From NCBI RefSeq assembly GCF_003430825.1, contig NZ_CP024047.1:2480001-2544000 (forward strand): 64,000 nucleotides of DNA, in the 5' to 3' direction. Under the pieces are notes generated by a model that had not been told where the DNA came from, made no database searches, and saw only the letters and a list, made by a program, of their open reading frames with translations. This DNA is from Natrarchaeobaculum sulfurireducens. Its GTDB lineage: Archaea; Halobacteriota; Halobacteria; Halobacteriales; Natrialbaceae. A program made the translations under genes and the position numbers. The first letter of the stretch is position 1. The number at the start of each line of letters is the position of its first letter. Of this stretch, positions 1 through 64,000 are shown piece by piece.

Positions 1-1
1 T

Positions 2-475
2 GCAAAGGAGTACGTCAACGGCGTCATCGAGGACGTGCTGGCTGGCGACGTGAGCCTCGAGGACATCGCTATCCCGGGCGGCATCGGCAAACGACTGGAC
101 AACTACGACACCGACACGGCACAGGTTCGAGGCGCGAAGTACGCGAACCTGCTGCTCGACACCAACTTCCAGCGAGGGAGCAAACCGAAGCGGCTCTACC
201 TCGATCGGATCGACCCGGCGTTCTTCCGGCGAATGGAGTCGGACGGAGGGTTCGACCCCCAGCACGACCCCCTCTACGGTGCGTTCAAGCGCGACCCCGA
301 CGTCATCTGTTTCGAGTACGACGACCAGATCCCCGAGGAGTTCGAAGTCGACTACGACACGATGCTCGAGAAGACGCTAAAAGGACCGATCGAGCGCATT
401 CTCGAGGCGCTCGACGTCTCGTGGGAGGAGGTCAAAAGCGGCCAGGAGCAGACCGGCCTGGATAGCTTCATGTAA
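2..475 (+). CDS. polB: DNA polymerase family B, C-terminal part (partial)
   Basis: C-terminal 157 residues of a replicative family B DNA polymerase; the frame is open to the left edge, so the start lies outside the window. Recognised from the conserved haloarchaeal PolB tail (VNGVIEDVLAGDVSLEDIA, then IPGGIGKRLDNY and a KYANLLLDTNF segment), which belongs to the thumb region. The last residues, QTGLDSFM, fit a PCNA-interacting box (Q-x-x-hydrophobic-x-x-aromatic-hydrophobic), which is expected for a clamp-bound polymerase. Polymerase and exonuclease motifs are not in view, so catalytic competence cannot be judged. The gene is convergent with the large protease gene that follows. Confidence 0.85.
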   Translation, partial: AKEYVNGVIEDVLAGDVSLEDIAIPGGIGKRLDNYDTDTAQVRGAKYANLLLDTNFQRGSKPKRLYLDRIDPAFFRRMESDGGFDPQHDPLYGAFKRDPDVICFEYDDQIPEEFEVDYDTMLEKTLKGPIERILEALDVSWEEVKSGQEQTGLDSFM

Positions 476-636
476 CTCGAGCGGGAGTCGACGCCCCGCT
501 GAACAGGTCGACGGGGAGTATAGGCACGTCTCGTCGTCATCCGTTCGTTCCTCGATACCGTCTCTACAGTATCCTCGAGCCTCTCTACGGGATCGATCGG
601 ACGAAAGTGGATTCGGTATGATAGGTCGGTCGACGG

Positions 637-3600
637 TCACTCGAGGGACGTTGTTCGCCGCCGGGCCGTCCAGCCGACGGCGACGAGCACCGCGAGGATG
701 GTGACGGCGAGCCCGAAGCCGGAGATCCCGTCGTCGGTATCGTCGTCCTCGGATGGCTCCTCCTCGGATGGCTCGTCTTCGGGATCGGACGCTGGTTCGT
801 CCCCCGAGTCGACGGGTGTCGGTTCGCCCTCGGTTTCCGCGAGCACGAAGAAGCTAAACGAGTCGACGTCGACGGAGACGGTGATCGTCTCGTCGTCCGT
901 CTCCTCGACGGTCGTCGGCTTCTCCTGCCACTCCCACTGCTGGCGCGAGAACGACCAGGTTTCTTTGATCGTCGTCAGCTGGTCGGGTTCCTCGACGGAA
1001 TCGGCCTCGAGGTCGAGGGTAACCGTCGCCGAGGAGTCGTCCCTGGCGGAAAGCGAGGAGGACATCTCCGAAAAGGAGACGATCTCGAACGGATCGTCGT
1101 CGAACCGGTCGATGTCCGCCTCGATCGACGCGGTTACATCGTCCCGGATCCGCTGTGGTGGGCGGTCGTACTCGGCAATGTCGATCGTGCCCGTAAGATC
1201 GTCCGCGGTGAACTGAACCTGTTCGACGCCGTTCGCGTCGGTCGTAATGACGGTCGTTCCGGGGGTATCGGGATCACTGTCTTCGATCGGCGTCGAGGAC
1301 TCACTCGAGGGCGTCACGAGCGTCAGCGTCCCGCGGATGTTGTCGAAGGAGGGCGGGCCGTCGTCGCCCGCACTCCCGCTCCCACCGCTACCGCCACCGC
1401 CGCCACCCTGGCCACCGCCACCGCCCTGCCCACCGCCGCCACCGCCGCCACTGTCGTCGCTGGACGCCGTCGTCACGTCGACCGGGCGGACGGCCGTGTC
1501 GTCGCTACTCGAGATCGTCGCCTCGTACTCCCCAGTGGACGCACTGCTGGGGATCGACACCGAAAGATCGACCCCCTCTTCCTCCTCGGGCTCGAGATCG
1601 ATCGAAGACGAATCGGATAGCTCGAGGGCCGACAGCTCGAGGGTAATCGTTCCCGTGCCGTTGGCGAGCCCGTCGTTTCGAACCGTCGCCGTTCCCGAGA
1701 GCGTGTCACCGTGATCGACGCTGTCGGGCAGGTCGACCGCCTCGATCGTGTACACCGGAACGGGCTCGAGGGCCACGTCTTCCGTGATGGTCGCGTTGGC
1801 CGGAAGCGAAACGCTCCGGGTCGTCCCGTTGTAGCCGTGGGCCTCGACGGTCACCGTCCGGTCGCCGCGGTCGAGATCCGACAGTTCGTAGTGTCCGTCG
1901 GCGTCGGTCGTCGTCTCCCCGCCGTCTGCCGACACCGTCACCGCTTCGATCCCCGATTCGTCCTCACTGTCGGTCACCGTCCCCTCGATCGTTCCCGGTT
2001 TCGGCTCGAGGGCGACGTCTTCGATCACCTCCGCTGCAGCGTTGAGCTTCCGGTCCTCGAAGATCGTCTCCTCCTCGAAGTCGACTATCGAGGCGTTCAG
2101 CGTGTACGATCCGTTGTACGTACTCGGGAGCAGTGACAGCTCGTAGTGGCCGTCGGCGTCGGTCGTGTTTGCCACCCGGTGTCCGTCCTCGGTCTCGGCC
2201 TCGAGGGTCACGCCCTCGAGTGGGTCACCCGTGTCCGCAGCGGTGGCCGTCCCCTCGATGGTCGCGTTCGAGAGTTGGGTCTCGAGGTCGACGGTGTAGG
2301 TATTGCCCCCGCTCTCGAACTTCTTCGTCTCCACCGTCTCGGAGGGGTCGTAGGAGGCGTTCTCGAGTCCCGCAGTGACGTTGAACGTTTCGTCGCGAAC
2401 AGGGACCGAGATGTCGTACTCGCCTACCTCGTTCGTCCGTCGGGTGCTGGTCGTGCTCCCGTTGTCGGCCGTGACGTCGATCGCCTCGATCGGGTCGCCG
2501 GTGATGGTGTCGGTCACCGTTCCGTTGATCGTCCCGCCCTCCTCGCTTCCGGCGGTGCTGAAGGAGCTAAACGAGTCGATCGTCGTCGAGAGCGTTCGAC
2601 TGTCCGTATCCAGGTCCGCCTCGAGTTCTGACCACTCGTCTCCGTCGTGATTGTACAGGCCGAACGACTCCTCGAAGATCGCCGAGAAGTCGTTCGGCGT
2701 GTAGAAGACCTCGAGGTCGACTTCACCGGCGTCGCTTTCGGTTTCCTCGATCGAGAGGTTCGCGTCGATCGGCAACTGATCGTCGACGTCGGGCGGATTG
2801 GTATTCTGTGCAACAGTCACGTTCTGGCCGACGGTCCCGATCTGGCGTCCGTTCGCGAGTTCGATCTCGAGGGCGTTGTCGTCCTCGATATCGACGTTCC
2901 GGTACTCGACCGTCGAGGACTCGTTCGCCGCCGATGCAGTGAGATCGCTGTTCGTTGCCCCGTCGAACAGGATCGCCGTCCCAACGGTCTCGCTGAACGC
3001 GGTGTCGGTGAGGGTCGTGCCGTCGGCTCCCTCGAGCACCGCCAGGCCGGTGGTCGCCCCATCGACGTCGTTGTCGGCTCCGTCTACCCCGGCGGCGTCG
3101 ATCCGGAGTCCCGTCGTCCCCCCGTCGATCGTGTTGTTCTCGAGCGTGCTCGAGGCGGTGGCGACGATCCCACGCTCGTCGGGCGCAACCGTGGTGTTCC
3201 AGACCCGGAACGTCGACTCCTCGAGGACGATCCCGTCGGTGACGTCCTCGACGGTCGAACCGGCGATCCCGCGGGCCTCGAACGTCTGGATACCGACGGT
3301 TGCGTTGCTGACGGTGACGTTGTCGACGTTCGGGCTCACGTCGGTGTCGACGTCGAGGCCGTCGTGGCCGTCGCCTGTGAGGTTCGATGCCGAGTCGCCC
3401 ACGACGCGGATGCCGACGTCGACACCCTCCTCGCCGTCGACGGTGAGGTTCTCGACGTTGGCGAACTCGTTGGTGACGTTGATACCGATCGCGTCACGCT
3501 CTTCCGCCTCGGTTTCGATGGCGAGTGTAGCGCTCCCTGCCAGCGAAATATCACGGTCCAGTTCGACGGCTGCACCGTCCTCAGTGGCGGTTTCGGTTCG

Positions 3601-5892
3601 ATCCTCGTCGACGACGATCGTCGTTCCCGCCACGACGAACTCGATCAGGTCGGACAGATTCCGGTCGGTACCCGCCGGAACCCGATCCGAATGGATCGTC
3701 GTGATCCCGGTGGTCTCGCGTACGTTCCCGCCCGGACCGTCGAACTCGTGCTCGAGCTGGATCCGACTGAGATCGATTTCGTCTTCGGGATCGATGGTGA
3801 CGGTAAACTCGTCGGTCGTATTTCGGTTCGCAAACGCCGTCTGCTCGTCGAAGTCGGCGTCCGATCCGTTCACATCGAGGTCGATCTCATCGGTATCGAC
3901 GGAGTCCCCGTCGACGGTCTCGCTCTCGTCGGTCAGGCTGACGGCGTACCCCTCGACGTTTGCCACGCGGAAGGTGATCGTGTCTGTCTCTGCCGGATCT
4001 AACCGGTTGGTGGAGTCGCCCGTTCGCTCGACTGTCACGATCGGTTCGTTCAGCTCGAAGTCGATCGCCGTTCCGTCGGTTGGAACGGTCGTCTCCGTTT
4101 CGGTACGGTTCCAGCCGAACGCCTCGGCCGAGATCGTTTGCTCGCCAGCCACCGTCTCGAGTTCGTACGCGCCGTCGGCGTCGGTCTCGGCCGTCGGCGT
4201 ACCCTCGGCGTCCGACTCGACGATCGCTCCCTCGATCGGATCCTCGCTGTCGTCAGTGACGGTCCCCTCGACCGTCGCCTCGCCCTCGAACTCCTCGAGT
4301 GCGGTGTTGACAGCCTCGACGGCGTCGACGATCCCGTGGCCGTATCGGGTGTCGGGCTCGCGTTCGTCGTCCGGATGAACGGCCGTCTCCTCGAGCAGGT
4401 CGACGAGTTCGTCGTCCCCGAGCCCGTCGTCGTCGACCGCCGAGAGCACGAGGGCCGCCGTCCCCGAGACGTGCGGGGCGGCCATGCTGGTGCCGCTTCT
4501 CGCGGTCGTCCCGTCGCCGGTATCGATGGCTGCACTCTCGACGCCGACCCCCGGGGCCGTTATGCTCGGGACGACGTACGTGTCGGGCCACTCCGATGGG
4601 GGGTCGTCCCAGTCGTCGGCGCTGATCTCCTCGCCGCCGGAAAAGCTCGCGACGTCGCTCGAGGAATCGACCGCGCCCACGCTCACCGAGTCGAAGACGT
4701 TCCCCGGCGAGCCCGACTGGCCGTCATCGTCGTTACCGACGGAGGCGACGACGAGCTGTCCTGCCTCACGGGCGTTTCGAACCGGTTCGACCATCCCGTC
4801 TTGCGTTCCGTCGACCCCGAGACTCAACTGCAGGATATCGACGTCGTCGTCTTCGATCGCGTGTTCCATCCCGGCGATGATCTGGGCGAACGACCCCGTG
4901 CCGTCGTCGTTCAAAACCTTGATCGCGTGTAAGTCGGCCTCCGGGGCGACGCCGATGGCGGTCCCGCTTGCGTCGCCGCCGACGACGGTCCCCGCGACGT
5001 GGGTCCCGTGGCCGTTGTTGTCGTAGGCATCGGTCGGATCATCACTTACGAGATTGCCGAACACGTCGAACTCGGCCCACGCCTCGACGTCGACGTCCTC
5101 GTGGGTGGGGTCGGCACCCGTATCGAAGACCGCGACCGTCGTTCCCTCGCCCTGCGTCTCGACCGTCTCCCAGACGTCGGGCGCGTTGATCAACTCGAGG
5201 CCGTACGTCGTTTCGTCGCCGGTCGCCTCGACCGGGTCTGTGATTCCGGCCGTCGAATAGACACCTGCCTCCCCGCCCCCGACGGCCGCCCCGTCGAGAC
5301 ACAGCTCGAAGTTCTCGTGAACGTCACTGACGCCCTCGGTCTCTACGAACGCCTCGATCGGAACGCGGTCCGTGTCGACGGTGACGACCATCGCGTTCGC
5401 GAGCCAGAACTCCCGTTCGATCACGACCGGCGCATCGTCCTGGGTACGGACCGCTCCAGCGTCGCCGTAGCTCTCGCGGAACTCGCGTTGGCTCGCTTCG
5501 GCGGCGGTCCGCAACTGCTCGACGGGATCCGAGTCGGTGTCGGTGATTCCGACCGGTTCCTCGTGTTCGAATCGCACGACGACAGTCACCTCGCCCGTCG
5601 CGTTGGTGAGGTTCTCGTCGAGTTGGCCGCCGGAATCGGACGGTGATCGCTCGAGGATGTCCCCGTCGGATCCCTCGTGGTCCGTTCGATCGTCGAACGA
5701 TACGCCGTTGGCAGTCGTCGCATCGCTCGCTTCCGAACCACCGGTAGTACCGATATCGGACGCGATCACCGTGCCGCCAGCGGCCAACGTTCCCGTACCC
5801 AGTGCGGCCGCAACGAGCAACGTAACTGCGACCCCGGCCGCAAGTAGGGGGTGGCCCCTGATCATCAACTGATCTACTAACTCGACGTACAT
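637..5892 (-). CDS. Giant secreted subtilisin-like (S8) surface protease with PGF-CTERM-like tail
   Basis: A 1751-residue exported protein. A hydrophobic signal segment lies near residues 15-38; Met10 (base 5865) is an equally possible start. A propeptide-like region (about 100-195) precedes an S8 peptidase domain (about 230-530) with an intact triad: Asp257 in VFDTGAD, His295 in NGHGTHVAG, Ser469 in SGTSMAAPH, plus oxyanion Asn387. Then come a carboxypeptidase-regulatory-like beta domain (about 540-620), a NosD-like beta-helix region (about 810-1000), three more regulatory-like repeats (about 1118-1370), a CARDB-like domain, a Gly-rich linker (about 1481-1508), a PGF-pre-PGF-like domain and a final membrane segment followed by Arg residues. 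The tail reads SGFG rather than PGFG. It probably acts as a cell-surface protease; substrate unknown. Confidence 0.85.
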   Translation of the reverse strand: MYVELVDQLMIRGHPLLAAGVAVTLLVAAALGTGTLAAGGTVIASDIGTTGGSEASDATTANGVSFDDRTDHEGSDGDILERSPSDSGGQLDENLTNATGEVTVVVRFEHEEPVGITDTDSDPVEQLRTAAEASQREFRESYGDAGAVRTQDDAPVVIEREFWLANAMVVTVDTDRVPIEAFVETEGVSDVHENFELCLDGAAVGGGEAGVYSTAGITDPVEATGDETTYGLELINAPDVWETVETQGEGTTVAVFDTGADPTHEDVDVEAWAEFDVFGNLVSDDPTDAYDNNGHGTHVAGTVVGGDASGTAIGVAPEADLHAIKVLNDDGTGSFAQIIAGMEHAIEDDDVDILQLSLGVDGTQDGMVEPVRNAREAGQLVVASVGNDDDGQSGSPGNVFDSVSVGAVDSSSDVASFSGGEEISADDWDDPPSEWPDTYVVPSITAPGVGVESAAIDTGDGTTARSGTSMAAPHVSGTAALVLSAVDDDGLGDDELVDLLEETAVHPDDEREPDTRYGHGIVDAVEAVNTALEEFEGEATVEGTVTDDSEDPIEGAIVESDAEGTPTAETDADGAYELETVAGEQTISAEAFGWNRTETETTVPTDGTAIDFELNEPIVTVERTGDSTNRLDPAETDTITFRVANVEGYAVSLTDESETVDGDSVDTDEIDLDVNGSDADFDEQTAFANRNTTDEFTVTIDPEDEIDLSRIQLEHEFDGPGGNVRETTGITTIHSDRVPAGTDRNLSDLIEFVVAGTTIVVDEDRTETATEDGAAVELDRDISLAGSATLAIETEAEERDAIGINVTNEFANVENLTVDGEEGVDVGIRVVGDSASNLTGDGHDGLDVDTDVSPNVDNVTVSNATVGIQTFEARGIAGSTVEDVTDGIVLEESTFRVWNTTVAPDERGIVATASSTLENNTIDGGTTGLRIDAAGVDGADNDVDGATTGLAVLEGADGTTLTDTAFSETVGTAILFDGATNSDLTASAANESSTVEYRNVDIEDDNALEIELANGRQIGTVGQNVTVAQNTNPPDVDDQLPIDANLSIEETESDAGEVDLEVFYTPNDFSAIFEESFGLYNHDGDEWSELEADLDTDSRTLSTTIDSFSSFSTAGSEEGGTINGTVTDTITGDPIEAIDVTADNGSTTSTRRTNEVGEYDISVPVRDETFNVTAGLENASYDPSETVETKKFESGGNTYTVDLETQLSNATIEGTATAADTGDPLEGVTLEAETEDGHRVANTTDADGHYELSLLPSTYNGSYTLNASIVDFEEETIFEDRKLNAAAEVIEDVALEPKPGTIEGTVTDSEDESGIEAVTVSADGGETTTDADGHYELSDLDRGDRTVTVEAHGYNGTTRSVSLPANATITEDVALEPVPVYTIEAVDLPDSVDHGDTLSGTATVRNDGLANGTGTITLELSALELSDSSSIDLEPEEEEGVDLSVSIPSSASTGEYEATISSSDDTAVRPVDVTTASSDDSGGGGGGGQGGGGGQGGGGGGSGGSGSAGDDGPPSFDNIRGTLTLVTPSSESSTPIEDSDPDTPGTTVITTDANGVEQVQFTADDLTGTIDIAEYDRPPQRIRDDVTASIEADIDRFDDDPFEIVSFSEMSSSLSARDDSSATVTLDLEADSVEEPDQLTTIKETWSFSRQQWEWQEKPTTVEETDDETITVSVDVDSFSFFVLAETEGEPTPVDSGDEPASDPEDEPSEEEPSEDDDTDDGISGFGLAVTILAVLVAVGWTARRRTTSLE

Positions 5893-6343
5893 ATGTCTAG
5901 TCTAGTATGTATTTGTAGGACGAACGTCACGATTCGCTAGCGATTTTATTTCACGTACGCGGAGAAAACGGCTTAGCCGTCGATATCGAGAGTCACTCGG
6001 GCACACCAGGTTTCCGGTGGAATACTCACCACCTAACTGACTATTCGAGGACGCTCTCGACCGCCCCGGGACCCTCGAGTAGCATCCGTCCGGTGTCGCT
6101 CCCGTGGACACCCGACCGGTGAGTCGAGACTGCTCATCGATCCTCGAGGTTACGTGGGGCCGTCGTCGGGGCTGGACCAGACCCGTCAAACAAAGGGTAG
6201 CTGGTCGGTTCGATCGGCGGAATTCAGTCGAACCGATTCGGCGTTTCCATTTGGTGAAATAATATTCGTTATTCGAAACCGTATCCACCCGGATACGAAA
6301 CCGTTATCAGGAAGACGACCCACCATTCGGACGACAGAGTACT
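5893..6343. promoter_or_regulatory. Intergenic region with divergent promoters (protease / sufC)
   Basis: 451 bases between the leftward protease gene and rightward sufC. An AT-rich box (5906-5917, TACAAATACATA on the minus strand) sits about 20 bases before the protease start and would suit a leaderless transcript. On the plus strand an AT-rich stretch at 6255-6272 lies about 75 bases before sufC, followed by a repeat-flanked palindrome listed separately. A 128-codon frame on the minus strand here lacks the acidic composition of haloarchaeal proteins and is not called. Confidence 0.4.
6274..6304. promoter_or_regulatory. Putative operator upstream of sufC: palindrome inside direct repeats
   Basis: The perfect inverted repeat GTATCC-ACCC-GGATAC (6281-6296) is bracketed by two copies of CGAAACCGT at 6274-6282 and 6296-6304, exactly 22 bases (two helical turns) apart. 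It lies 40 bases before the sufC ATG, just downstream of the AT-rich promoter stretch. The position suggests a binding site for a regulator of Fe-S assembly; which regulator is unknown. Confidence 0.4.
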
Positions 6344-7252
6344 ATGGCACGTCTCGAACTGAACAACCTACACGCGAAAGTTGCAGATGGCGACGAAAAA
6401 ATTCTAGAGGGCGTCGATCTCGAGGTCGAAACGGGCGAAATCCACGCCCTGATGGGACCAAACGGCTCGGGTAAGTCGACGACGGCGAAAGTCGTTGCCG
6501 GTCACCCGGCGTACGAAGTAACCGACGGCGAGGTTCTGATTCACCTCGACGAAGACGAGTTCGGCGACGAAGTCGAGATCGACGAGGACCAGCGAACCTG
6601 GAATCTCCTCGACCTCGAGCCTAACGAGCGTGCGGCGCTGGGTGTCTTCCTCGCCTTCCAGTATCCTGCCGAGATCGAAGGCGTCACCATGTCGAACTTC
6701 CTTCGCACGGCGCTGAACGCGAAGATCGAAGAGCGCGAAGAACTTTTCGAAGAAGACGAAGGTGAAGACGACGACGAAGAAGACGAAGGCTTCGAGACGT
6801 CGCCGATGGAAGGCCCCGCAGACGAGGGCGAAGTCGGCGTCGCCGAGTTCCAGGAGATCCTCTCCGAGAAGATGGAACAGCTCGACATGGACGAGAAGTT
6901 CGCCATGCGCTACCTCAACGCGGGCTTCTCCGGCGGTGAGAAGAAACAGAACGAAGTGCTCCAGGCCGCAATCTTAGAGCCCTCGGTCGCCGTCCTCGAC
7001 GAGATCGACTCCGGGCTCGACATCGACCGACTGCAGGACGTCTCGGATGGCATCAACGCGCTTCGCGACGAGGTCGGCACTGGAATCCTCCAGATCACCC
7101 ACTACCAGCGCATCCTCGATTACGTCGAGCCGGACCACGTCCACATCATGCTCGACGGCCAAGTCGTCAAAAGCGGCGACGCCTCGCTCGCTGCAGAGCT
7201 CGAGGACAAAGGCTATGACTGGGTCCGCGAAGAGGTCTACGGAACTGCATAA
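6344..7252 (+). CDS. sufC: Fe-S cluster assembly ATPase SufC
   Basis: Cytosolic ABC-type ATPase of the SufBCD scaffold that builds Fe-S clusters. The 302-residue protein has Walker [10 protein letters not shown] (38-46), Q-loop Gln106, the ABC signature [10 protein letters not shown] (195-204), Walker B VAVLDEID (215-222) and switch His253. Compared with bacterial SufC (about 250 residues), it carries an inserted, extremely acidic segment at about 129-165 ([14 protein letters not shown]), which fits halophilic adaptation. It is the first gene of sufC-sufB-sufD, with 61 bases to sufB. No cysteine desulfurase gene is adjacent, so sulfur donation must come from elsewhere. Confidence 0.95.
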
Positions 7253-7313
7253 CCAGTTCTGACTAGCCAAACGGATATGAAGCTACGACCGTAACCATCA
7301 CCGTATACAAATC

Positions 7314-8744
7314 ATGAGTTCCGAACAAGAACACCTCAAAACGACGAACACCGAAGACCGGTTTGCGTTCAAAAACGAACACAAAGCCGCGCTTACCGCC
7401 GAAAAGGGCCTCGATGAAGAAACCATCAGGCTCATGTCCGAAGACAAAGACGAGCCCGAGTGGATGCTCGAGCGGCGTCTGCGTGCGCTGAAGGTTTTTC
7501 AGGAGATGCCGATGCCGACCGGCTGGCCGGGACAGCCGGACCTCTCGGAAGTCGACGTCAACAAGATCGTCCCCTACATCCGCCCGGACGTCGAGATGCG
7601 CGAGGGGACCGACGACTGGGAGAACCTCCCCGATGAGATCAAAGACACTTTCGACAAACTCGGCATCCCGGAAGCCGAGAAAGAGGCGCTCTCGGGCGTC
7701 GGCGCGCAGTACGAGTCCGAGGTCGTCTACCAGAACATGAAGTCCCAGTGGGAGGAGAAGGGGGTCATCTTCATGAACATGGACCGCGCGGTCCAGGAAC
7801 ACCCCGAAATCGTCAAAGAGTACTTCATGACGACGTGTGTGCCCCCGAGCGACAACAAGTTCGCGGCACTCCACGGGGCGATCTGGTCCGGCGGCTCGTT
7901 CGTCTACGTCCCCGAGGACGTCACCGTCGAGATGCCCGTCCAGGCGTACTTCCGCATGAACACCGAGGGAATGGGCCAGTTCGAACACACCCTCATCGTC
8001 GCCGAACCAGGCAGCGAAGTCCACTACATCGAGGGCTGTTCGGCACCCAAGTACTCGGCGTTTAACCTCCACAGCGGGGGCGTCGAGGTCTTCGTCAAAG
8101 AAGACGCCCACGTCCAGTACTCGACGGTCCAGAACTGGTCGCGCAACACCTACAACCTGAACACGAAACGCGCCATCGTCGAGGAAAACGGCACGATGGA
8201 GTGGATCTCGGGTTCGATGGGCTCGAAAGCTACCATGCTCTACCCGTGTTCGATCCTCAAGGGTCGCGGTGCAACCGACACCCACATCACCATCGCCTTC
8301 GCCGGCGAAGGCCAGGACATCGACACCGGCGCGAAAGTCTACCACAACGCTCCCGAGACCAAATCGACTATCGAGTCGAAGTCGATCTCGAAAGACGGCG
8401 GTCGCACCAACTACCGCGGTCTGGTCCACATCGCCGACGGTGCCGAAAATTCGAGCACAGCCGTCGAGTGTGACGCGCTGATGTTCGACAACGAGTCGAC
8501 CTCCGACACCATGCCGTACATGGAGATCGAAGAGTCGAAAGTCGACGTCGCCCACGAGGCGACCGTCGGCAAGATCGGCGACGAGGACATCTTCTATCTG
8601 CAGAGTCGCGGCCTCGACGACGACGACGCCAAGAAGATGATCGTCGCCGGCTTCATCGAACCGATCACCGAAGAACTGCCGATCGAGTACGCCGTCGAAC
8701 TGAACCGCTTGATCGAACTCGAGATGGAGGGGAGCCTCGGATAA
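7314..8744 (+). CDS. sufB: Fe-S cluster assembly scaffold protein SufB
   Basis: Core scaffold subunit (476 residues) on which Fe-S clusters are assembled with SufC and SufD. The C-terminal two thirds show the beta-helix SufB/SufD fold with typical blocks: CVPPSDNKFAALHGAIWSGG, GCSAPKYS, and KVDVAHEATVGKIGDEDIFY near the end. Cys386, in VECDALMFDNES, aligns with the conserved cysteine implicated in cluster assembly in bacterial SufB. Length is normal for the family. It sits between sufC and sufD, with a single base between its stop and the sufD ATG, so the three genes almost certainly form one transcript. Confidence 0.95.
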   Translation: MSSEQEHLKTTNTEDRFAFKNEHKAALTAEKGLDEETIRLMSEDKDEPEWMLERRLRALKVFQEMPMPTGWPGQPDLSEVDVNKIVPYIRPDVEMREGTDDWENLPDEIKDTFDKLGIPEAEKEALSGVGAQYESEVVYQNMKSQWEEKGVIFMNMDRAVQEHPEIVKEYFMTTCVPPSDNKFAALHGAIWSGGSFVYVPEDVTVEMPVQAYFRMNTEGMGQFEHTLIVAEPGSEVHYIEGCSAPKYSAFNLHSGGVEVFVKEDAHVQYSTVQNWSRNTYNLNTKRAIVEENGTMEWISGSMGSKATMLYPCSILKGRGATDTHITIAFAGEGQDIDTGAKVYHNAPETKSTIESKSISKDGGRTNYRGLVHIADGAENSSTAVECDALMFDNESTSDTMPYMEIEESKVDVAHEATVGKIGDEDIFYLQSRGLDDDDAKKMIVAGFIEPITEELPIEYAVELNRLIELEMEGSLG

Positions 8745-8745
8745 T

Positions 8746-9963
8746 ATGAGTACGACGCAGGTACACGCCAATCTGACTGAAGAACAGGTACGCCAACTTT
8801 CGGGCGACTTCGACGAGCCCGAGTGGATGCTCGAGACCCGCCTCGAGGCACTCGATGCACTCGAAGAACTCGACATGCCCGACGTCATCCGAACGCCGGG
8901 TCGCGACTGGACGAATCTCCACGAACTCGATTACGAGTCGCTCGTTGATCCGCTGAACGCCGCGGAGAACAAAGACCAGGTCGGTCCCGACGAGGTCGAG
9001 GTCCTCGCCTGGAGTGAGGCCGTCGACGAGCACGAAGCGCTCCTCGAGGAGTACTTCGGCAGCGTCATCGATCCCCAGGAGAACTACCTCACTGCGCTCT
9101 CGACGGCGCTGTTTAGCACTGGGACCGTCGTCTACGTCCCCGAGGGCGTCGACGCAGAAGACGTGACGATCCGCACCGAGCAGAACTCCCGCTCGCTGTT
9201 CAATTACACGCTCGTCGTCGCCGAGGAATCGAGCTCGGTGACGATCCTCGAGCGCCAGTCCACTGGCGCCGAGCAGGACGAACAGTACTACAGCGGCATC
9301 GTCGAAGTCGTCGCTGGCGAGAACAGTAACGTCCAGTACGGCAGCCTCCAGAACCTCTCGGAGGAAGCGTACAACTTCTCGTACAAACGCGGCGACGCCG
9401 ACACGTACGCGACGATCAACTGGATCGAAGTCAACCTCGGCACGCAGCTGACGAAGTCGAGCGTCTCGACGGAGCTCAACGGCGACTCTTCGGAAACCCA
9501 GATCGTCGGCGCTTTCTACGGCCACGACGACCAGCACTTCGACCTCGATGCGAAGGTCTGGCACCGCGCCGAGCACACTACGGCAGACCTCGTCACCCGC
9601 GGCGTCACCGACGATGTCGCCCGCTCGGTCTACGAGGGCGTCCAGGACGTCGGTCGCGACGCCTGGGACACTAGCTCCTACCAGCGTGAGAACACGCTCA
9701 TGCTCTCCGATGAGAGCGAGGCCGACGCCTCCCCGAAGCTGATCATCAACAACCACGACACCGAGGCCAGCCACTCGGCGACGGTCGGTCAGATCGACCA
9801 GGAGGACCTGTTCTACATGACCTCCCGCGGGATCGACCCACGGTCGGCGCGCAACATGCTCGTCGAAGGCTTCTTCGTGCCAGTGCTCGAGGAGGTCGCC
9901 GTCGACGAACTGCGTGAGGACTTAGAGGAACTGGTCGCCGCACGGCTTCGCCAGCGCGACTAA
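8746..9963 (+). CDS. sufD: Fe-S cluster assembly protein SufD
   Basis: Partner of SufB in the SufBC2D complex (405 residues). It shares the start pattern with SufB (LSGDFDEPEWMLE) but lacks its extra N-terminal blocks, and ends with the SufD signature EASHSATVGQIDQEDLFYM, whose His343 corresponds to the conserved histidine near the SufB-SufD interface. The start one base after the sufB stop is the only sensible one. An oligo-T tract 19 bases past the stop probably ends the operon transcript. Confidence 0.94.
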   Translation: MSTTQVHANLTEEQVRQLSGDFDEPEWMLETRLEALDALEELDMPDVIRTPGRDWTNLHELDYESLVDPLNAAENKDQVGPDEVEVLAWSEAVDEHEALLEEYFGSVIDPQENYLTALSTALFSTGTVVYVPEGVDAEDVTIRTEQNSRSLFNYTLVVAEESSSVTILERQSTGAEQDEQYYSGIVEVVAGENSNVQYGSLQNLSEEAYNFSYKRGDADTYATINWIEVNLGTQLTKSSVSTELNGDSSETQIVGAFYGHDDQHFDLDAKVWHRAEHTTADLVTRGVTDDVARSVYEGVQDVGRDAWDTSSYQRENTLMLSDESEADASPKLIINNHDTEASHSATVGQIDQEDLFYMTSRGIDPRSARNMLVEGFFVPVLEEVAVDELREDLEELVAARLRQRD

Positions 9964-9981
9964 CACAGGATTCGAAGTCGG

Positions 9982-9987
9982 TTTTTT
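9982..9987 (+). terminator. Oligo-T terminator after sufCBD
   Basis: A run of six T residues in a GC-rich context, 19 bases after the sufD stop. Archaeal RNA polymerase terminates at such oligo-T tracts, and this one separates the suf operon from the convergent DUF35/thiolase pair. Confidence 0.45.
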
Positions 9988-10038
9988 CGGCCCGTCACAC
10001 CCGTCCGCCAGCGGACGCGATCGAGCCCGAGCGACCGC

Positions 10039-10500
10039 TCACTCGAGTTCGAAGACGTGGATCGGCCACTCCGCCTCGTGATCGCGGGCGACCTCGCGTT
10101 CGATCGGCCCCGGCTCCCGGATCGAGAGCGAGACCGGCAGGTCGATCTCGAGGTCGTCGTAGGATGCGTCGACGCGGCCGGTGAGCCGCGCCCCGGAGTC
10201 GAGTTCGACGATCGCCACCGGAAACGGCGCGCGGTCGAGGAAGGGGTCCGGCGGGACGCGAACCTCGGTGTAGGAGACGATCGTGCCCCGTTTCGGCTGG
10301 GCCTCGAGGTCGAGCGCGCGACTGCCACAGGCGTAACAGGCCGGTCGTGGCGGCACGAGCCGCGTGTCACAGTCGGTGCAGTGGGCGGCGAGTAACTCGC
10401 CGTCGGCCATCGCGTCGAAGAAGCCGGGAAGCGTGAACGGATTGTCGGGCGTGACGTCTTCAGGCGACTCGAGTTCGTAGGATGTACTATCGTCTGTCAT
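10039..10500 (-). CDS. Zn-ribbon/OB-fold (DUF35) acyl-CoA-binding partner of thiolase
   Basis: A 153-residue protein with an N-terminal rubredoxin-like zinc ribbon (Cys41, Cys44, Cys55, Cys58 in CTDC and CYAC) followed by an OB-fold (about 62-140). DUF35 proteins bridge or channel CoA thioesters to a neighbouring thiolase; in archaea one such protein holds acetoacetyl-CoA thiolase and HMG-CoA synthase together. Here only the thiolase is adjacent: it is upstream on the same strand, its stop six bases before this start. The pair therefore probably forms a complex in acyl-CoA metabolism rather than the mevalonate complex, as no HMG-CoA synthase gene is present. Confidence 0.88.
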   Translation of the reverse strand: MTDDSTSYELESPEDVTPDNPFTLPGFFDAMADGELLAAHCTDCDTRLVPPRPACYACGSRALDLEAQPKRGTIVSYTEVRVPPDPFLDRAPFPVAIVELDSGARLTGRVDASYDDLEIDLPVSLSIREPGPIEREVARDHEAEWPIHVFELE

Positions 10501-10506
10501 GGGTGA

Positions 10507-11673
10507 TCAGTTCGTGAGGACGTGTGCGACGGTGACGGCGTCAGCGACGCCACCTTCGTTGACGAGCAGTGCGGCTTCCGCGTCGGGAACCTGGCGCTCG
10601 TCAGTCGCCGTGTCGGTGAGCTGTTCGTACGCTTCGATTGCCTGCATGAGTCCGGTTGCACCGATCGGATGGCCGCGGGCTTTCAGCCCGCCACTCGTGC
10701 TGAGACGGACGTCGGTCCACCCATCGGAGCGCTCATCCGGCTCGAGTGCGCTCTCATAGCCCAGTCCGTGTGGGGCGAACCCGACGGCTTCAGAGAGGAG
10801 CGCCTCACAGACGGTGAACGCGTCGTGGACCTCGGCGACGTCGACGGCTTCGGGCTCGAGGCCGGCCTGGTCGAACGCGCGGCTCGCGGCGACGTTCGCT
10901 CCTTCGACGAACGTCAGGTCGCGTTCGGCGACCGCGATGTTGTTCGCCGCCGCGCCGACGCCGCCGACGCGAACCTGCTCGTCTCGAGCGACGAGGTCGG
11001 CCGCCAACTCGGCACTCGTCACCAGGACGACGGCCGACCCGTCGCTGATGGGTGCACAGTCGAACAGTTTCAGCGGCGGGGCGATGTAGTTCGACTCGAG
11101 TACGGTCTCGAGGTCGATCTCCTGTTGGTACTGTGCGCGAGGATTCGAGGCGGCGTTGCGGTGGTTTTTCACCGCGATGTGGGCGAGTTCCTCCTCGGTC
11201 GCGTCGGTCTCGTGGAGATACCGCTGGGCAAGCAGGGCGTACTGGCTCGGGGCCGTGATTCCGGAGCGCTGCTCGAGGGCCCTATCGAAGGCAGCCGAGA
11301 GGGCGTTGGTTGCACCGGCAGTGCCGCCAGCGGTCATCTTCTCGACGCCGCAGGCCAGGACGGCGTCTCTGGTTCCCGACCGAACGTCTTCGACGGCGTG
11401 TTTCAGCGCGAGCGCGCCGGCGGCCGCACAGCCCTCGACGCGTTCGGCGGGCACGTTCCGCAGCCCAGCCCACTCGGCGATGAGGGTGCCGTACATGATC
11501 TGGTGTTCGTACGTCTCGGACTGGTTGCCGACATAGATGGCGTCGACGAGTTCTGCCGGGTCGGGCAGCCCGTCGAACGCCTCCGTCAGCGCCGCGGTGA
11601 AGAGGTCGCACCCAGTCAGGTCTGTCGCACCGATTGGCGACGATCCGACCGCGACGATGCGTGGGTCTGCCAT
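10507..11673 (-). CDS. Thiolase family protein (acetyl-CoA acyltransferase-like)
   Basis: A 388-residue thiolase-fold enzyme, cytosolic. The start is taken at the ATG of MADPRIVAVG; an ATG five codons upstream is possible. Visible active-site elements are nucleophile Cys82 (VEGCAAAGALALKHA), His283 in AEVHDAFTVCEAL, and His335 in the GHPIGATG loop. The NEGG(V) end replaces the second-cysteine CxG motif of classical biosynthetic thiolases, as in the SCP-x/archaeal subgroup, so the second catalytic cysteine is not obvious. It is paired with the DUF35 gene. Likely reaction: reversible acyl-CoA/acetyl-CoA condensation or cleavage; chain length unknown. Confidence 0.88.
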   Translation of the reverse strand: MADPRIVAVGSSPIGATDLTGCDLFTAALTEAFDGLPDPAELVDAIYVGNQSETYEHQIMYGTLIAEWAGLRNVPAERVEGCAAAGALALKHAVEDVRSGTRDAVLACGVEKMTAGGTAGATNALSAAFDRALEQRSGITAPSQYALLAQRYLHETDATEEELAHIAVKNHRNAASNPRAQYQQEIDLETVLESNYIAPPLKLFDCAPISDGSAVVLVTSAELAADLVARDEQVRVGGVGAAANNIAVAERDLTFVEGANVAASRAFDQAGLEPEAVDVAEVHDAFTVCEALLSEAVGFAPHGLGYESALEPDERSDGWTDVRLSTSGGLKARGHPIGATGLMQAIEAYEQLTDTATDERQVPDAEAALLVNEGGVADAVTVAHVLTN

Positions 11674-11842
11674 ACCACAGACGTACACGGATGATGTGTT
11701 AACAGTTACTCACACCACAGTTCGGAGTCGAGAACGGGTTCGTACGGGCAAAAACACGGCGCTCGAGCGTTCACAGCGCGCTCTGTGTACTACCAGACAG
11801 TCGTGTACAGCAACGAGAAGTGACTGGGTGGTCCGGGACTGC

Positions 11843-13378
11843 TCAGTCGTCCTGGGTCGTGATGTCCGCAGAGAGGCCCTGGGCCATCTCGATATCCTTG
11901 GAGTTGTTCAGCGTCCAGGCAGTGCGCTCGGTGACGGCCTCGATGGCCTCGCGGGCGGACGGGTAGCCGTTGCCCGACTTCTTGACGCCGCCGAAGGGGA
12001 GATGAACCTCCGCACCGATACACGGCAGGTTCGCGTACGCGAGGCCGAGTTCTGCATGGTCACGGAAGTAGTTGATCTGGCGGTAGTCCTCGGAGATGAT
12101 GGCGCCGGCCAATCCGTAGGGCGTGTCGTTGTGGATCTCGAGGGCGCGTTCGATGTCACCGTCGTACTCGAGCAAGGCAACGTGGGGGCCGAAACACTCC
12201 TCTTTCAGACAGCGCAGGTCCGAGTCGTACTCGATCTCGTAGACGAACGGGCCGACCCAGTTGCCGTCTTCGTGGCCGTCCGGAATCTCGTCGTCGTCGA
12301 GTTCGAATCGGTCGACCAGAACCTCGGCACCTTCCTGTCGGGCCAGTTCGTTGTGTTTCTGGATCTTTTCGACGTGTTCCGGCTCGATCGCCGGCCCCAT
12401 GAACGTGTCCTCCTCGAGCGGATCGTCGACCGCGACTTTCTCGGCGATCTCGACGTAGCGGTCTTTGAACTCGTCGTAGACGTCCGTGTGGACGATCAGG
12501 CGTTCGGACGAGACACAGCGCTGGCCCGTCGTCTTGAAACTGGACATGACCGCCGAGTGGACGGCGATATCGAGATCCGCGTTTTCGGTGATGACGATGC
12601 CGTTTTTGCCGCCCATCTCACAGGCTGCAAGTTTGCCCGGCTCGCCACCGACCTTGCTCGCGATTTCGTGGCCGACCTCCGCGGAGCCGGTAAAGAGGAC
12701 GGTGTCGACGCGCTCGTCCTCGGAGATCGCCGCGCCAGCGTCACCGAAGCCCTGGACCATGTTGAAGACGCCGTCCGGAATTCCGGCGTCCTCGAACATC
12801 TCGGCGATGATCTGGCCACACCACGGCGTCTGTTCGGCGGGCTTCCAGACGACGGTGTTCCCTTCGACCAGCGCGATAGCCATGTGCCAGAACGGGATCG
12901 CGACGGGGAAGTTCCACGGCGTGATACAGCCGATGACACCGCGGGGCTTACGGCGCATGTAGGCGTCTTTCGAGCCGATCTCGCTCGGGACGACGTCACC
13001 GTGTGGGTGACGGGCGTTGCCCGCCGCCCACTCGACCATGTGCCAGGCTTCGGCGACGTCTGCTTTCCCCTCGGAGATCTCCTTGCCACACTCTTTGGTG
13101 ATGATCTCGCCCAGCTCGTCGTGGCGCTCGCGCAGTTCGTGATAGATGTCCCAGAGGTACTCCGCGCGGTCGATATGTGAAAGTTCACGCCACTCCTCGA
13201 AGGCGTCCTCCGCAGCCTCGAGCGCCGCGTCGACGTCCGCTTCCGTGCCGCGGTGGAACGTCGCAAGCGGTTCGCCGGTCGCCGGATTCTCACTGTCGAA
13301 CGTCTCCGAGCCGTGTCCGTCGGTCCACTCGCCGTTTACGTAATGGCGGTACGGGTCTGTCGTCGCTTGTTCGGACAT
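11843..13378 (-). CDS. Aldehyde dehydrogenase, probable glutamate-semialdehyde (P5C) dehydrogenase
   Basis: A 511-residue NAD(P)-dependent aldehyde dehydrogenase with all catalytic elements: Asn156 in TPWNF, Lys179 in VWKP, Glu254 in ACEMGGKNG and nucleophile Cys288 in TGQRCVSSE. Divergence from proline dehydrogenase, sharing a 143-base spacer, argues that it oxidises glutamate-gamma-semialdehyde/P5C to glutamate as the second step of proline breakdown. By sequence alone it could be another ALDH class, so the substrate rests on context. Normal length; no sign of damage. Confidence 0.85.
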   Translation of the reverse strand: MSEQATTDPYRHYVNGEWTDGHGSETFDSENPATGEPLATFHRGTEADVDAALEAAEDAFEEWRELSHIDRAEYLWDIYHELRERHDELGEIITKECGKEISEGKADVAEAWHMVEWAAGNARHPHGDVVPSEIGSKDAYMRRKPRGVIGCITPWNFPVAIPFWHMAIALVEGNTVVWKPAEQTPWCGQIIAEMFEDAGIPDGVFNMVQGFGDAGAAISEDERVDTVLFTGSAEVGHEIASKVGGEPGKLAACEMGGKNGIVITENADLDIAVHSAVMSSFKTTGQRCVSSERLIVHTDVYDEFKDRYVEIAEKVAVDDPLEEDTFMGPAIEPEHVEKIQKHNELARQEGAEVLVDRFELDDDEIPDGHEDGNWVGPFVYEIEYDSDLRCLKEECFGPHVALLEYDGDIERALEIHNDTPYGLAGAIISEDYRQINYFRDHAELGLAYANLPCIGAEVHLPFGGVKKSGNGYPSAREAIEAVTERTAWTLNNSKDIEMAQGLSADITTQDD

Positions 13379-13509
13379 ACCTGTACCTACTCGGCGGCCA
13401 CCGTGTACGTCGACCCTCCCATGGTCGGCTCGGGCCGCTCGAGTTCGTTTCTCCGAACGGGAAGGTGATAGAATTGGTCGGGTCGTAGCTTATTGGGACG
13501 CTCTCGACC

Positions 13510-13519
13510 TACTATAGTA
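13510..13519. promoter_or_regulatory. 10-bp palindrome directly before proline dehydrogenase start
   Basis: The perfect palindrome TACTATAGTA ends two bases before the ATG of the proline dehydrogenase gene, inside the divergent spacer. An AT-containing stretch (CTTATT, near 13490) lies about 30 bases before the ATG, where a TATA box for a leaderless transcript would be. A related 11-bp palindrome, GTATA-C-TATAC, occurs just after the gene at 14447-14457. Confidence 0.3.
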
Positions 13520-13521
13520 AG

Positions 13522-14355
13522 ATGATTCCACCGATCGCTAACCGATTCGTCGCTGGTGAGTCACCCAGCGAGGTGCTCGAGCACGTCCGAACGCTCAACA
13601 CGCGAAACGTTGCCGGGATTTGTAACCTCCTCGGCGAACACTACGACGATCCGGCCGACGCGACGGGAGATACGTACGCATATATCGGCTTGATCGACGA
13701 GATCGCGGACGCGGGCATCGACGGCTGCGTCTCGGTGAAACCGTCCCAGATCGGCCTCGACCTCGGCCAGGACGTGTTCGACGAGAACCTCACCAAAATC
13801 GTCGAACGCGGTGCCGAACGGGACGTCTTCGTCTGGGTCGACATGGAAGATCACACGACGACCGATGCGACCCTCGACGTCTACGAGCCGCTCGTCCGCG
13901 AACACGGCGGGATGGGACTCTGTCTCCAGGCTAACCTCAAGCGAACCCGCGAGGACGTAGAACGTCTGGCAGACGCACCGGGAAAAGTGCGAATCGTCAA
14001 GGGAGCGTACGACGAGCCCAGTGAGGTCGCCTACAAGGACAAGGGTCGCGTCGACGAGGTCTACCTCGAGTTGATCGAGTACATGTTCGAACACTTCGAG
14101 GACGGCGTCGCCATCGGGAGTCACGATCCAGCAGTCATCGCACGGGCTCGCCAGTTCCACCAGGAGTACGGGACACCCTACGAAATCCAGATGCTGACGG
14201 GCGTTCGAACCGACGCCCAGTACGAACTCGCCGCCGCGGGCGTCGAGGTCTATCAGTACGTCCCCTACGGGCAAAAATGGGCGTCGTACTTCTACCGACG
14301 GGTCAGAGAACGCAAAGAGAACCTCCTGTTCGCCGTTCGAGCGATCCTCAGCTGA
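13522..14355 (+). CDS. Proline dehydrogenase
   Basis: A 277-residue monofunctional FAD-dependent proline dehydrogenase that oxidises L-proline to pyrroline-5-carboxylate and passes electrons to the respiratory chain. The protein shows the TIM-barrel PRODH pattern: GCVSVKPSQIGLDLG (about 71-85), a KGAYDEPSEVAYKDK segment, and the C-terminal substrate-binding block QYVPYG followed by YFYRRVRERKEN, whose paired arginines bind the proline carboxylate. Size matches small Bacillus/Deinococcus-type PRODHs rather than bifunctional PutA. It is divergent from the P5C dehydrogenase gene and followed by a convergent Bat-like regulator gene. Confidence 0.92.
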   Translation: MIPPIANRFVAGESPSEVLEHVRTLNTRNVAGICNLLGEHYDDPADATGDTYAYIGLIDEIADAGIDGCVSVKPSQIGLDLGQDVFDENLTKIVERGAERDVFVWVDMEDHTTTDATLDVYEPLVREHGGMGLCLQANLKRTREDVERLADAPGKVRIVKGAYDEPSEVAYKDKGRVDEVYLELIEYMFEHFEDGVAIGSHDPAVIARARQFHQEYGTPYEIQMLTGVRTDAQYELAAAGVEVYQYVPYGQKWASYFYRRVRERKENLLFAVRAILS

Positions 14356-14527
14356 CCGATACCGCCTCGAGATCGGGTAAGCCGGTACGCTACCGGTCGC
14401 ACCGACCGTCGCACACAGTCACCCCCCTACGGCCTGTAGTGATCCCGTATACTATACCCGACGTTGTCCTGAGGTGTGTGACTGGACAGGGTCCCAGTCA
14501 GCCTGTGCTTTCCTGTAGCCCCGACTC

Positions 14528-15250
14528 TCAGGGGTCGAGGAGCGTCGACTCTGCCTTCCGGAGGTGCTCTAAGAGCGTCGATTTCGAGACGTCGAGGTCG
14601 TCAGCGAGTTCGCGGGTCGTCGTTCCACGGGGCCACTCGTAGTAGCCCGTCTCACGGGCATGTTCGAACACCTCTCGCTGAGTCGGCGTCAGATTGTCGA
14701 GTCGCCGATCACGAGAGGAACGGCCATCCGGATCGGACGTCGTAATCGATGCGACGGACACGTCCGCTCCCGACGTTTCACGAACCTGATCGAGTGCGTC
14801 TTCGATCTCACTGCGTTCGCCTGCAAAGCAGACGTGCCACTCCTCGCTGCCGCCCTGGATGCGCACCGGCGCGCTGTGGACGAATCCGTTTTCGAGGAGA
14901 GTCGGACACATCATGTCGTTCGGATCGTACTCGACGAAGAACTCACGAACGACGTTTCCCGGCGCGTTGCGCGCCCGGCCGAATCGTTCCTGTAACTCGA
15001 GGACGTCGCCCGAGTGCTCGGAGTCTCGAATAGCCTCGAGGAGCATCTCGACTTCGTCGACTGTCTCTCCAAACGCGGTGAACAGGCCATTGACCCTTCG
15101 GGGGCTATCACTGACAGCGCTGGGTGAGTCGTAGATCGCGTGTGCTAACACACCACCGCCGGTTTGGCCCGTCGCTTCGATGGCCCAGCAGTTTGGGTGC
15201 CACAGATCAAGCGTCAACCGGACGCCTGAGGAAGGTTCCGCCTGGCTCAT
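14528..15250 (-). CDS. HTH_10 (Bat-like) transcriptional regulator
   Basis: A 240-residue haloarchaeal regulator with an N-terminal ligand-sensing region (about 10-170) and a C-terminal HTH_10 domain (about 185-238: LTPTQREVFEHARETGYYEWP, here in two overlapping parts, followed by TTRELADDLDVSKSTLLEHL). This is the bacterioopsin-activator type found widely in haloarchaea, often beside the genes it controls. Convergent placement next to proline dehydrogenase makes control of proline catabolism plausible but unproved. No PAS or GAF domain is recognisable. Confidence 0.85.
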   Translation of the reverse strand: MSQAEPSSGVRLTLDLWHPNCWAIEATGQTGGGVLAHAIYDSPSAVSDSPRRVNGLFTAFGETVDEVEMLLEAIRDSEHSGDVLELQERFGRARNAPGNVVREFFVEYDPNDMMCPTLLENGFVHSAPVRIQGGSEEWHVCFAGERSEIEDALDQVRETSGADVSVASITTSDPDGRSSRDRRLDNLTPTQREVFEHARETGYYEWPRGTTTRELADDLDVSKSTLLEHLRKAESTLLDP

Positions 15251-15422
15251 ACCTGTTCATGCTGCTGGTGAACCTTCTATGTGACGGTCTAGCGAATCGC
15301 AGTACTGTCAACGGGTCCGGTCAGACTCGTCGACGACATCCCCTTCTGTGGACAGACACCGCGCGCACAATGTTATCGACTGGATGCCTGAAGTTAAGTA
15401 ACGGGCCCACCGACGAGTAGCT

Positions 15423-15917
15423 ATGAGTCTGGGACAGCGCGTCTCGAGCGACCATCAGCTCGCTCGACTCCTCCAGATCGGGGTCGTGCTGGAAGAGGTC
15501 GTCGAGTCCCGCGCCGCACACCACCTCGAATCACTCCCGGAGGACGAACGGGACGCGATCGACGACGAGGTGTACGCGTTGCTTGCGGAAGCCGCCGAAG
15601 AGTCGGCCGACCATCGCGAACGGCTGGAGGCGCTCGTCGACGAACTCGACGCCGAAACCGTCCCCTACGAGGAGATCAACCAGCTGGTCAGCGCCCGGTA
15701 CGGCCCGCCGGAGGACACCGATGGGGTCCTCTACGATCAACTGGCCAACGAAGAGACGGCCTATAAGTTCTACGACGACCTGATCGATGCAGTCGAGACG
15801 TCCGACGCCGAGTTCGCGATCGATCGGAACCGGCTGCTCGAGACGCTGTATGACATCCGTGAAGAGGAAAAAGAGGGTGTCGAGGACGTAACCGACATCA
15901 TGGAGCGCAGAGCATGA
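15423..15917 (+). CDS. Ferritin-like/rubrerythrin-like helical protein next to DtxR regulator
   Basis: A 164-residue all-helical acidic protein. Helices contain regularly spaced Glu/His pairs (EEVVESRAAHHLE at 24-36, EESADHRERLE at 59-69, then NEETAYKFYDD and EEEKEGVED), the pattern expected of a ferritin-like four-helix bundle that could bind two metal ions. Some ligand spacings are loose, so oxidase or storage activity is not assured. Its stop overlaps the start of a 33-codon ORF (ATGA), which in turn overlaps the DtxR-type regulator start. The context points to a role in Fe or Mn homeostasis or oxidative stress. Confidence 0.7.
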   Translation: MSLGQRVSSDHQLARLLQIGVVLEEVVESRAAHHLESLPEDERDAIDDEVYALLAEAAEESADHRERLEALVDELDAETVPYEEINQLVSARYGPPEDTDGVLYDQLANEETAYKFYDDLIDAVETSDAEFAIDRNRLLETLYDIREEEKEGVEDVTDIMERRA

Positions 15918-16015
15918 TCTGGGCAAGTGAGGCGGCGGGCGGGCCGATCGAGGTACAGCCAGACACGACCGACCGGACGACGGACACGGCCGACTCCAAC
16001 GGAGGACAGCGATGA
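15914..16015 (+). CDS. Small ORF (33 aa) stitched between ferritin-like and DtxR genes
   Basis: Reads MIWASEAAGG to SNGGQR. Its ATG overlaps the upstream stop (ATGA, 15914-15917) and its stop overlaps the downstream ATG (ATGA, 16012-16015). About 26 of 33 codons end in G or C, and the product is rich in Asp and Thr like haloarchaeal proteins. The double start-stop overlap is what coupled genes look like. It may encode a real small protein or only a coupling leader that keeps ribosomes moving to the regulator gene. No family is recognised. Confidence 0.45.
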   Translation: MIWASEAAGGPIEVQPDTTDRTTDTADSNGGQR

Positions 16016-16440
16016 ACACTGGAGACCAATATCTCAAGGCGATCTATCTCGCCCAGCGCATCGAAGAAGGCCCCGCTTCGACGGGGACGCTCGCCGACTT
16101 ACTCGAGGTCAGCCCCGCGAGCGTCAACGAGATGATCGGCAAACTCGAAGCACGCGATCTCGTCGAACACGAGAAGTACAAGGGCGCGAGCCTGACCGAC
16201 GAAGGGCTCGAGCGCGCCCACGATGCCCTCCAGACCTACTGTATCATCGAACGGTTCCTCGCGAACGTCCTCGAGGTCGAAGAGTACCGCGAGGAGGCCC
16301 GCGCACTCGAGAGCGTCATCGACGACACCGTCGCCGAGCGCCTGGACACCATCATCGACCGGCCAGCGGAGTGTCCCGATTGTTTCGACGCCGAACGAGA
16401 CCGCTGTAAACACCTCGAACTCGAGGGCCGGGCCGACTGA
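16012..16440 (+). CDS. DtxR/SirR-family metal-dependent transcriptional regulator
   Basis: A 142-residue regulator: N-terminal winged helix (about 1-62, with QYLKAIYLAQ, VSPASVNEMIGKLEARDLV and the wing) and a metal-binding/dimerisation domain (63-130). The end carries PECPDCFDAERDRCKH, with three cysteines and a histidine that may add a metal site. It lacks the SH3-like third domain of DtxR itself. Members repress Fe or Mn uptake genes when metal is bound. It is the last gene of the ferritin-like/sORF/regulator group and is convergent with the phospholipase D-like gene, 20 bases away. Confidence 0.9.
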   Translation: MNTGDQYLKAIYLAQRIEEGPASTGTLADLLEVSPASVNEMIGKLEARDLVEHEKYKGASLTDEGLERAHDALQTYCIIERFLANVLEVEEYREEARALESVIDDTVAERLDTIIDRPAECPDCFDAERDRCKHLELEGRAD

Positions 16441-16460
16441 CCCGGCGGAAACTGCCGACA

Positions 16461-18257
16461 CTACTCCGCTGAGCGTCCTCGACCGACAGCTCGTTCGGTC
16501 CCGAAACTAACGTAGCGATAACCCACCACCGCTGCGAGCAAGAGCGCCACGACGACCGTCACCGAGAGGCCAAACGGCAATGACCACGGATCGTCCTCCC
16601 AATCCGCCTCGAAGACGTCCGCATAGTACTCGCCAGCCTCAGTCCCGTGAACCGCCAGAAGAACCTCCCGATTGTTCTCGAAGGCGTTCTGGTTCCAGTT
16701 CGCACTGCCGACGATCGCGACCTCCCGATCGACGACGACACCCTTGGCGTGGATTTTCTCGAACCGGTCCGTCTCGTCGACGAGTTCGACTTCGAGCGGG
16801 AGGCCCTCCGTGGCCGCGGTTCGCTCGAGGTCGTCCCGGAGCGCCGCGTTCTCGTCCTCGTGGTACCAGGTTGAATCGAGCAAGATCCGGACGTCGACGC
16901 CACGACGGGCCGCCGCGACGGTCTCCTCGAGGACGGTCGCGTCGGCCGCGATACTCGCTTGTTTGATCAGGATCTCGTCGTCAGCACCGCCGAGAAGCTC
17001 CAGGGTCGCCGCTTCGGCGTTGTCCGGCGCGAGAAGGAGGTCGACGGCGTCTGCGTTGACCGCCGTCGCGTCGTGGTCGGTCGGAAACGTGCGGGTCCGA
17101 TCGTCCGCCGCGTCGTCTCCCTCGACGAAGGTGGCGTTCGCTCGGAACGCCGCTCCGGGCTCGGTGTCCCGGCCCTCGAAATCAGCCCAGAAGACCGCCT
17201 CGAGGTCCGCCGCGAGGTCGGCGTCGACGACGCGAACACCCCAGCCGCGACTCGACTCGCCGCCGACGCCGCTTGGATTCCAGTTCTCGCTCGTCACCAG
17301 CACCCGATCGTCGGCGACGGCGTACTTGGGGTGGTGATACCGGTAACGAGCGCCTTCACCGCCGATAGCTCTGACGTCGACGCCGCCAGCGTCGAGCATT
17401 TCGAGGACGGGTTCGCTCGCAGCGGGTGTGCCGCCGACGGGACCCGACTCGACGAGCACCGCCACGTCGACCCCGCGATCGACCGCGTCGACGAGATCTC
17501 GAGCGACGGCGTCGGAGCTGATCGTGTAGCCAGCGAGAAGAATACGCTCGTCGGCCGCCTGGAGCGTCTCCCGTGGCACCTCGGGCGAATCGGGGAGAAC
17601 GAACGTGGTCGCCTCATCGACGGCGGTGCTCGAGACGGGGAGGCAGGTCGCATCTCGAGGATGCCACTTCCCCTGGCCGTCCCGTTCAGCCCCGGCCACA
17701 TCGTCCAGCGCACTGGCTGCGTCTTCGGTCTCGCTCGCGCCGTCAGGATCGATCCGGTGCCAGCGTTCGGCGAGCGGCGCTCGCTCGTATGAGACGGCGT
17801 CGACCGGCTCGTCACCATCCCGGAGTTCGAGGTCGTCACCGTCGACGGCGAGCCGGATACTCCCCTCGAGCTCGATCACCGGGTCGTCGGTCAGCGTCTC
17901 GGTGACCGTCGCGTCGGTGCTCGCAGCCACACGACCGGAGACGCGCTCGTCCGGAAACCGGGCGGTCGTATGGCCGTCGGTAACGGTCAAGTTCTCGAAC
18001 GTCGTCTCGGGCGGTGTCTCGACGACCAGATACTCGCCGACGTTGTCGTCAATCGTCGGGTTAGGATAGAGTTCGACGATCCGTGGCTCCTCGAGGTCGG
18101 CGGATGCCGTTCGGTCGGCGTGACAGTCGACCGGCGACGATTCCGACTCGATGCCAGCCGTGCCGTCGCCGGCTGCAGCCACGGCCGGAGCAGTTCCGGC
18201 GATCGTGAGCGCACAGAGGACGAGCATGATCGCGACCCTCGCTCGAGGAGACGACAT
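16461..18257 (-). CDS. Secreted, membrane-anchored phospholipase D-like protein with lamin-tail domain
   Basis: A 598-residue protein with a signal peptide (about 6-29) and a C-terminal membrane segment (about 561-583), so the body lies outside the cell. An N-terminal lamin-tail-like beta domain (about 55-175) precedes two PLD half-domains. HKD motif 1: His309, Lys311, Asp316 in HHPKYAVADD; motif 2: His503, Lys505, Asp510 in IHAKGVVVDR; each is followed by the usual S-x-N-W-N block. Both half sites look intact, so phosphodiesterase activity on extracellular DNA or lipid is likely. Lamin-tail plus PLD resembles extracellular nucleases; substrate unproved. Confidence 0.85.
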   Translation of the reverse strand: MSSPRARVAIMLVLCALTIAGTAPAVAAAGDGTAGIESESSPVDCHADRTASADLEEPRIVELYPNPTIDDNVGEYLVVETPPETTFENLTVTDGHTTARFPDERVSGRVAASTDATVTETLTDDPVIELEGSIRLAVDGDDLELRDGDEPVDAVSYERAPLAERWHRIDPDGASETEDAASALDDVAGAERDGQGKWHPRDATCLPVSSTAVDEATTFVLPDSPEVPRETLQAADERILLAGYTISSDAVARDLVDAVDRGVDVAVLVESGPVGGTPAASEPVLEMLDAGGVDVRAIGGEGARYRYHHPKYAVADDRVLVTSENWNPSGVGGESSRGWGVRVVDADLAADLEAVFWADFEGRDTEPGAAFRANATFVEGDDAADDRTRTFPTDHDATAVNADAVDLLLAPDNAEAATLELLGGADDEILIKQASIAADATVLEETVAAARRGVDVRILLDSTWYHEDENAALRDDLERTAATEGLPLEVELVDETDRFEKIHAKGVVVDREVAIVGSANWNQNAFENNREVLLAVHGTEAGEYYADVFEADWEDDPWSLPFGLSVTVVVALLLAAVVGYRYVSFGTERAVGRGRSAE

Positions 18258-18280
18258 CGGTCAGTTTGGTCGCCCAATCG

Positions 18281-18289
18281 TATTTAAAA
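18281..18289 (-). promoter_or_regulatory. TATA box of the phospholipase D-like gene
   Basis: The stretch TTTTTAAATA, read on the minus strand, lies 24-32 bases before the ATG at 18257. That spacing fits a haloarchaeal TATA element driving a leaderless transcript, and supports the chosen start. Confidence 0.45.
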
Positions 18290-18634
18290 ACTCGGGGCGC
18301 TGTTGAAATCATCAGCAAACGACAAGAGTTGGCTGCTGACTGTAAAACAGATATACAGCACGGCCTTCCGGTGAAGTTGTGCACGTTCGATGTAGTCGAA
18401 ACGAGTGGGAGAGGATCGCTTTGTCGCTGTTACTCAGCAAACTCTGTCCGAACTCCCGAATCACTGTCAACAGAGGCCTGCTGCATACAGAGCATGGATG
18501 CAGCACGATGACTTTGTTTGCTTCACGTCGAAATCAGTGAAGCACCTGCTGACTACACGTGCGAACTGATCAGCATTTCGAGTGGCGCAAGAGTTTTGTA
18601 TGTCAACAGAGTAGTGGGAATTAGGCGATTCAAA
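18290..18634. other. Low-GC intergenic stretch, possible mobile-element debris
   Basis: About 345 bases without a convincing gene before the AbrB-like antitoxin. Base composition falls clearly below that of the surroundings and continues so through the toxin gene. The left part (18299 onward, GCGCTGTTGAAATCA) resembles the end sequences I associate with IS6-type elements, but no matching second end or transposase is visible. Frames of 64 codons on the minus strand (18312-18506) and 81 on the plus strand are cysteine/arginine-rich, not acidic, and are not called. Confidence 0.3.
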
Positions 18635-18904
18635 ATGGGAAAGTCCGCATTTGAAGCGAACAACGGGGAAGAACTTACACTCACAGTGGACGATAGAGGG
18701 CGGGTAACACTCCCAAAAGAGGTTCGGGACCGATTAGGAATCGAATCAAACGATGAGATTCCTGCAACTCTTGTCGGATCGGTGCTTGAAGTCAACCCCA
18801 AACCAAGTTCGAAATTAGAGACAGCAACAGCCGGTCAGAAGAACTGGGAGAACACGACACCAACTGATGCCGGAGAAACCCTCTTCGGGCCGATGGACCA
18901 GTGA
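18635..18904 (+). CDS. AbrB/SpoVT-type antitoxin (VapB-like)
   Basis: An 89-residue DNA-binding protein with a swapped-hairpin AbrB domain (about 13-55: LTLTVDDRGRVTLPKEVRDRLG). It pairs with the PIN-domain gene that follows, whose GTG start overlaps this stop (GTGA), the arrangement of type II toxin-antitoxin operons. The antitoxin would neutralise the ribonuclease and repress the operon through its AbrB domain. The start at MGKSAF is chosen because translation from the farther upstream ATG adds a non-acidic, non-conserved segment. The lower GC content than adjacent genes suggests acquisition by transfer. Confidence 0.8.
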   Translation: MGKSAFEANNGEELTLTVDDRGRVTLPKEVRDRLGIESNDEIPATLVGSVLEVNPKPSSKLETATAGQKNWENTTPTDAGETLFGPMDQ

Positions 18905-19395
18905 GCGACTATCTGATGACTGATTCTCTCCCTACTGAAGTGACAGTTCTTACTGACGTGAACGTACTAGCAATCGCGCTCACCGATGATCATCCTGCAC
19001 ATGACGATGTGTATCCGTGGGTCCAAAACGCAATTGATGGACCAAACGTCTTGCTCGTGTTTGATTATTATCCGTTGCGAGCACAGTATCTGATGACGAG
19101 CAATTTTGGAGTAGACGCAGTTGATGCTCGGAATGCTATCCAATCACTTGTTCGTAGCCCTGCACGAATCGTCAGTGCTACCGAGACAACGCTGCTCGAG
19201 GCGTACGAGATCAGCGCTGACAAAAACCACGACGTGTACGATTCGTTCATCCTCGCGCTTGCACGAGCATATGACGCCGATTACTTGATTACAACCGACG
19301 GCGATTTCGACGATCTTTGTAACGACGAAGATGTGAAATACGTCAATCCAATTCCAACTGAGACACGTGAGAAATTAACCCTAATTGATGGATAG
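18901..19395 (+). CDS. PIN-domain ribonuclease toxin (VapC-like)
   Basis: A 164-residue PIN-domain protein. Acidic residues expected at the metal site are visible: Asp19 in LTDVNVLA, Asp114 in HDVYDSFILALA and Asp133/Asp135 in TTDGDFDDL; the usual second acidic residue after the first helix is less clear. PIN toxins cleave RNA, often tRNA or rRNA, and are held in check by the cognate antitoxin. The start is the GTG overlapping the antitoxin stop; an ATG five codons later would also serve. Codon use is AT-richer than in the flanking genes. Confidence 0.82.
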   Translation: MSDYLMTDSLPTEVTVLTDVNVLAIALTDDHPAHDDVYPWVQNAIDGPNVLLVFDYYPLRAQYLMTSNFGVDAVDARNAIQSLVRSPARIVSATETTLLEAYEISADKNHDVYDSFILALARAYDADYLITTDGDFDDLCNDEDVKYVNPIPTETREKLTLIDG

Positions 19396-19610
19396 TATGG
19401 TCTATGATGCATATGCGGCCTGTACTGAGCGTTCGACTCTTCGCGCAGATCGCGCTCTATCGAGTGCCACATTTGCGCTGTGGGTTCAGCACGGGCGCTG
19501 AATCCTATCACTCAGTAATGAGTTTGACAGAGACGAAACCGGATAGCTCCTCCGCGACGTGTGGGCGCCAGCAACTGGACGAAAAACTGAACCCGAACTC
19601 GTAACCCGAC

Positions 19611-20990
19611 TCAGGCTGCCGGCTCGAGGTCGACTTTCTGCGCTTCGACCTGGACGAGGTAGGCGCGGTCGGCGTCGTAGTCGGCGACGATCTCGAGGGC
19701 GTCCTGGGTTCCGATCTGGTTGAGCGCCCAGGCGGCGCTCGCCCGAACTCGATCTTCCTCGTCGTCCGCCAGGACGTCAGCCAGCGGCTCGATAACGCGG
19801 GTGTCACCGATCAGTCCGAGCGCGCGGGCCGCCCAGCTACGGACGTCCGGATCGTCGGCGACGAGCTGGTTCGCGATGGGCTGGACGGCGTCTTCGGCCC
19901 CGATTTCGCCCAGCGCCCGGAACGCCGGTTTCTGGAGGTCGCGGTTGGAGTCGACGTAATCGAGCAGCGTCTCGACGACCTCGTCGTCTGCGACGCCGAT
20001 CTTCCCGAGGATGCTCATCGCCGCCGTGTCGCGACGACCCGCTTTCTGGAGCATGGGATCGATCGCCTCCTCGGGGCCCATCCGTTCGAGCGCCTCGAGG
20101 CAGTGTTCTTCCATGAAGTCGGAGCCGAGGCTCTCGTAAGCCAGCAGGATCTGCTCGACGTTACCTCGCTTTTCGTGGACTTTGATGGCGTGCCACTCCG
20201 GTGGGAAGTCTTTGACGTGGTCGAGGACATCGTAAAAGCCCTCGCGACGGAGCTGTTCGCGCACCTCGAGGTCCGTCCACTCGGTCGCATCGTCGACGTC
20301 GGACTCGAAGTCGTCGCAGCGTTCGAGCAGCCCGGCGATCGTCTCGGCGTCGTCGTCGGCGTCGAGATCGGCGGCCTCGACGGCGTCGGTGGATTCCTCG
20401 AGCGTCGCCTCGAGTCGCTCGGGGACGTTTCCGTCGATGGGGCCGTCGTCACCGAGTTCCGCGCCGGGAGCGGGCTCGAGGTCGTCCGGGAGGGTGACGT
20501 CGGTTCCGAGCAACTCGTTGAGACCCGCGAGGAAGTCCTCAGTCGCCTCGATCAGCTCCTCGTCGCCCTCGAACGTCCACCGAGTTCCCGTGATCGTCCC
20601 GCTGACGCCGGTGATCTCGCTGACGACGTCCTCGGCGTAGGGACCACGCTGCTCTTCGAGGTCGTCCTCGAGGTCGCCGAGGTCGCTCTCGAGGTCGTCG
20701 TAGGTCTCCTGCAGTTCCTCTTCGGGGGCGGGCTCGTCGTCTTCGTCCTCGTCCTCGTCGTCGGACTCGGGTGGTTCGGGAACCTCGATCGACTCGAGGT
20801 CCGTACGGACGGTCTCGAGGTCACCCTCGACGACGTCCAGGTCGGCTTCGGTGTCGGCCGCCTCGAGGTCGTCTTCGAGGTCGTCGAGGTCGCCACGAAC
20901 CGACTCGAGGTCGGCTTCGATCGACTCGAGATCGACCGATGGCTCGTCGTCGGCCGCGGCTTCGTCACCGTTTGCCTCGTCCTCGCTCAT
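19611..20990 (-). CDS. HEAT-repeat protein with acidic coiled-coil N-terminus
   Basis: 459 residues. The first 120 or so are a very acidic heptad-like stretch (repeated LEx-D-L-x-DLE units), broken by a DEDEDEDDEP linker, and likely form a coiled coil. Residues about 235-450 contain at least five HEAT/PBS-lyase-type repeats (for example ALGEIGAEDAVQPIANQL and ALGLIGDTRVIEPLADVL). HEAT arrays are protein-interaction scaffolds; no catalytic residues are evident. No neighbour suggests a pathway. It is preceded by a low-GC tail of the toxin-antitoxin island (19396-19610), in which nothing is called. Confidence 0.8.
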   Translation of the reverse strand: MSEDEANGDEAAADDEPSVDLESIEADLESVRGDLDDLEDDLEAADTEADLDVVEGDLETVRTDLESIEVPEPPESDDEDEDEDDEPAPEEELQETYDDLESDLGDLEDDLEEQRGPYAEDVVSEITGVSGTITGTRWTFEGDEELIEATEDFLAGLNELLGTDVTLPDDLEPAPGAELGDDGPIDGNVPERLEATLEESTDAVEAADLDADDDAETIAGLLERCDDFESDVDDATEWTDLEVREQLRREGFYDVLDHVKDFPPEWHAIKVHEKRGNVEQILLAYESLGSDFMEEHCLEALERMGPEEAIDPMLQKAGRRDTAAMSILGKIGVADDEVVETLLDYVDSNRDLQKPAFRALGEIGAEDAVQPIANQLVADDPDVRSWAARALGLIGDTRVIEPLADVLADDEEDRVRASAAWALNQIGTQDALEIVADYDADRAYLVQVEAQKVDLEPAA

Positions 20991-21168
20991 GCTACCACCC
21001 TCGCCGGGGGACGACGCCGACGCGTGACTACGTACATACCAGACGGTGCGTTCAGGACCGCCCTAAGCGTTTCCATGCAGCGTCGCTTTCGGTGCGCTTC
21101 TCGAGGGCGATTTTCGGCAGTCCTTCTCGGGGGAGTCGGTCACAGACCTGCTCGAGAGGTGATCGGTC

Positions 21169-21894
21169 TCAGGCGTTCTCGGGGGCATCTGTCGGCGCCG
21201 AGGATGGCACTGACCGCCAGTAGAACCAGGGAGAGAGCGTCATATACGCGAGTCCGAGGACCAACAGGGCGAACGGGAACGACCGGTTGGCGAACCCAGG
21301 GACGAGGATCGCCAGCACGTGAACGACGCCCATGATTCCGGCGTCTCGAACCAGCAGGTCGGGATACCGAATCCGCGAGACCATGAGATAACAGAACGCC
21401 GCCGTGATCGCGAGGACGAGCCACGGCCCGGCGACGCCTGCAAGGATCGCAGCGCCGAGAATCGTTGCCGCGAGCGTCGTCTGGACGCCCTCGGTATACT
21501 CGTCTACGGTGTCGTAGGCGGTGTAGAGTCCAAGCCGGGTGACGGCCATCGCGACGAACAGCGCACAGACCGCCGTCACGAGCAGGAGTTCGGCCGTGAC
21601 GGTCTCGAATCCGATCCCGAGACCATCGCTAACGACGACGAATGCGAGGACGGCTGGAGCGACGGCGAACGAGGCGACGTCGGCGAGCGAATCGAGGTAC
21701 GGACCGGCCTCGGTCCCGCCGTACTGGCGCGCGAGGATCCCGTCCAGCCCGTCTGCGACCGCTGCCAGCAGGATCAGGCGGGCAGCGAGGTCGATGTCGA
21801 CGAACGCGACGACGCAGGCGACGAATCCCAGGGCAGCGTTGGCGACCGTCACCGCGTCGGCGACGCCGAGTCGACCGACGAACCGCGGAAGCAT
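21169..21894 (-). CDS. pssA: CDP-alcohol phosphatidyltransferase, probable archaetidylserine synthase
   Basis: A 241-residue integral membrane enzyme of the CDP-alcohol phosphotransferase family. The catalytic motif is intact: D-G-x-x-D-G-x-x-A-R in ADGLDGILARQ, then G-x3-D-x3-D in GPYLDSLADV. Six or so membrane segments are visible. It would transfer serine onto CDP-archaeol to make archaetidylserine. The haloarchaeal form is the PssA implicated, with PssD, in lipid anchoring of PGF-CTERM proteins in Haloferax volcanii. The start at MLPRFVG is preferred; an upstream extension of 25 residues lacks membrane character. A PGF-CTERM-like protein is encoded at the left of the window. Confidence 0.8.
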   Translation of the reverse strand: MLPRFVGRLGVADAVTVANAALGFVACVVAFVDIDLAARLILLAAVADGLDGILARQYGGTEAGPYLDSLADVASFAVAPAVLAFVVVSDGLGIGFETVTAELLLVTAVCALFVAMAVTRLGLYTAYDTVDEYTEGVQTTLAATILGAAILAGVAGPWLVLAITAAFCYLMVSRIRYPDLLVRDAGIMGVVHVLAILVPGFANRSFPFALLVLGLAYMTLSPWFYWRSVPSSAPTDAPENA

Positions 21895-22059
21895 GTTCGC
21901 GGATTCGGCGTGCGGGTGCCTTACGTGTTTTCGTTTCGTGGTCTGTCCGCGACCAAAATCGACTTCCACAGGGCGTTCCGACCTACCGAGAACGATCGCA
22001 CCCGATTTATTCGAGAACGAACCGGGGCCGTTATACCGTGACTTCCCTAAGGACCGCGT

Positions 22060-22503
22060 ATGAACCGGCGCGTCTACCTCGCCGCCGTCGGGAGTGGGGC
22101 CACCGCAGGGCTGGCCGGCTGTACGTCAGTTCTCAGTGTCTTTGGTGACGACGACGAATTCTGTAGCGGCGACGACTGCGACATCGGGATGACCAGAAAC
22201 GAGTTCGTCCCCAGAGAGTACGAGACGACCGTGGGCGAAACCGTCGTCTGGAAGAACACGAGCGGTGCCGACCACACCGTAACGGCCCTCGAGAATCAAA
22301 TTCCAGACGACGCCGAGTACTTCGCGAGCGGGGACTACGAGGACGAAGACACCGCCATCGAAGCCTGGCACGACTACCGTGGTGGCCGACTGGGGACGCG
22401 CGAAACCTACGCCCATACGTTCGAAGTCCCTGGCACCTACCACTACATCTGTGAACCCCACGTGAAAGCCGACATGGTCGGAACGGTCGTCGTCACGGAG
22501 TGA
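22060..22503 (+). CDS. Halocyanin-like blue copper lipoprotein
   Basis: A 147-residue exported cupredoxin. The N-terminus has a Tat-like twin arginine (MNRRVYL) and a lipobox LAGC with Cys21, so the mature protein is probably lipid-anchored outside the membrane. Type I copper ligands are visible: His72 in GADHTVT, Cys131, His134 and Met139 in YICEPHVKADM. It would carry electrons between membrane complexes, as halocyanins do. It stands alone; an oligo-T tract follows 12 bases after the stop. Confidence 0.9.
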   Translation: MNRRVYLAAVGSGATAGLAGCTSVLSVFGDDDEFCSGDDCDIGMTRNEFVPREYETTVGETVVWKNTSGADHTVTALENQIPDDAEYFASGDYEDEDTAIEAWHDYRGGRLGTRETYAHTFEVPGTYHYICEPHVKADMVGTVVVTE

Positions 22504-22514
22504 CCCGCACAAGT

Positions 22515-22520
22515 CTTTTT
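22515..22520 (+). terminator. Oligo-T terminator after halocyanin gene
   Basis: CTTTTT in a GC-rich context shortly after the halocyanin stop, compatible with archaeal oligo-T termination. Confidence 0.35.
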
Positions 22521-22719
22521 CGGATTTGACCGCCGAGGGGCGATTCGAGCGCCCAGCTACCGAGTTTCTCCACTGCGAACCCCACGCTATCCACCAGACG
22601 TGATGGGATCGTCCCCGATCAGCTGAAGATGATCATGAAGTCGACGACGAACGTCTTCTCGCACTATCAAACCCGTAGCAGCCGCGTGCCGATTGGCAAT
22701 CACAGTCGACCTCGAGACG

Positions 22720-23364
22720 TTACAGATAGGTCGCGATCGCGTCGATGAGTTTGCGCTCGGCGCGTCGGAGGTGGTCTTCGGCGGTTCGACGCTCGACACC
22801 GACGTGGTCAGCGATGTCGGCGGTCGAAATCTCGCGGGGGATCTCGTAGTAGCCACCCGCGATCGCGAGTTCGATCGTCTCCCGCTGACGGGCGGTGAGT
22901 TCGGGAACGAGCCCGCCGGGGTCGAGCAGCGGACGGTCGCTTGCCACCGTCTCGACGGTTCGTTTCGACTCGACCTCGACGGTGTAGCCGTCCGCGACGA
23001 GGTCGCGATAGACGTCACGAAGGGCGTCCGACTGGAGCGCCAGCAGCCGACAGATACGGTTGCCGTCAGCGTACCGCAGCGGCGAAAGGAGCAGACAGCC
23101 GTGGCGGCCGACGTAGCGCTCGAGGTTGTCCGGGCGCTCGCTCGCGAGACAGGTCTCGGTGATGGCGACGTGTTCCTCACCGGCGACGATGCGATCGGCG
23201 ATGCCGACGGCCGCAGCGACGTCTGCGAGCGCTTCGTCCGCGTCGCCCCCAACTGCGCGCACGAGATCACAGTGGTCGGTACACCAGAGGTCAACCCGCA
23301 CGTCGCGACCGGCGGTCGGTATCGGCGACGATGGCTCGTCGACGCGGAAGATCGCCTCGTACAT
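22720..23364 (-). CDS. HTH_10 (Bat-like) regulator, probable regulator of histidine utilisation
   Basis: A 214-residue regulator: N-terminal sensor-like domain (about 1-150) and C-terminal HTH_10 domain (about 162-212: [21 protein letters not shown], read across two pieces, then [20 protein letters not shown]). It diverges from hutU, and the two starts are separated by 85 bases with a shared TATA-like element, so control of hutUGIH is the simplest reading. The start MYEAIFRV is preferred to an ATG 16 codons upstream because the TATA element would otherwise fall inside the coding sequence. Confidence 0.82.
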
Positions 23365-23385
23365 AGCCGACGTATTGCCCCAAGT

Positions 23386-23397
23386 GTATATAAATAC
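23386..23397. promoter_or_regulatory. Shared, near-symmetrical TATA element between hut regulator and hutU
   Basis: GTATATAAATAC reads almost the same on both strands. On the minus strand its centre is 27 bases before the regulator ATG, the spacing of a leaderless haloarchaeal promoter. On the plus strand it would start hutU transcripts near 23418, giving a leader of about 30 bases. One element may therefore serve both directions. Confidence 0.5.
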
Positions 23398-23449
23398 CAC
23401 TCCGTATGGCAACTCGGAGCTTTCCTGCCGTGCGATCGTATTCCACTGT

Positions 23450-25183
23450 ATGAGCGAGCACCGAGAGCCGCCCCGCGGATCACCGAGCGAGCAGTGGCGA
23501 ACCTACCAGGGTGCGCCGACTGGTACCGACCTCGAGTGTAAGGGATGGCGCCAGGAAGCTGCGTTCCGGATGTTGAACAACAACCTCGATCCCGAGGTCG
23601 CCGAAGACCCCGAAAATCTCGTCGTCTACGGTGGAACGGGGCGGGCGGCTCGCTCGTGGGACGCCTACGACGCCATACTGGACGAGTTGCGCGAACTGGG
23701 TGACGAGGAGACGCTGCTCGTCCAGTCGGGAAAGCCTGTCGGGCGGTTCCAGACGCACGAGCGAGCACCGCGGGTGCTGATCGCGAACTCGAACCTCGTC
23801 GGACAGTGGGACGACTGGGAACAGTTCCACGAACTCGAGGCGAAGGGCCTGATCATGTACGGGCAGATGACCGCCGGCTCGTGGGCCTACATCGGCACGC
23901 AGGGGATCATCCAGGGCACCTACGAAACCCTGGCTGAGGTCGGCCGCCAGCACTTCCCCGAACAGGAGGGGCTCCGCGGGACCATCACGGTTACGGCCGG
24001 ACTCGGCGGGATGAGCGGGGCTCAGCCGCTTGCCGTCACGATGAACGAGGGCGTCTGTATTGCCGCCGAGGTCGACGAAGAGCGCATCGACCGACGTCTC
24101 GAGACGGGCTACTGTATGGAGAAAACCGACGCCGTCGACGAGGCTATCGCCATGGCCGAGGAGGCTGCACGCGAGGGCGAACCGCGTTCGATTGCCGTCC
24201 ACGTGAACGCCGCCAAGCTGTTCGACGCCATGCGCGACCGGGGGTTCGTCCCCGACGTTGTCACCGACCAGACGGCCGCCCACGACGAACTCGAGGGGTA
24301 CTATCCCGCGGGCTACACCGTCGCCGAAGCCGACGCCCTGCGCGAGGACGACCCCGAGGCGTACGTCGAGGAGAGCCTGGATACCATGCGTCGCCACGTC
24401 GAGGGCATCCTCGCGATGCAGGACGCCGGCGCGGTCGCCTTCGAGTACGGCAACAACATCCGCGGGCAGGTGAACGCACACCGCAACCTCGAGGACGCGT
24501 TCGACTTCCCCGGGTTCGTACCGGCGTACGTCCGGCCGCTGTTCTGTCGCGGCAAGGGACCGTTCCGCTGGGTCGCTCTCTCCGGCGACGAGGCGGACAT
24601 CCACCGCACCGACGAGGCGATCAGGGAACTGTTTCCCGAGAAAGCGCACCTCCATCGCTGGATCGACCTCGCACAGGAGCGCGTCCAGTTCCAGGGGCTG
24701 CCAAGCCGGGTCTGCTGGCTCGGCTACCAGGCCGGTGACGATCCGGACGGGCTCACCGAGCGCGCCCGATTCGCCTTGCGGATCAACGACCTCGTCGCCG
24801 AGGGCGATATTTCGGCGCCGATCGTGGTTACGCGCGACCACCTCGACGCCGGCAGCGTCGCAAGCCCAAACCGCGAGACAGAGGCGATGAAAGACGGCTC
24901 CGACGCGATCGCCGATTGGCCGATCCTGAATGCCTTAGTGAACTGTGCGGCAGGTGCAGACATCGTCAGCGTCCACGACGGCGGCGGCGTCGGCATCGGC
25001 AACTCGATTCACACGAACAACCACGTCGTCCTCGACGGCACCGAGTTGGCCGCCGAGAAGGCCAGACGGGTGTTCACGACCGACCCCGGAATGGGCGTCC
25101 TGCGCCATGCCGACGCTGGCTACGAAGACGCCCTCGAGGAAGCCGCCCAGTCGGACGTCCACGTGCCGATGGAGGACCAATGA
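23450..25183 (+). CDS. hutU: Urocanate hydratase
   Basis: A 577-residue NAD-dependent urocanase, the second step of histidine breakdown (urocanate to 4-imidazolone-5-propionate). Visible features: the N-terminal block [19 protein letters not shown], the glycine-rich NAD-binding region [18 protein letters not shown] (around 185-205), and the active-site signature [13 protein letters not shown] with Cys422. The start at MSEHREPP follows the shared TATA element; upstream sequence in the same frame overlaps the divergent regulator. Its stop overlaps the hutG start (ATGA). Confidence 0.95.
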
Positions 25184-26163
25184 CGCGAGCCGATCCGCCG
25201 GTCTGGTCGTCCCCCTCGAGCGATCCCGCGGACGAGACCTTCGGCGACGTCGTCGAACCCATCCGCGTCGAGCCGGACGAACCCGTTCGAGCGGCCGATC
25301 TCGAGGCCTACGACGCCGTTCTCGTCGGCGAGCCCTTCGACGCCGCGGTCATCGGTCGAACGGGCGCGAGAGACGGCCCGGACGCGATCCGCGAGGCCCT
25401 CGCAGGTGTAAAGAGCCACCACTTTACCGCGGGATCGATCGCCGCCGTCGGCGACTACGGCGACGTCGAACCGGCGACGACCGACCTCGAGTCGATCCGC
25501 GAGGGCGTCCGTGAGGCCGCCGAAACCGTCCACGAGTCGGCGGCGCTCCCGGTCTTTCTCGGCGGGGACAACTCCCTGACGGTGCCCAACGTCGTCCCGC
25601 TGCTCGAGCACGGTCGCGTTGGCGTCGTCAACCTCGACGCCCACCTCGACGTCCGCGCGGTCCGAGCGGAGCCAACGAGCGGCACGCCCTATCGGGAGCT
25701 GCTCGAGGCCGGCCTCGATGCCTACACCTGCGTCGGCGTACGCCACTTCGAGACGTCGACCGTCTACGCCGACTACCTCGAGGAACGCGGCGGCACCGTC
25801 GTCACCGCAGCGGATGTCGGCCGCGACCTCGAGGGTGCGCTCGATCGGGCTCGGGACGCCGTCTCCGACGTCGATGCGGTCTACGTGAGCGTCGACTGTG
25901 ACGTCCTCGACGCCGCACACGCCCCGGGCGTGAGTGCCCCGACGCCGGGTGGACTGACGCCACGTGAGCTGTTCCGGCTCGTCTACGAACTGGCGAGAGA
26001 CCACCGACTCGTCGGACTCGAGGTCGTCGAATGTGCACCGCCGCTCGATCGGAATGGTCGAACCGCCGACGCCGCAGCCAGGGTCGTCGCGCACGCACTC
26101 GCCGGTGCGACGAGCCGCGGGGACGGGAATCGACACGGCGATAGAGGGGGTGAACGTCGATGA
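25180..26163 (+). CDS. hutG: Formimidoylglutamase (ureohydrolase family)
   Basis: A 327-residue arginase-fold enzyme that hydrolyses N-formimidoyl-glutamate to glutamate and formamide, last step of the pathway. Metal-site motifs: GGDNS (128-132), DAHLD (Asp153, His155, Asp157) and SVDCD (Asp239, Asp241). The first motif has Asn131 where arginases carry the His of GGDHS, so one manganese ligand differs. Both start and stop overlap neighbours by ATGA, so translational coupling to hutU and hutI is likely. The long frame upstream of this start overlaps hutU and is not coding. Confidence 0.92.
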
Positions 26164-27473
26164 CCGACGCCGACCTGGTCGTCCACGGCGCGGCCGAACT
26201 CGTCGTCGGTCCGGCGACGGGAACGACCGACGGAGGCCATCCAGGGGCTCACGAGCCGCCAACGGAGCCGGACGCGGTCCTCGAGCGGCTCGAGGATGGC
26301 GCGGTCGCAGTCACCGACGGCCACGTCGTTGCGGTCGGTCCGACCGACGAGGTCGTCCGGGAGTATCCACCCGAAAGCGCCAACAGAGCCGTCGACGCGG
26401 CCGGTCGGGCCGTACTCCCCGGGTTCGTCGACAGCCACACCCACGCCGTCTTCGCCGGGGATCGATCCGACGAGTTCGCGGCCAAACTTCGCGGAAAATC
26501 CTACCAGGAGATTCTCGCCGAGGGCGGCGGCATCTTGCGGACGGTTCAGGCCACGCGCAAGGCAAGCGCGGACGACCTCCTCGAGCGATTGCTCGGTCAT
26601 CTCGATGAGGCGCTGGCCGGTGGCGCGACGACGGTCGAAGTGAAATCGGGCTACGGTCTCGAGACCGACACCGAGCGACGGCTGCTCGAGGTGATCCGAC
26701 GGGCCGACGACCGTCACCCTGTTACCGTCGTCCCGACGTTCATGGGTGCCCACGCGGTGCCCGACGGGGAGTCGACGGACACCTACGTCGACCGCGTGAT
26801 CGAGGAGCAACTCCCGGCAGTCGCCGACCTGGCCGCCTTCTGTGACGTCTTCTGTGAGGAGGACGTCTTCTCCGTCGAGCAATCGCGGCGGGTGCTCGAG
26901 GCCGGCCGCGAACACGGGCTCGTACCCAAGGTACACGCCGAGGAGTTCGCCCGACTCGGCGGGAGTCGGCTCGCCGCGGACCTCGAGGCCGTCAGCGCCG
27001 ACCACCTTCTGCAAGCGACGGCCGACGACGCCACGGCGCTGGCTGAGGCGGGCGTGACGCCGACGCTCCTGCCGGGGACGGCCTTCGCCCTCGGGACGGA
27101 GTACGCAGACCCGCGGCAGTTTCTCGCAGCAGGCGGTGAAGTCGCGCTCGCGACGGACTTCAATCCGAACTGCTACGCGCCACAGCTGCCGTTCGCGGCG
27201 ACGCTGGCCTGCGTTGGGATGGGGCTCTCACCGGCCGAAGCGGTCCGTGCCGGCACCTACGCCGGCGGTCTCGCCCTCGGCGCCGATCGGCCGTCTATCG
27301 AGGCCGTTCCGGCGGGGAGCGGGACCCTCCGTGACGGTGCCCCCGGCGACTTGCTCGTGCTCGAGGCCCCATCACACGCCCACGTTCCGTATCGCTTCGG
27401 GACGTCGGTCGTCGACAGTGCGTTCATCGGCGGCGAACTGGCGTTTACGGCTGGGTTGGGGGTGAGCCGATGA
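26160..27473 (+). CDS. hutI: Imidazolonepropionase
   Basis: A 437-residue amidohydrolase that opens 4-imidazolone-5-propionate to N-formimidoyl-glutamate, third step of histidine breakdown. Metal and catalytic residues are visible: His93 and His95 in [10 protein letters not shown], His198 in GAHAV, His259 in KVHAEEF and Asp333 in ATDFNPN. Residues about 15-45 form an extra polar insertion near the N-terminus, rich in Gly, Pro and Glu, probably a surface loop. It overlaps both hutG and hutH by four bases. Confidence 0.95.
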
Positions 27474-29047
27474 CGGTCGAACTCGATGGCGACTCGCTGA
27501 CGATCGACGACGTCGCCGCCGTCGCTCGCGATGGACAGGCGGTCTCGATCACACCCGAAGCCCGCGAGCGCGTCCGAGCGTCCCGCGAGCGCGTCGAGGA
27601 CGTACTCGAGGCCGGCGATCCCGTCTACGGCGTCAACACCGGATTCGGCGAGCTCGTCGACGAGCGGATCCCCCGGGCGGCGCTGTCGGAGCTGCAGACG
27701 AACCTCCTGCGAAGCCACGCCGCCGGCAGCGGCCGACACCTCGAGCGCGAGGCGGTGCGTGCGATGCTCGTGACGCGACTGAACGCACTCCTGAAGGGGT
27801 ATTCCGGGATCCGACTCGAGGTGCTCGAGACCCTCGCGGCTTTCCTGAACGAACCCGTTCATCCGGTCGTTCCCTCCCGTGGAAGCCTCGGGGCGTCGGG
27901 CGACCTCGCCCCGCTCGCCCACCTCGCGCTCGTGTTGATCGGTGAGGGCGAAGCGACCGTTCCGACCGGCGAAAACGGAGACGGAGACGGCGTCCGGCGA
28001 CTTCCAGGCGACGAGGCGCTGGCTGCGGTCGGCCTCGAGCCACTCGAGTTGCGGGCCAAAGAGGGGCTGGCGTTGATCAACGGCACCCAGATGACGCTCG
28101 GGCTCGCCGCGTTGCTGGTCACCGACGCCGAGCAGTGTTGCCGGGCTGCGGACGTCGCCGGCGCGCTGACGACGGAGGTCACGATGGGGACGACCGCCGC
28201 CTGTGCCGAACCGCTCCACGACGTGCGTCCCCACGGCGGCCAGGCCGAAAGCGCCCGCGTCGTCCGGCAGGTGACCGCCGGGTCAGCCGTCGTTGAGTCG
28301 CACCGGAACTGTGACCGCGTCCAGGACGCCTACTCGATTCGCTGTCTCCCACAGATTCACGGGGCCGTCCGCGATGCGGTAGCACACCTCCGCGAGGCCG
28401 TCGCAGTCGAACTCAACAGCGTCACCGACAACCCGCTCGTCTTCCCGCGTGCGGCCCTCGACGACCGCGCCTCGGGCACCGACCGCGCGGCCGTCGTCTC
28501 CGGCGGCAACTTCCACGGCGCGCCGCTCGCACATCGCCTGGACTATCTGATCGCCGCGTTGACCGACCTCGCTGCGGTCGCCGAACGACGCATCGACCGG
28601 CTGCTCAACCCGAATCTCCAGGAGTCTCACCTCCCACCGTTTCTCGCCCGCGAGTCGGGCGTCGAATCCGGCCTGATGATCGTCCAGTACACCGCCGCGT
28701 CGCTCGTCGCGGAGTGTCGAAGCGTCGGCCGTGCCGGGACCGACACCGTCCCCGTCTCCGGCGGCCAGGAAGACCACGTGAGCATGAGCGCCACCGCGGC
28801 GGTCAATGCCCGCCGCGTGCTCGAGCGCACCCGACAGGTCATCGCGGCCGAACTGCGCTGTGGCGTCGAGGCCGCCGACTACGTCGACGAGACACTCGGT
28901 GCCGGAACCGACGACGTCTACGAGACGGTGCGGACCGTCGTCCCGCCGCTGTCCGGTGATCGACGACCGGATCGGGACGTCACAGCGGTCGAAGCCCTGA
29001 TCGCCGACGGACTGCTCGACGAGACGATCGAGCCACACCTCGAGTGA
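27470..29047 (+). CDS. hutH: Histidine ammonia-lyase
   Basis: A 525-residue lyase that removes ammonia from L-histidine to give urocanate, the entry step of the pathway. The Ala142-Ser143-Gly144 triad in [14 protein letters not shown] forms the MIO cofactor by self-cyclisation. Tyr53 in [16 protein letters not shown] and QEDHVSMSA are other conserved active-site blocks. It is the last gene of hutU-G-I-H, started by an ATGA overlap with hutI. Length is typical of the family; all signature residues are present. Confidence 0.96.
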
Positions 29048-29132
29048 GCAGCCCGTCGGAACAGCTCAGTCGTGGTTGCAGTTGAAAGAGGCGCGACAGA
29101 CTTTTCACCACCAAGCAATACCACCTAGTTGT

Positions 29133-30062
29133 ATGTCCGAATTCGACCAGTTCAGCGACGTCGGTGAAGCAGACGTAACGCGTGCAATCGGCCAGGAGTG
29201 GACCGAGGAGTTCATGGACTTCTCGGACTCGGACGTCATCATCGTCGGCGGCGGCCCCTCGGGGCTGACCGCCGCGAAGGAACTCGCCGAACGCGGCGTG
29301 AAGACGATGGTCGTCGAGAAGAACAACTATCTCGGCGGCGGCTTCTGGCTCGGCGGCTTTCTGATGAACAAGGTGACGGTGCGCGATCCGGCCCAGGGAA
29401 TTCTGGCGGAACTCGACGTTTCGTACAAGCAGTCTCAGGACAGCGAGGGGCTGTACGTGGCGAACGGCCCGGAAGCCTGTTCGGGACTGATCAAAGCCGC
29501 CTGTGACGCGGGCGCGAAAATGCAGAACATGACCGAGTTCACGGACATCGTCATCCGCGAGGACCACAAGGTCTCGGGGATCGTGATGAACTGGACGCCG
29601 GTCCACGCCCTCCCGCGTGAGATCACCTGCGTCGATCCCATCGCCGTCGAGGCGGACCTGGTCATCGACGCGACCGGCCATGACGCGATGGCGATCACGA
29701 AACTCGACGAGCGCGGCGTCCTCGACGCCCCCGGCGTACAGGATGCCCGCGAGCGCGGCCAGGTGATGGACCAGACCGAGAGCGAACAGTACGGCGCGCC
29801 CGGCCACGACTCGCCCGGCCACGACTCGATGTGGGTTGGCAAAAGCGAGGACGCCGTCGTCGAACACACCGGCCTCGTCCACGACGGCCTGATCGCCACG
29901 GGGATGGCCGTCGCGACCGCCTACGGCCTCCCGCGGATGGGGCCAACCTTCGGCGCGATGCTCGTCTCGGGCAAACGCGCCGCCCAGGAAGCCATCGACG
30001 AACTCGGCGTCGACGCCGACCCGGTCGACATCACCTCGAGAGCAACGCCAGCCGACGACTGA
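29133..30062 (+). CDS. thi4: Thiazole synthase Thi4
   Basis: A 309-residue enzyme making the thiazole moiety of thiamine from NAD, glycine and a sulfur source. An N-terminal Rossmann FAD/NAD-binding motif ([19 protein letters not shown], about 35-53) is followed by Glu62-x-Asn64 and the C-terminal RMGPTFGAM block. Cys166 in REITCVDP aligns with the sulfur-donating cysteine of yeast Thi4 and with the cysteine reported essential in the Haloferax volcanii homologue, so it is the cysteine type rather than the His-containing methanogen form. The start at MSEFDQF is the conserved one. The thiamine regulator ThiR is encoded about 3 kb away. Confidence 0.93.
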
Positions 30063-30112
30063 CGGCCGTCGCCGACGGAACACCCCGGTGAATCCCCACA
30101 AGCGAACACTGT

Positions 30113-30124
30113 ATATCGCGATAT
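30113..30124. promoter_or_regulatory. 12-bp palindrome at the start of the unknown 30123 gene
   Basis: ATATCGCGATAT is a perfect palindrome whose last two bases belong to the first possible ATG (30123). If translation begins instead at the second ATG (30135), the AT-rich left half lies about 22 bases upstream, where a TATA box would be, and the palindrome would work as an operator over it. Confidence 0.35.
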
Positions 30125-31007
30125 GAATTCAGCAATGGACCGTCTCGTCTGCTACCGGCCGCCGTCGACCATCGCCGCCAGGGAGGCGTCGGCGTCCCCT
30201 CAAGCGGCCAACGGCGTCGTCGACGTCGACGCCATCGCCGCCAGGGAGGCGTCGGCGTCCCCTCAAGCGGCCAACGGCGTCGTCGACGTCGACGCCATCG
30301 CCGACTGGATCGAGCCCCGCATCGACGCCGAGGTCGTCGTCCGGGATCGATTCCTCGACGTCTACCGGACCGACGACCTCGCCGAACGATTCGCCCGGGC
30401 GCGGGTGCTCTCGCCGTACGACCGCGAGACCGGCAACACCATGCTCGGAACGATCCGGTACGAAGCGCGCGCCCTCGACCAGCCCGAGCGCGAAGGCGGC
30501 GTCCTCTACGACGGCGTCCAGCTCCAGCGGGCGCTCAACGCTGCGCTCTCGAGCGAGGAACGCGGACTCGAGACGCTACACGTCGCCATCCTCGACCGGG
30601 CCATCGCTACCTGGGGCGACCACGACGGCCGCTGGCACAAGCGCGTAAGCGTGCTCGGCCAGCCCGCAGTGCTGTCGGTGCCCGGCCTCTATGAGGCACC
30701 CGCGAAACCGGAAGTGTACTACAGAGAACAGCAACGCCACGCCATGATCTCGGGTGATACGCCTCCACGAGAGGTGCTCGAGAATCAGGTCGACGGCGAG
30801 TTCCTGCTTGAACACGACCCTCGGACGACCGAGGCGCTCATGGGCTACGTCCTGCAGGCGTATCACTATCTCGAGACGGGCGAGGCCTTCTGTGACCGCG
30901 AGGGCTGTCGGCTGTTCAACGCTCACTACCACGAGGACCTGATCGACGCCCAGCTTCGCGACCCCGAGTTCTGTCCGGCCCACGCCGAACGGTACGCACT
31001 CGAGTAA
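30123..31007 (+). CDS. Uncharacterised protein with duplicated N-terminal segment and Cys/His-rich C-terminus
   Basis: 294 residues, no confident family. Residues 17-58 contain an exact in-frame duplication of a 21-residue unit (IAAREASASPQAANGVVDVDA, given here as one unit split by its two halves IAAREASASPQ and AANGVVDVDA). The C-terminal part holds Cys and His residues in the order CDREGC, LFNAHYHED and FCPAHAERY, recalling the zinc-site tail of archaemetzincins. However, the HExxH helix is not seen; the matching helix reads YVLQAYHYLE. It may be a degenerate metallopeptidase relative. The start could be 30123 or 30135. It lies downstream of thi4 in the same direction, 60 bases after its stop. 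Confidence 0.65.
   Translation: MNSAMDRLVCYRPPSTIAAREASASPQAANGVVDVDAIAAREASASPQAANGVVDVDAIADWIEPRIDAEVVVRDRFLDVYRTDDLAERFARARVLSPYDRETGNTMLGTIRYEARALDQPEREGGVLYDGVQLQRALNAALSSEERGLETLHVAILDRAIATWGDHDGRWHKRVSVLGQPAVLSVPGLYEAPAKPEVYYREQQRHAMISGDTPPREVLENQVDGEFLLEHDPRTTEALMGYVLQAYHYLETGEAFCDREGCRLFNAHYHEDLIDAQLRDPEFCPAHAERYALE
30171..30296 (+). repeat. Perfect 63-bp tandem duplication inside the 30123 gene
   Basis: Copies at 30171-30233 and 30234-30296 are identical, and a third partial copy (ATCGCCG) follows. The unit is a multiple of three, so it adds 21 residues without breaking the frame. Absence of even silent differences suggests a recent slippage or unequal exchange event. Confidence 0.95.
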
Positions 31008-31067
31008 CACGGGGTCGACGTCCCAACCGGAGCCCTCTTTTCGGGCACCCGACTTTCTGTAGGTAGC

Positions 31068-31478
31068 ATGAGTGACCCGTTTACCGTCGACGTTCCCGTT
31101 CGATACCGCGACCTCGACCCCCTCGATCACGTCAACAACGCCGTCTACGTCAGCTATCTCGAGACGGCCCGCGTGGCGTTTCTCGAGGAAGCCCTCGAAA
31201 TCCCTGCCGAGGACGTCCCGTTCGTCATTGCGAACCTCGAAATCGACTACAAGCAGCCGATCGTCGCGGACGACGAGCCGACGGTCGCCCTCTGGGTCAC
31301 CGACCTCGGCGACTCGAGCTGTACGATGGGCTACGAGATTCGCGTCGACGACGGCGTCGCGGCGACTGCCGAGACGACGATGGTCCACGTCGACCCCGAC
31401 GCGAAACGACCGACGCCGCTACCCGAACGGGCTCGAGCGTCGCTACTCGAACTCGGCGACCTCGAGACGACAGCCTGA
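31068..31478 (+). CDS. Hotdog-fold acyl-CoA thioesterase (4HBT family)
   Basis: A 136-residue hotdog protein. The N-terminal YRDLDPLDHVNNAVYVSYLE carries the 4HBT signature, with a catalytic Asp followed by HVNN, typical of YbgC/FadM-like acyl-CoA thioesterases; the central helix and strands follow as expected. It would hydrolyse an acyl-CoA to the free acid. It lies between the unknown 30123 gene and a convergent methyltransferase gene, with no clear pathway link. Confidence 0.85.
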   Translation: MSDPFTVDVPVRYRDLDPLDHVNNAVYVSYLETARVAFLEEALEIPAEDVPFVIANLEIDYKQPIVADDEPTVALWVTDLGDSSCTMGYEIRVDDGVAATAETTMVHVDPDAKRPTPLPERARASLLELGDLETTA

Positions 31479-31520
31479 GCCAGGTGAAGCCGTGGCGCAG
31501 TCGGCGCGTCGAACGAACGG

Positions 31521-32246
31521 CTAGGCGAGTCGTCCCCCAGTCAATCTCACGACGCCGAAGACGTGTGTCTCGTCGGCGATGGCGGCCGACCGCTCCCGGA
31601 GTCGGGCGTGAGCGGCGTCGATTTTCCTGTCGAGTCGCAGATGTGGATCAGTCTCGTAGCGGAGCGTCGTCGTCGGCGGCGTCGAGAGCACGACGATCGC
31701 CCGGAAGACGGCGTTGACCGGCGGCGCGTACCACTCGTCGCTGCGGGCAGCGTTCGCGAGGACGACGTGGCCATCAGGGCCGACGAGGTCACACCAGTCG
31801 TCGACCGCACCGGACGGGTCCTCGAGCATCCCAACGACGAACGTCGCGAGGATTGCGTCGATCGCCGGCTCCTCGAGCGGCGTCTCCTCGGACAGCCCGA
31901 GCGGTGGCCGCGTCGCGTCGCCCCGGACGACGTGAACGTTGTCGTACTCGCTCGTATGGTCGCGGGCGCGCTCGAGGACGGGCCCCGTGAAGTCGATTCC
32001 AACCACGACGCCGTCGGGGCCGACCTGCTCGCGTAGATACGGCAGATTTGTGCCCGTTCCACAGCCCATCTCGACGACGGTATCGCCGGGCTCGAGTCGA
32101 CAGGCGGCCGCCGCCCGCCGTCGCAGGTGAGAAATTCCCGGCGTATATCGAGCGATCAGGTCATAAAGGCTGGCCCAGCGGCCATAGAACTCCTGGGCGG
32201 TTTCGTCGTCCATCCCGACGCGGTCGCGAATCGTCATCCGATCCAT
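31521..32246 (-). CDS. Class I SAM-dependent methyltransferase
   Basis: A 241-residue Rossmann-fold methyltransferase. Motif I VVEMGCGTGTNLPYL (about 57-71), the acidic end of strand 2 (GIDFTGPVLERAR) and motif post-I (VRGDATRPPLG) bind S-adenosylmethionine. The overall pattern resembles ubiquinone/menaquinone-type small-molecule methyltransferases; the substrate is unknown. ATG 32246 begins two bases after the thiR stop, so the two genes are probably cotranscribed. Start choice among several in-frame Met codons within the first 12 residues is uncertain. Confidence 0.85.
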   Translation of the reverse strand: MDRMTIRDRVGMDDETAQEFYGRWASLYDLIARYTPGISHLRRRAAAACRLEPGDTVVEMGCGTGTNLPYLREQVGPDGVVVGIDFTGPVLERARDHTSEYDNVHVVRGDATRPPLGLSEETPLEEPAIDAILATFVVGMLEDPSGAVDDWCDLVGPDGHVVLANAARSDEWYAPPVNAVFRAIVVLSTPPTTTLRYETDPHLRLDRKIDAAHARLRERSAAIADETHVFGVVRLTGGRLA

Positions 32247-32248
32247 GA

Positions 32249-33148
32249 TCAAAGCAGCGAGCGAATCGTGTCCGCGACCGACTCGGCGTCCGGCCCCAGG
32301 ACGTAAATCAGCGGTTCGATACCCATCCCACCGGTCTGGTACAGCACGGTCGCGTCGGGGTCGACCGCGAGCGCCTCGGCGACGCTCTCACCGACGTCCG
32401 CTGACTCGTCGAACTCGGCGGTGACGTGGCCGCGGTCGACCAGTTCTGCGAGCAGTTTCGGGTCGTATCGGACGTTAGTCGCAGCGGCGGCATCTGCACC
32501 CTGTTCACGGGCGGCAAGCAACACCGTCGCCACGTGTTCGGAGACGCCAAACTCCGGGTCGGCGGGCACCGTCGCCTGTCCCTTCACGTCGAAGATCCGC
32601 CCGGGAACGCCGGCCACGTCGTCGACGTCTTCGGCGTCCGGCGTACACGCGACGAGGTTCGACCCGACCGCCGGGATAAGACCCGCGAAGCCGCTCGCGT
32701 TCTCGAGGATGCGCAAGCCGCGCCGAAGCGACGAGAGGACGCGTTCGCTCGTTCGCAGGTCGCTCTCGGGATCGTGAATTCGAAAGCTGGCTCCGTGGTC
32801 TGCGAGTTCCGGAACCGCTTCTTCGTGGAGTTGGGCGAGTACGTCACCGCCGCTCTCGAGGTCGCGTATCAGGACTTCGATCTCGATCAGCGCCTGAACG
32901 GGAGTAATCGCCCCCGACGCGAGACCGTCGGCGAGTTCCGAGACGAGCGTTTCGACGCGGTCGTCTTCGGCGATCCGGTCGTTCGTGGCGACGTCGCCGT
33001 GGGCGTACTTCGAGACGGCGCTCTGACTGATGCCAAGCACCGCCGCGACGTCGCTCTGTGTCAGCCCGCGCTCGCGGAGTTCCCCGGCCAACAGCGACCG
33101 CACCGTCGGGAGGAACTCGTCGACGACGATCTCTTCGACGAATTGCAT
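32249..33148 (-). CDS. thiR: Thiamine-responsive transcriptional regulator ThiR (HTH + ThiN domain)
   Basis: A 299-residue two-domain protein. The N-terminal helix-turn-helix (about 20-50: LTQSDVAAVLGISQSAVSKY) binds DNA. The C-terminal ThiN-like domain (about 120-299, ending in YQTGGMGIEPLIYVLG) is related to archaeal thiamine-phosphate synthase and in ThiR serves as a sensor of thiamine phosphates. Archaeal ThiR proteins control thiamine synthesis and uptake genes, and thi4 is encoded about 2.2 kb away. The start MQFVEEIVVDEF is the conserved family start; an ATG 18 codons upstream is the alternative. Confidence 0.88.
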   Translation of the reverse strand: MQFVEEIVVDEFLPTVRSLLAGELRERGLTQSDVAAVLGISQSAVSKYAHGDVATNDRIAEDDRVETLVSELADGLASGAITPVQALIEIEVLIRDLESGGDVLAQLHEEAVPELADHGASFRIHDPESDLRTSERVLSSLRRGLRILENASGFAGLIPAVGSNLVACTPDAEDVDDVAGVPGRIFDVKGQATVPADPEFGVSEHVATVLLAAREQGADAAAATNVRYDPKLLAELVDRGHVTAEFDESADVGESVAEALAVDPDATVLYQTGGMGIEPLIYVLGPDAESVADTIRSLL

Positions 33149-33345
33149 TGCTTGCTCGAGGCTACGAGCGCGTCCGGGATAACTGTGGGCCTCCACGACC
33201 ATGGGTAAACTGAGCGTACCACAGGTTCGATCGTACGCGACCGGTTTGCGTGACTGCATCGCTCGATGGATCAACCCGTCGGCGCGGCGCGGTCCGTGAG
33301 AAACGTCCAAAACTACCTATAGAGTGTTGATATACTGCTGTCATA

Positions 33346-35274
33346 ATGACCGATGGCGACGTCTCTCGGCGCGAGTACGTACGATTGGCCGCTGTAAGCG
33401 GCGGTCTCGCGGCCGTTGCTGGGTGTACCGAGTTCGGCGAGTCAGAAGAGCCGTCGGCCGTCGAAGACCCGGACGACGAGCAGGTCGACACGGAGATTCC
33501 CGCAGCCCGGATGGATACCGCCGATTTCGCCTCCGTGCGCCAGTTCGACGGCGACAGCTACGAACGAGCCCACGCCTACCGGAAGCGTCGGGCGGTCGAG
33601 ACGCTGCTTCGCGACCCCGAAGTCCACGCACTCGTCGGCGACTGGGTCGGCGGATTCGAAGCCTACGAGGTCCTCACGAACCACCTCGAGACGGTCAGCA
33701 TTCAGGGCCCGACCGCGCTTCGAGTGCAGGAAGAGGGCTTTCCCGACGGTGACGAGGGCGAGTTTCAGGTTACCGCCGAGAACCGACAGACCGTCTACGG
33801 CCTCATCGACCGGCACACCGACGAGATCGTCGCCCTCGAAATCACCGACCCGCAGGACATCGGCTGGTCTGTGACTCAGCGCCCAGACCAGATGGCGATC
33901 GGCCAGGCGATCCTCGAGACCGACGTGGTCCGCGAGGCTATCGGAGACGTGACCGAACTGGAGTGGTATCCATCGTGGAAAGGCGCAGCGGGAAGCTACA
34001 CCGGACTCGGGCAGGCAGACCTCCGTCACGGCGAGGGTGGAACCGCGGTGTTGAACGTCAACGACGGCGGGGACGTTCGGACCATCAGCGCGTTCATCGA
34101 CGGCTCCGATCCGGAAGCGCCCGTACTCGTCGACGTGGCCGTCGTCGACCACGCCGTCGAGTACCCGCTGTACGAACTCGTCGAGACCATCGTCCCGGCC
34201 GACGAGTCAGTCCTCGACGCCGTCCCCGACGTCCCAACCGAACAGCGCCCGTACTACACGGCCAACGACGGTCACCACCGGATGGAACTCCCCGACGAGT
34301 CGTTCGAACGGGACGACTGGGACCTCGAGTGGGAACACGCAGACGCACAGGGCGTTACCGTCGCCGCGTCGTTCCGGGGGAGTCCGGTCTTCGAGGCGAT
34401 GAACGCTCCCGTCACGTACACAGGGTACTACCTGCCCCCACGAGAGGACCGAAACACGCGGGAATGGTATTTCCCGGACGACGACAGCGTCTTCAGCGGC
34501 GATCTGCTCTTCTGGGACGTCCACAGTTCGGTCTCCGGCGGTCCGGGGATGCTCGGACGACTCGACTTCCCGGCCCGTGACGACGTTCCGAGTGGATTCC
34601 AGTTGAAAACGCACTACCACTCGAGTGCGATCGGGCACGAGAGCATCGATTTCCACTCCGGGATTCGGTTCGGTCCCTACAATTACGACATCGCCTACGA
34701 ATTTTACGCGGACGGAACGTTGTCGCCGATCTTTCGGCGAACCGGCCCCGGACTCATCACACAGTTCGCCGGAAAGCGGCGGGCGAACACCGACGAGTAC
34801 GGCACGGACGGCTCCTACGACGAACCGGTCCTCCAGCACTACATTTCGGCACAGGCGATCGACGTCACGCCGGGCACCGAAGACGGCGCAGAGATCGACT
34901 ACTTCGACGGTGAGGACTGGACAACTCCCGACGAAGAGTTCTATGTAGAGGGCGAACCGGGAACGATCGTCAGGTTCGCCAATCCGGACGGATCGGAGAG
35001 GATCGACGTCCCGCTCGATGACGGGCTCGAGGTCGTCGTTGCCCGACGCGACGAGGACGAGATCGGTCCGGGCGAACAGACTGCCGATCGGCTCTCCGAG
35101 GAGACGATCCCCTACAGCTTCTACCATCCGGCCCAGTACGTCGACGGCGATCCGATCCAGGGAGAACGAGTTATTCTCTGGCTCCTCATGATCGGCCCCG
35201 TCAACCAGCTCCCATACGCCTCGGGACTGACGAACTTCGTCACGACAGCGCGGCTGACGCTGTCGGGCTACTGA
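33346..35274 (+). CDS. Tat-exported lipoprotein, divergent copper amine oxidase-like
   Basis: 642 residues. The N-terminus has a Tat motif (SRREYVRL) and a lipobox ending at Cys27 (AVAGC). Two small alpha/beta domains (about 75-200) recall the N2/N3 domains of copper amine oxidases. In the catalytic-like region, FGPYNYDIAYEFYADGTL (443-460) resembles the GNYDY-IF-W-F-NG-T block that holds the TPQ-forming tyrosine, so Tyr447 is the candidate. A later QHYISAQAID segment resembles the HQHIYNFRLDL copper-ligand strand but retains only one histidine. The family assignment is by eye; copper or quinone function is doubtful. Ten bases separate it from the next gene. Confidence 0.6.
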   Translation: MTDGDVSRREYVRLAAVSGGLAAVAGCTEFGESEEPSAVEDPDDEQVDTEIPAARMDTADFASVRQFDGDSYERAHAYRKRRAVETLLRDPEVHALVGDWVGGFEAYEVLTNHLETVSIQGPTALRVQEEGFPDGDEGEFQVTAENRQTVYGLIDRHTDEIVALEITDPQDIGWSVTQRPDQMAIGQAILETDVVREAIGDVTELEWYPSWKGAAGSYTGLGQADLRHGEGGTAVLNVNDGGDVRTISAFIDGSDPEAPVLVDVAVVDHAVEYPLYELVETIVPADESVLDAVPDVPTEQRPYYTANDGHHRMELPDESFERDDWDLEWEHADAQGVTVAASFRGSPVFEAMNAPVTYTGYYLPPREDRNTREWYFPDDDSVFSGDLLFWDVHSSVSGGPGMLGRLDFPARDDVPSGFQLKTHYHSSAIGHESIDFHSGIRFGPYNYDIAYEFYADGTLSPIFRRTGPGLITQFAGKRRANTDEYGTDGSYDEPVLQHYISAQAIDVTPGTEDGAEIDYFDGEDWTTPDEEFYVEGEPGTIVRFANPDGSERIDVPLDDGLEVVVARRDEDEIGPGEQTADRLSEETIPYSFYHPAQYVDGDPIQGERVILWLLMIGPVNQLPYASGLTNFVTTARLTLSGY

Positions 35275-35284
35275 TCGACTTCGA

Positions 35285-36595
35285 ATGCGAGTTCCAGCAG
35301 ACGACGAACCGAACGACGGCGGGACGAGTGATCGATCGCGAAGGGCGGTCCTCCGTGCAGCGGTGGCGACCGGCGTGAGCGCTACGGTTGCGGCCTGCCT
35401 CGAGGGCGAGTCGACGGTCAGCGCACCCGATGGCGTCACGGACCCCGCGTCGCTTCCCGACCGACAACACGCCTGGAACGACGTCCTCGAGACGGACAGC
35501 GACGGAAATCACCGTCCGCCCGCCCACCACGTCTTCCTCGACCTGTCGTTGCGCCGCGAGCCGGACGAAACGGCTAGAGAAACCGTCGCGGCGGCGTTAC
35601 AGGGCGTCGAACGGTCGATCGCGTGGGCCCCCGACGGCATCCTCTTCACGCTGGGTTATACGCCCGCGTACTTCGATCGCTTCGACGCCGCGCTCGAGGA
35701 GGCCGTCGAGTTGCCGGAGCCGGACCCGATCGTCGTCCTCGCCGCCGAGAGCGACGTGACGGTCGACGGGACGGACGCGCTGTTACATCTCGCGAGCGAC
35801 GACGCTGCCGTGGTGCTCGCCGTCGAAGAGGCCCTGTTCGGAGAGCGCGAAACACTGAACGGACACGAAACGTCGGCCTCGCTCGAGGACGTGTTCGACC
35901 GAACGAGCCGTCGAACCGGGTTCGTGGGACCGGGGTTGCCAGCCGACCGACAGGCCGGGCTCGAGGGGATTCCCGACGGCGAGCCGGTCCCCGAGGAGGC
36001 CCCGTTTTTCATGGGGTTTCGCTCGGGCTTTCGGGAGAGTCAGGCGACCGAAGACCGGGTGACGATCCGTGACGGCGCGTTCGCCGGCGGGACGACCCAG
36101 CACATCGAGACCCTCGAACTCGACCTCGAGACCTGGTTCGACGGGAGCGACCACGAGAGCCGCGTCGCGCGGCTGTTCAGTCCACACCACGCCCAGCAGG
36201 AGGCCGTCGGCGAGTACGGCGAGCGATTGGGAACCGACGCCCGCGTCGCCGAAACCGCCGATCGAATCGAGGACGACGCCCGAGAGCGCGGCATCGTCGG
36301 CCACGCACAGAAACTCGCTCGAGCACGCGAAGACGGCGACCCCGTACTACTTCGCCGCGACGTCAACACGACAGACGGCGACGTCTGTGGTCTCCATTTC
36401 GTCTCACTCCAGCGAGAAATTGCCGAGTTTATCCGCGTTCGAGAGGCGATGGTCGGCGAAGCGTTCGGCCAGTATGGCGTCGGGCCCCGCGGGGGCAACG
36501 GTATCCTCCAGTATCTCCGACTCCGACGGTGGGGACACTCACTCGTCCCGCCACGACGGCATCGAGTGCTGCCCAGCCCCAACCCGGAGACGTAA
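35285..36595 (+). CDS. Tat-exported lipoprotein, DyP-type peroxidase/deferrochelatase-like
   Basis: 436 residues with a Tat motif (SRRAVLRAA, from Ser18) and possible lipid Cys38 (TVAAC). The fold pattern suggests a DyP-type heme peroxidase like EfeB: FFMGFRSGFRES (241-252) sits where the GxxDG motif belongs, His340 (VGHAQKLARA) matches the proximal heme ligand, and Arg357/358 and CGLHFVSLQREI match the distal Arg and final strand. The catalytic Asp of GxxDG is replaced by Ser247. It is probably cotranscribed with the amine oxidase-like gene. Heme binding is plausible; ordinary peroxidase chemistry is questionable. Confidence 0.7.
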   Translation: MRVPADDEPNDGGTSDRSRRAVLRAAVATGVSATVAACLEGESTVSAPDGVTDPASLPDRQHAWNDVLETDSDGNHRPPAHHVFLDLSLRREPDETARETVAAALQGVERSIAWAPDGILFTLGYTPAYFDRFDAALEEAVELPEPDPIVVLAAESDVTVDGTDALLHLASDDAAVVLAVEEALFGERETLNGHETSASLEDVFDRTSRRTGFVGPGLPADRQAGLEGIPDGEPVPEEAPFFMGFRSGFRESQATEDRVTIRDGAFAGGTTQHIETLELDLETWFDGSDHESRVARLFSPHHAQQEAVGEYGERLGTDARVAETADRIEDDARERGIVGHAQKLARAREDGDPVLLRRDVNTTDGDVCGLHFVSLQREIAEFIRVREAMVGEAFGQYGVGPRGGNGILQYLRLRRWGHSLVPPRRHRVLPSPNPET

Positions 36596-36602
36596 GCGTC
36601 GG

Positions 36603-37205
36603 TCAGTCGCCGCGCTCGAGTTGGTCGCCGCCGAACTCGTCGTCGCTCTGGATGCGCGAGGCCTGTGGACCGTCCTGGTCCTGATACTTCGAGCCGCGCT
36701 CGCTGCCGTAGGGCCGTTCGGCGGGCGTCTTGAGTTCGGTGAAAGTGAGCTGTGAGATACGCATACCCGGCGTGAGGGCGACCGGCGCGGTACCCAGATT
36801 GGAGAGCTCGAGGGTGATCTGGCCGCGGTATCCGGGGTCACACAGTCCCGCGGTGGCGTGGACGACGACGGCGAGTCGCCCCAGCGAGGAGCGGCCCTCG
36901 ACGTGGGCGATCAGGTCCGCGGGGATCTCGACGCGTTCGTGGGTCGTCCCGAGCACGAAGTCGCCAGGATGGAGGATGAAGTCGTCACCGTTCTCGACGA
37001 CCGTCTCGGTGACGTACTCGTCGACCTCGTGCTCGGAGTTGGGGTGAATACAGGGGATGTTCGTCCGCTGGAACTCGAGGAACTCCCGGCCGAGTCGAAG
37101 GTCGACGCTCGCCGGTTGAATCTGTAGTTCAGGATCGTCGAGTGGATCGACGACGAGGTCGCCCGCCTCGAGTCGGTCGAGGATGTCCGCATCGGAGAGG
37201 ATCAT
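36603..37205 (-). CDS. dcd: dCTP deaminase
   Basis: A 200-residue trimeric nucleotide deaminase converting dCTP to dUTP (some archaeal forms also hydrolyse dUTP). Conserved blocks: [30 protein letters not shown] with the substrate-binding Arg and Ser, and [15 protein letters not shown] with the catalytic Glu. Length and order are typical. It ends seven bases from the convergent DyP-like gene, and the hydrophilic tail after residue 165 is a haloarchaeal extension. A DsbA-like gene follows upstream on the same strand. Confidence 0.93.
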
Positions 37206-37249
37206 ACCCGGGCAGTCGAACGGCCGGGGCGTAAACGGTTCGATTCGGA

Positions 37250-37855
37250 CTACTCCTCGAGTGCCTGCTCGATCGGGACGGCGACCTGATCGAACGCGAT
37301 CGCCTGGAGGTCGACGGGGTCGCCGTTGATGTGGACGGTCGGCGTTCCTTCGACGCCGTTCGACTGCCCGTACGACTGGGCGGCTTCGATCGTCGACCGG
37401 TGGGTCTCCTGCTCGGCCGCCTCGCGGACGGCCGCGCCGTCGGCTCCGATGTCGTCCGCGACGGACTCGATGTCGTCGTAGGAGTAAGCGCCCATGTGTT
37501 CGTAGATTTCGTCGGCGAACGCGAAGAACGCGTCGTCACCCTCGGTTTCGTAGATCTCCCGGGCGGCGTCGGCAACGGACCACGACCACTCGTCGACGAT
37601 GGGAAAGTCCCGGTGTTCGTACCGAATCCGACCCGGCTCGAGGTACTCGGCCTCGAGCTGTGGATAGACGTCTTCTTTGAAATCCCGACAGAACTGACAG
37701 GAGAAGTCTTCGTACACCGTCACCGTCACGTCCGCGTCGGGGTCGCCTGCGACGGGCGGGTCAGGGGTCTCACCGCCTCCGAGACAGCCCGCGAGCCCGA
37801 CCACAGCGCCGGAAGCTGCTGCGGTTCCGAGGAACGATCGCCGCGTGTAGTCCAT
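37250..37855 (-). CDS. DsbA-like thioredoxin-fold Tat lipoprotein
   Basis: 201 residues. The Tat motif TRRSFLG and lipobox LAGC (Cys24) indicate export and lipid anchoring. The thioredoxin fold has the redox pair Cys53 and Cys56 in [11 protein letters not shown], a helical insertion (about 75-160), and the cis-Pro loop [11 protein letters not shown] near residue 172. It would oxidise or isomerise disulfides in exported proteins. The start [10 protein letters not shown] is fixed by the signal peptide; sequence upstream in the frame overlaps the opposite pth2 promoter. Confidence 0.9.
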
Positions 37856-37982
37856 GACCGACAGTATCGATGCCAGCGTCAAATACGTGACGCAACCGGG
37901 ACGATACCATCCGACACGACGGCCCAGCAGCCGTTTCGCATCGATCGCCGACGCTTTAGCCCTCGCCCTCGAGGATGGGAGC

Positions 37983-38321
37983 ATGAAACAGGCCATCGTC
38001 GCCCGCACGGACGTCGGGATGGGCCAGGGAAAGCTCGCTGCGCAGGTCGCCCACGCCTCGCTGTCGGCCTACGAAAAGGCAGACAGTCAGCTTCGCGACC
38101 AGTGGAAACGCGGCGGCCAGAAGAAAGTCGTTCTCAAAGGAGAGAGCGAACGCCAACTGCACGAACTCGCTGCGATCGCCGACAGCGACGGGATCCCCAA
38201 CGCGGTCGTCCGCGACGCCGGCCACACCCAGCTCGAGCCGGGAACCGTCACCGCACTCGCTGTCGGTCCCGCAGCGGACGACCGTGTCGATCGGGTGACG
38301 GGAGAACTCTCGTTGTTTTAA
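37983..38321 (+). CDS. pth2: Peptidyl-tRNA hydrolase, Pth2 family
   Basis: A 112-residue archaeal/eukaryotic-type peptidyl-tRNA hydrolase that recycles peptidyl-tRNAs released from stalled ribosomes. Signature blocks are [20 protein letters not shown] (20 residues from Lys2), the KxxL-x-GE segment KKVVLKGES, and [21 protein letters not shown] at the end, whose Asp and Thr are conserved. The start is the only Met before the first strand. It is convergent with the uridine kinase-like gene. Confidence 0.94.
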
Positions 38322-38327
38322 CGCGGC

Positions 38328-38996
38328 TTACTCGAGCGATGACGAATCGAACGACAGTTCACGCCGTCGATCGGCCCGGTCGTCGTCGAGTTCGGCTTCG
38401 ATCTTGTCGATCAGGAGATCGACGGCCATCCGGTTTGCTCCCTCGGGGATAATCACGTCGGCGTTCTTACGCGTCGGCGCGACGAACCGTTCGTGCATCG
38501 GCTTGACCGTCTCGAGGTACTGTTCGATGACGCCCTCGAGATCACGGCCGCGATCGACGACGTCGCGTTCGATCCGTCGGAGGATACGGACGTCGGCGTC
38601 GGTCATCACGTACACCCGCAGATCGAGCATCTCGCGGATTCGGTCGTCATACAGCGCGAGAATTCCCTCGAGAACGATCACGTCGGTCGGCTCGACGGTG
38701 ATGCGCTCGTCCGTCCGATTGTGCACCTCGAAGTCGTACTGGGGCATCTCGATCGGCTGGCCCAGCAACAACGACTCGAGGTGGTCGTACAGGAGGTCCC
38801 ACTCGAACGCCGAGGGGTGGTCGTAGTTGACCGACTCCCGCTTGTCGAACGGGAGATGGGAGAGGTCCTCGTAGTAATTGTCGAGCGGGAGTCGCGTGAC
38901 GGGTTCGCCGACGGCGTCCGCCACGTTGCGCGAGACCGTCGTCTTCCCGGCACCCGTGCCGCCGGCGATGCCGATCGCGAACGACGGGATACTCAT
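38328..38996 (-). CDS. udk: Uridine kinase-like P-loop phosphotransferase
   Basis: A 222-residue P-loop kinase that probably phosphorylates uridine and cytidine for pyrimidine salvage. Walker A GGTGAGKTT (12-20), substrate-binding DNYYEDLSHLPFDKR, NYDHPSAFEWDLL and the Walker B-like VIVLEGILALYD are all typical of Udk; an arginine-rich lid (ILRRIERDVVDRGRD) follows. The start MSIPSFAIG immediately precedes the P-loop strand. A phosphoribulokinase-like role is less likely because the motif set follows Udk throughout. Confidence 0.9.
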   Translation of the reverse strand: MSIPSFAIGIAGGTGAGKTTVSRNVADAVGEPVTRLPLDNYYEDLSHLPFDKRESVNYDHPSAFEWDLLYDHLESLLLGQPIEMPQYDFEVHNRTDERITVEPTDVIVLEGILALYDDRIREMLDLRVYVMTDADVRILRRIERDVVDRGRDLEGVIEQYLETVKPMHERFVAPTRKNADVIIPEGANRMAVDLLIDKIEAELDDDRADRRRELSFDSSSLE

Positions 38997-39185
38997 CGTT
39001 CGTACCTCGCAGTCGCTCGTATTGAATCCCTTGAAACCGATGGTAGCCGACCAGTCGACGAGAGCACGCACGCAGTACGGAGAGCGGCGAATCGACGCCC
39101 CCTATCGTCCGGATCGGTATCCCCTGATACCGGTGGTCGCTGCCCACAGTCGAGTGACCTCGGTTCGCACTCATATCACACCGTC

Positions 39186-39644
39186 TCAGTCGTCCACGCC
39201 CACTGCAGGCGGTGGGGCAGCGCCTCGTCGAGGCGGCTGGACGCCGTCGTGAATCGGTGACACCAGCCGGAGCACGTAGATGCAGACGACCGTTGTCCCT
39301 GCGACGAGAAGCACCGCTATCAGCGCGTCCGTCGCCGGCACGAACTCGAGCACCGACAGTCCAATCCCACCGCTGAACGCGGAGACGACGGTCCAGGTGC
39401 CGATACCCTCTGGTACGGACGCGACGATCCGTTCCCGTCCAGCGGTCGTATACCAGAACCCACAGCCCACGCCGAGCGCCGCGGCGAAGCCGTGGTCGGT
39501 GATCTGTGGCAACCCCGGCCCGGTGTGAACGAACCAGGCGAATACCGGGAGGCCGACGAGCAACACGAGAAACTCGCCTCGTCGACCCCCTGGGGTGGTC
39601 CACTCACCGTCGTCGCGGACCCACGAGAGTGGTCGGCTGCCCAT
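39186..39644 (-). CDS. Small integral membrane protein, unknown
   Basis: 152 residues with four predicted membrane segments (about 25-42, 50-67, 80-102 and 107-128), an N-terminal polar start with Trp and Arg residues and a Pro/Ala-rich tail. No family is recognised and no catalytic residue stands out. It is flanked by the udk gene and queC on the same strand but with spacers above 85 bases, so it is probably transcribed on its own. Confidence 0.6.
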   Translation of the reverse strand: MGSRPLSWVRDDGEWTTPGGRRGEFLVLLVGLPVFAWFVHTGPGLPQITDHGFAAALGVGCGFWYTTAGRERIVASVPEGIGTWTVVSAFSGGIGLSVLEFVPATDALIAVLLVAGTTVVCIYVLRLVSPIHDGVQPPRRGAAPPPAVGVDD

Positions 39645-39732
39645 CAGTTATCGTCTCCACGCGTCGGGGGGTGAATGTTTTCGTTCGCAGCCGACTGGTC
39701 GGAACGCGAAGCAGTCGGTTTCCCACCCCGGC

Positions 39733-40485
39733 TCACTCGGCGTCGACGTACGACGGTCGCTCGGCGTACGAGATCGGGTCACGAACGCCGTTTCGCTGAA
39801 ACGCCTGAAGCCGAAGCCCACAGGAGTCACAGGTTCCACAGGCGGGTTCATCCGCGCGGTAACAGCTCCAGGTGTGTTCGAAGGGGACCTCGAGGTCCAG
39901 CCCACGGGCAGCGATTTCGGTCTTGGAGGCGTCGACGAACGGAGTCTCGATCGCGATGTCGGTGTCTGGTTTGGTACCGACCTCGACCACTCGCTCGAAC
40001 GCGTCGAAAAAGGCGGGTCGACAGTCGGGATAGCCAGCGAAGTCTTCACTGTGAGCGCCGATAAACACGGCTTCGCAGTCGTTCGCCTCCGCGTACGAAA
40101 CCGCCATCGAGAGCAGGTTTGCGTTCCGAAACGGCACGTAGGTGTCAGGGATCTCGTCGCTTTCGAGGTCGGCGTCGTCGACTGCCAGTTCGTCGTCGGT
40201 GAGACTCGAGGCCCCGATCGCGGCGAGGTGGCCGGTCTCGACACACAGGACGTCGACAGCGTCGAGGTCGTCGGCCAGCCGGCGGGCACATTCGAGTTCG
40301 CGATCCTCGGTCCGCTGGCCGTAGGACGTATGCAGGGCATAGAGATCGTACCCGCGAGCACGGGCCTCGTAGGCGGCGGTTGCGCTGTCCATCCCGCCGG
40401 AGAGCAGTACGACGGCTCGCTTGCCGCTCGAGTCGTCGACGGATGGCTGTGAGTCGGTCGTCGTCGCGTTGGGTTCGTTGGCCAT
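39733..40485 (-). CDS. queC: 7-cyano-7-deazaguanine synthase QueC
   Basis: A 250-residue ATP-dependent enzyme converting 7-carboxy-7-deazaguanine to preQ0, the base later inserted in archaeal tRNA and made into archaeosine. The PP-loop SGGMDSATA lies at about 28-37, and the C-terminal zinc motif is Cys-x-Cys-rich (ACGTCDSCG plus an earlier CYRADE cysteine). It is the last of queD-queE-queC; the 36-base gap to queE is compatible with one transcript. Confidence 0.95.
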   Translation of the reverse strand: MANEPNATTTDSQPSVDDSSGKRAVVLLSGGMDSATAAYEARARGYDLYALHTSYGQRTEDRELECARRLADDLDAVDVLCVETGHLAAIGASSLTDDELAVDDADLESDEIPDTYVPFRNANLLSMAVSYAEANDCEAVFIGAHSEDFAGYPDCRPAFFDAFERVVEVGTKPDTDIAIETPFVDASKTEIAARGLDLEVPFEHTWSCYRADEPACGTCDSCGLRLQAFQRNGVRDPISYAERPSYVDAE

Positions 40486-40521
40486 GTTTTGTATCGTGAG
40501 TGATGGTTTATTCTAGGACAG

Positions 40522-41313
40522 TCAGGTCTCGGGTGCGTCGTTCCAGAGATCGACGTGAAGTCGCGGCGTGTAGCGAAAACCGTGTGCTAACGCGAGGTCT
40601 GCGACTCGAGTGCGCGTCTCGGCGAGGCGTTCACGGGTTGCGCCTTCCGGCATCAGGAGGATACGGTCGTCAGGAATCGTGACGCTCGCGGCCGCACGAA
40701 GCGTCGTCAGGAGTTCGGTGATCTCTGGCATATCCTCGTCATCGGCCACGACGAACTTCAGCTGGAACGGGTAGCTCTCGACCAGTTGGGCGAGCGCCTC
40801 GATGTCGATTCGATCGCGTTCGTGGCGGTCGCCCCATCCACTCGAGTCGCTTCCCTCGGGGACACGCTCGGGGGTCGGCGTACTGCTCGCGAGTTTCGGG
40901 CTGATCGATGCGAGGTCGATCGGTGCGTCGCGATAGATAGTCCCGTTGGTCTCGACGGTGGTATGATAGCCGCGGTCGTCGAGTGCCTCGAGCAGTGTAA
41001 CGCTTTCCTGGTGAAGTAGCGGTTCGCCACCCGTCAGAACGACGTGGTCGGCGTCGTAACGTTTTACGTCCGCGATAATCTCTTCGAGCGAACGCCACGC
41101 GTGCGTCGGCTCCCAGGACGTGTGATAGGAATCACAGAACCAGCATCGGAGGTTACAGCCGCTCGTACGGACGAACACCGACGGGACTCCCGCGAGGATT
41201 CCCTCTCCCTGCAGGGAGTAGAACAGTTCGTTGATCGGGAGGCCGTCGCCTGCTGTCGGATGCGCGTCGTCGCTCTCGATCGGCGGTCGATCGACCGAAT
41301 CGGAGACCGGCAT
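40522..41313 (-). CDS. queE: 7-carboxy-7-deazaguanine synthase QueE
   Basis: A 263-residue radical SAM enzyme contracting 6-carboxytetrahydropterin to 7-carboxy-7-deazaguanine. The Fe-S cluster cysteines are Cys53, Cys57 and Cys60 in SGCNLRCWFC, and TGGEPLLHQE follows as the SAM-binding GGEP motif. The start at MPVSDSVD is chosen because it lies one base past the queD stop; a start seven codons upstream would overlap queD by 20 bases. Confidence 0.94.
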   Translation of the reverse strand: MPVSDSVDRPPIESDDAHPTAGDGLPINELFYSLQGEGILAGVPSVFVRTSGCNLRCWFCDSYHTSWEPTHAWRSLEEIIADVKRYDADHVVLTGGEPLLHQESVTLLEALDDRGYHTTVETNGTIYRDAPIDLASISPKLASSTPTPERVPEGSDSSGWGDRHERDRIDIEALAQLVESYPFQLKFVVADDEDMPEITELLTTLRAAASVTIPDDRILLMPEGATRERLAETRTRVADLALAHGFRYTPRLHVDLWNDAPET

Positions 41314-41314
41314 C

Positions 41315-41800
41315 TCAGATCGGTCCACCGCCACAGAGTTCGCTGGTTTCGCTCACCTCGACCGCGACGTCGGTGACGGTCTCGGGCAATGCGTCTAGGA
41401 GTTTACGCTCGAGGATCACGCTCATCACCTCGGCCGTCGGTGGATGCTCGAGCACGACGACGCCGTCAGCGTCGCCAGCCGCCTCGAAGGCGTCGACGAG
41501 GGGGTCACCCGCCTCGAGCAAGAACATGTGGTCCCACTCGTCGATAACTGCAGTAATATCGCCTTTGTCCGCGATCCACCCCTCCTCGGTTAGCTGTCCG
41601 TCCACGGTAACCGTGACCTCGTAGTTGTGGCCGTGGGGGCGCGAGCATTTGCCGTCGTGGTGTAACAGCCGGTGTCCAGCACTGATCCTGATGGGACGAT
41701 CGTGGCCGACACGGAGCGTCCGGGTGGCTCCGACGACGGCTGCGTCCGTGGTCGACCCGACGGTTGACTCACGGTCGGACCCTACTACGCTGTCTGTCAT
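41315..41800 (-). CDS. queD: 6-carboxytetrahydropterin synthase QueD
   Basis: A 161-residue tunnelling-fold enzyme making 6-carboxy-tetrahydropterin from dihydroneopterin triphosphate. Zinc ligands His43, His56 and His58 and catalytic Cys52 are visible in GHRLLHHDGKCSRPHGHNY; a C-terminal ETSELCGGG block follows. The N-terminal 25 residues are a variable polar extension. It is the first gene of the archaeosine-precursor operon, preceded by a clear inverted repeat. Confidence 0.93.
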   Translation of the reverse strand: MTDSVVGSDRESTVGSTTDAAVVGATRTLRVGHDRPIRISAGHRLLHHDGKCSRPHGHNYEVTVTVDGQLTEEGWIADKGDITAVIDEWDHMFLLEAGDPLVDAFEAAGDADGVVVLEHPPTAEVMSVILERKLLDALPETVTDVAVEVSETSELCGGGPI

Positions 41801-41806
41801 ACTCGA

Positions 41807-41824
41807 GTATTCTCGAGAGAATAC
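41807..41824. promoter_or_regulatory. Inverted repeat between TATA-like box and queD start
   Basis: GTATTCT-CGAG-AGAATAC: perfect 7-bp arms with a 4-bp centre. A TATA-like CCTTAAGT (minus strand, 41823-41830) lies just upstream and the queD ATG is six bases downstream, so a bound protein would block a leaderless promoter. The winged-helix gene immediately upstream is an obvious candidate regulator. Confidence 0.45.
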
Positions 41825-41948
41825 TTAAGGATGATCCTACGTGCCGCCAGCACCAGCGCAGAGACGAACCGGAACCGAACGTCGTGGTGCTATCTCGACG
41901 ACCAGCCGACCTATCGAAACGGTTGATCGACACACGGCGACGAAAAAT

Positions 41949-42299
41949 CTATCCCTGAAACTGATCCTGAAGTCTATTCTTCGCTTCGGTTCGGCGTTTC
42001 TGAGACACGCATGGTGTCTCGCCGCCGAAATCGATCTCGATTTCGTCGAGTGTTCGCCGGTAGATGTTCGTTCGACGACCCTCCTCGGAGAGTCGACGAC
42101 CCTCGCAGGTCAGCAGGCCAGCGTCAACGAGTTCTTCGATTCGCCGATAGCACGTTGCAATCGGGATCTCGATGTCCTCGCTCAGCGTCTGTGCTGATTT
42201 TGGTGTTCCGGCTGCACACAAAATCTCTGCGCTATACTTGTTCCCCAGCGCAGAGAGAACAGTTCTCGAGTTGCCATCGTTTCGATCCGAACGGGACAT
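41949..42299 (-). CDS. Winged-helix transcriptional regulator
   Basis: A 116-residue ArsR/TrmB-like DNA-binding protein. The helix-turn-helix core is at about 20-65 (LGNKYSAEILCAAG, then QTLSEDIEIPIATCYRRIEEL), followed by a wing (GLLTCEGRRLSEEGRRTN) and a short tail with EIEIDFGG. No effector domain is present. It reads toward queD, 148 bases upstream of it, and could control that operon or itself. An IS1595-type element lies 59 bases beyond its start, so its original promoter region may have been altered. Confidence 0.8.
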   Translation of the reverse strand: MSRSDRNDGNSRTVLSALGNKYSAEILCAAGTPKSAQTLSEDIEIPIATCYRRIEELVDAGLLTCEGRRLSEEGRRTNIYRRTLDEIEIDFGGETPCVSQKRRTEAKNRLQDQFQG

Positions 42300-42349
42300 C
42301 AGTACGGTGTTATTAAGTATCAGAAGTGAATCTTGCGGTTACTGTGAAA

Positions 42350-42358
42350 TACGTTATA
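42350..42358 (+). repeat. Left flanking direct repeat (target duplication) of the IS element
   Basis: TACGTTATA, identical to 43386-43394 on the other side of the element. IS1595 elements usually give 8-bp duplications, so one base of this 9-bp match may be chance or part of the element. Confidence 0.85.
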
Positions 42359-42410
42359 CGCTCTTGTGTAGCACTTTGTTGATTCGCTCTTGTGTAGCAC
42401 TTTGTTGATT
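42359..42410 (+). repeat. Tandemly duplicated left terminal repeat of the IS
   Basis: The 26-base unit CGCTCTTGTGTAGCACTTTG plus TTGATT occurs at 42359-42384 and again, unchanged, at 42385-42410. Confidence 0.93.
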
Positions 42411-43295
42411 TCACAGCGTAGCTTTGACAGCGTGTTTGAGTGCCTCTCGCCCTGGTTTCCGCAGTAGTTTTCGTCGAAGTTGGAACGCTCGGAGATACTG
42501 TGTGAGCTTATCTTTTGAGATGCCTCGATGAGGCGAGAACCACGGTCGCAGCAGCGATCCGTGGCTCTCGCAGGTGTTGACGTGAACGTCTTTGTCGGCG
42601 TATTCGCCGTCGCCGTGGACGACGTATTCGCGGTCGAATGCGTCGTCCTCGGCCAGCGGATCGTAGGCACGAAATCCGTCCGTGTAGATGGTCAGTGGCT
42701 CCTTCTCGCGGTTTGCGAGAAGGAGCCGAATAGTCGATTCATCGGCGGATTTCGCTGGGATCACGTACCGATCGCCGGTACCACGATCGACGATCGTGAA
42801 CACCGGCGGTTTGTCCTGGTCGTACGATCCTCGCCCACGCGTGGACAGGCCACGCGAGCGCGACTCTTGGTCGCGCTCGCGGCCTTTCAACCCTGCAGAA
42901 ACGTAGATCTCGTCGATTTCGACCGACCCGACGAGGTCGAGTGACCGGGCGTCGAGCGCCTTCGTGAAGCGCTCGACGCGCTGGTAGATCGTTTTGTACT
43001 GAACATCGATCTCTAGCTGAAGTTGGCGAAGACTCGTGTTAAACCGGAGAAATGCGTAAATCGAGAACAGCCACTTCCTGAGCGCGACCTTCGAATGGGC
43101 AAAGATCGTGCCGGTCTTGTCGTTGAACGTGCGGTCGCAATTCTTACAGAGATAGCGCTGAAAGTGCCCATAGCTGCCGTTCTTGACCGCCAGGTCAGAA
43201 CGGCAGCGAGGGCAAGTAACACCGTTACGCCAGCGAACCTGCTGCAACAGGTCCGCTGCGACCGATTCCGACCCAAACACATCTAGCGGAATCAT
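42411..43295 (-). CDS. IS1595-family transposase
   Basis: A 294-residue transposase; a start 16 codons upstream (43343) is possible, but the family usually begins at MIPLDVFGSES. An N-terminal zinc ribbon (CPRC and CKNC, about 28-53) precedes a helix-turn-helix region and the catalytic domain with VEIDEIYVSAGLKG (first Asp/Glu), IYTDGFRAY (second Asp) and NTCESHGSLLRPW with the third acidic/Asn position. All parts are present with no frameshift, so the enzyme is probably functional. The stop codon abuts the inner copy of the left terminal repeat. Confidence 0.93.
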   Translation of the reverse strand: MIPLDVFGSESVAADLLQQVRWRNGVTCPRCRSDLAVKNGSYGHFQRYLCKNCDRTFNDKTGTIFAHSKVALRKWLFSIYAFLRFNTSLRQLQLEIDVQYKTIYQRVERFTKALDARSLDLVGSVEIDEIYVSAGLKGRERDQESRSRGLSTRGRGSYDQDKPPVFTIVDRGTGDRYVIPAKSADESTIRLLLANREKEPLTIYTDGFRAYDPLAEDDAFDREYVVHGDGEYADKDVHVNTCESHGSLLRPWFSPHRGISKDKLTQYLRAFQLRRKLLRKPGREALKHAVKATL

Positions 43296-43360
43296 GCCTA
43301 ACGGACACCGCTGACGCGGTGTCCTTGCTCTCTTCGATTCCACAGCGACAGCTGAGCAGT

Positions 43361-43385
43361 ATCAACAATCTCCTACAGAAGAGCG
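43361..43385 (-). repeat. Right terminal inverted repeat of the IS
   Basis: Read on the minus strand it begins CGCTCTTCTGTAGGAG and matches the left end at 21 of 25 positions. Confidence 0.88.
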
Positions 43386-43394
43386 TACGTTATA
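43386..43394 (+). repeat. Right flanking direct repeat of the IS element
   Basis: TACGTTATA, matching the left flank at 42350-42358. It is part of an AT-rich stretch (TTATAATAG) that could be promoter sequence for the CinA-like gene about 105 bases downstream. Confidence 0.85.
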
Positions 43395-43498
43395 ATAGAT
43401 ATTCGGTGTGAGTGACGAGACATCGATCGGGAGTCGAGTCCGGGCTGACCGACCGGGTCGAACGAGACGCATTTGAGGTCACCGTTCGAACGGGGAGT

Positions 43499-44182
43499 AT
43501 GAACGTCGCAATCGTAACGGTCGGCGACGAGTTGCTCGCCGGTCGGACGACGAATACGAACGCCACGTGGCTCTGTGAGCGGCTAGCCGACCGTGGCGTC
43601 GGCGTCGAGCGGGTCACGACCGTTCCAGACCGGATCGGAGACATCGCCCGCGTTGTCAACGAGTACCGCGCCGAGTACGACGCCGTACTCGTCACGGGCG
43701 GACTCGGGCCCACACACGACGACGTCACGATGGAGGCCGTCGCAGCTGCCCTTGGCCGGTCGATGGAAGAACACGAAGACGCGCTTCGCTGGCTCGAGGA
43801 CTCGGGGTATTCCCGGAACGACCTCACCGAAGGGACGACGGAGCTTCCGGCGGGGGCCCGGGCGCTACACAACGAGGTCGGCGTCGCTCCAGGGGCCGCA
43901 CTCGAGGGAATCTACGTCTTACCCGGCGTACCGGCGGAGATGAAAGCGATGTTCGAGGGGATCGAACCCGAGTTTTCTGGGACGCCGACTTACCGTGAAG
44001 TCGTCGTCGCAGACGAACCCGAAAGTGCATTACTCGGCCGACTTGCGGAGTTACGCGAGCGATTCGACGTCTCGGTCGGAAGTTATCCGGGCGAGAGCGT
44101 CCGAATCGCGATCGAGAGTGCGGACGAAGCGACCACAGCCGAGGCTACAGCGTGGCTTCGTGATCGCGTCGAGAAGGTGTAG
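43499..44182 (+). CDS. CinA/MoaB-like molybdopterin-binding-fold protein
   Basis: A 227-residue protein equal to the N-terminal COG1058 domain of CinA. MNVAIVTVGDELLAGRTTN and the VTGGLGPTHDDVT block are diagnostic, and YVLPGVPAEMKAMFE follows. The C-terminal NMN-deamidase (PncC) domain of bacterial CinA is absent, as is usual in archaea. CinA-type domains have been linked to ADP-ribose/NAD-related hydrolysis; the role in archaea is unsettled. The start at MNVAIV is the family start. An IS element lies 113 bases upstream. Confidence 0.85.
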   Translation: MNVAIVTVGDELLAGRTTNTNATWLCERLADRGVGVERVTTVPDRIGDIARVVNEYRAEYDAVLVTGGLGPTHDDVTMEAVAAALGRSMEEHEDALRWLEDSGYSRNDLTEGTTELPAGARALHNEVGVAPGAALEGIYVLPGVPAEMKAMFEGIEPEFSGTPTYREVVVADEPESALLGRLAELRERFDVSVGSYPGESVRIAIESADEATTAEATAWLRDRVEKV

Positions 44183-44184
44183 TG

Positions 44185-44307
44185 TTAGCGGTACAGATAG
44201 CCCAGCCAGAGCAGCGCCACCAGCACGCCGAGCGCAAGCGTCCCCCAGCCGACGATGTCCATCGGTAACACCGGTTCCGCCTCGAGCACGTACGTGAGTT
44301 CGTTCAT
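44185..44307 (-). CDS. Small single-span membrane protein (40 aa)
   Basis: Reads MNELTYVLEAEPVLPMDIVG followed by a hydrophobic segment ending in LYR. It has one membrane helix (about 19-37) and an acidic amino end. The gene ends two bases from the convergent CinA-like stop and is divergent from the NAD kinase-like gene. Clean hydrophobic pattern and G/C-ending codons support coding, but no family is recognised. Confidence 0.5.
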   Translation of the reverse strand: MNELTYVLEAEPVLPMDIVGWGTLALGVLVALLWLGYLYR

Positions 44308-44399
44308 GGCCGACGGTCGGGGCCGATCCCTCTTAGTTTTTCAGATACGGGCCGGCGGAACCACCACATCCTTTTGCGTCGACCCGCCGAACGGACCGT

Positions 44400-45509
44400 A
44401 TGGACGCGCTGGGGTTCGTCATCAACCCGATCGCCGGTATGGGCGGTCGGGTCGGCCTGAAAGGAACCGACGGAAAACTCGAGGACGCACGTGAGCTAGG
44501 CGCAGAGCCACGGGCTCCCGACCGGGCACGGGAGGCGCTTCGGTCGTTACGACGGCGCGAGCCTGACGTATCCGTCCTCACTGCAGCCGGTGTGCTGGGT
44601 GAGTACGCCGCCCGCGACGCCGGCTACGAACCGACGGTCGTCTACGACCCGGTCGACGACGGGGATGCAGAGCACCGACCGGAGGACCCGGCGAACCCCG
44701 GGACGAGTGCGGCCGACACCCGGGCAGCCGTCGAGGCGATACTCGCACACGGCGTCGACCTCGTCCTCTTCGTCGGGGGCGACGGGACGGCCGTCGACGT
44801 CGCGGGCGTCCTCGAGGGCGCTGGAGAGAAGACGCCGATGCTCGGCGTACCGGCGGGCGTCAAGATATATTCGTCGGTGTTCGCGGTAACGCCAGCCGAC
44901 GCGGGGCGGATCGCGGCCGAGTTCGAGCGCGTCGACTCCCGAGAGGTGAACGACATCGACGAGGAGGCCTACCGCGAAGGGGAGGTACGCTCGGAACTCA
45001 GGGCCATCGCCCCGGTTCCGGTTGCCCCCGACGTTCAATCCGGCAAGCAGGTTGCGAGCGGAAGTCCCGACTCGCTGGCCGCAGGATTCGCTCGCGAGGT
45101 CGAATCGGGCCGAACCTACGTCTTCGGCCCTGGAAGTACCGTCGGCGCGATCGAGACGGAACTGGGTTTCGAACCGTCGCCACTCGGCGTCGACGTCTGG
45201 CGTGACGGCGAGGTCCTCGTCCGCGACGCGTCCGAAGCCGAGATTCTGGACGTGCTCGAGGACCCGACCACGATCGTCGTCTCGCCGATCGGCGGCCAGG
45301 GCTTCATCTTCGGGCGAGGGAACCACCAGATATCGCCGGCCGTCATCGACTTGGCCGACACGGTCGAGGTCGTCGCCGCCGACGAGAAGCTAGACGCTCT
45401 GGACGTTCTTCGCGTCGATACTGACGACGAGGAGATCGACGAGGCCCTCCGTGGCTGGATTCGGGTCCGAACCGGTCGGTTCACCACCCGGCTCGTGAAT
45501 GTTGTATAA
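44400..45509 (+). CDS. ATP-NAD kinase-like protein (COG3199)
   Basis: A 369-residue protein of the NAD kinase/diacylglycerol kinase superfamily. FVINPIAGMGGRVGLKGTDG opens the fold and GGDGT (126-130) in LFVGGDGTAVDVA is the nucleotide-binding motif; GVPAGVKIYSSVFA is the next conserved block. The family is annotated as a predicted polyphosphate- or ATP-dependent NAD kinase, related to AcoX, and differs from the main NAD kinase. The substrate is therefore uncertain. It is followed by the PhoU-like regulator gene 103 bases away. Confidence 0.85.
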   Translation: MDALGFVINPIAGMGGRVGLKGTDGKLEDARELGAEPRAPDRAREALRSLRRREPDVSVLTAAGVLGEYAARDAGYEPTVVYDPVDDGDAEHRPEDPANPGTSAADTRAAVEAILAHGVDLVLFVGGDGTAVDVAGVLEGAGEKTPMLGVPAGVKIYSSVFAVTPADAGRIAAEFERVDSREVNDIDEEAYREGEVRSELRAIAPVPVAPDVQSGKQVASGSPDSLAAGFAREVESGRTYVFGPGSTVGAIETELGFEPSPLGVDVWRDGEVLVRDASEAEILDVLEDPTTIVVSPIGGQGFIFGRGNHQISPAVIDLADTVEVVAADEKLDALDVLRVDTDDEEIDEALRGWIRVRTGRFTTRLVNVV

Positions 45510-45570
45510 GGACTGGTCGACTTCCTCGTATAGACGGGACAATATAACGTTTTAGAGAATATGCAATGCC

Positions 45571-45585
45571 AATATAGTCAATATT
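45571..45585. promoter_or_regulatory. Palindrome in the promoter of the AbrB-PhoU gene
   Basis: AATAT-AGTCA-ATATT lies 28-42 bases before the ATG at 45613, overlapping the best TATA-like stretch (ATATTAAG). Its position would let a regulator, perhaps the AbrB-domain product itself, control transcription. Confidence 0.4.
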
Positions 45586-45612
45586 AAGGCCAGGTCGTGC
45601 ATACGGCCCGGT

Positions 45613-46644
45613 ATGGAAACGCGGAAAGTGCAGCGACTCGGCCCGTCTACGCTCGCGATGACTCTTCCTGCCGAGTGGGCAGCGGAACACGGCGTCGAGA
45701 AAGGCGACGAAGTGTCGCTTCGGACCAGCGGCAAGGGCACGCTGACAGTGATGCCCGAGTCCGCCAGCACCGAAGAGACCGAGGCGATCATCCACACAGA
45801 CGAGTTAGACGCTGACGCCGTCGAACGTGCGATCGTAGCCCAGTACGTTCTCGGCCGACGAATTATTCGAATCGAACGCGAAGACGGCGCGCTCGACTCC
45901 GATCACATCAACGCGGTCTACCAGGCCGAAACGCAGCTGATGGGCCTTGGCGTCATCGAAGAGACGCCCGAGAGCATCTCCATTCGGTGTTCTGTCGACC
46001 CCGAAGACTTCACGCTCGACAACCTGCTAGAACGGCTCGAGCGGACCGGCCAGACGATGCGAGGGGAGGCAATCAAAGCACTCGCTCACGGTAACCCCGA
46101 CCTCGCCCAGCGGGCGCTCAACCGCGAGCGGCAGGCGAACAAGATCTTCGTCCTCTTGCTTCGACTGATCTTCACCGCCTACCAGAACCCGAACCTCGCC
46201 CGCGCGGTTGGACTGAACAGCGGGTTCCCCCTGATCGGCTACCGATCGATCGCGAAGAATCTCGAGCTGACGGCGGACAACGCCGAAGACATCGCCGAGA
46301 TCGTCATCGAGACCGACGGGCACAGCCTGAACGTCGACAGCTCCGTGATGCGTGACATCCGGGAGCTCAACGAGCAGGTCGACCTGATCACGACGCAGTC
46401 AGTCGAGGCAGCCGTCGAACGCGACTACAACAAATCGAACGAGGTTCGCCGTCTGTTCAGAGAGATTTCGGATCGAGAACAGGAGATTCTCGCCGATCTC
46501 CCCGAGATGGACAACGCGGATCTCCTGCGGGTCCGCGAGGTACTCGTCAGCCTCCAGCAGACCGCCCAGTACGCCATGCGAAACGCCGAGATCGCGGCCA
46601 ACCTCGCTCTCAACGAGGAGTCAGAACACACGACGATCAGGTAG
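45613..46644 (+). CDS. AbrB-PhoU fusion regulator
   Basis: A 343-residue protein: N-terminal AbrB/SpoVT DNA-binding domain (about 4-50: KVQRLGPSTLAMTLPAEWAAE) fused to PhoU-type helical repeats (about 120-335, with acidic-helix blocks such as ALNRERQANKIFVLLLR and LELTADNAEDIAEIV). Archaeal members of this arrangement are thought to act as phosphate-uptake regulators by combining DNA binding with PhoU-like sensing. No pst transporter genes are adjacent in the window, so its targets must be elsewhere. A palindrome sits over its likely TATA box. Confidence 0.88.
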   Translation: METRKVQRLGPSTLAMTLPAEWAAEHGVEKGDEVSLRTSGKGTLTVMPESASTEETEAIIHTDELDADAVERAIVAQYVLGRRIIRIEREDGALDSDHINAVYQAETQLMGLGVIEETPESISIRCSVDPEDFTLDNLLERLERTGQTMRGEAIKALAHGNPDLAQRALNRERQANKIFVLLLRLIFTAYQNPNLARAVGLNSGFPLIGYRSIAKNLELTADNAEDIAEIVIETDGHSLNVDSSVMRDIRELNEQVDLITTQSVEAAVERDYNKSNEVRRLFREISDREQEILADLPEMDNADLLRVREVLVSLQQTAQYAMRNAEIAANLALNEESEHTTIR

Positions 46645-46753
46645 GTCCTCGAGACTCGAGTAGCCGGTCCGTCTAACCGCCACCGGACACCGCTTCTCGA
46701 TCGGGTCGGCTAAAATAAGTGCAATTAAGAGACCTCACTCACAACGCCCGATC

Positions 46754-46942
46754 ATGGCTACGCAATCGGAGTCGTCGACGGATATGGGTGTCGGACTCGC
46801 GCTCGCACTCAGCGCGATCGCGGTCATTGGTGCCGCGCTGATGTACACCGGTGCACCGGACATCGAGGCTGCATGGGGCTTCGCCGCAGCCATGATCTTT
46901 AGCTCGCTGGCGGTCGTCGGCATCCACCTCTACTGGGGCTGA
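46754..46942 (+). CDS. Small two-span membrane protein (62 aa)
   Basis: An acidic, hydroxyl-rich N-terminus is followed by two hydrophobic helices (about 13-31 and 41-60), ending HLYWG. Conserved small haloarchaeal proteins have this pattern, but no function is known. It stands alone, with an AT-rich TAAAATAAG box about 40 bases upstream as a possible promoter. Confidence 0.65.
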   Translation: MATQSESSTDMGVGLALALSAIAVIGAALMYTGAPDIEAAWGFAAAMIFSSLAVVGIHLYWG

Positions 46943-47103
46943 CCGTCGACTCGCTCCCCGACTCGACCGACGACGGAGCGTGAGCACCCGGTCCCGGTCC
47001 GCCGACCCGAACGAGCCTGCTTTTCAGACGGTCTACTGTACGTCGGTGCCGGCACAACCGCCGTCCGAGCCGCGGGTGCGCCCGATAACTGGGGCAGTCC
47101 GGG

Positions 47104-48252
47104 TCAGACGACGTCAGTACGCTCGAGCAGACGCTCGAGTCGGTCGATCGCGTCGGTAATCGACTCGGTGTCGGTCGCATACGAGAATCGAAGGTACTCA
47201 CTCGCAGACTCGCCGAAGTCGACGCCCGGTGTGACGGCGACGCCCGCCGTCTCGAGGAACAGATCGGCGATCTCGAGCGTCTCACCCGGCAGGTCGGAGA
47301 CGTCGACCAGCAGGTAGTACGCACCTTGTGGGGTGTAACCGAGGTCGAGCCCCCAGTCGGTGACAGCGTCGACCAGCAGGTCGCGACGCGCCCGGTATCG
47401 GTCGCGGATCTCGGCCAGTCGGTCGGCGGACGGCTCGAGCGCAGCGATGCCGGCGTCCTGGACGAAGTTGGGCGCACAGATCAGCAGGTTCTGCATCAAC
47501 CGGTTGACGGCGTCGACGAACGCCGGCGGGACGACGAGCCAGCCGAGTCGCCAACCGGTCATCCCGAAGCGTTTCGAGAAGCCGTCGAGGACGAACGCGT
47601 CATCGGTGTACTCGAGGATCGTGTGGTCGTCGACGCCGTAAGAGAGGCCGTGATAGATCTCGTCCGAGATGATCGTCGTGTCGGTCCGGGATGCAGTCCT
47701 CGAGAGGGCGGCGAGGGTCGAGCCGTCCATCACGGCCCCAGTCGGGTTTGCAGGTGAGTTGAGCACGAGCGCGCGGGTCGACGCCTCGAGCGCCGCCTCA
47801 AAGTCGCCGATGTCGGGCTTGAAGGCGTTCTCCGGACGGAGCGGGATGGTCTCGACCCGGCCGCCGACGGTTCGAACGAAGTTCGGGTAACACGCGTAGT
47901 GTGGGTCCGTGAGGGCGACGGTGTCACCGGGATCGACGATGGCCGCCATCGCGAGCAACAACCCCGGGGACGACCCCGGCGTCACCACGATACGCCCGGG
48001 ATCGACGTTGACGCCGTACGTTCGGTCGTAGTAGGCGGAGATCGCTCGTCTGAGCGCCGGCTTTCCCCGCGAAGCTGTATAGCCAGTGTTGCCCGCCTGG
48101 ATCGACTCGATGGCCGTCTCGGCCACCCTGGCTGGTGGCTCGAAGTCCGGCTCGCCGACCTCGAGGTGAACTACGTCCTCGAGTTCGTTCGCCCGTTCCA
48201 GGACGTCCATCGCGATGAACGGTGACACGTCGGCTGCCCGCTGAGAAGTCAT
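47104..48252 (-). CDS. Class I/II PLP-dependent aminotransferase
   Basis: A 382-residue fold-type I aminotransferase. Lys227 in DGFSKRFGMTGWRLG binds pyridoxal phosphate; NSPANPTG (165-172), SDEIYHGL (196-203) with the cofactor-ring Asp and Tyr, and RFSYATD with the carboxylate-binding Arg near the end are all present. An N-terminal LEVGEPDFEPP block is typical of the aspartate/aromatic/alanine subgroup. The amino-acid specificity cannot be read from sequence, and the neighbours give no hint. Cytosolic. Confidence 0.9.
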   Translation of the reverse strand: MTSQRAADVSPFIAMDVLERANELEDVVHLEVGEPDFEPPARVAETAIESIQAGNTGYTASRGKPALRRAISAYYDRTYGVNVDPGRIVVTPGSSPGLLLAMAAIVDPGDTVALTDPHYACYPNFVRTVGGRVETIPLRPENAFKPDIGDFEAALEASTRALVLNSPANPTGAVMDGSTLAALSRTASRTDTTIISDEIYHGLSYGVDDHTILEYTDDAFVLDGFSKRFGMTGWRLGWLVVPPAFVDAVNRLMQNLLICAPNFVQDAGIAALEPSADRLAEIRDRYRARRDLLVDAVTDWGLDLGYTPQGAYYLLVDVSDLPGETLEIADLFLETAGVAVTPGVDFGESASEYLRFSYATDTESITDAIDRLERLLERTDVV

Positions 48253-48507
48253 CGGTAAGCGTCACGTACGCCCCCGATGGCGTATGAGCGTATCGAACGG
48301 TGCCGCGGGGGCGAGTTCTCACGTTCGGCTGATGGAGGTTCGGCTCAGGGGTGGCGCCTCGACGACGCGACAGCACCAACTTGCCGATGTCGATACCGGC
48401 GGCCTCGAGCGTCGAGTGTCGCTTCGCGAACAGTAGACAGCGACGTTCAGCGAGTACGATAGCTGCAAACGTTAAGAGCGAGGAGGCCTTACTGGCGGGC
48501 ACGGACG

Positions 48508-48732
48508 ATGACCGACTACTCCGACGAAGAGCAGCGGATCCTCTCGTACCTCCGCGAGAGCACCGCCCGTGGTGAACGATACTTCCGGGCGAAAAATATC
48601 GCGAACGCAATCGGACTCTCGTCGAAGCAGGTAGGTGCACGGCTCCCGCATCTGGCCGAGAAATCTGACGACATCGACATCGAAAAGTGGGGGCGTGCCC
48701 GCTCGACGACGTGGAAAGTGACGGTGAGTTGA
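48508..48732 (+). CDS. Small winged-helix-like protein (74 aa)
   Basis: A 74-residue protein, apparently a lone winged helix: SDEEQRILSYLRES, RYFRAKNIANAIGLSSKQVG and a final strand TTWKVTVS. It resembles a family of small haloarchaeal DNA-binding-like proteins of unknown function. The gene is divergent from the aminotransferase with a 255-base spacer in which no other feature was found. Confidence 0.75.
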   Translation: MTDYSDEEQRILSYLRESTARGERYFRAKNIANAIGLSSKQVGARLPHLAEKSDDIDIEKWGRARSTTWKVTVS

Positions 48733-48817
48733 CTAGGCGGTCACACCCGGACCGTGACCGCTCGAAAGACGGGTGCGGTCCACGGCCTTTTTATCAGTGA
48801 ATCCCCCACGTAGAGGC

Positions 48818-49255
48818 ATGACTGTACGGGTCGAGCGGTCGTTCGAACTACCGGCACCCCCCGATCGCGTCTGGGACTTCATCTCCGATCCGAAAAACCG
48901 GGCCCGATCGATCAGCGTCGTCAACGAGTTCGTCGCCACCGATCCTGACGGACGGCGGGTTACCTGGCACGTCGACTTACCGATTCCACTCGTACGGCGA
49001 ACGGTACAGGTCGACACCGAAGACGTCTCCCGCAGGCCACCGGAGTACGTCAAGTTCGTCGGCAGCTCGAAAGTGATGGAGGTGACCGGCGAACACACGA
49101 TCGTCGAGACCGACGGCGGCTCGCGCCTCGAGAACCGCTTCGTCGTCGACGGCAAGTTCCCAGGCGTCGAGACGTTTTTCAAACGAAACCTCGACGACGA
49201 ACTGACGAATCTCCAGCGCGCGCTCGAGCGCGACCTCGACCGAGGTGGGGCGTGA
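48818..49255 (+). CDS. SRPBCC/START-like (CoxG-type) protein
   Basis: A 145-residue START-fold protein with the opening RVERSFELPAPPDRVWDFISDP and a C-terminal amphipathic helix (FFKRNLDDELTNLQRALE). Such proteins bind hydrophobic ligands or carbon-monoxide-dehydrogenase partners; nothing here identifies a ligand. The start at MTVRVERSFE is chosen because it begins the first strand. Four bases separate it from the nitrilase gene, so the two are probably one operon. Confidence 0.82.
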   Translation: MTVRVERSFELPAPPDRVWDFISDPKNRARSISVVNEFVATDPDGRRVTWHVDLPIPLVRRTVQVDTEDVSRRPPEYVKFVGSSKVMEVTGEHTIVETDGGSRLENRFVVDGKFPGVETFFKRNLDDELTNLQRALERDLDRGGA

Positions 49256-49259
49256 GCCG

Positions 49260-50111
49260 ATGACTGGTTCGACGTCCGCCCCGGACGAACTGACGATCGC
49301 CCTCGCGCAACTGCACGTCGAGGCCGGTAACGTGACGGCAAACCTCGAGCGTGCACTCGAGGCGATCGAACAGGCGGCTGCCCGTGGCGCGGATCTGGTT
49401 GCACTGCCGGAACTGTTTTCGGTCGGCTTCTTCGCGTTCGATCGGTACGACGAACTCGCCGAACCTGTCGAGGGCGAGACGCTCACGCGGGTCCGCGAGG
49501 CAGCCGCCGACGCCGGCGTTGCAGTCCTCGCGGGAAGCATCGTCGAAGACCTCGCCGCGACGGAGTCGGTTCCGACGCCTGCCGACGAGGGGCTAGCAAA
49601 CACTGCCGTCCTGTTCGACGCCGACGGGAACCGAAAGCTGGCGTATCGAAAGCACCACCTCTTCGGCTATGAGTCCGCCGAGTCGGAGTTGCTCGTCCCT
49701 GGCGAGCGACTCGAGACGGCGAGCGTTTGCGGGATGACCGTCGCCGTCACGACCTGCTACGATCTCCGATTTCCGGAGCTGTACCGCCGGTTCGTCGACG
49801 ACGGGGCCGACCTCTTGCTCGTCCCGAGCGCGTGGCCCTATCCCCGGATCGAACACTGGGAGACCCTCTCGCGGGCCCGAGCGATCGAAAACCAGTGTTA
49901 TGTCGCGACAATAAACGGCAGCGGCCACTTCCCCGAGGCCGACGCGACGCTGCTCGGCCGGTCCACCGTTTACGACCCGTGGGGCGTCCCACTCGCCTCG
50001 AGCGGCGAGGAGCCGTCGTTGATCACCTGCGAACTCGAGCCGGGCCGCGTCGATTCGGTTCGCGAGGAGTTTCCCGCACTGGACGACCGGCGAGTTGGCC
50101 GACAGGAGTGA
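49260..50111 (+). CDS. Carbon-nitrogen hydrolase (nitrilase superfamily)
   Basis: A 283-residue cytosolic amidase with the Glu-Lys-Cys triad intact: Glu51 in ALPELFSVGF, Lys131 in YRKHHLFGY and Cys166 in TTCYDLRFPEL. The pattern resembles Nit1/omega-amidase and N-carbamoyl hydrolase groups; the substrate is not determined. It is preceded by the SRPBCC gene four bases upstream, and an oligo-T tract follows. Confidence 0.9.
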   Translation: MTGSTSAPDELTIALAQLHVEAGNVTANLERALEAIEQAAARGADLVALPELFSVGFFAFDRYDELAEPVEGETLTRVREAAADAGVAVLAGSIVEDLAATESVPTPADEGLANTAVLFDADGNRKLAYRKHHLFGYESAESELLVPGERLETASVCGMTVAVTTCYDLRFPELYRRFVDDGADLLLVPSAWPYPRIEHWETLSRARAIENQCYVATINGSGHFPEADATLLGRSTVYDPWGVPLASSGEEPSLITCELEPGRVDSVREEFPALDDRRVGRQE

Positions 50112-50429
50112 GGTCACGGCAGCTACCGACCGCTGACTTTTTATTCGGTCGCACCCTCAGCAGAATTGCCGGTACAGGCGCTTTTCACGTCGTAACCGGC
50201 ACAGCGCGTCACTCCGGGCCGTCGAACGCTCGGCTCCCGGGACCGAGCGAACCTCGTCCGTCCCCTCTCCACGTCCGCACCCCTCGTTCATCCCTTTCGA
50301 GACGGATTCACTGACTCACCACTGAGAGACGACGCCGGGACGAAATCCGGCGTTTCGAGGAGACGAACCGTCGCCAGTCCACCGTGGCACTCGGCCCTAT
50401 CTCTCGAGAAACACTCACAACAGGCCGAC
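50112..50429. other. Intergenic stretch with oligo-T terminator, otherwise featureless
   Basis: 318 bases between the nitrilase gene and the convergent membrane hydrolase gene. TTTTT at 50138-50142 is a likely terminator for the nitrilase transcript. A weak 6-bp stem (GCCGGT with ACCGGC) lies further right. No gene, RNA or repeat is supported in the rest. Confidence 0.5.
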
Positions 50430-50990
50430 TCAGGAACTGTCCGGCGTCGGGCGAACGCGCTCGAGCAGTCCACGGATCGGCTCGAGGCCGGGATAGCCGT
50501 CGTCTCGCCAGACGGCCAGCGCGACCGCAGCGAAGACGAACTCCGAGAGGAAGTACGGGTCACTCATCGAATCGACGAGGAGTCCGAGGACGCTCGGCGC
50601 ACCGCTCTCGTAAGCGTCGACGGGCGTAATGGGCCACAGCAGATGGGCCCCGGTTTCGTCGGGGTCCCAGAGGATCGGCACCGCGTCGACGATCGTATGC
50701 GAAAGCGCCCCGATCGCGAACGCGATGGCGTACTCGCCTCGAGCGTACCGCCGGGCGAGCAGATAGCCCGCGATCGAAAGCGGCACCAGGAACAACAGCG
50801 AGTGACCGAGCGTCCGACCCGTCGGGAGGATACCCAGATACCACGCCAGCGGTTTGTCGAGCAGGTCCGGGAACTGGCTGGCGAAGACCAGTGCCAGCAC
50901 TGCGAGGTGTCCCGGCGGGAGGTCGTACCGGAGGCGGGTCGAGAGAGTATAACAGAGGTACGCGATGGCGACGTGTCCGAGCGGCCACAT
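50430..50990 (-). CDS. YdjM-like membrane-bound metal-dependent hydrolase
   Basis: A 186-residue membrane protein of the YdjM/DUF457 family. Conserved His/Asp positions expected of a metal site are visible: His6 in WPLGHVAIAY, ASQFPDLLDKPLAW, GRTLGHSLLF and ALSHTIVDAVP. Four to five membrane segments are predicted. Family members are annotated as putative membrane-bound hydrolases of unknown substrate, induced in the SOS response in bacteria. It reads away from the YqjF-like gene. Confidence 0.82.
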   Translation of the reverse strand: MWPLGHVAIAYLCYTLSTRLRYDLPPGHLAVLALVFASQFPDLLDKPLAWYLGILPTGRTLGHSLLFLVPLSIAGYLLARRYARGEYAIAFAIGALSHTIVDAVPILWDPDETGAHLLWPITPVDAYESGAPSVLGLLVDSMSDPYFLSEFVFAAVALAVWRDDGYPGLEPIRGLLERVRPTPDSS

Positions 50991-51114
50991 GCTGGCCGGA
51001 ACGATGTGGAGGGCAAGTAAATCTGTTCCGAGACCCGCTCGCGGACGCTCGTCGACGAGTACACACGGTTCCGCTACCGAAACCGGAAAACGGGACGTGT
51101 CCTAACGATCACCC

Positions 51115-51810
51115 ATGCGAGCGTTCTTGTCGATGCAGTGGCGGGAGTTGCTCTTCGCCCACTGGCGCGTCGATCCCGAACGGCTCACCGGAAGGCTGCC
51201 GGACGGAGTGGCCGTCGATACGTATCACGGCGACGCGTACCTGGGTGTCGTTCCGTTCGTGATGGACGACATCCGACCGAGCGGCTCGCCGATCGGGCTG
51301 TCCTTTGGCGAACTCAACCTCCGGACGTACGTCACAGTCGACGGGACGCCGGGAGTCTACTTCTTCAACCTGGATGCCGACGACCGCCTCGGCGTCGGCA
51401 TCGCTCGCTCGCTGTTTCGGTTGCCGTACTATCGGGCGACGATGGATATCGACACGCAGGGCACCGGGACCGACCGGATCGTCTCGTTTCGAAGTCGCCG
51501 CCGGACGCGCAGGGCGAATCCAGCCAGATTCGACGCCCGGTACGGCCCGGACGGCGCGTTCGACACGCCCGATCCTGGGTCGCTCGAGGCGTTTTTGACC
51601 GAGCGGTACCGGTTTTATACGGCGAACGATCGGGGGCGGCTTTACTACGGCGATATCGGTCACGAGCCGTGGGACCTCGCTCCCGCGTGGGCCGACATCG
51701 AGGCCAACACGCTCTTTCGAGCCAACGGATTCGACCATCCGGACGGAGACCCGCTCCTGTATTTCGCGGCCCCCATCGACGTGCGTGCAGGTCGGATTCA
51801 TCGACACTGA
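51115..51810 (+). CDS. YqjF-like protein (DUF2071)
   Basis: A 231-residue protein of the DUF2071/YqjF family. Typical blocks are MQWRELLFAHWRVDPERL, YLGVVPFVMDDIRP, LNLRTYV and PGVYFFNLDAD, and the final WADIEANTLFRANGF. Function is unknown, although the fold is lipocalin-like and might bind a small hydrophobic ligand. No operon partner; the RHH gene follows 226 bases later. Confidence 0.85.
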   Translation: MRAFLSMQWRELLFAHWRVDPERLTGRLPDGVAVDTYHGDAYLGVVPFVMDDIRPSGSPIGLSFGELNLRTYVTVDGTPGVYFFNLDADDRLGVGIARSLFRLPYYRATMDIDTQGTGTDRIVSFRSRRRTRRANPARFDARYGPDGAFDTPDPGSLEAFLTERYRFYTANDRGRLYYGDIGHEPWDLAPAWADIEANTLFRANGFDHPDGDPLLYFAAPIDVRAGRIHRH

Positions 51811-52036
51811 CCCGGTTGCGGCGGTTGTCCGGCTGGCAGTCCCGAACGACAGCGAGCCGACGAGCGACGACGAACTGGATCGACCGGCCACGTCGACGGG
51901 TTCGGTCGGAAACAACCCGAACATGAAACGACTCGGAAGTCGACGAATAAACACGGAACCCAACAGAAGTGACCGAATGGACAATCGGTTGCCCAGTTCC
52001 GTGAACTATACCAGCACGGGGTGCATCCTGCGGAGT

Positions 52037-52585
52037 ATGACACGACGCGTCACAGTATCGCTCGACGACGATTCGACGACGGCACTCGAGACGCTCAGTG
52101 CTGAAACGGGCACGGGACAGAGCGAAGTTATGCGCCGTGCACTGACGTTTTATGCGGCGAATTTCGAGGCGGCAACTGGTCGACCGAGTGATAATTTAGA
52201 ACAGTACTATCAGATGCTCTCGTCTGGCGAGCACGTCTTGCTGGACATCGACTTCTTACACGCGTTCTTAGAACACGTCTGTGACGGTGATGGCCCCGAT
52301 CCGTCGTTCGTCGAGGCCGCCGATCGTGTCTCTGACTACCACGCTCGCGAGTACGCAGACCGGTTCGACGAAGTCGGGGACGTACTCGAGTGGCTCTCGT
52401 TCTGTGGGTTTTTGGCGGTTCGACACGAGGACAATGGGGTCTATCACGTCGTGTTTCCGTCGGAGCCGGTTCGCTGGTTCATGTCGCGGTTTATCGAGCG
52501 TAGCACGGCCGATTTGCCGGTCGATGTCGAGATCGAGCCGGGAGTCTCGAAGGCGATCATCACCGAGCGCCCGACCACAGAGTGA
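52037..52585 (+). CDS. Ribbon-helix-helix regulator with C-terminal domain
   Basis: 182 residues. The N-terminal 45 residues (TRRVTVSLDDDSTTALETL, then GTGQSEVMRRALTFY) form a CopG/MetJ-type ribbon-helix-helix DNA-binding domain. The remaining part (about 55-182) is an unrecognised acidic alpha/beta domain that may sense a ligand. It lies just upstream of the NRAMP-like/hyuAB operon, 126 bases away and on the same strand, with two inverted repeats between, so it may regulate that operon. Confidence 0.75.
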   Translation: MTRRVTVSLDDDSTTALETLSAETGTGQSEVMRRALTFYAANFEAATGRPSDNLEQYYQMLSSGEHVLLDIDFLHAFLEHVCDGDGPDPSFVEAADRVSDYHAREYADRFDEVGDVLEWLSFCGFLAVRHEDNGVYHVVFPSEPVRWFMSRFIERSTADLPVDVEIEPGVSKAIITERPTTE

Positions 52586-52632
52586 GTGGCTAGTCATCAC
52601 ACAGCAATTCATACGTTTTCATACCTCGTTCT

Positions 52633-52696
52633 AGGATCGTCATCCTGTGTATGAGGGTGTCTTAACAACCCTTTTACGCTACAGGAAGAGGGTTGT
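52633..52696. promoter_or_regulatory. Two inverted repeats upstream of the NRAMP-like/hyu operon
   Basis: AGGAT-CGTC-ATCCT at 52633-52646 and ACAACCCT/AGGGTTGT arms at 52665-52672 and 52689-52696. The second ends 15 bases before the transporter ATG and spans the promoter region. One may end the RHH transcript; the other is a candidate operator. Confidence 0.4.
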
Positions 52697-52711
52697 GAGT
52701 GGATCACGAAC

Positions 52712-53950
52712 ATGGCAATCACAGACAGACTGAGATCAGTCGGACCCGGCGCGTTAGTCGCGGCGGCGTTCATCGGTCCCGGCACCGTCACGACCGCGAG
52801 CGTAATCGGCGCGGAGTACGCCTACGTCCTGCTGTGGACCATCGTCTTCTCGATTTTGGCGACCATGGTGTTACAGGAGATGAGCGCTCGATTGGGCCTG
52901 ATCACCCAGCAGGGGCTGGGGGAAGCGTTGCGCAAGCAGTTCGACAATCCTGTCTTAAGTGCGTTCGCGGTCGGGCTGGTCGTGACGGCGATCGGCATCG
53001 GTACCGCGGCGTTCCAGACCGGCAACATCACCGGTGGCGCGGCCGGGCTCACGACGATCACTGGCGTTGGAGAGAACATCTGGGGGCCCGTGATCGGGCT
53101 GGTCGCGGGGGCATTGCTGTTCACTGGAAACTACAAGCTCATCGAGCGGGTCTTCATCGGGCTGGTGGTGGTGATGGGACTTGCGTTCATCGTGAACGCA
53201 ATCGTCGTTCAACCAGATATCGGGGCGCTTTCCGTCGGGCTCGTCCCCACGGTCCCCGACGGGTCGGCGTTGTTGATCGCCGGACTCATCGGTACGACGG
53301 TCGTCGGCTACAATCTCTTCTTGCACGCGAGTACGGTGCAAGAGAAGTGGAACGATCCGGAGGACCTCAAGGACGTCCAGTACGACACGATCCTCCTGGT
53401 CGCAGTCGGCGGGCTGATCACCACGGCGATCGTCGTCACCGCTGCAGCGGTGTTCCCCGAAGGGACCTCGATCGCCGACGTCGGCGAGATGGCCGACCAA
53501 CTCGAGCCGGTGATGGGCGGGTTCGCCCTGACGTTTTTCGCAATCGGGCTGTTCGCGGCTGGCTTTACCAGTGCGATGAGCGCACCGCTCGCCGGGGCCT
53601 ACGCCACGGCAGGTGCACTCGGCTGGGACCGTGACCTCAAATCCACCCGGTTCCGTGCGATCTGGATCACCATCCTCGGGGTCGGCATTATCTTCTCCGG
53701 GATGGGGTTCAACCCCGTCGAGGTGATCCTCCTGGCACAGGTTGCAAACGGGCTGCTGTTGCCGATTCTCGCCATCTTCCTGATTTATGCGATGAACAAC
53801 GAAGCGCTGCTCGGTGAGCACACGAACTCTCCCATTCAGAACCTGCTCGGGGGAATCGTTACGCTGGTAGCGATCATGATCGGCGTATTGACACTCAACG
53901 ACAACCTTCCAGCGTTTATCGACGTCTTGACCGGACTGCTCGGTCTCTAA
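52712..53950 (+). CDS. NRAMP-like transporter lacking the metal-binding signature
   Basis: 412 residues with about 11 membrane segments and the NRAMP (LeuT-fold) pattern, seen in FIGPGTVTTASVIGAEYAY (about 20-38), GNYKLIE and YNLFLHAS. In metal-carrying NRAMPs helix 1 has DPGN and helix 6 has MPH; here they read GPGT (22-25) and VGY (198-200), so all key metal ligands are gone. It is therefore probably not a Mn/Fe carrier. It heads an operon with hyuA (5 bases on), hyuB and an isomerase; Bacillus subtilis ycsG, an NRAMP-type gene beside oxoprolinase genes, is a parallel. Uptake of a cyclic amide such as hydantoin or oxoproline is inferred. Confidence 0.85.
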   Translation: MAITDRLRSVGPGALVAAAFIGPGTVTTASVIGAEYAYVLLWTIVFSILATMVLQEMSARLGLITQQGLGEALRKQFDNPVLSAFAVGLVVTAIGIGTAAFQTGNITGGAAGLTTITGVGENIWGPVIGLVAGALLFTGNYKLIERVFIGLVVVMGLAFIVNAIVVQPDIGALSVGLVPTVPDGSALLIAGLIGTTVVGYNLFLHASTVQEKWNDPEDLKDVQYDTILLVAVGGLITTAIVVTAAAVFPEGTSIADVGEMADQLEPVMGGFALTFFAIGLFAAGFTSAMSAPLAGAYATAGALGWDRDLKSTRFRAIWITILGVGIIFSGMGFNPVEVILLAQVANGLLLPILAIFLIYAMNNEALLGEHTNSPIQNLLGGIVTLVAIMIGVLTLNDNLPAFIDVLTGLLGL

Positions 53951-53955
53951 TCAGT

Positions 53956-56022
53956 ATGACCCAACACACCGCAATCGGCGTCGACGTCGGTGGAACCTTC
54001 ACCGACGTGGCGCTCTCAGTAGACGATCGACTCGTAACGGCGAAAGTACCGACGACCGACGACCAGAGCGTCGGGGTCTTAGAAGGGATCGCGAAAGCCT
54101 GCGAACAGGCCGGCATCGATCCGAGCAACCTCGACGAGTTCGCCCACGCGATGACCGTCTCGGTCAACGCCCTGCTCGAGCGCGGTGGCGCGAAGACGGC
54201 ACTCGTGACGACGGCGGGCTTTCGAGACGTCCTCGAGATCGGTCGACAGGATCGGCCGGACCTGTACGATCTCGACGCCGAAAAACCGAACCCGCTGGTC
54301 CCGCGTCGGCGACGGTTCGAACTGGAAGAGCGAACGACGGCGGACGGCGTCGAACAGCCGGTCGACCCGGAAGCGGTGCGTGCCCTCGCGGAGACGCTCC
54401 GGGCAGAAGCCGTCGAGGCCGTCGCCGTCTCCCTGCTGCACGCCTACGCAGATCCCGAGAACGAGCAAGTCGTCGCCGAGGTCCTCCGGGAGGAACTCGA
54501 CGTGCCGGTTTCTGCCTCACACGAGGTGCTCGCCGAGTTCCGTGAGTACGAGCGAACGTCGACGACGGCCGTCGACGCCTACGTTCGCCCGGCGATCGAC
54601 AGCTACGTGGGTCGACTGGTCGAGGAAGCTCGAGCGTCTGGAATCCCTGCACCGCAGATCATGCAGGCCAACGGCGGAATCGCCGACCCCGAGACGGTCC
54701 GCGAACACGCCGTGACGACGACGCTTTCGGGCCCTGCAGCCGGCGTCGTCGGCGCTGCGGCGACCGTCGACGACACCGACGTCGAGGGGCTCGTTACGTT
54801 CGACATGGGCGGCACCTCGAGCGACGTCAGCCTCGTCCGCGACGGGGAAGCCGAACGAACGACGGATTCGGAAATCGCGGGCGTCCCGATCCGGACGCCG
54901 ATGGTCGACGTGAACACCGTCGGCGCGGGTGGCGGCTCGATCGCCTGGGTCGACGCCGGCGGCGCGCTGCGGGTCGGGCCCCAATCCTCGGGCGCTCAGC
55001 CTGGCCCGGCCTGCTATGGCCGTGGTGGAACGGAGGCGACGGTAACCGACGCCAACGTCGTTCTCGGGTATATCGGCCCCGAAACGGCCCTCGGCGGCGA
55101 GATGACACTCGACGTCGAGGCCGCCCACGATGCTCTCGAGCGGCTGGCCGAGAAAGCGGGCCTCGAGGATGCACTCGAGGCGGCCCAGGGCGTCTATCGC
55201 GTCGCGAACGCGACGATGACGCGGACGATTCGGTCGGTAACCGTCGAACGCGGTCACGATCCGCGCGAGTTCGCCCTCGTCGCCTTCGGCGGGGCTGGCC
55301 CGATGCACGCGACGGCGCTCGCCGAGGCGCTCGATGTCGACCGGGTCGTGATTCCGCGTCCGGGCGGCGTGCTGTCGGCGTTCGGACTGCTGGCGGCCGA
55401 CGAGAGCTACGACGCCGTGCGGACGGTCGGGGTCGAACTCGAGAACGAGGCGCGACGCGCCTCGGACAGTCGAACGGGAAGTGAAATGACCCGTGAGACC
55501 GCAGACCGCGACCGACTCGAGGGCGTTTACGACGACCTCGTCTCCGACGTCCTCGCGGATACGTCAGACTCCGATGCGGCGGTCGTCTCCCGCGCTGCGG
55601 ACTGTCGGTACGCCGGACAGAGCTTCGAGTTGACCGTCCCCGTCGACGAGTCGTTCGATGCCGACGCCGTCGCCAGGCGGTTCCACGAGGCCCACGACCA
55701 GGCCTATGGCTACACGATGGAGGAAGGAATCGAGGTCGTCAACCTGCGAGCGACGGCGACCGTCGAGGGAGCCGAACCCGTCGTCCGCCACGACGGCGAC
55801 GGAGACGCCGTACTCGGCAGTCGGGAGGCACACTTCCCGGACGTCGGCACGAGGGAGACGACAGTGTACGACCGTGACCGCCTCGAGTCCGGCACGACCA
55901 TCTCCGGACCGGCGGTGTTAGAACAGGCAGAGAGTACGACCGTCGTGCCACCGGCCTGGGTGGGCGACGTACTCGCGGACGGAACGCTCGTACTGAGCCG
56001 AGAAGAGGTGCGAGACCGATGA
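53956..56022 (+). CDS. hyuA: Hydantoinase/oxoprolinase subunit A (HyuA)
   Basis: A 688-residue ATP-dependent subunit of the HyuA/HyuB amidohydrolase, opening cyclic amides (N-methylhydantoin, 5-oxoproline or similar). The actin-like ATPase fold is visible: GVDVGGTFTDVALS (8-21), FDMGGTSSDVSLV, and the AFGGAGPMHA block. The extension after residue 500 is the usual C-terminal domain. Its stop overlaps the hyuB start (ATGA). The exact substrate cannot be told; acetophenone carboxylase-like members exist, but the isomerase neighbour argues for a hydantoin or imide. Confidence 0.93.
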   Translation: MTQHTAIGVDVGGTFTDVALSVDDRLVTAKVPTTDDQSVGVLEGIAKACEQAGIDPSNLDEFAHAMTVSVNALLERGGAKTALVTTAGFRDVLEIGRQDRPDLYDLDAEKPNPLVPRRRRFELEERTTADGVEQPVDPEAVRALAETLRAEAVEAVAVSLLHAYADPENEQVVAEVLREELDVPVSASHEVLAEFREYERTSTTAVDAYVRPAIDSYVGRLVEEARASGIPAPQIMQANGGIADPETVREHAVTTTLSGPAAGVVGAAATVDDTDVEGLVTFDMGGTSSDVSLVRDGEAERTTDSEIAGVPIRTPMVDVNTVGAGGGSIAWVDAGGALRVGPQSSGAQPGPACYGRGGTEATVTDANVVLGYIGPETALGGEMTLDVEAAHDALERLAEKAGLEDALEAAQGVYRVANATMTRTIRSVTVERGHDPREFALVAFGGAGPMHATALAEALDVDRVVIPRPGGVLSAFGLLAADESYDAVRTVGVELENEARRASDSRTGSEMTRETADRDRLEGVYDDLVSDVLADTSDSDAAVVSRAADCRYAGQSFELTVPVDESFDADAVARRFHEAHDQAYGYTMEEGIEVVNLRATATVEGAEPVVRHDGDGDAVLGSREAHFPDVGTRETTVYDRDRLESGTTISGPAVLEQAESTTVVPPAWVGDVLADGTLVLSREEVRDR

Positions 56023-57644
56023 CGAAGATGACCGACGACCGAATCGATCCGATCACGCTCGAGGTGTTGCGAAACCAGTTCGAGAGCGTCGCCGAGGAGA
56101 TGGGCCAGACCCTGATCCGCGGGGCGTACTCGCCGAACATCAAAGAACGACGGGACTGCTCGACCGCGCTGTTCGACGCCGAGGGGCGGATGATCGCGCA
56201 GGCCGAGCACATTCCGGTGCATCTCGGCGCGATGCCCCAGTCCGTCGACGCCGTCACGGAGTACGATCCCGAGCCCGGCGACGTCTTCGTGCTCAACGAC
56301 CCATTCAGGGGTGGCACGCACCTGCCGGACGTGACGATGGTCTCACCGCTCGCACCGGACGGCGAGATCGTCGGTTACGCCGTCTCGAGAGCCCACCACG
56401 CGGACGTCGGGGGGATGACTCCTGGAAGCATGCCCGCCGGCGCACGCGAGATCTACCAGGAGGGACTTCGCATTCCGCCGACACGCCTCGTCGAAGGCGG
56501 TGAGATTCGCGAAGACGTCCGCTCGCTCGTGCTCGCGAACGTCAGAAACCCCAGCGAACGAAAGGCCGACCTGCAAGCGCAACTGGCGGCGAACGAACGC
56601 GCCGAGGTCCGGCTCGCCTCGCTGTTCGACGAGCACGGCCGTGAGACCGTCCTCGACGGTTTCGACGCCGTCATCGGCTACTCCCACGAGCGGATCGTCC
56701 GCGAGATCGAGGCGCTTCCCGATGGAACGTACGAGGCGACGGACGTCCTCGAGGGCGATGGGCTGACGAACGAGGACGTCGAGATCGCCGTGACGGTGAC
56801 CGTCGATGGCAACGCGGTCGATGTCGATTTCGCCGGAACGGCCGACCAACTCGACGGGAATCTCAACGCCCCCCTCGCGGTCGCGACGAGCGCGGTCTAC
56901 TTCGTCGTCCGCTGTGTCACTGATCCGGAGATCCCGCCGAATCACGGCTGTTACGAGCCCGTCACGGTGAAAGCGCCGACGGGGTCGTTGCTCAACCCCG
57001 AACCCCCGGCGGCGGTCGTCGGCGGGAACGTCGAAACCAGCCAGCGAGTCACGGACGTCGTCTTCACGGCGCTCGCCGGAGCAGCGCCCGACCGCGTTCC
57101 CGCACAGGGCCAGGGGACGATGAACAACCTGACGATCGGTGCGCGGGACAGTTCGTTCACCTACTACGAGACCATCGGCGGCGGCTTCGGCGCTCGAGCA
57201 GGAAAAGACGGGATGGACGGTGTACAGGTCGGGATGACGAACACGCTAAACACGCCGATCGAATCGCTCGAGACGGAGTACCCGCTGCGGGTCGAACGGT
57301 ATGCACTCAGGCCGAACAGCGGCGGCCGCGGCCAGTTCCGTGGCGGACTTGGCCTCGAACGAACCGTCACCGTCGATCGAGATGCGACGGTCTCGCTGTT
57401 GACCGAACGCCGTCGGCACGCACCACGCGGCGTCGGCGGCGGAGAGGACGCCACACCGGGTGCGAATCTGATCGACGGTGAACCTGTGGCGGCCAAGACG
57501 ACCGTCGACGTCGAGGCGGGGACGACGGTCACAGTCAGAACCCCCGGCGGCGGCGGCCACGGCGACCCCGCCGACCGCGATGACGAGGCGAGGGAGGCCG
57601 ACCGCGACGACGAAAAGCGAACGGAGACTGGAGATGAGCGATGA
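56019..57644 (+). CDS. hyuB: Hydantoinase B/oxoprolinase subunit (HyuB)
   Basis: A 541-residue partner of HyuA. Conserved blocks: DPITLEVLRNQFESVAEEMGQ (here read as DPITLEVLRNQF and onward), SPNIKERRDCSTALFD, NDPFRGGTHLPDV and ISRAHHADVGG-like RAHHADVGGMTPG. The final glycine-rich stretch TPGGGGHGDP is typical. Together with HyuA it forms the amide-cleaving complex. An acidic, Asp/Arg-rich tail (about 520-541) is a haloarchaeal addition. Its stop overlaps the start of the next gene (ATGA). Confidence 0.93.
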   Translation: MTKMTDDRIDPITLEVLRNQFESVAEEMGQTLIRGAYSPNIKERRDCSTALFDAEGRMIAQAEHIPVHLGAMPQSVDAVTEYDPEPGDVFVLNDPFRGGTHLPDVTMVSPLAPDGEIVGYAVSRAHHADVGGMTPGSMPAGAREIYQEGLRIPPTRLVEGGEIREDVRSLVLANVRNPSERKADLQAQLAANERAEVRLASLFDEHGRETVLDGFDAVIGYSHERIVREIEALPDGTYEATDVLEGDGLTNEDVEIAVTVTVDGNAVDVDFAGTADQLDGNLNAPLAVATSAVYFVVRCVTDPEIPPNHGCYEPVTVKAPTGSLLNPEPPAAVVGGNVETSQRVTDVVFTALAGAAPDRVPAQGQGTMNNLTIGARDSSFTYYETIGGGFGARAGKDGMDGVQVGMTNTLNTPIESLETEYPLRVERYALRPNSGGRGQFRGGLGLERTVTVDRDATVSLLTERRRHAPRGVGGGEDATPGANLIDGEPVAAKTTVDVEAGTTVTVRTPGGGGHGDPADRDDEAREADRDDEKRTETGDER

Positions 57645-58372
57645 GCGACGGCACCGACTCGCCGGGTCGACTCGGCCTCGTGGTCCCCTCCTCGAACACG
57701 ACCGCGGAGGTCGAGTTCGCCCAGTACACCCCCGACGGCGTCTCGGTCCACGCCGCACGGATGGCCCTCGAGTCCGTCAGCGTCGACGAACTCGACGCGA
57801 TGAGCGCTGACGCCACGCTGGCGGCCGAACTCCTCGGACACGCAGACGTCGACGTCGTCGCCTACGCCTGTACGACCGGGAGCCTGCTGCACGGCCCCGG
57901 ATTCGACGCCGAACTCGAGGAGACGCTGTCGGACGCGGCTGGCGTGCCGGCGGTCGCCACGGCCCGGTCGGTCATCCGGGCCCTCGAGATCCTCGAGGCC
58001 GAGCGGATCGCCGTCGCGACGCCGTACACCGCCGATCTCGACGAGCGAGAACGCGACTTCCTCGAGGCCGCGGGCTTCGAGGTCGTGCGTATCGACGGCC
58101 GCGGTATCGAAGCGAACACGGAGATCGGCGCGCTCGAGCCCGAAGACGCACGCGATCAGGCGACAGCACTGGCCGAGTCGGTCAAGAGCGTCGACGCCGT
58201 CTTCGTCTCCTGTACGAACTACCGGTCACTCGACGCAGTGGACGCACTCGAGTCCGACCTCGAGGTGCCCGTGATCACCAGCAACAGTGCGACGCTGTGG
58301 GATGCCTGTCGAGTCTCATCGATCGGCAGTGACGGCGCAGGCGTCCTGTTCGACCACGACTCGTCCGACTGA
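57641..58372 (+). CDS. Maleate isomerase/Asp-Glu racemase-superfamily enzyme
   Basis: A 243-residue two-domain enzyme with the paired active-site cysteines Cys77 (YACTTGSLL) and Cys191 (VSCTNYRSLD), and PSSNTTAE near the start (Asn19). This is the maleate cis-trans isomerase/arylmalonate decarboxylase branch of the Asp/Glu racemase superfamily. In the hyu operon it may isomerise a ring-opened product or racemise a hydantoin. Both cysteines are kept, so racemisation or isomerisation is mechanistically possible. ATGA overlap with hyuB. Confidence 0.85.
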   Translation: MSDGTDSPGRLGLVVPSSNTTAEVEFAQYTPDGVSVHAARMALESVSVDELDAMSADATLAAELLGHADVDVVAYACTTGSLLHGPGFDAELEETLSDAAGVPAVATARSVIRALEILEAERIAVATPYTADLDERERDFLEAAGFEVVRIDGRGIEANTEIGALEPEDARDQATALAESVKSVDAVFVSCTNYRSLDAVDALESDLEVPVITSNSATLWDACRVSSIGSDGAGVLFDHDSSD

Positions 58373-58470
58373 CTCCACAACCGAGCTCAGCCCCGGCTTT
58401 TCACACGGACCACTTTGCCGTGAACTGTTCGCCGCTTCGATCGTCGGCTGACTCGAGGACGCCCCCTCGG

Positions 58471-59283
58471 TCAGCGACGCTGCTCTATATCCGCCACCTT
58501 CTCGAGTTCGCTTCGGAGCGTCGTCGAGTCGAACTCGTGGTCGGGTCGGAGCCGGACGAAATCGAGGAACCGCCGTGCAGCGAGGAGTTCGCGTGGTTCG
58601 TACGCCGACGAGGCGGCCTCGACGGCACCGCGAGCACCGATCCGGGGCTCGAGGACGGCGAGGCCACACGCGAGGTCGTAGGCAGTCGTCTCCGAAACGC
58701 GGTCTCCGGTGACGCTCGTGGCGTCGATGAAGTAGAGGTCGTCGTCACACAGCAGGATATTCTCGGATCGCAGATCGCCGTGGGCAAGTCCGTGGTCGTG
58801 GACCGTCGCGAGCATCGCGAACAGGTCAGGGGCGAGTTCGGCGACGGTGGCGTCGTCGGCCGAATCGAGCGTCTCGAACTCCGGGAGGTACTCGAGGACG
58901 AGGACGCCGAGCCCGTTGACCTCAAACGCCTCGATCGGACTGGGTGCGTTGACGCCGATTTCGTGCATCCGCTCTGTCGCCTCGTACTCGTGTTCGACCA
59001 TCTCGAGGGGCGTATCGAACCGATCGAAGAAGCCGCCGGTCCCCGACGACACCGCGCCGACGTTTCGGCCCGTGGTCAACAGCGCGTGAACGAGAGCGTT
59101 CTGCCGGGAGACGATCTTGACGAAGAACTCCTCGTCGATCACACACGGCGTCGACAGCCAGTTGTCCGCCTCGAGGAACTCGACGCGAACGACGTCGCGG
59201 TCGTGTCGATCCGCCAGCGTCCGAATCACACGTTCGATACGGTCCCACTCGATACTTCCTCGAGCGAGCTGGCGGATGTCCAT
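58471..59283 (-). CDS. Protein-kinase-fold protein (RIO/Bud32/APH class)
   Basis: 270 residues. Lys56 (FFVKIV) fits the phosphate-anchoring lysine, HGDLRSENILL (168-178) is the catalytic loop with Asp170 and Asn175, and FIDAT (Asp187) the metal-binding motif. No glycine-rich loop is evident and the N-terminal region is unusual, so it could be an atypical small-molecule kinase (APH-like) or a RIO-like protein kinase. The target is unknown. It ends 98 bases from the convergent isomerase gene. Confidence 0.75.
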   Translation of the reverse strand: MDIRQLARGSIEWDRIERVIRTLADRHDRDVVRVEFLEADNWLSTPCVIDEEFFVKIVSRQNALVHALLTTGRNVGAVSSGTGGFFDRFDTPLEMVEHEYEATERMHEIGVNAPSPIEAFEVNGLGVLVLEYLPEFETLDSADDATVAELAPDLFAMLATVHDHGLAHGDLRSENILLCDDDLYFIDATSVTGDRVSETTAYDLACGLAVLEPRIGARGAVEAASSAYEPRELLAARRFLDFVRLRPDHEFDSTTLRSELEKVADIEQRR

Positions 59284-59434
59284 ACGTCGGTGGGACGTGA
59301 CAGAGCCATATATGCATCCCGAAATACCACATCGGCGGTCACGCCATCAGTAGTGAGGGGGTCACGGATAGCGAGCCCGACTGTCCGGAAGAACAGTATT
59401 ATTTTCACCGTCGAAACGTAACGTAACAGCAGAT

Positions 59435-60715
59435 ATGGATGCTGTCGACGACCTCGGCGATGCGATCGACGTAACGCGGGACCTCCTGTTGCCGATACGG
59501 CCGTGGCTGTGGCTGAAGCTGGCGATCGTCGTCCTGTTCGTTACGGGGATCGGGTTGGGCGGCGGTATTCCGAGCGATCCGGGCATCGTCTCCGAGACCG
59601 AGGAGCTGGCACCGGCCGATCCAGCGGCCGACCCAGCGGCCGACCCGATGGCCGAGCCGCTCCCGGATGAGTTCTTCGCGATCGCACTCGCCCTCGTCCT
59701 CCTTGCCGTGTTGCTCTGGTTGTTCTTTGCGATCGTCGGGGCGATCATGGAGTTCGTCTTCGTCGAGTCGTTGCGCTCGAACGACGTTCGGATTCGCCGA
59801 TTCAGCAGGGAGAACCTGGGCCGGGGCCTCCGACTCTTCGGCTTTCGGCTCCTCGTTGGGCTACTCTCGTTCGCGGTGCTCGCCGTCCCCGCGGCTGCCA
59901 TCGTTCTGACTGCCTCGGGCACCGAAGCCATCCTCGGGAGTTTCCTCTTGCTCGCCCTGGTCGGCATCGGCGTCGGACTCGTGTACGTGATCGTGATGCG
60001 GTTTACCTCCGAGTTCGTCGCCCCGATTATGCTGCTCGAATCACGCGGCGTCCTCTCCGGCTGGCGGCGGTTCTGGCCGACGCTGACCGGTAACTGGTCC
60101 GAGTACCTCGTCTATCTGCTGTTGGTCTGGATCCTCCAACTCGTGGTCAACATCGCCGCTGGCTTTTTGATCCTCTTTGCGCTCGTACTCGTGGCGATTC
60201 CGTTCGTGATTCTCCTCGTCCTGCTCGTGATGCTCGGCGAGATCGGCTTTCTGCTCGCGATACCAGTCGTCCTCCTGGGCGTACTAGTCGCCTTGCTGGT
60301 CGTCGCACTCATCCAGATGCCGATCCGGACGTACTTCCAGTACTACGCGCTGTTGTTGCTCGGCGATACGAACCGCGATCTCGACCTGATTCCCGACCAG
60401 CGAGCGGCTGCTCGCGATGATGACGAGCGCGACGGGCGCGACGGGCCGATCAGTGCTGGCCGCGAAGACCACTGGGAAGCCGACGAATCCGAGTCCGACC
60501 GACGCGACGACCGCGACGACGAAGGTGCCATCTGGGACGACTCCGACCCGTGGGACGACAGTAGCTGGGACGACTCGAGCGATCGAGAGTCCCGTAACGA
60601 GAACGACGCCGGTGACTGGGACGTGTTCGACGACGACCGCGAGGCTAACGAAGACAGTGACCACGACGGAGACGACGAAGACGGCGACGACCGCGACGAA
60701 AGGCGGGGCTGGTAA
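59435..60715 (+). CDS. Multi-span membrane protein with long acidic tail
   Basis: 426 residues. About six membrane segments lie between 28 and 305 (for example LKLAIVVLFVTGIGLGG and IALALVLLAVLLWLFFA). The last 120 residues are an Asp-rich, disordered tail with repeated DDxDW-like units, thought to face the cytosol in halophiles. A short Ala/Asp repeat (ADPAADPAADPMAEP) sits near residue 53. A haloarchaeal family of unknown function is likely; no active-site residue is seen. Confidence 0.75.
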   Translation: MDAVDDLGDAIDVTRDLLLPIRPWLWLKLAIVVLFVTGIGLGGGIPSDPGIVSETEELAPADPAADPAADPMAEPLPDEFFAIALALVLLAVLLWLFFAIVGAIMEFVFVESLRSNDVRIRRFSRENLGRGLRLFGFRLLVGLLSFAVLAVPAAAIVLTASGTEAILGSFLLLALVGIGVGLVYVIVMRFTSEFVAPIMLLESRGVLSGWRRFWPTLTGNWSEYLVYLLLVWILQLVVNIAAGFLILFALVLVAIPFVILLVLLVMLGEIGFLLAIPVVLLGVLVALLVVALIQMPIRTYFQYYALLLLGDTNRDLDLIPDQRAAARDDDERDGRDGPISAGREDHWEADESESDRRDDRDDEGAIWDDSDPWDDSSWDDSSDRESRNENDAGDWDVFDDDREANEDSDHDGDDEDGDDRDERRGW

Positions 60716-60856
60716 CGCCGCGCTCTCGCCGTCGTCGGGGATTTTCGGTAATCTCGGGTAGCCTACTCGGCGGTGTGTGTCTCCTGTAGCGAGGCGAATA
60801 CTCCGATCCACCGTGTGCGGGGTAACATTCAATCCGTATCCGGCCGCATATTGCGT

Positions 60857-61999
60857 ATGGAGTTCACGCTGCCCGACGAACACCGGATGGTTCGGGATAC
60901 CGTCAGGGAGGTCTGCGAGACAGAAATCGAGCCGATCGCCCAGGAGATCGAAGACGAGCATCGCTTTCCGGCCGAAATCTTCGACCAGCTCGCAGCGCTG
61001 GACGTGATGGGCGTCCCGATCACCGACGAGTACGGCGGGCTCGGCGGCGACACCCTCATGTACTCGCTGGTCGCCGAGGAACTCGGTCGCGTCTCGGGAT
61101 CGATCGGCCTCTCGTACGTCGCACACACGTCGCTGGCATCGAAACCGATCGAGCAGTTCGGCACCCACGAGCAGAAAGAACGTTGGCTACGCCCGCTCGC
61201 GGAGGGCGAGTATCTCGGCGGCTGGGCACTGACCGAACCCGAGAGTGGCTCCGATGCCTCCGACATGGACACGACCGCACGAAAGGAAGGCGATGAGTGG
61301 GTTCTCAACGGAACCAAGCAGTTCATCACGAACGCCAGCGAGGCCGGATCGATTCTCGTCAAGGCCGTCACTGACCCCGAGGCGGGCTACGATGGCATTT
61401 CGACGTTCATCGTCGATCCCCGCGAAGACGACGGCTTCGAGGTAACGACGATCTGGGAGAAGATGGGGCTCAACGCCTCGCCGACCTGTGAGATCCGACT
61501 CGAGAACGTCCGGCTCCCCGAGGACCGATTACTCGGCGAAGAAGGCGACGGCTGGGACCAGACGAAAAAGACCCTCGACGGCGGTCGAATCTCCATCGCC
61601 GCGCTTTCGACGGGACTCGCCCAGGGTGCCTACGACCACGCCAAGCGGTACAGCACGGAACGCGAACAGTTCGGTCAGCCGATCTCGAGATTCGACGCCG
61701 TCCGCGACACGGTCGTCGACATGCACCGGAAGGTCGAGCGCGCACGCCTGTTGACCTACAGGGCCGCGACGACCTACGACGACGGCGAGCCCGTCACGCG
61801 GGAGTCCGCCCTCGCGAAACTCGACGCCAGCGAGGCCGCCCGCGAGGTCGCAGAGGACGCCGTCCAGGTGCTCGGCGGCTACGGCTACACGACCGACTTC
61901 GCCCCCCAGCGGTTCTACCGGGATGCCAAACTGATGGAGATCGGCGAGGGGACAAGCGAGATTCAACACCTCGTCATCGGCCGAGAAATCGGCCTCTGA
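60857..61999 (+). CDS. Acyl-CoA dehydrogenase
   Basis: A 380-residue FAD-dependent enzyme introducing a double bond into acyl-CoA, with electrons passed to electron-transfer flavoprotein. Conserved parts: GGWALTEPESGSDASDM (FAD binding), NGTKQFITNA, QVLGGYGYT and the catalytic-Glu region MEIGEGTSEIQ near the end. Length is typical. The start MEFTLPDEHRMVR is the family start; the upstream extension in the frame is not acidic and lacks conservation. Chain-length or branched-chain specificity is not readable. A small membrane gene follows five bases later. Confidence 0.92.
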   Translation: MEFTLPDEHRMVRDTVREVCETEIEPIAQEIEDEHRFPAEIFDQLAALDVMGVPITDEYGGLGGDTLMYSLVAEELGRVSGSIGLSYVAHTSLASKPIEQFGTHEQKERWLRPLAEGEYLGGWALTEPESGSDASDMDTTARKEGDEWVLNGTKQFITNASEAGSILVKAVTDPEAGYDGISTFIVDPREDDGFEVTTIWEKMGLNASPTCEIRLENVRLPEDRLLGEEGDGWDQTKKTLDGGRISIAALSTGLAQGAYDHAKRYSTEREQFGQPISRFDAVRDTVVDMHRKVERARLLTYRAATTYDDGEPVTRESALAKLDASEAAREVAEDAVQVLGGYGYTTDFAPQRFYRDAKLMEIGEGTSEIQHLVIGREIGL

Positions 62000-62004
62000 G
62001 AGCC

Positions 62005-62217
62005 GTGCTCGCGCTCGTAATCGGTCTCGGACTCGTTGCGCTCGGGCTCGCTGGCGTTCGGTACGCACCGGCGATCGTCCAGGCCCAGCATCGCCAGCGA
62101 ATGACGCCGATCGACGCGGACGAGATAAACGACGAGGATCGCGTCCGCGTCACGAAGGGGACAGCCGTCGCCGTCGCCCTCCTCGGCGTCGGACTCGTCG
62201 CCTATACCGTCGTCTAA
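62005..62217 (+). CDS. Small two-span membrane protein (70 aa)
   Basis: Begins with GTG five bases after the acyl-CoA dehydrogenase stop, so probably the same transcript. Hydrophobic helices at about 1-26 and 51-69 flank an acidic loop (PIDADEINDEDRVRV). No family recognised. The GTG start is the first in frame; an alternative start within the first helix would remove most of that helix. Confidence 0.6.
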   Translation: MLALVIGLGLVALGLAGVRYAPAIVQAQHRQRMTPIDADEINDEDRVRVTKGTAVAVALLGVGLVAYTVV

Positions 62218-62291
62218 CCAACTCGAGGCGAACGACCAGTTCCCGATCTCGAGCCGACGCTGGATGGGCCAGTACTCGAGCGATGGGAGCG

Positions 62292-62756
62292 CTATGTCGG
62301 CCCTGACCCCCGTCGTTTTCGCTCGCGATGGGCGCTGATCAGATGAAAGACGAGGAGGTAGCCGACGGCCGCGAGGACGAACGCGACCACCACGTTTCCG
62401 ACCAGCAGCTGTCGAACGGCAAATCTGGCGGTTTCAGTGGCAGATCCGGCCGACTCGAGCGATGGCGTGTGAACGAACACGCCACCGACCTGAAAGCTCG
62501 CGACGTAGACGACGGGTTTGATGAACGGGTTGAGGACCGCCACGGAGGCAAAGAGAGCTGGTTTACTGATCCAGGACCACACCGAGACGAGTACGAGAAA
62601 GAGGCCGATCCCTAACCCACCCGTCGGTAGGGTCGTCACGAAGACGCCGATGGCGAAACTGATCGCGACCTCGTGTTCGGTGTGTTCTTCCCGAAACGCC
62701 GCGGTGAGTTCGCGGCGGACCCGGTCACGATAACAGGCGACCCGTTCCCGAACCAT
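62292..62756 (-). CDS. DUF2062 family membrane protein
   Basis: 154 residues. The opening AISFAIGVFVTTLPTGGLG and the PFIKPVVYVASFQVGG block match DUF2062, a domain found in small membrane proteins related to lipid or glycosyl functions. Three to four membrane segments are present, with a basic Arg-rich tail. No function is established. It stands apart from the convergent small membrane gene. Confidence 0.85.
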   Translation of the reverse strand: MVRERVACYRDRVRRELTAAFREEHTEHEVAISFAIGVFVTTLPTGGLGIGLFLVLVSVWSWISKPALFASVAVLNPFIKPVVYVASFQVGGVFVHTPSLESAGSATETARFAVRQLLVGNVVVAFVLAAVGYLLVFHLISAHRERKRRGSGPT

Positions 62757-62933
62757 TAGGCTCTGCCAACCGGTGTGCTGCGAATCTGATAAAGATGTCG
62801 AGTCGTGCGAAAACGTATCAGCGTACAGCCGCGTTGGGGCGATACTGATACTGTCAGACAGAGATTACTGAAGAGGATTCGCCGGGTGGGTGCGACGAAT
62901 TTTCACACTCGTTCTATCCGGCAGTCTGACGAC

Positions 62934-64000
62934 CTATGGGAACGTCCCAGCTTCGTCGAACGCGTCCGCGACCCGCTGGATCGCCACGACGTACGCAGCC
63001 GTCCGTGGGTTGTCGAGATCGTGTTCTTCGATCGTTCCGACGAGCGCGTCGAAGGCGTCGACGATGATCCCTTCGAGTTCCTCGTTGACTTTCTGTTCGG
63101 ACCAGTAGAACCGCTGACGGTTCTGGACCCACTCGAAGTACGAGACGGTGACGCCGCCGGCGTTCGCGAGAATGTCGGGGATGACGAAGACGTCCTCGTT
63201 CTCGAGTATGCGGTCGGCATCGGGCGTCAACGGGCCGTTAGCGGCCTCAGAGATGACGTCTGCGTTGATGTCGGTTGCGAGGTCGCCGTCGACTGCGTTC
63301 TCGAGGGCGGCAGGGATCAGGAGGTCGACGTCGAGGGTGAGGACCTCGTCGTTGGTGAGTTCGTCCTCGCTCTCCTCGTAGCCGACGATACTGCCGGTCT
63401 CGTTTTTGTACTGTTTGGCGGCGACGGGATCGAAACCGTCTGGATTGTAGATTCCGCCGGAAGAGTCACTCGCCGCGACGACCGTCGCACCCATCTCGTC
63501 GATCAGTTTGGCGGCGATCCAGCCGGCGTTCCCGTAGCCTTGGACGGCGACGGTTGCGCCCTCGAGGTCCTTCCCGAGATACTCGAACGCCTCTCGAGCG
63601 GCGAGGACAGTCGATCGACCCGTCGCCTCGACGCGACCCTCACTACCGCCACTGGCGAGGTGTTTGCCAGTGATGACACCCGGCTCCGTGGTGTTCTCGA
63701 GTGTCTCGTAGGTATCTTTGATCCAGTTCATCTCCCGCTGACCCGTGTTCACGTCCGGCGCGGGGATGTCGCGGTCTTCACCGATCATCGGACGCAACTC
63801 CTTCGCGAACGACCGGGTAAGACGCTCGAGTTCGGCCGTAGAGTATTCGTCGGGATCGACGACGATCCCGCCTTTTCCGCCGCCAAGTGGGATGTCGACG
63901 ATCGCCGTCTTGTACGTCATCCAGCCCGACAGCGCCTTCACTTCGTCGCGAGAGACCTGTGGGTGGTAGCGGATACCGCCTTTGTATGGACCGCGATCGC
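62934..64000 (-). CDS. gdhB: Glutamate dehydrogenase (partial, N-terminus outside window)
   Basis: About 355 residues from [13 protein letters not shown] to the C-terminus are in view; the frame is open past base 64000. The dehydrogenase core is clear: KGGIRYHP and PLGGGKGGI with the substrate lysines, [13 protein letters not shown], and a Rossmann NAD(P)-binding motif [15 protein letters not shown]. It interconverts glutamate and 2-oxoglutarate with ammonia. As both proline and histidine degradation in this window end at glutamate, it may complete those routes. NAD versus NADP preference cannot be judged. Confidence 0.94.

Follow-up and report, generated by a model that had tools for sequence, protein, structure and literature searches.

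NRAMPs are textbook metal transporters. In Corynebacterium glutamicum, genetic evidence indicates that PxpT, a member of the NRAMP family, and the ATP-dependent 5-oxoprolinase PxpABC are both needed for growth on 5-oxoproline (PMC13274462), while the Bacillus subtilis relative YcsG was reported as a Mn2+ importer (PMC10448178). NRAMP-type uptake of 5-oxoproline is already reported for PxpT and is disputed for YcsG, and the dispute concerns whether NRAMP relatives without the metal motif carry metals or organic compounds. The repurposed NRAMP fold proposed in the initial annotation of the locus described here is not a new idea in itself; its other part, the loss of the metal motif, holds. 5-Oxoproline arises spontaneously from glutamate and glutamine (PMC13274462), and thus its recovery is of general interest. 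A 2026 Nramp phylogeny describes the Nramp-related "G-motif" groups as paraphyletic and wholly uncharacterized except for MntG and NRMT (PMC12873925).

HyuAB enzymes act on substrates including hydantoins, caprolactam, and 5-oxoproline, and the HyuB-type subunits hold the catalytic metal (PMC8453981). A literature search for NRAMP together with hydantoinase found no paper in the collection searched.

Gene layout and conserved residues

The window, the whole 64-kb stretch of DNA analyzed here, includes four genes on the + strand across positions 52712-58372, encoding an NRAMP-fold protein, HyuA, HyuB, and an Asp/Glu racemase-superfamily protein (Table 1). The spacings of 5, -4, and -4 bases, given in the initial annotation, agree with the coordinates in the gene maps, which were drawn with a codon-model gene caller. 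A ribbon-helix-helix (RHH) gene, missing from that annotation, precedes them; its homolog in Haloarcula hispanica is annotated as "ribbon-helix-helix protein, CopG family".

Table 1. Genes of the NRAMP-hyuAB locus in the window
Product	Coordinates	Strand	Domain matches and proposed role
Ribbon-helix-helix (CopG-type) DNA-binding protein, ~130-residue C-terminal part	52037..52585	+	PF01402 (RHH_1), 5.7e-8; probable operon regulator
NRAMP-related permease, GPGT (TM1) and VGY (TM6)	52712..53950	+	PF01566 (Nramp), 326 bits; proposed 5-oxoproline transporter
HyuA/OplA-like ATP-binding subunit, ATP-dependent lactamase	53956..56022	+	PF05378, PF01968 (Hydantoinase_A, 318 bits), PF19278; proposed 5-oxoprolinase alpha subunit
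HyuB/OplB-like metal-site subunit, ATP-dependent lactamase	56019..57644	+	PF02538 (Hydantoinase_B), 693 bits; proposed 5-oxoprolinase beta subunit
Asp/Glu racemase-superfamily protein, Amdase/maleate isomerase branch	57641..58372	+	PF17645 (Amdase), 128 bits; PF01177 (Asp_Glu_race), 40 bits; proposed racemase

The NRAMP-fold protein has FIGPGTVTT in TM1 (G22-P23-G24-T25) and GTTVVGYNLFLHA in TM6 (V198-G199-Y200), where canonical NRAMPs show GYMDPGN and ATVMPHN, respectively. The TM3 glutamate position of canonical NRAMPs is occupied by Asn (N105 in the alignment with BfraNramp). The canonical Slc11/NRAMP metal motif, DPGN in TM1 and MPH in TM6, is absent. Its replacement, pointed out initially for the single protein, was confirmed across the clade by the TM1/TM6 alignment, in which practically all aligned members show GPGT and V[GP]Y. 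The AlphaFold2 model (pLDDT 89.3), predicted from an alignment that left out plasmid-derived rows, has the NRAMP (LeuT-type) fold, and its best match in the PDB is DraNramp (Z 47.7, rmsd 2.7 over 379 residues).

YcsG had been cited in the initial annotation as a parallel. The parallel stands as an NRAMP gene beside oxoprolinase genes, but YcsG is not an ortholog: the identity to a YcsG-type protein is 24%, the TM1 and TM6 motifs are different, and in the tree the YcsG type falls on a long branch of its own, apart from the 72-row clade of the window protein. Assignment of YcsG to the same family was thus ruled out. Here, the YcsG type was recognized from the B. subtilis-like gene order pxpA-NRAMP-ycsI-pxpB-pxpC in locus L251, not from its name. 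Judged from motifs and tree, the clade of the window protein is a second, uncharacterized lineage beside the PxpT/YcsG lineage, and no activity measurement or experimental study of any of its members was found in the literature.

HyuA has two phosphate motifs, DVGGTFTD (position 10) and DMGGT (position 283), and the adenosine motif GAQPGP (position 346), all invariant across the aligned homologs. In HyuB, D46, H101, D104, and H126 correspond to the metal ligands D41, H99, D102, and H124 of CapB, and they are invariant in 89/89 loci. The signature of the ATP-dependent lactamase family (DxGGTxTD, DxGGT, and GxxPGP, with the Asp-His-Asp-His site of HyuB) is invariant in 88-89 loci. Judged by these alignments, the catalytic residues of HyuA and HyuB, as defined in PMC8453981, are intact. 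Two other HyuAB pairs of the same genome (L036 and L037) show 38-41% (HyuA) and 33-35% (HyuB) identity to those of the window, and are located away from every NRAMP-fold gene found in the genome.

The fourth protein has two catalytic-type cysteines, C77 and C191, kept in 61/63 and 62/63 homologs, as is characteristic of the Asp/Glu racemase superfamily. Both cysteine regions align with maleate isomerase (2xec/4fq7). The initial annotation regarded this protein as an isomerase-like enzyme that adjusts the product of the hydantoinase. Membership in one superfamily with maleate isomerase is supported, but a racemase appears likelier than an isomerase, because the two cysteines are placed as in Asp/Glu racemases and maleate isomerase.

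Conservation and partner exchange

Haloarchaeal loci were picked by NRAMP similarity alone. In 62 of these 66 loci, the NRAMP gene is followed at a distance of less than 400 bp by a co-directional hyuA and then by hyuB; the linkage noticed at the single locus is thus conserved. A racemase-superfamily gene is in the operon in 50/66 loci, and the RHH gene is upstream of the NRAMP gene in 58/66. None of the hyuAB, racemase, and RHH partners was seen at 14 more distant haloarchaeal NRAMP-fold loci. The genes flanking the conserved unit vary between genera, which indicates that the linkage is more than shared synteny. The NRAMP-hyuA-hyuB architecture is beyond chance. Twelve loci have NRAMP-hyuAB without the racemase gene, and therefore the racemase is an accessory component. 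In Haloarcula hispanica the operon is located on plasmid pHH406 (NRAMP, HISP_RS17550; hyuAB, HISP_RS17545/17540), and the Haloarcula operon has no racemase-superfamily gene. In one haloarchaeal locus (L077), the NRAMP gene is followed by a racemase gene and a creatininase-family hydrolase gene replacing hyuAB, with an M20 hydrolase nearby.

Two further neighbors were rejected as functional partners. The glutamate dehydrogenase gene, a striking neighbor in Haloarcula and located 4.6 kb downstream of the operon in the window, is in the fetched neighborhood of only 2/66 haloarchaeal loci. The M24 peptidase gene next to hyuB in Haloferax-like loci is on the opposite strand and confined to that group. 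In transcriptomics of Haloferax alexandrinus under silver, hyuA and hyuB were co-induced (PMC10694973); the NRAMP gene is not listed, and therefore this data set is uninformative for the operon.

Outside haloarchaea, the clade was found from Bacillota, Bacteroidota, Actinomycetota, and Pseudomonadota, with 43-59% identity to the window protein. The description of an archaeal system was thus too narrow. In 31 of the 57 bacterial loci, pxpABC is within 600 bp of the clade NRAMP gene; two more are cut by contig ends, and in three pxpABC is farther off. Linkage to a 5-oxoprolinase, as for YcsG and PxpT, is therefore observed for the bacterial members, while the partner in the window is HyuAB. Four bacterial loci pair the clade NRAMP with hyuAB, as separate genes in L217 and as a HyuA-HyuB fusion in one chain of 1207-1252 aa in L166, L171, and L194. 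The HyuA and HyuB proteins of L217 show 52% and 58% identity to those of the window, far above the paralogs in the window's own genome. In the tree, the haloarchaeal NRAMPs are nested among pxp-linked sequences (16-row clade, 98/95), and four changes between pxp and hyu partners are needed.

The gene order in L217 is D-glutamate cyclase (PF07286)-NRAMP-HyuA-HyuB. This cyclase family was also found in the pxp loci L165, L172, L185, L186, and L196, and in the YcsG-type pxp loci L237, L246, and L251; the product of D-glutamate cyclase is 5-oxo-D-proline (PMC5339696). A ureohydrolase gene is near the clade NRAMP in nine Bacillota loci, one of them with a glutaminase gene. These neighbors and the creatininase gene of L077 suggest that the substrate range of the clade may be wider.

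The host genome (99.98% complete) has no match to pxpA (PF03746), and thus PxpABC is not represented. For N-carbamoylase (TIGR01879), the genome has only matches below the cut-off (best 33 bits vs 204), and none is in the operon; the combination of HyuAB and an N-carbamoyl-amino-acid hydrolase required for hydantoin utilization was not found. These two absences fit a lactam better than hydantoin. Whether pxpABC and the operon exclude each other in haloarchaeal genomes was tested, and the opposite was found: 20/36 genomes with pxpA also have the operon, versus 65/256 others (Fisher p 0.0006). As they coexist, the two systems may differ in the substrate or the enantiomer they use.

Proposed function and alternatives

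The operon is probably a unit for uptake and utilization of 5-oxoproline (pyroglutamate). The initial annotation proposed that the transporter carries an organic cyclic amide, the substrate of the hydantoinase. This is likely, and is refined here to 5-oxoproline because the same clade is beside pxpABC in bacteria and exchanges pxpABC and hyuAB partners. As its bacterial relatives adjoin a known 5-oxoproline enzyme, the NRAMP-fold protein probably imports this cyclized glutamate as food, and would be an organic-anion permease. Its TM1 break, GPGT, is rich in glycine, and TM6 has V-G-Y; with these residues in place of the Mn/Fe-binding Asp, Asn, and Met, the pocket would be neutral. In APC amino-acid carriers, a GxG break binds the carboxylate; by analogy, the carboxylate of 5-oxoproline may be bound by the TM1 backbone. 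HyuA would activate the lactam at the cost of ATP, and the ring would be opened at the metal site of HyuB to yield glutamate. Activity as an ATP-dependent 5-oxoprolinase is proposed for this HyuAB from genomic context and from the swapping with PxpABC. From its superfamily and context, the fourth protein is proposed to racemize 5-oxoproline or glutamate, so that the D-enantiomer would also feed into the pathway. The RHH protein is the probable regulator that would control the operon. PxpT, as another NRAMP-family protein required for growth on 5-oxoproline, is an independent precedent (PMC13274462). Against the 5-oxoproline reading count the co-occurrence with pxpA in haloarchaea, the ureohydrolase, glutaminase, and creatininase-family neighbors, the placement of the characterized PxpT and YcsG in another lineage, and the reported Mn2+ import by YcsG (PMC10448178).

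Import of another cyclic amide, such as hydantoin, N-methylhydantoin/creatinine, or another lactam, is improbable. HyuAB would then be its hydantoinase or lactamase, and the fourth protein would racemize hydantoins, like the racemase that accompanies the ATP-dependent hydantoinase of Pseudomonas NS671. The substrate breadth of HyuAB enzymes, including hydantoins and caprolactam (PMC8453981), is compatible with this, as are the PF01177 match, since hydantoin racemases belong to that superfamily, the creatininase-family and M20 genes of L077, and a Paracoccus operon with racemase and hyuAB, though with an ABC transporter. Against hydantoin, the missing N-carbamoylase would make N-carbamoyl amino acids a dead end; more generally, the clade swaps its partner with pxpABC, a dedicated 5-oxoprolinase, and D-glutamate cyclase adjoins NRAMP-hyuAB in L217.

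It is rather more improbable that the NRAMP-like protein still imports Mn2+ or a similar divalent metal via a non-canonical site, with the lactamase linkage reflecting cofactor supply to HyuB (PxpA in bacteria). Catalysis by HyuB-type subunits involves a bound metal (PMC8453981), whose ligands are conserved here. YcsG, another pxpABC-adjacent NRAMP relative, raises cellular Mn when overexpressed and was renamed MntG (PMC10448178), and EleNRMT moves Mg2+ without the canonical motif (PMC12873925). However, in practically every aligned member of the clade none of the NRAMP metal ligands is left, and Gly, Thr, Val, and Gly/Pro-Tyr stand in their places. The 25 commonest families among the 87 immediate neighbors at bacterial loci include D-glutamate cyclase, but no DtxR/MntR-type regulator or metal-transport family, and the growth of Corynebacterium on 5-oxoproline depends on PxpT (PMC13274462). 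A further reading, in which the fourth enzyme is a true maleate isomerase or a true arylmalonate decarboxylase and the operon degrades a cyclic imide such as maleimide instead of feeding glutamate, is very hard to credit. These two enzymes are its closest solved relatives, and the maleate isomerases compared share the PSSN loop and likewise have a cysteine at each of the two sites. The scores are far below the NCBIfam equivalog cut-offs for arylmalonate decarboxylase (122.6 bits vs 225) and EutA (115.4 bits vs 318), the operon has no amidase for maleamate, and the fourth gene is accessory. Decarboxylases of this family use a single cysteine, while the fourth protein keeps both.

For the clade as a whole (Bacillota, Bacteroidota, Pseudomonadota, Actinomycetota, and haloarchaea), the evidence leans slightly towards 5-oxoproline permeases distinct from YcsG/PxpT, with HyuAB serving in haloarchaea as a non-orthologous 5-oxoprolinase together with a racemase for the D form. 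If this is true, organic-solute transport on the NRAMP fold would have two separate lineages. Because the clade is found beside two unrelated 5-oxoproline-type hydrolases, with four switches in the tree, a transport assay of one member would bear directly on the metal-versus-organic dispute. The analysis also predicts a substrate for the uncharacterized HyuAB subfamily and for the operon that holds it, which is widespread in haloarchaea and currently annotated as metal transporter plus hydantoinase.

Comparison with known systems

As in PxpT-PxpABC of C. glutamicum and YcsG-PxpABC of B. subtilis, the window encodes an NRAMP-family protein with an ATP-dependent ring-opening enzyme. The hydrolase family is different, PxpABC versus HyuAB, and the racemase-superfamily gene and RHH regulator of the window are replaced by ycsI in Bacillus and the GntR-type pxpR in Corynebacterium. 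The YcsG-type proteins show IGPGFLTQ in TM1 and GGTVGGYITF in TM6, versus IGPGTVTT and GTTVVGYNLF in the window protein. The pxp-linked bacterial members of the clade, such as those of Natroniella (L165), Oceanobacillus (L172), Terrisporobacter (L196), and Marinifilum (L181), are closer: they show 49-59% identity, the same TM1 motif, and a TM6 motif that is almost the same (VPY for VGY), but have PxpABC instead of HyuAB.

The caprolactamase CapAB from Pseudomonas jessenii shares the two-subunit architecture, the ATP-site motifs, and the four metal ligands with the window HyuAB. Relative to the caprolactamase equivalog cut-offs, HyuA reaches about half the score and HyuB less than one third, and the neighborhood also differs. 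DraNramp, other canonical Mn/Fe NRAMPs, and the Mg2+ transporter EleNRMT share the predicted fold of the window protein (379-385 residues, Z 44.7-47.7), while the DPGN and MPH of DraNramp and canonical NRAMPs are replaced. The "G-motif" groups of PMC12873925 have by their name G at the TM1 Asp position, as does the window protein; YcsG (MntG)-type proteins belong to a lineage other than the window clade in the tree obtained here.

The operon and its conservation among haloarchaea

The window belongs to the nearly complete genome (3.79 Mb) of a haloarchaeon, and the four-gene operon proposed for it in the initial annotation was confirmed. The genes run head to tail, separated by 5, -4 and -4 bases, in the order NRAMP-fold protein, HyuA, HyuB, and Asp/Glu-racemase-superfamily protein; a ribbon-helix-helix (RHH) gene lies 126 bases ahead. 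The motifs had also been read exactly: FIGPGTVTT in TM1 and GTTVVGYNLFLHA in TM6, versus DPGN and MPH in canonical NRAMPs. The AlphaFold2 model of the NRAMP-fold protein (pLDDT 89.3) matches DraNramp with a Z of 47.7 and, beyond the NRAMPs, comes closest to the amino-acid carriers AgcS (an alanine symporter, Z 30.4) and AdiC (Z 30.3). The fold alone tells nothing about the substrate. The same genome encodes a second NRAMP-fold protein without the metal motif (TM1 AAGPATM, TM6 GGAVHITLL).

Using the NRAMP alone as a query, 85 close members including its own, with at least 53% identity, were found from 292 haloarchaeal genomes. Neighbourhoods were fetched for 66 of these loci; in 62, the NRAMP is followed within less than 400 bp by hyuA in the same orientation and then by hyuB. 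The racemase-superfamily gene is present in 50 loci and the RHH gene upstream of the NRAMP in 58, while the genes flanking this unit vary from group to group. None of these partners (hyuA, hyuB, racemase, RHH) was found with 14 more distant haloarchaeal NRAMP-fold genes. In the exceptional locus L077, whose NRAMP is 53% identical, a hydrolase of the creatininase family (PF02633) stands in place of hyuAB; an M20 hydrolase and a possible ureohydrolase, similar to Bacillota proteins, flank it. The same transporter may be served there by a different ring-opening enzyme.

Positions of the operon, the exceptions to the NRAMP-hyuA-hyuB order, and related loci
Locus	Position	Feature
Window	52037-52585	RHH gene
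Window	52712-58372	Four-gene operon
L002 / L117 (own genome)	C3, ~3.08 Mb	Second NRAMP-fold gene
L041		Exception: contig end
L076		Exception: NRAMP by itself
L081		Exception: rearranged locus
L077	6028-11516	Exception: NRAMP and racemase, then creatininase-family hydrolase
L141 (Paracoccus yeei plasmid)	5980-10556	Racemase-superfamily gene directly ahead of hyuA and hyuB

Another haloarchaeal NRAMP-related group has YFGSGSVFIAS in TM1 and ALWPNFFLES in TM6, and in six loci (L104, L105, L107, L112, L113, and L115) a conserved gene for a membrane protein of ~259 aa adjoins it. In Haloterrigena sp. H1, the NRAMP gene is apparently in two pieces ~1 kb apart on two contigs of identical layout (L169 and L170), which may reflect an insertion or a duplicate created in assembly.

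Enzymes and the proposed pathway

In HyuA the two phosphate motifs are intact, as is the adenosine motif; HyuB retains the metal site Asp-His-Asp-His (D46, H101, D104, H126); all are invariant across ~89 homologues. In caprolactamase, mutating the equivalent aspartates and metal ligands abolished or nearly abolished the activity (PMC8453981). Neither pxpA nor an N-carbamoylase above the family cut-off was found in the own genome. With no such N-carbamoylase, breakdown of a hydantoin would stop at the N-carbamoyl amino acid; opening of a lactam such as 5-oxoproline, by contrast, yields an amino acid without a further step.

Two cysteines, C77 and C191, are conserved at the racemase positions of the fourth protein, which scores far under the arylmalonate decarboxylase cut-off. 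Its gene is missing in 12 loci retaining NRAMP-hyuAB, and thus is accessory. By analogy to the D-glutamate cyclase in pxp operons, it most likely handles the D enantiomer. The L141 operon sits behind an ABC transporter, not an NRAMP.

In the proposed pathway, 5-oxoproline would be taken up by the NRAMP-fold protein and opened to glutamate in an ATP-driven reaction, and the glutamate would then enter metabolism. APC amino-acid carriers hold the substrate carboxylate by a GxG break. The TM1 break of the NRAMP-fold protein, with two glycines and no Asp, may be comparable. The TM6 Tyr would take the place of the canonical His, which serves metal and proton (PMC12873925).

Bacterial members and possible alternative substrates

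Genome contigs were scanned by the NRAMP motifs only, disregarding neighbours, and 57 of the 80 loci remained after removal of haloarchaea. The system is not specific to archaea; the interpretation in the initial annotation stands in outline, sharpened to 5-oxoproline and widened to bacteria, except for the relation to YcsG. All of pxpA, pxpB, and pxpC are in the neighbourhood of 31 loci, the nearest less than 600 bp from the NRAMP, and two further loci are cut by contig ends. Pxp genes lie 2-3.4 kb away in three loci, hyuAB-type genes are beside the NRAMP in four, a ureohydrolase is near it in nine, and eight have none of these genes. PxpABC is an ATP-dependent 5-oxoprolinase (PMC13274462, PMC10448178).

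Among the hyu-linked loci, L166, L171, and L194 encode HyuA and HyuB fused into one chain of 1207-1252 residues, and L217, from an actinobacterial metagenome-assembled genome, has separate genes. HyuA and HyuB of L217 share 52 and 58% identity with those of the window, compared with 38-41 and 33-35% for the two paralogues in the own genome. On this single metagenome-assembled contig, a D-glutamate cyclase gene (PF07286) directly precedes NRAMP-hyuA-hyuB. PF07286, presumably the family formerly named DUF1445, is also present in several pxp loci. Mammalian D-glutamate cyclase contains DUF1445 among other domains and produces 5-oxo-D-proline (PMC5339696). Among 87 genes lying immediately next to the NRAMP in bacterial loci, DUF2891 (PF11199) is the commonest Pfam family, with nine. 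Upstream genes of a suitable size for DUF2891 were seen in several Flavobacteriaceae pxp loci (among L164-L222).

It is possible that the clade transports metal without the canonical motif, as Mn import was reported for YcsG (PMC10448178), but no metal-regulator family stood out among the 87 neighbours. In a Bacillota branch (L167, L173, L178, L180, L187, L192, L201, L203, and L213), the ureohydrolase is of the arginase/agmatinase family, a YheO-like PAS/HTH regulator is often present, and L187 has a glutaminase gene. The substrate of this branch may be different, and together with L077 it suggests a different cargo for parts of the clade. In haloarchaea the operon is not simply a stand-in for pxpABC, since pxpA, found in 36 of the 292 genomes, is over-represented with it: the operon is in 20 of these 36 versus 65 of the 256 others (p 0.0006, in a test that ignores kinship).

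Relationship to YcsG and PxpT

In a wide NRAMP tree of 94 rows, sequences with GPGT and V[GP]Y fall into a single clade (72 rows, support 99), separate from canonical NRAMPs, YcsG-type proteins, and other haloarchaeal NRAMP-related groups; the deep branching order of this tree is unreliable because of long branches. In a careful tree of this clade (71 rows), haloarchaeal NRAMPs group with those of pxp-linked Natroniella, Oceanobacillus, and genome G312 (16 rows, 98/95), and four changes between pxp and hyu linkage are required. Natroniella, which by identity (59%) is among the two closest bacterial relatives, belongs to the order Halanaerobiales, and transfer between halophiles is thus plausible.

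Twenty pxpA regions were fetched from Bacilli. One (L253) includes an NRAMP of the window's clade and six (L237, L239, L240, L242, L246, and L251) a distant NRAMP-fold gene, L251 showing the B. subtilis order pxpA-NRAMP-ycsI-pxpB-pxpC. Two NRAMP lineages occur beside pxpABC. YcsG-type proteins have IGPGFLTQ and GGTVGGYITF, and one direct comparison gave 24% identity to the window NRAMP. Based on the motifs, this identity and the wide tree, the relation to YcsG in the initial annotation is corrected to a separate lineage. C. glutamicum PxpT shares 50% identity with YcsG (PMC13274462), and thus the characterized proteins fall in the YcsG lineage, outside the window's. A 2026 phylogeny describes the Nramp-related groups as entirely uncharacterized, except for the MntG and NRMT groups (PMC12873925). 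That an NRAMP-family protein is needed for 5-oxoproline use is already known from the precedent of PxpT.
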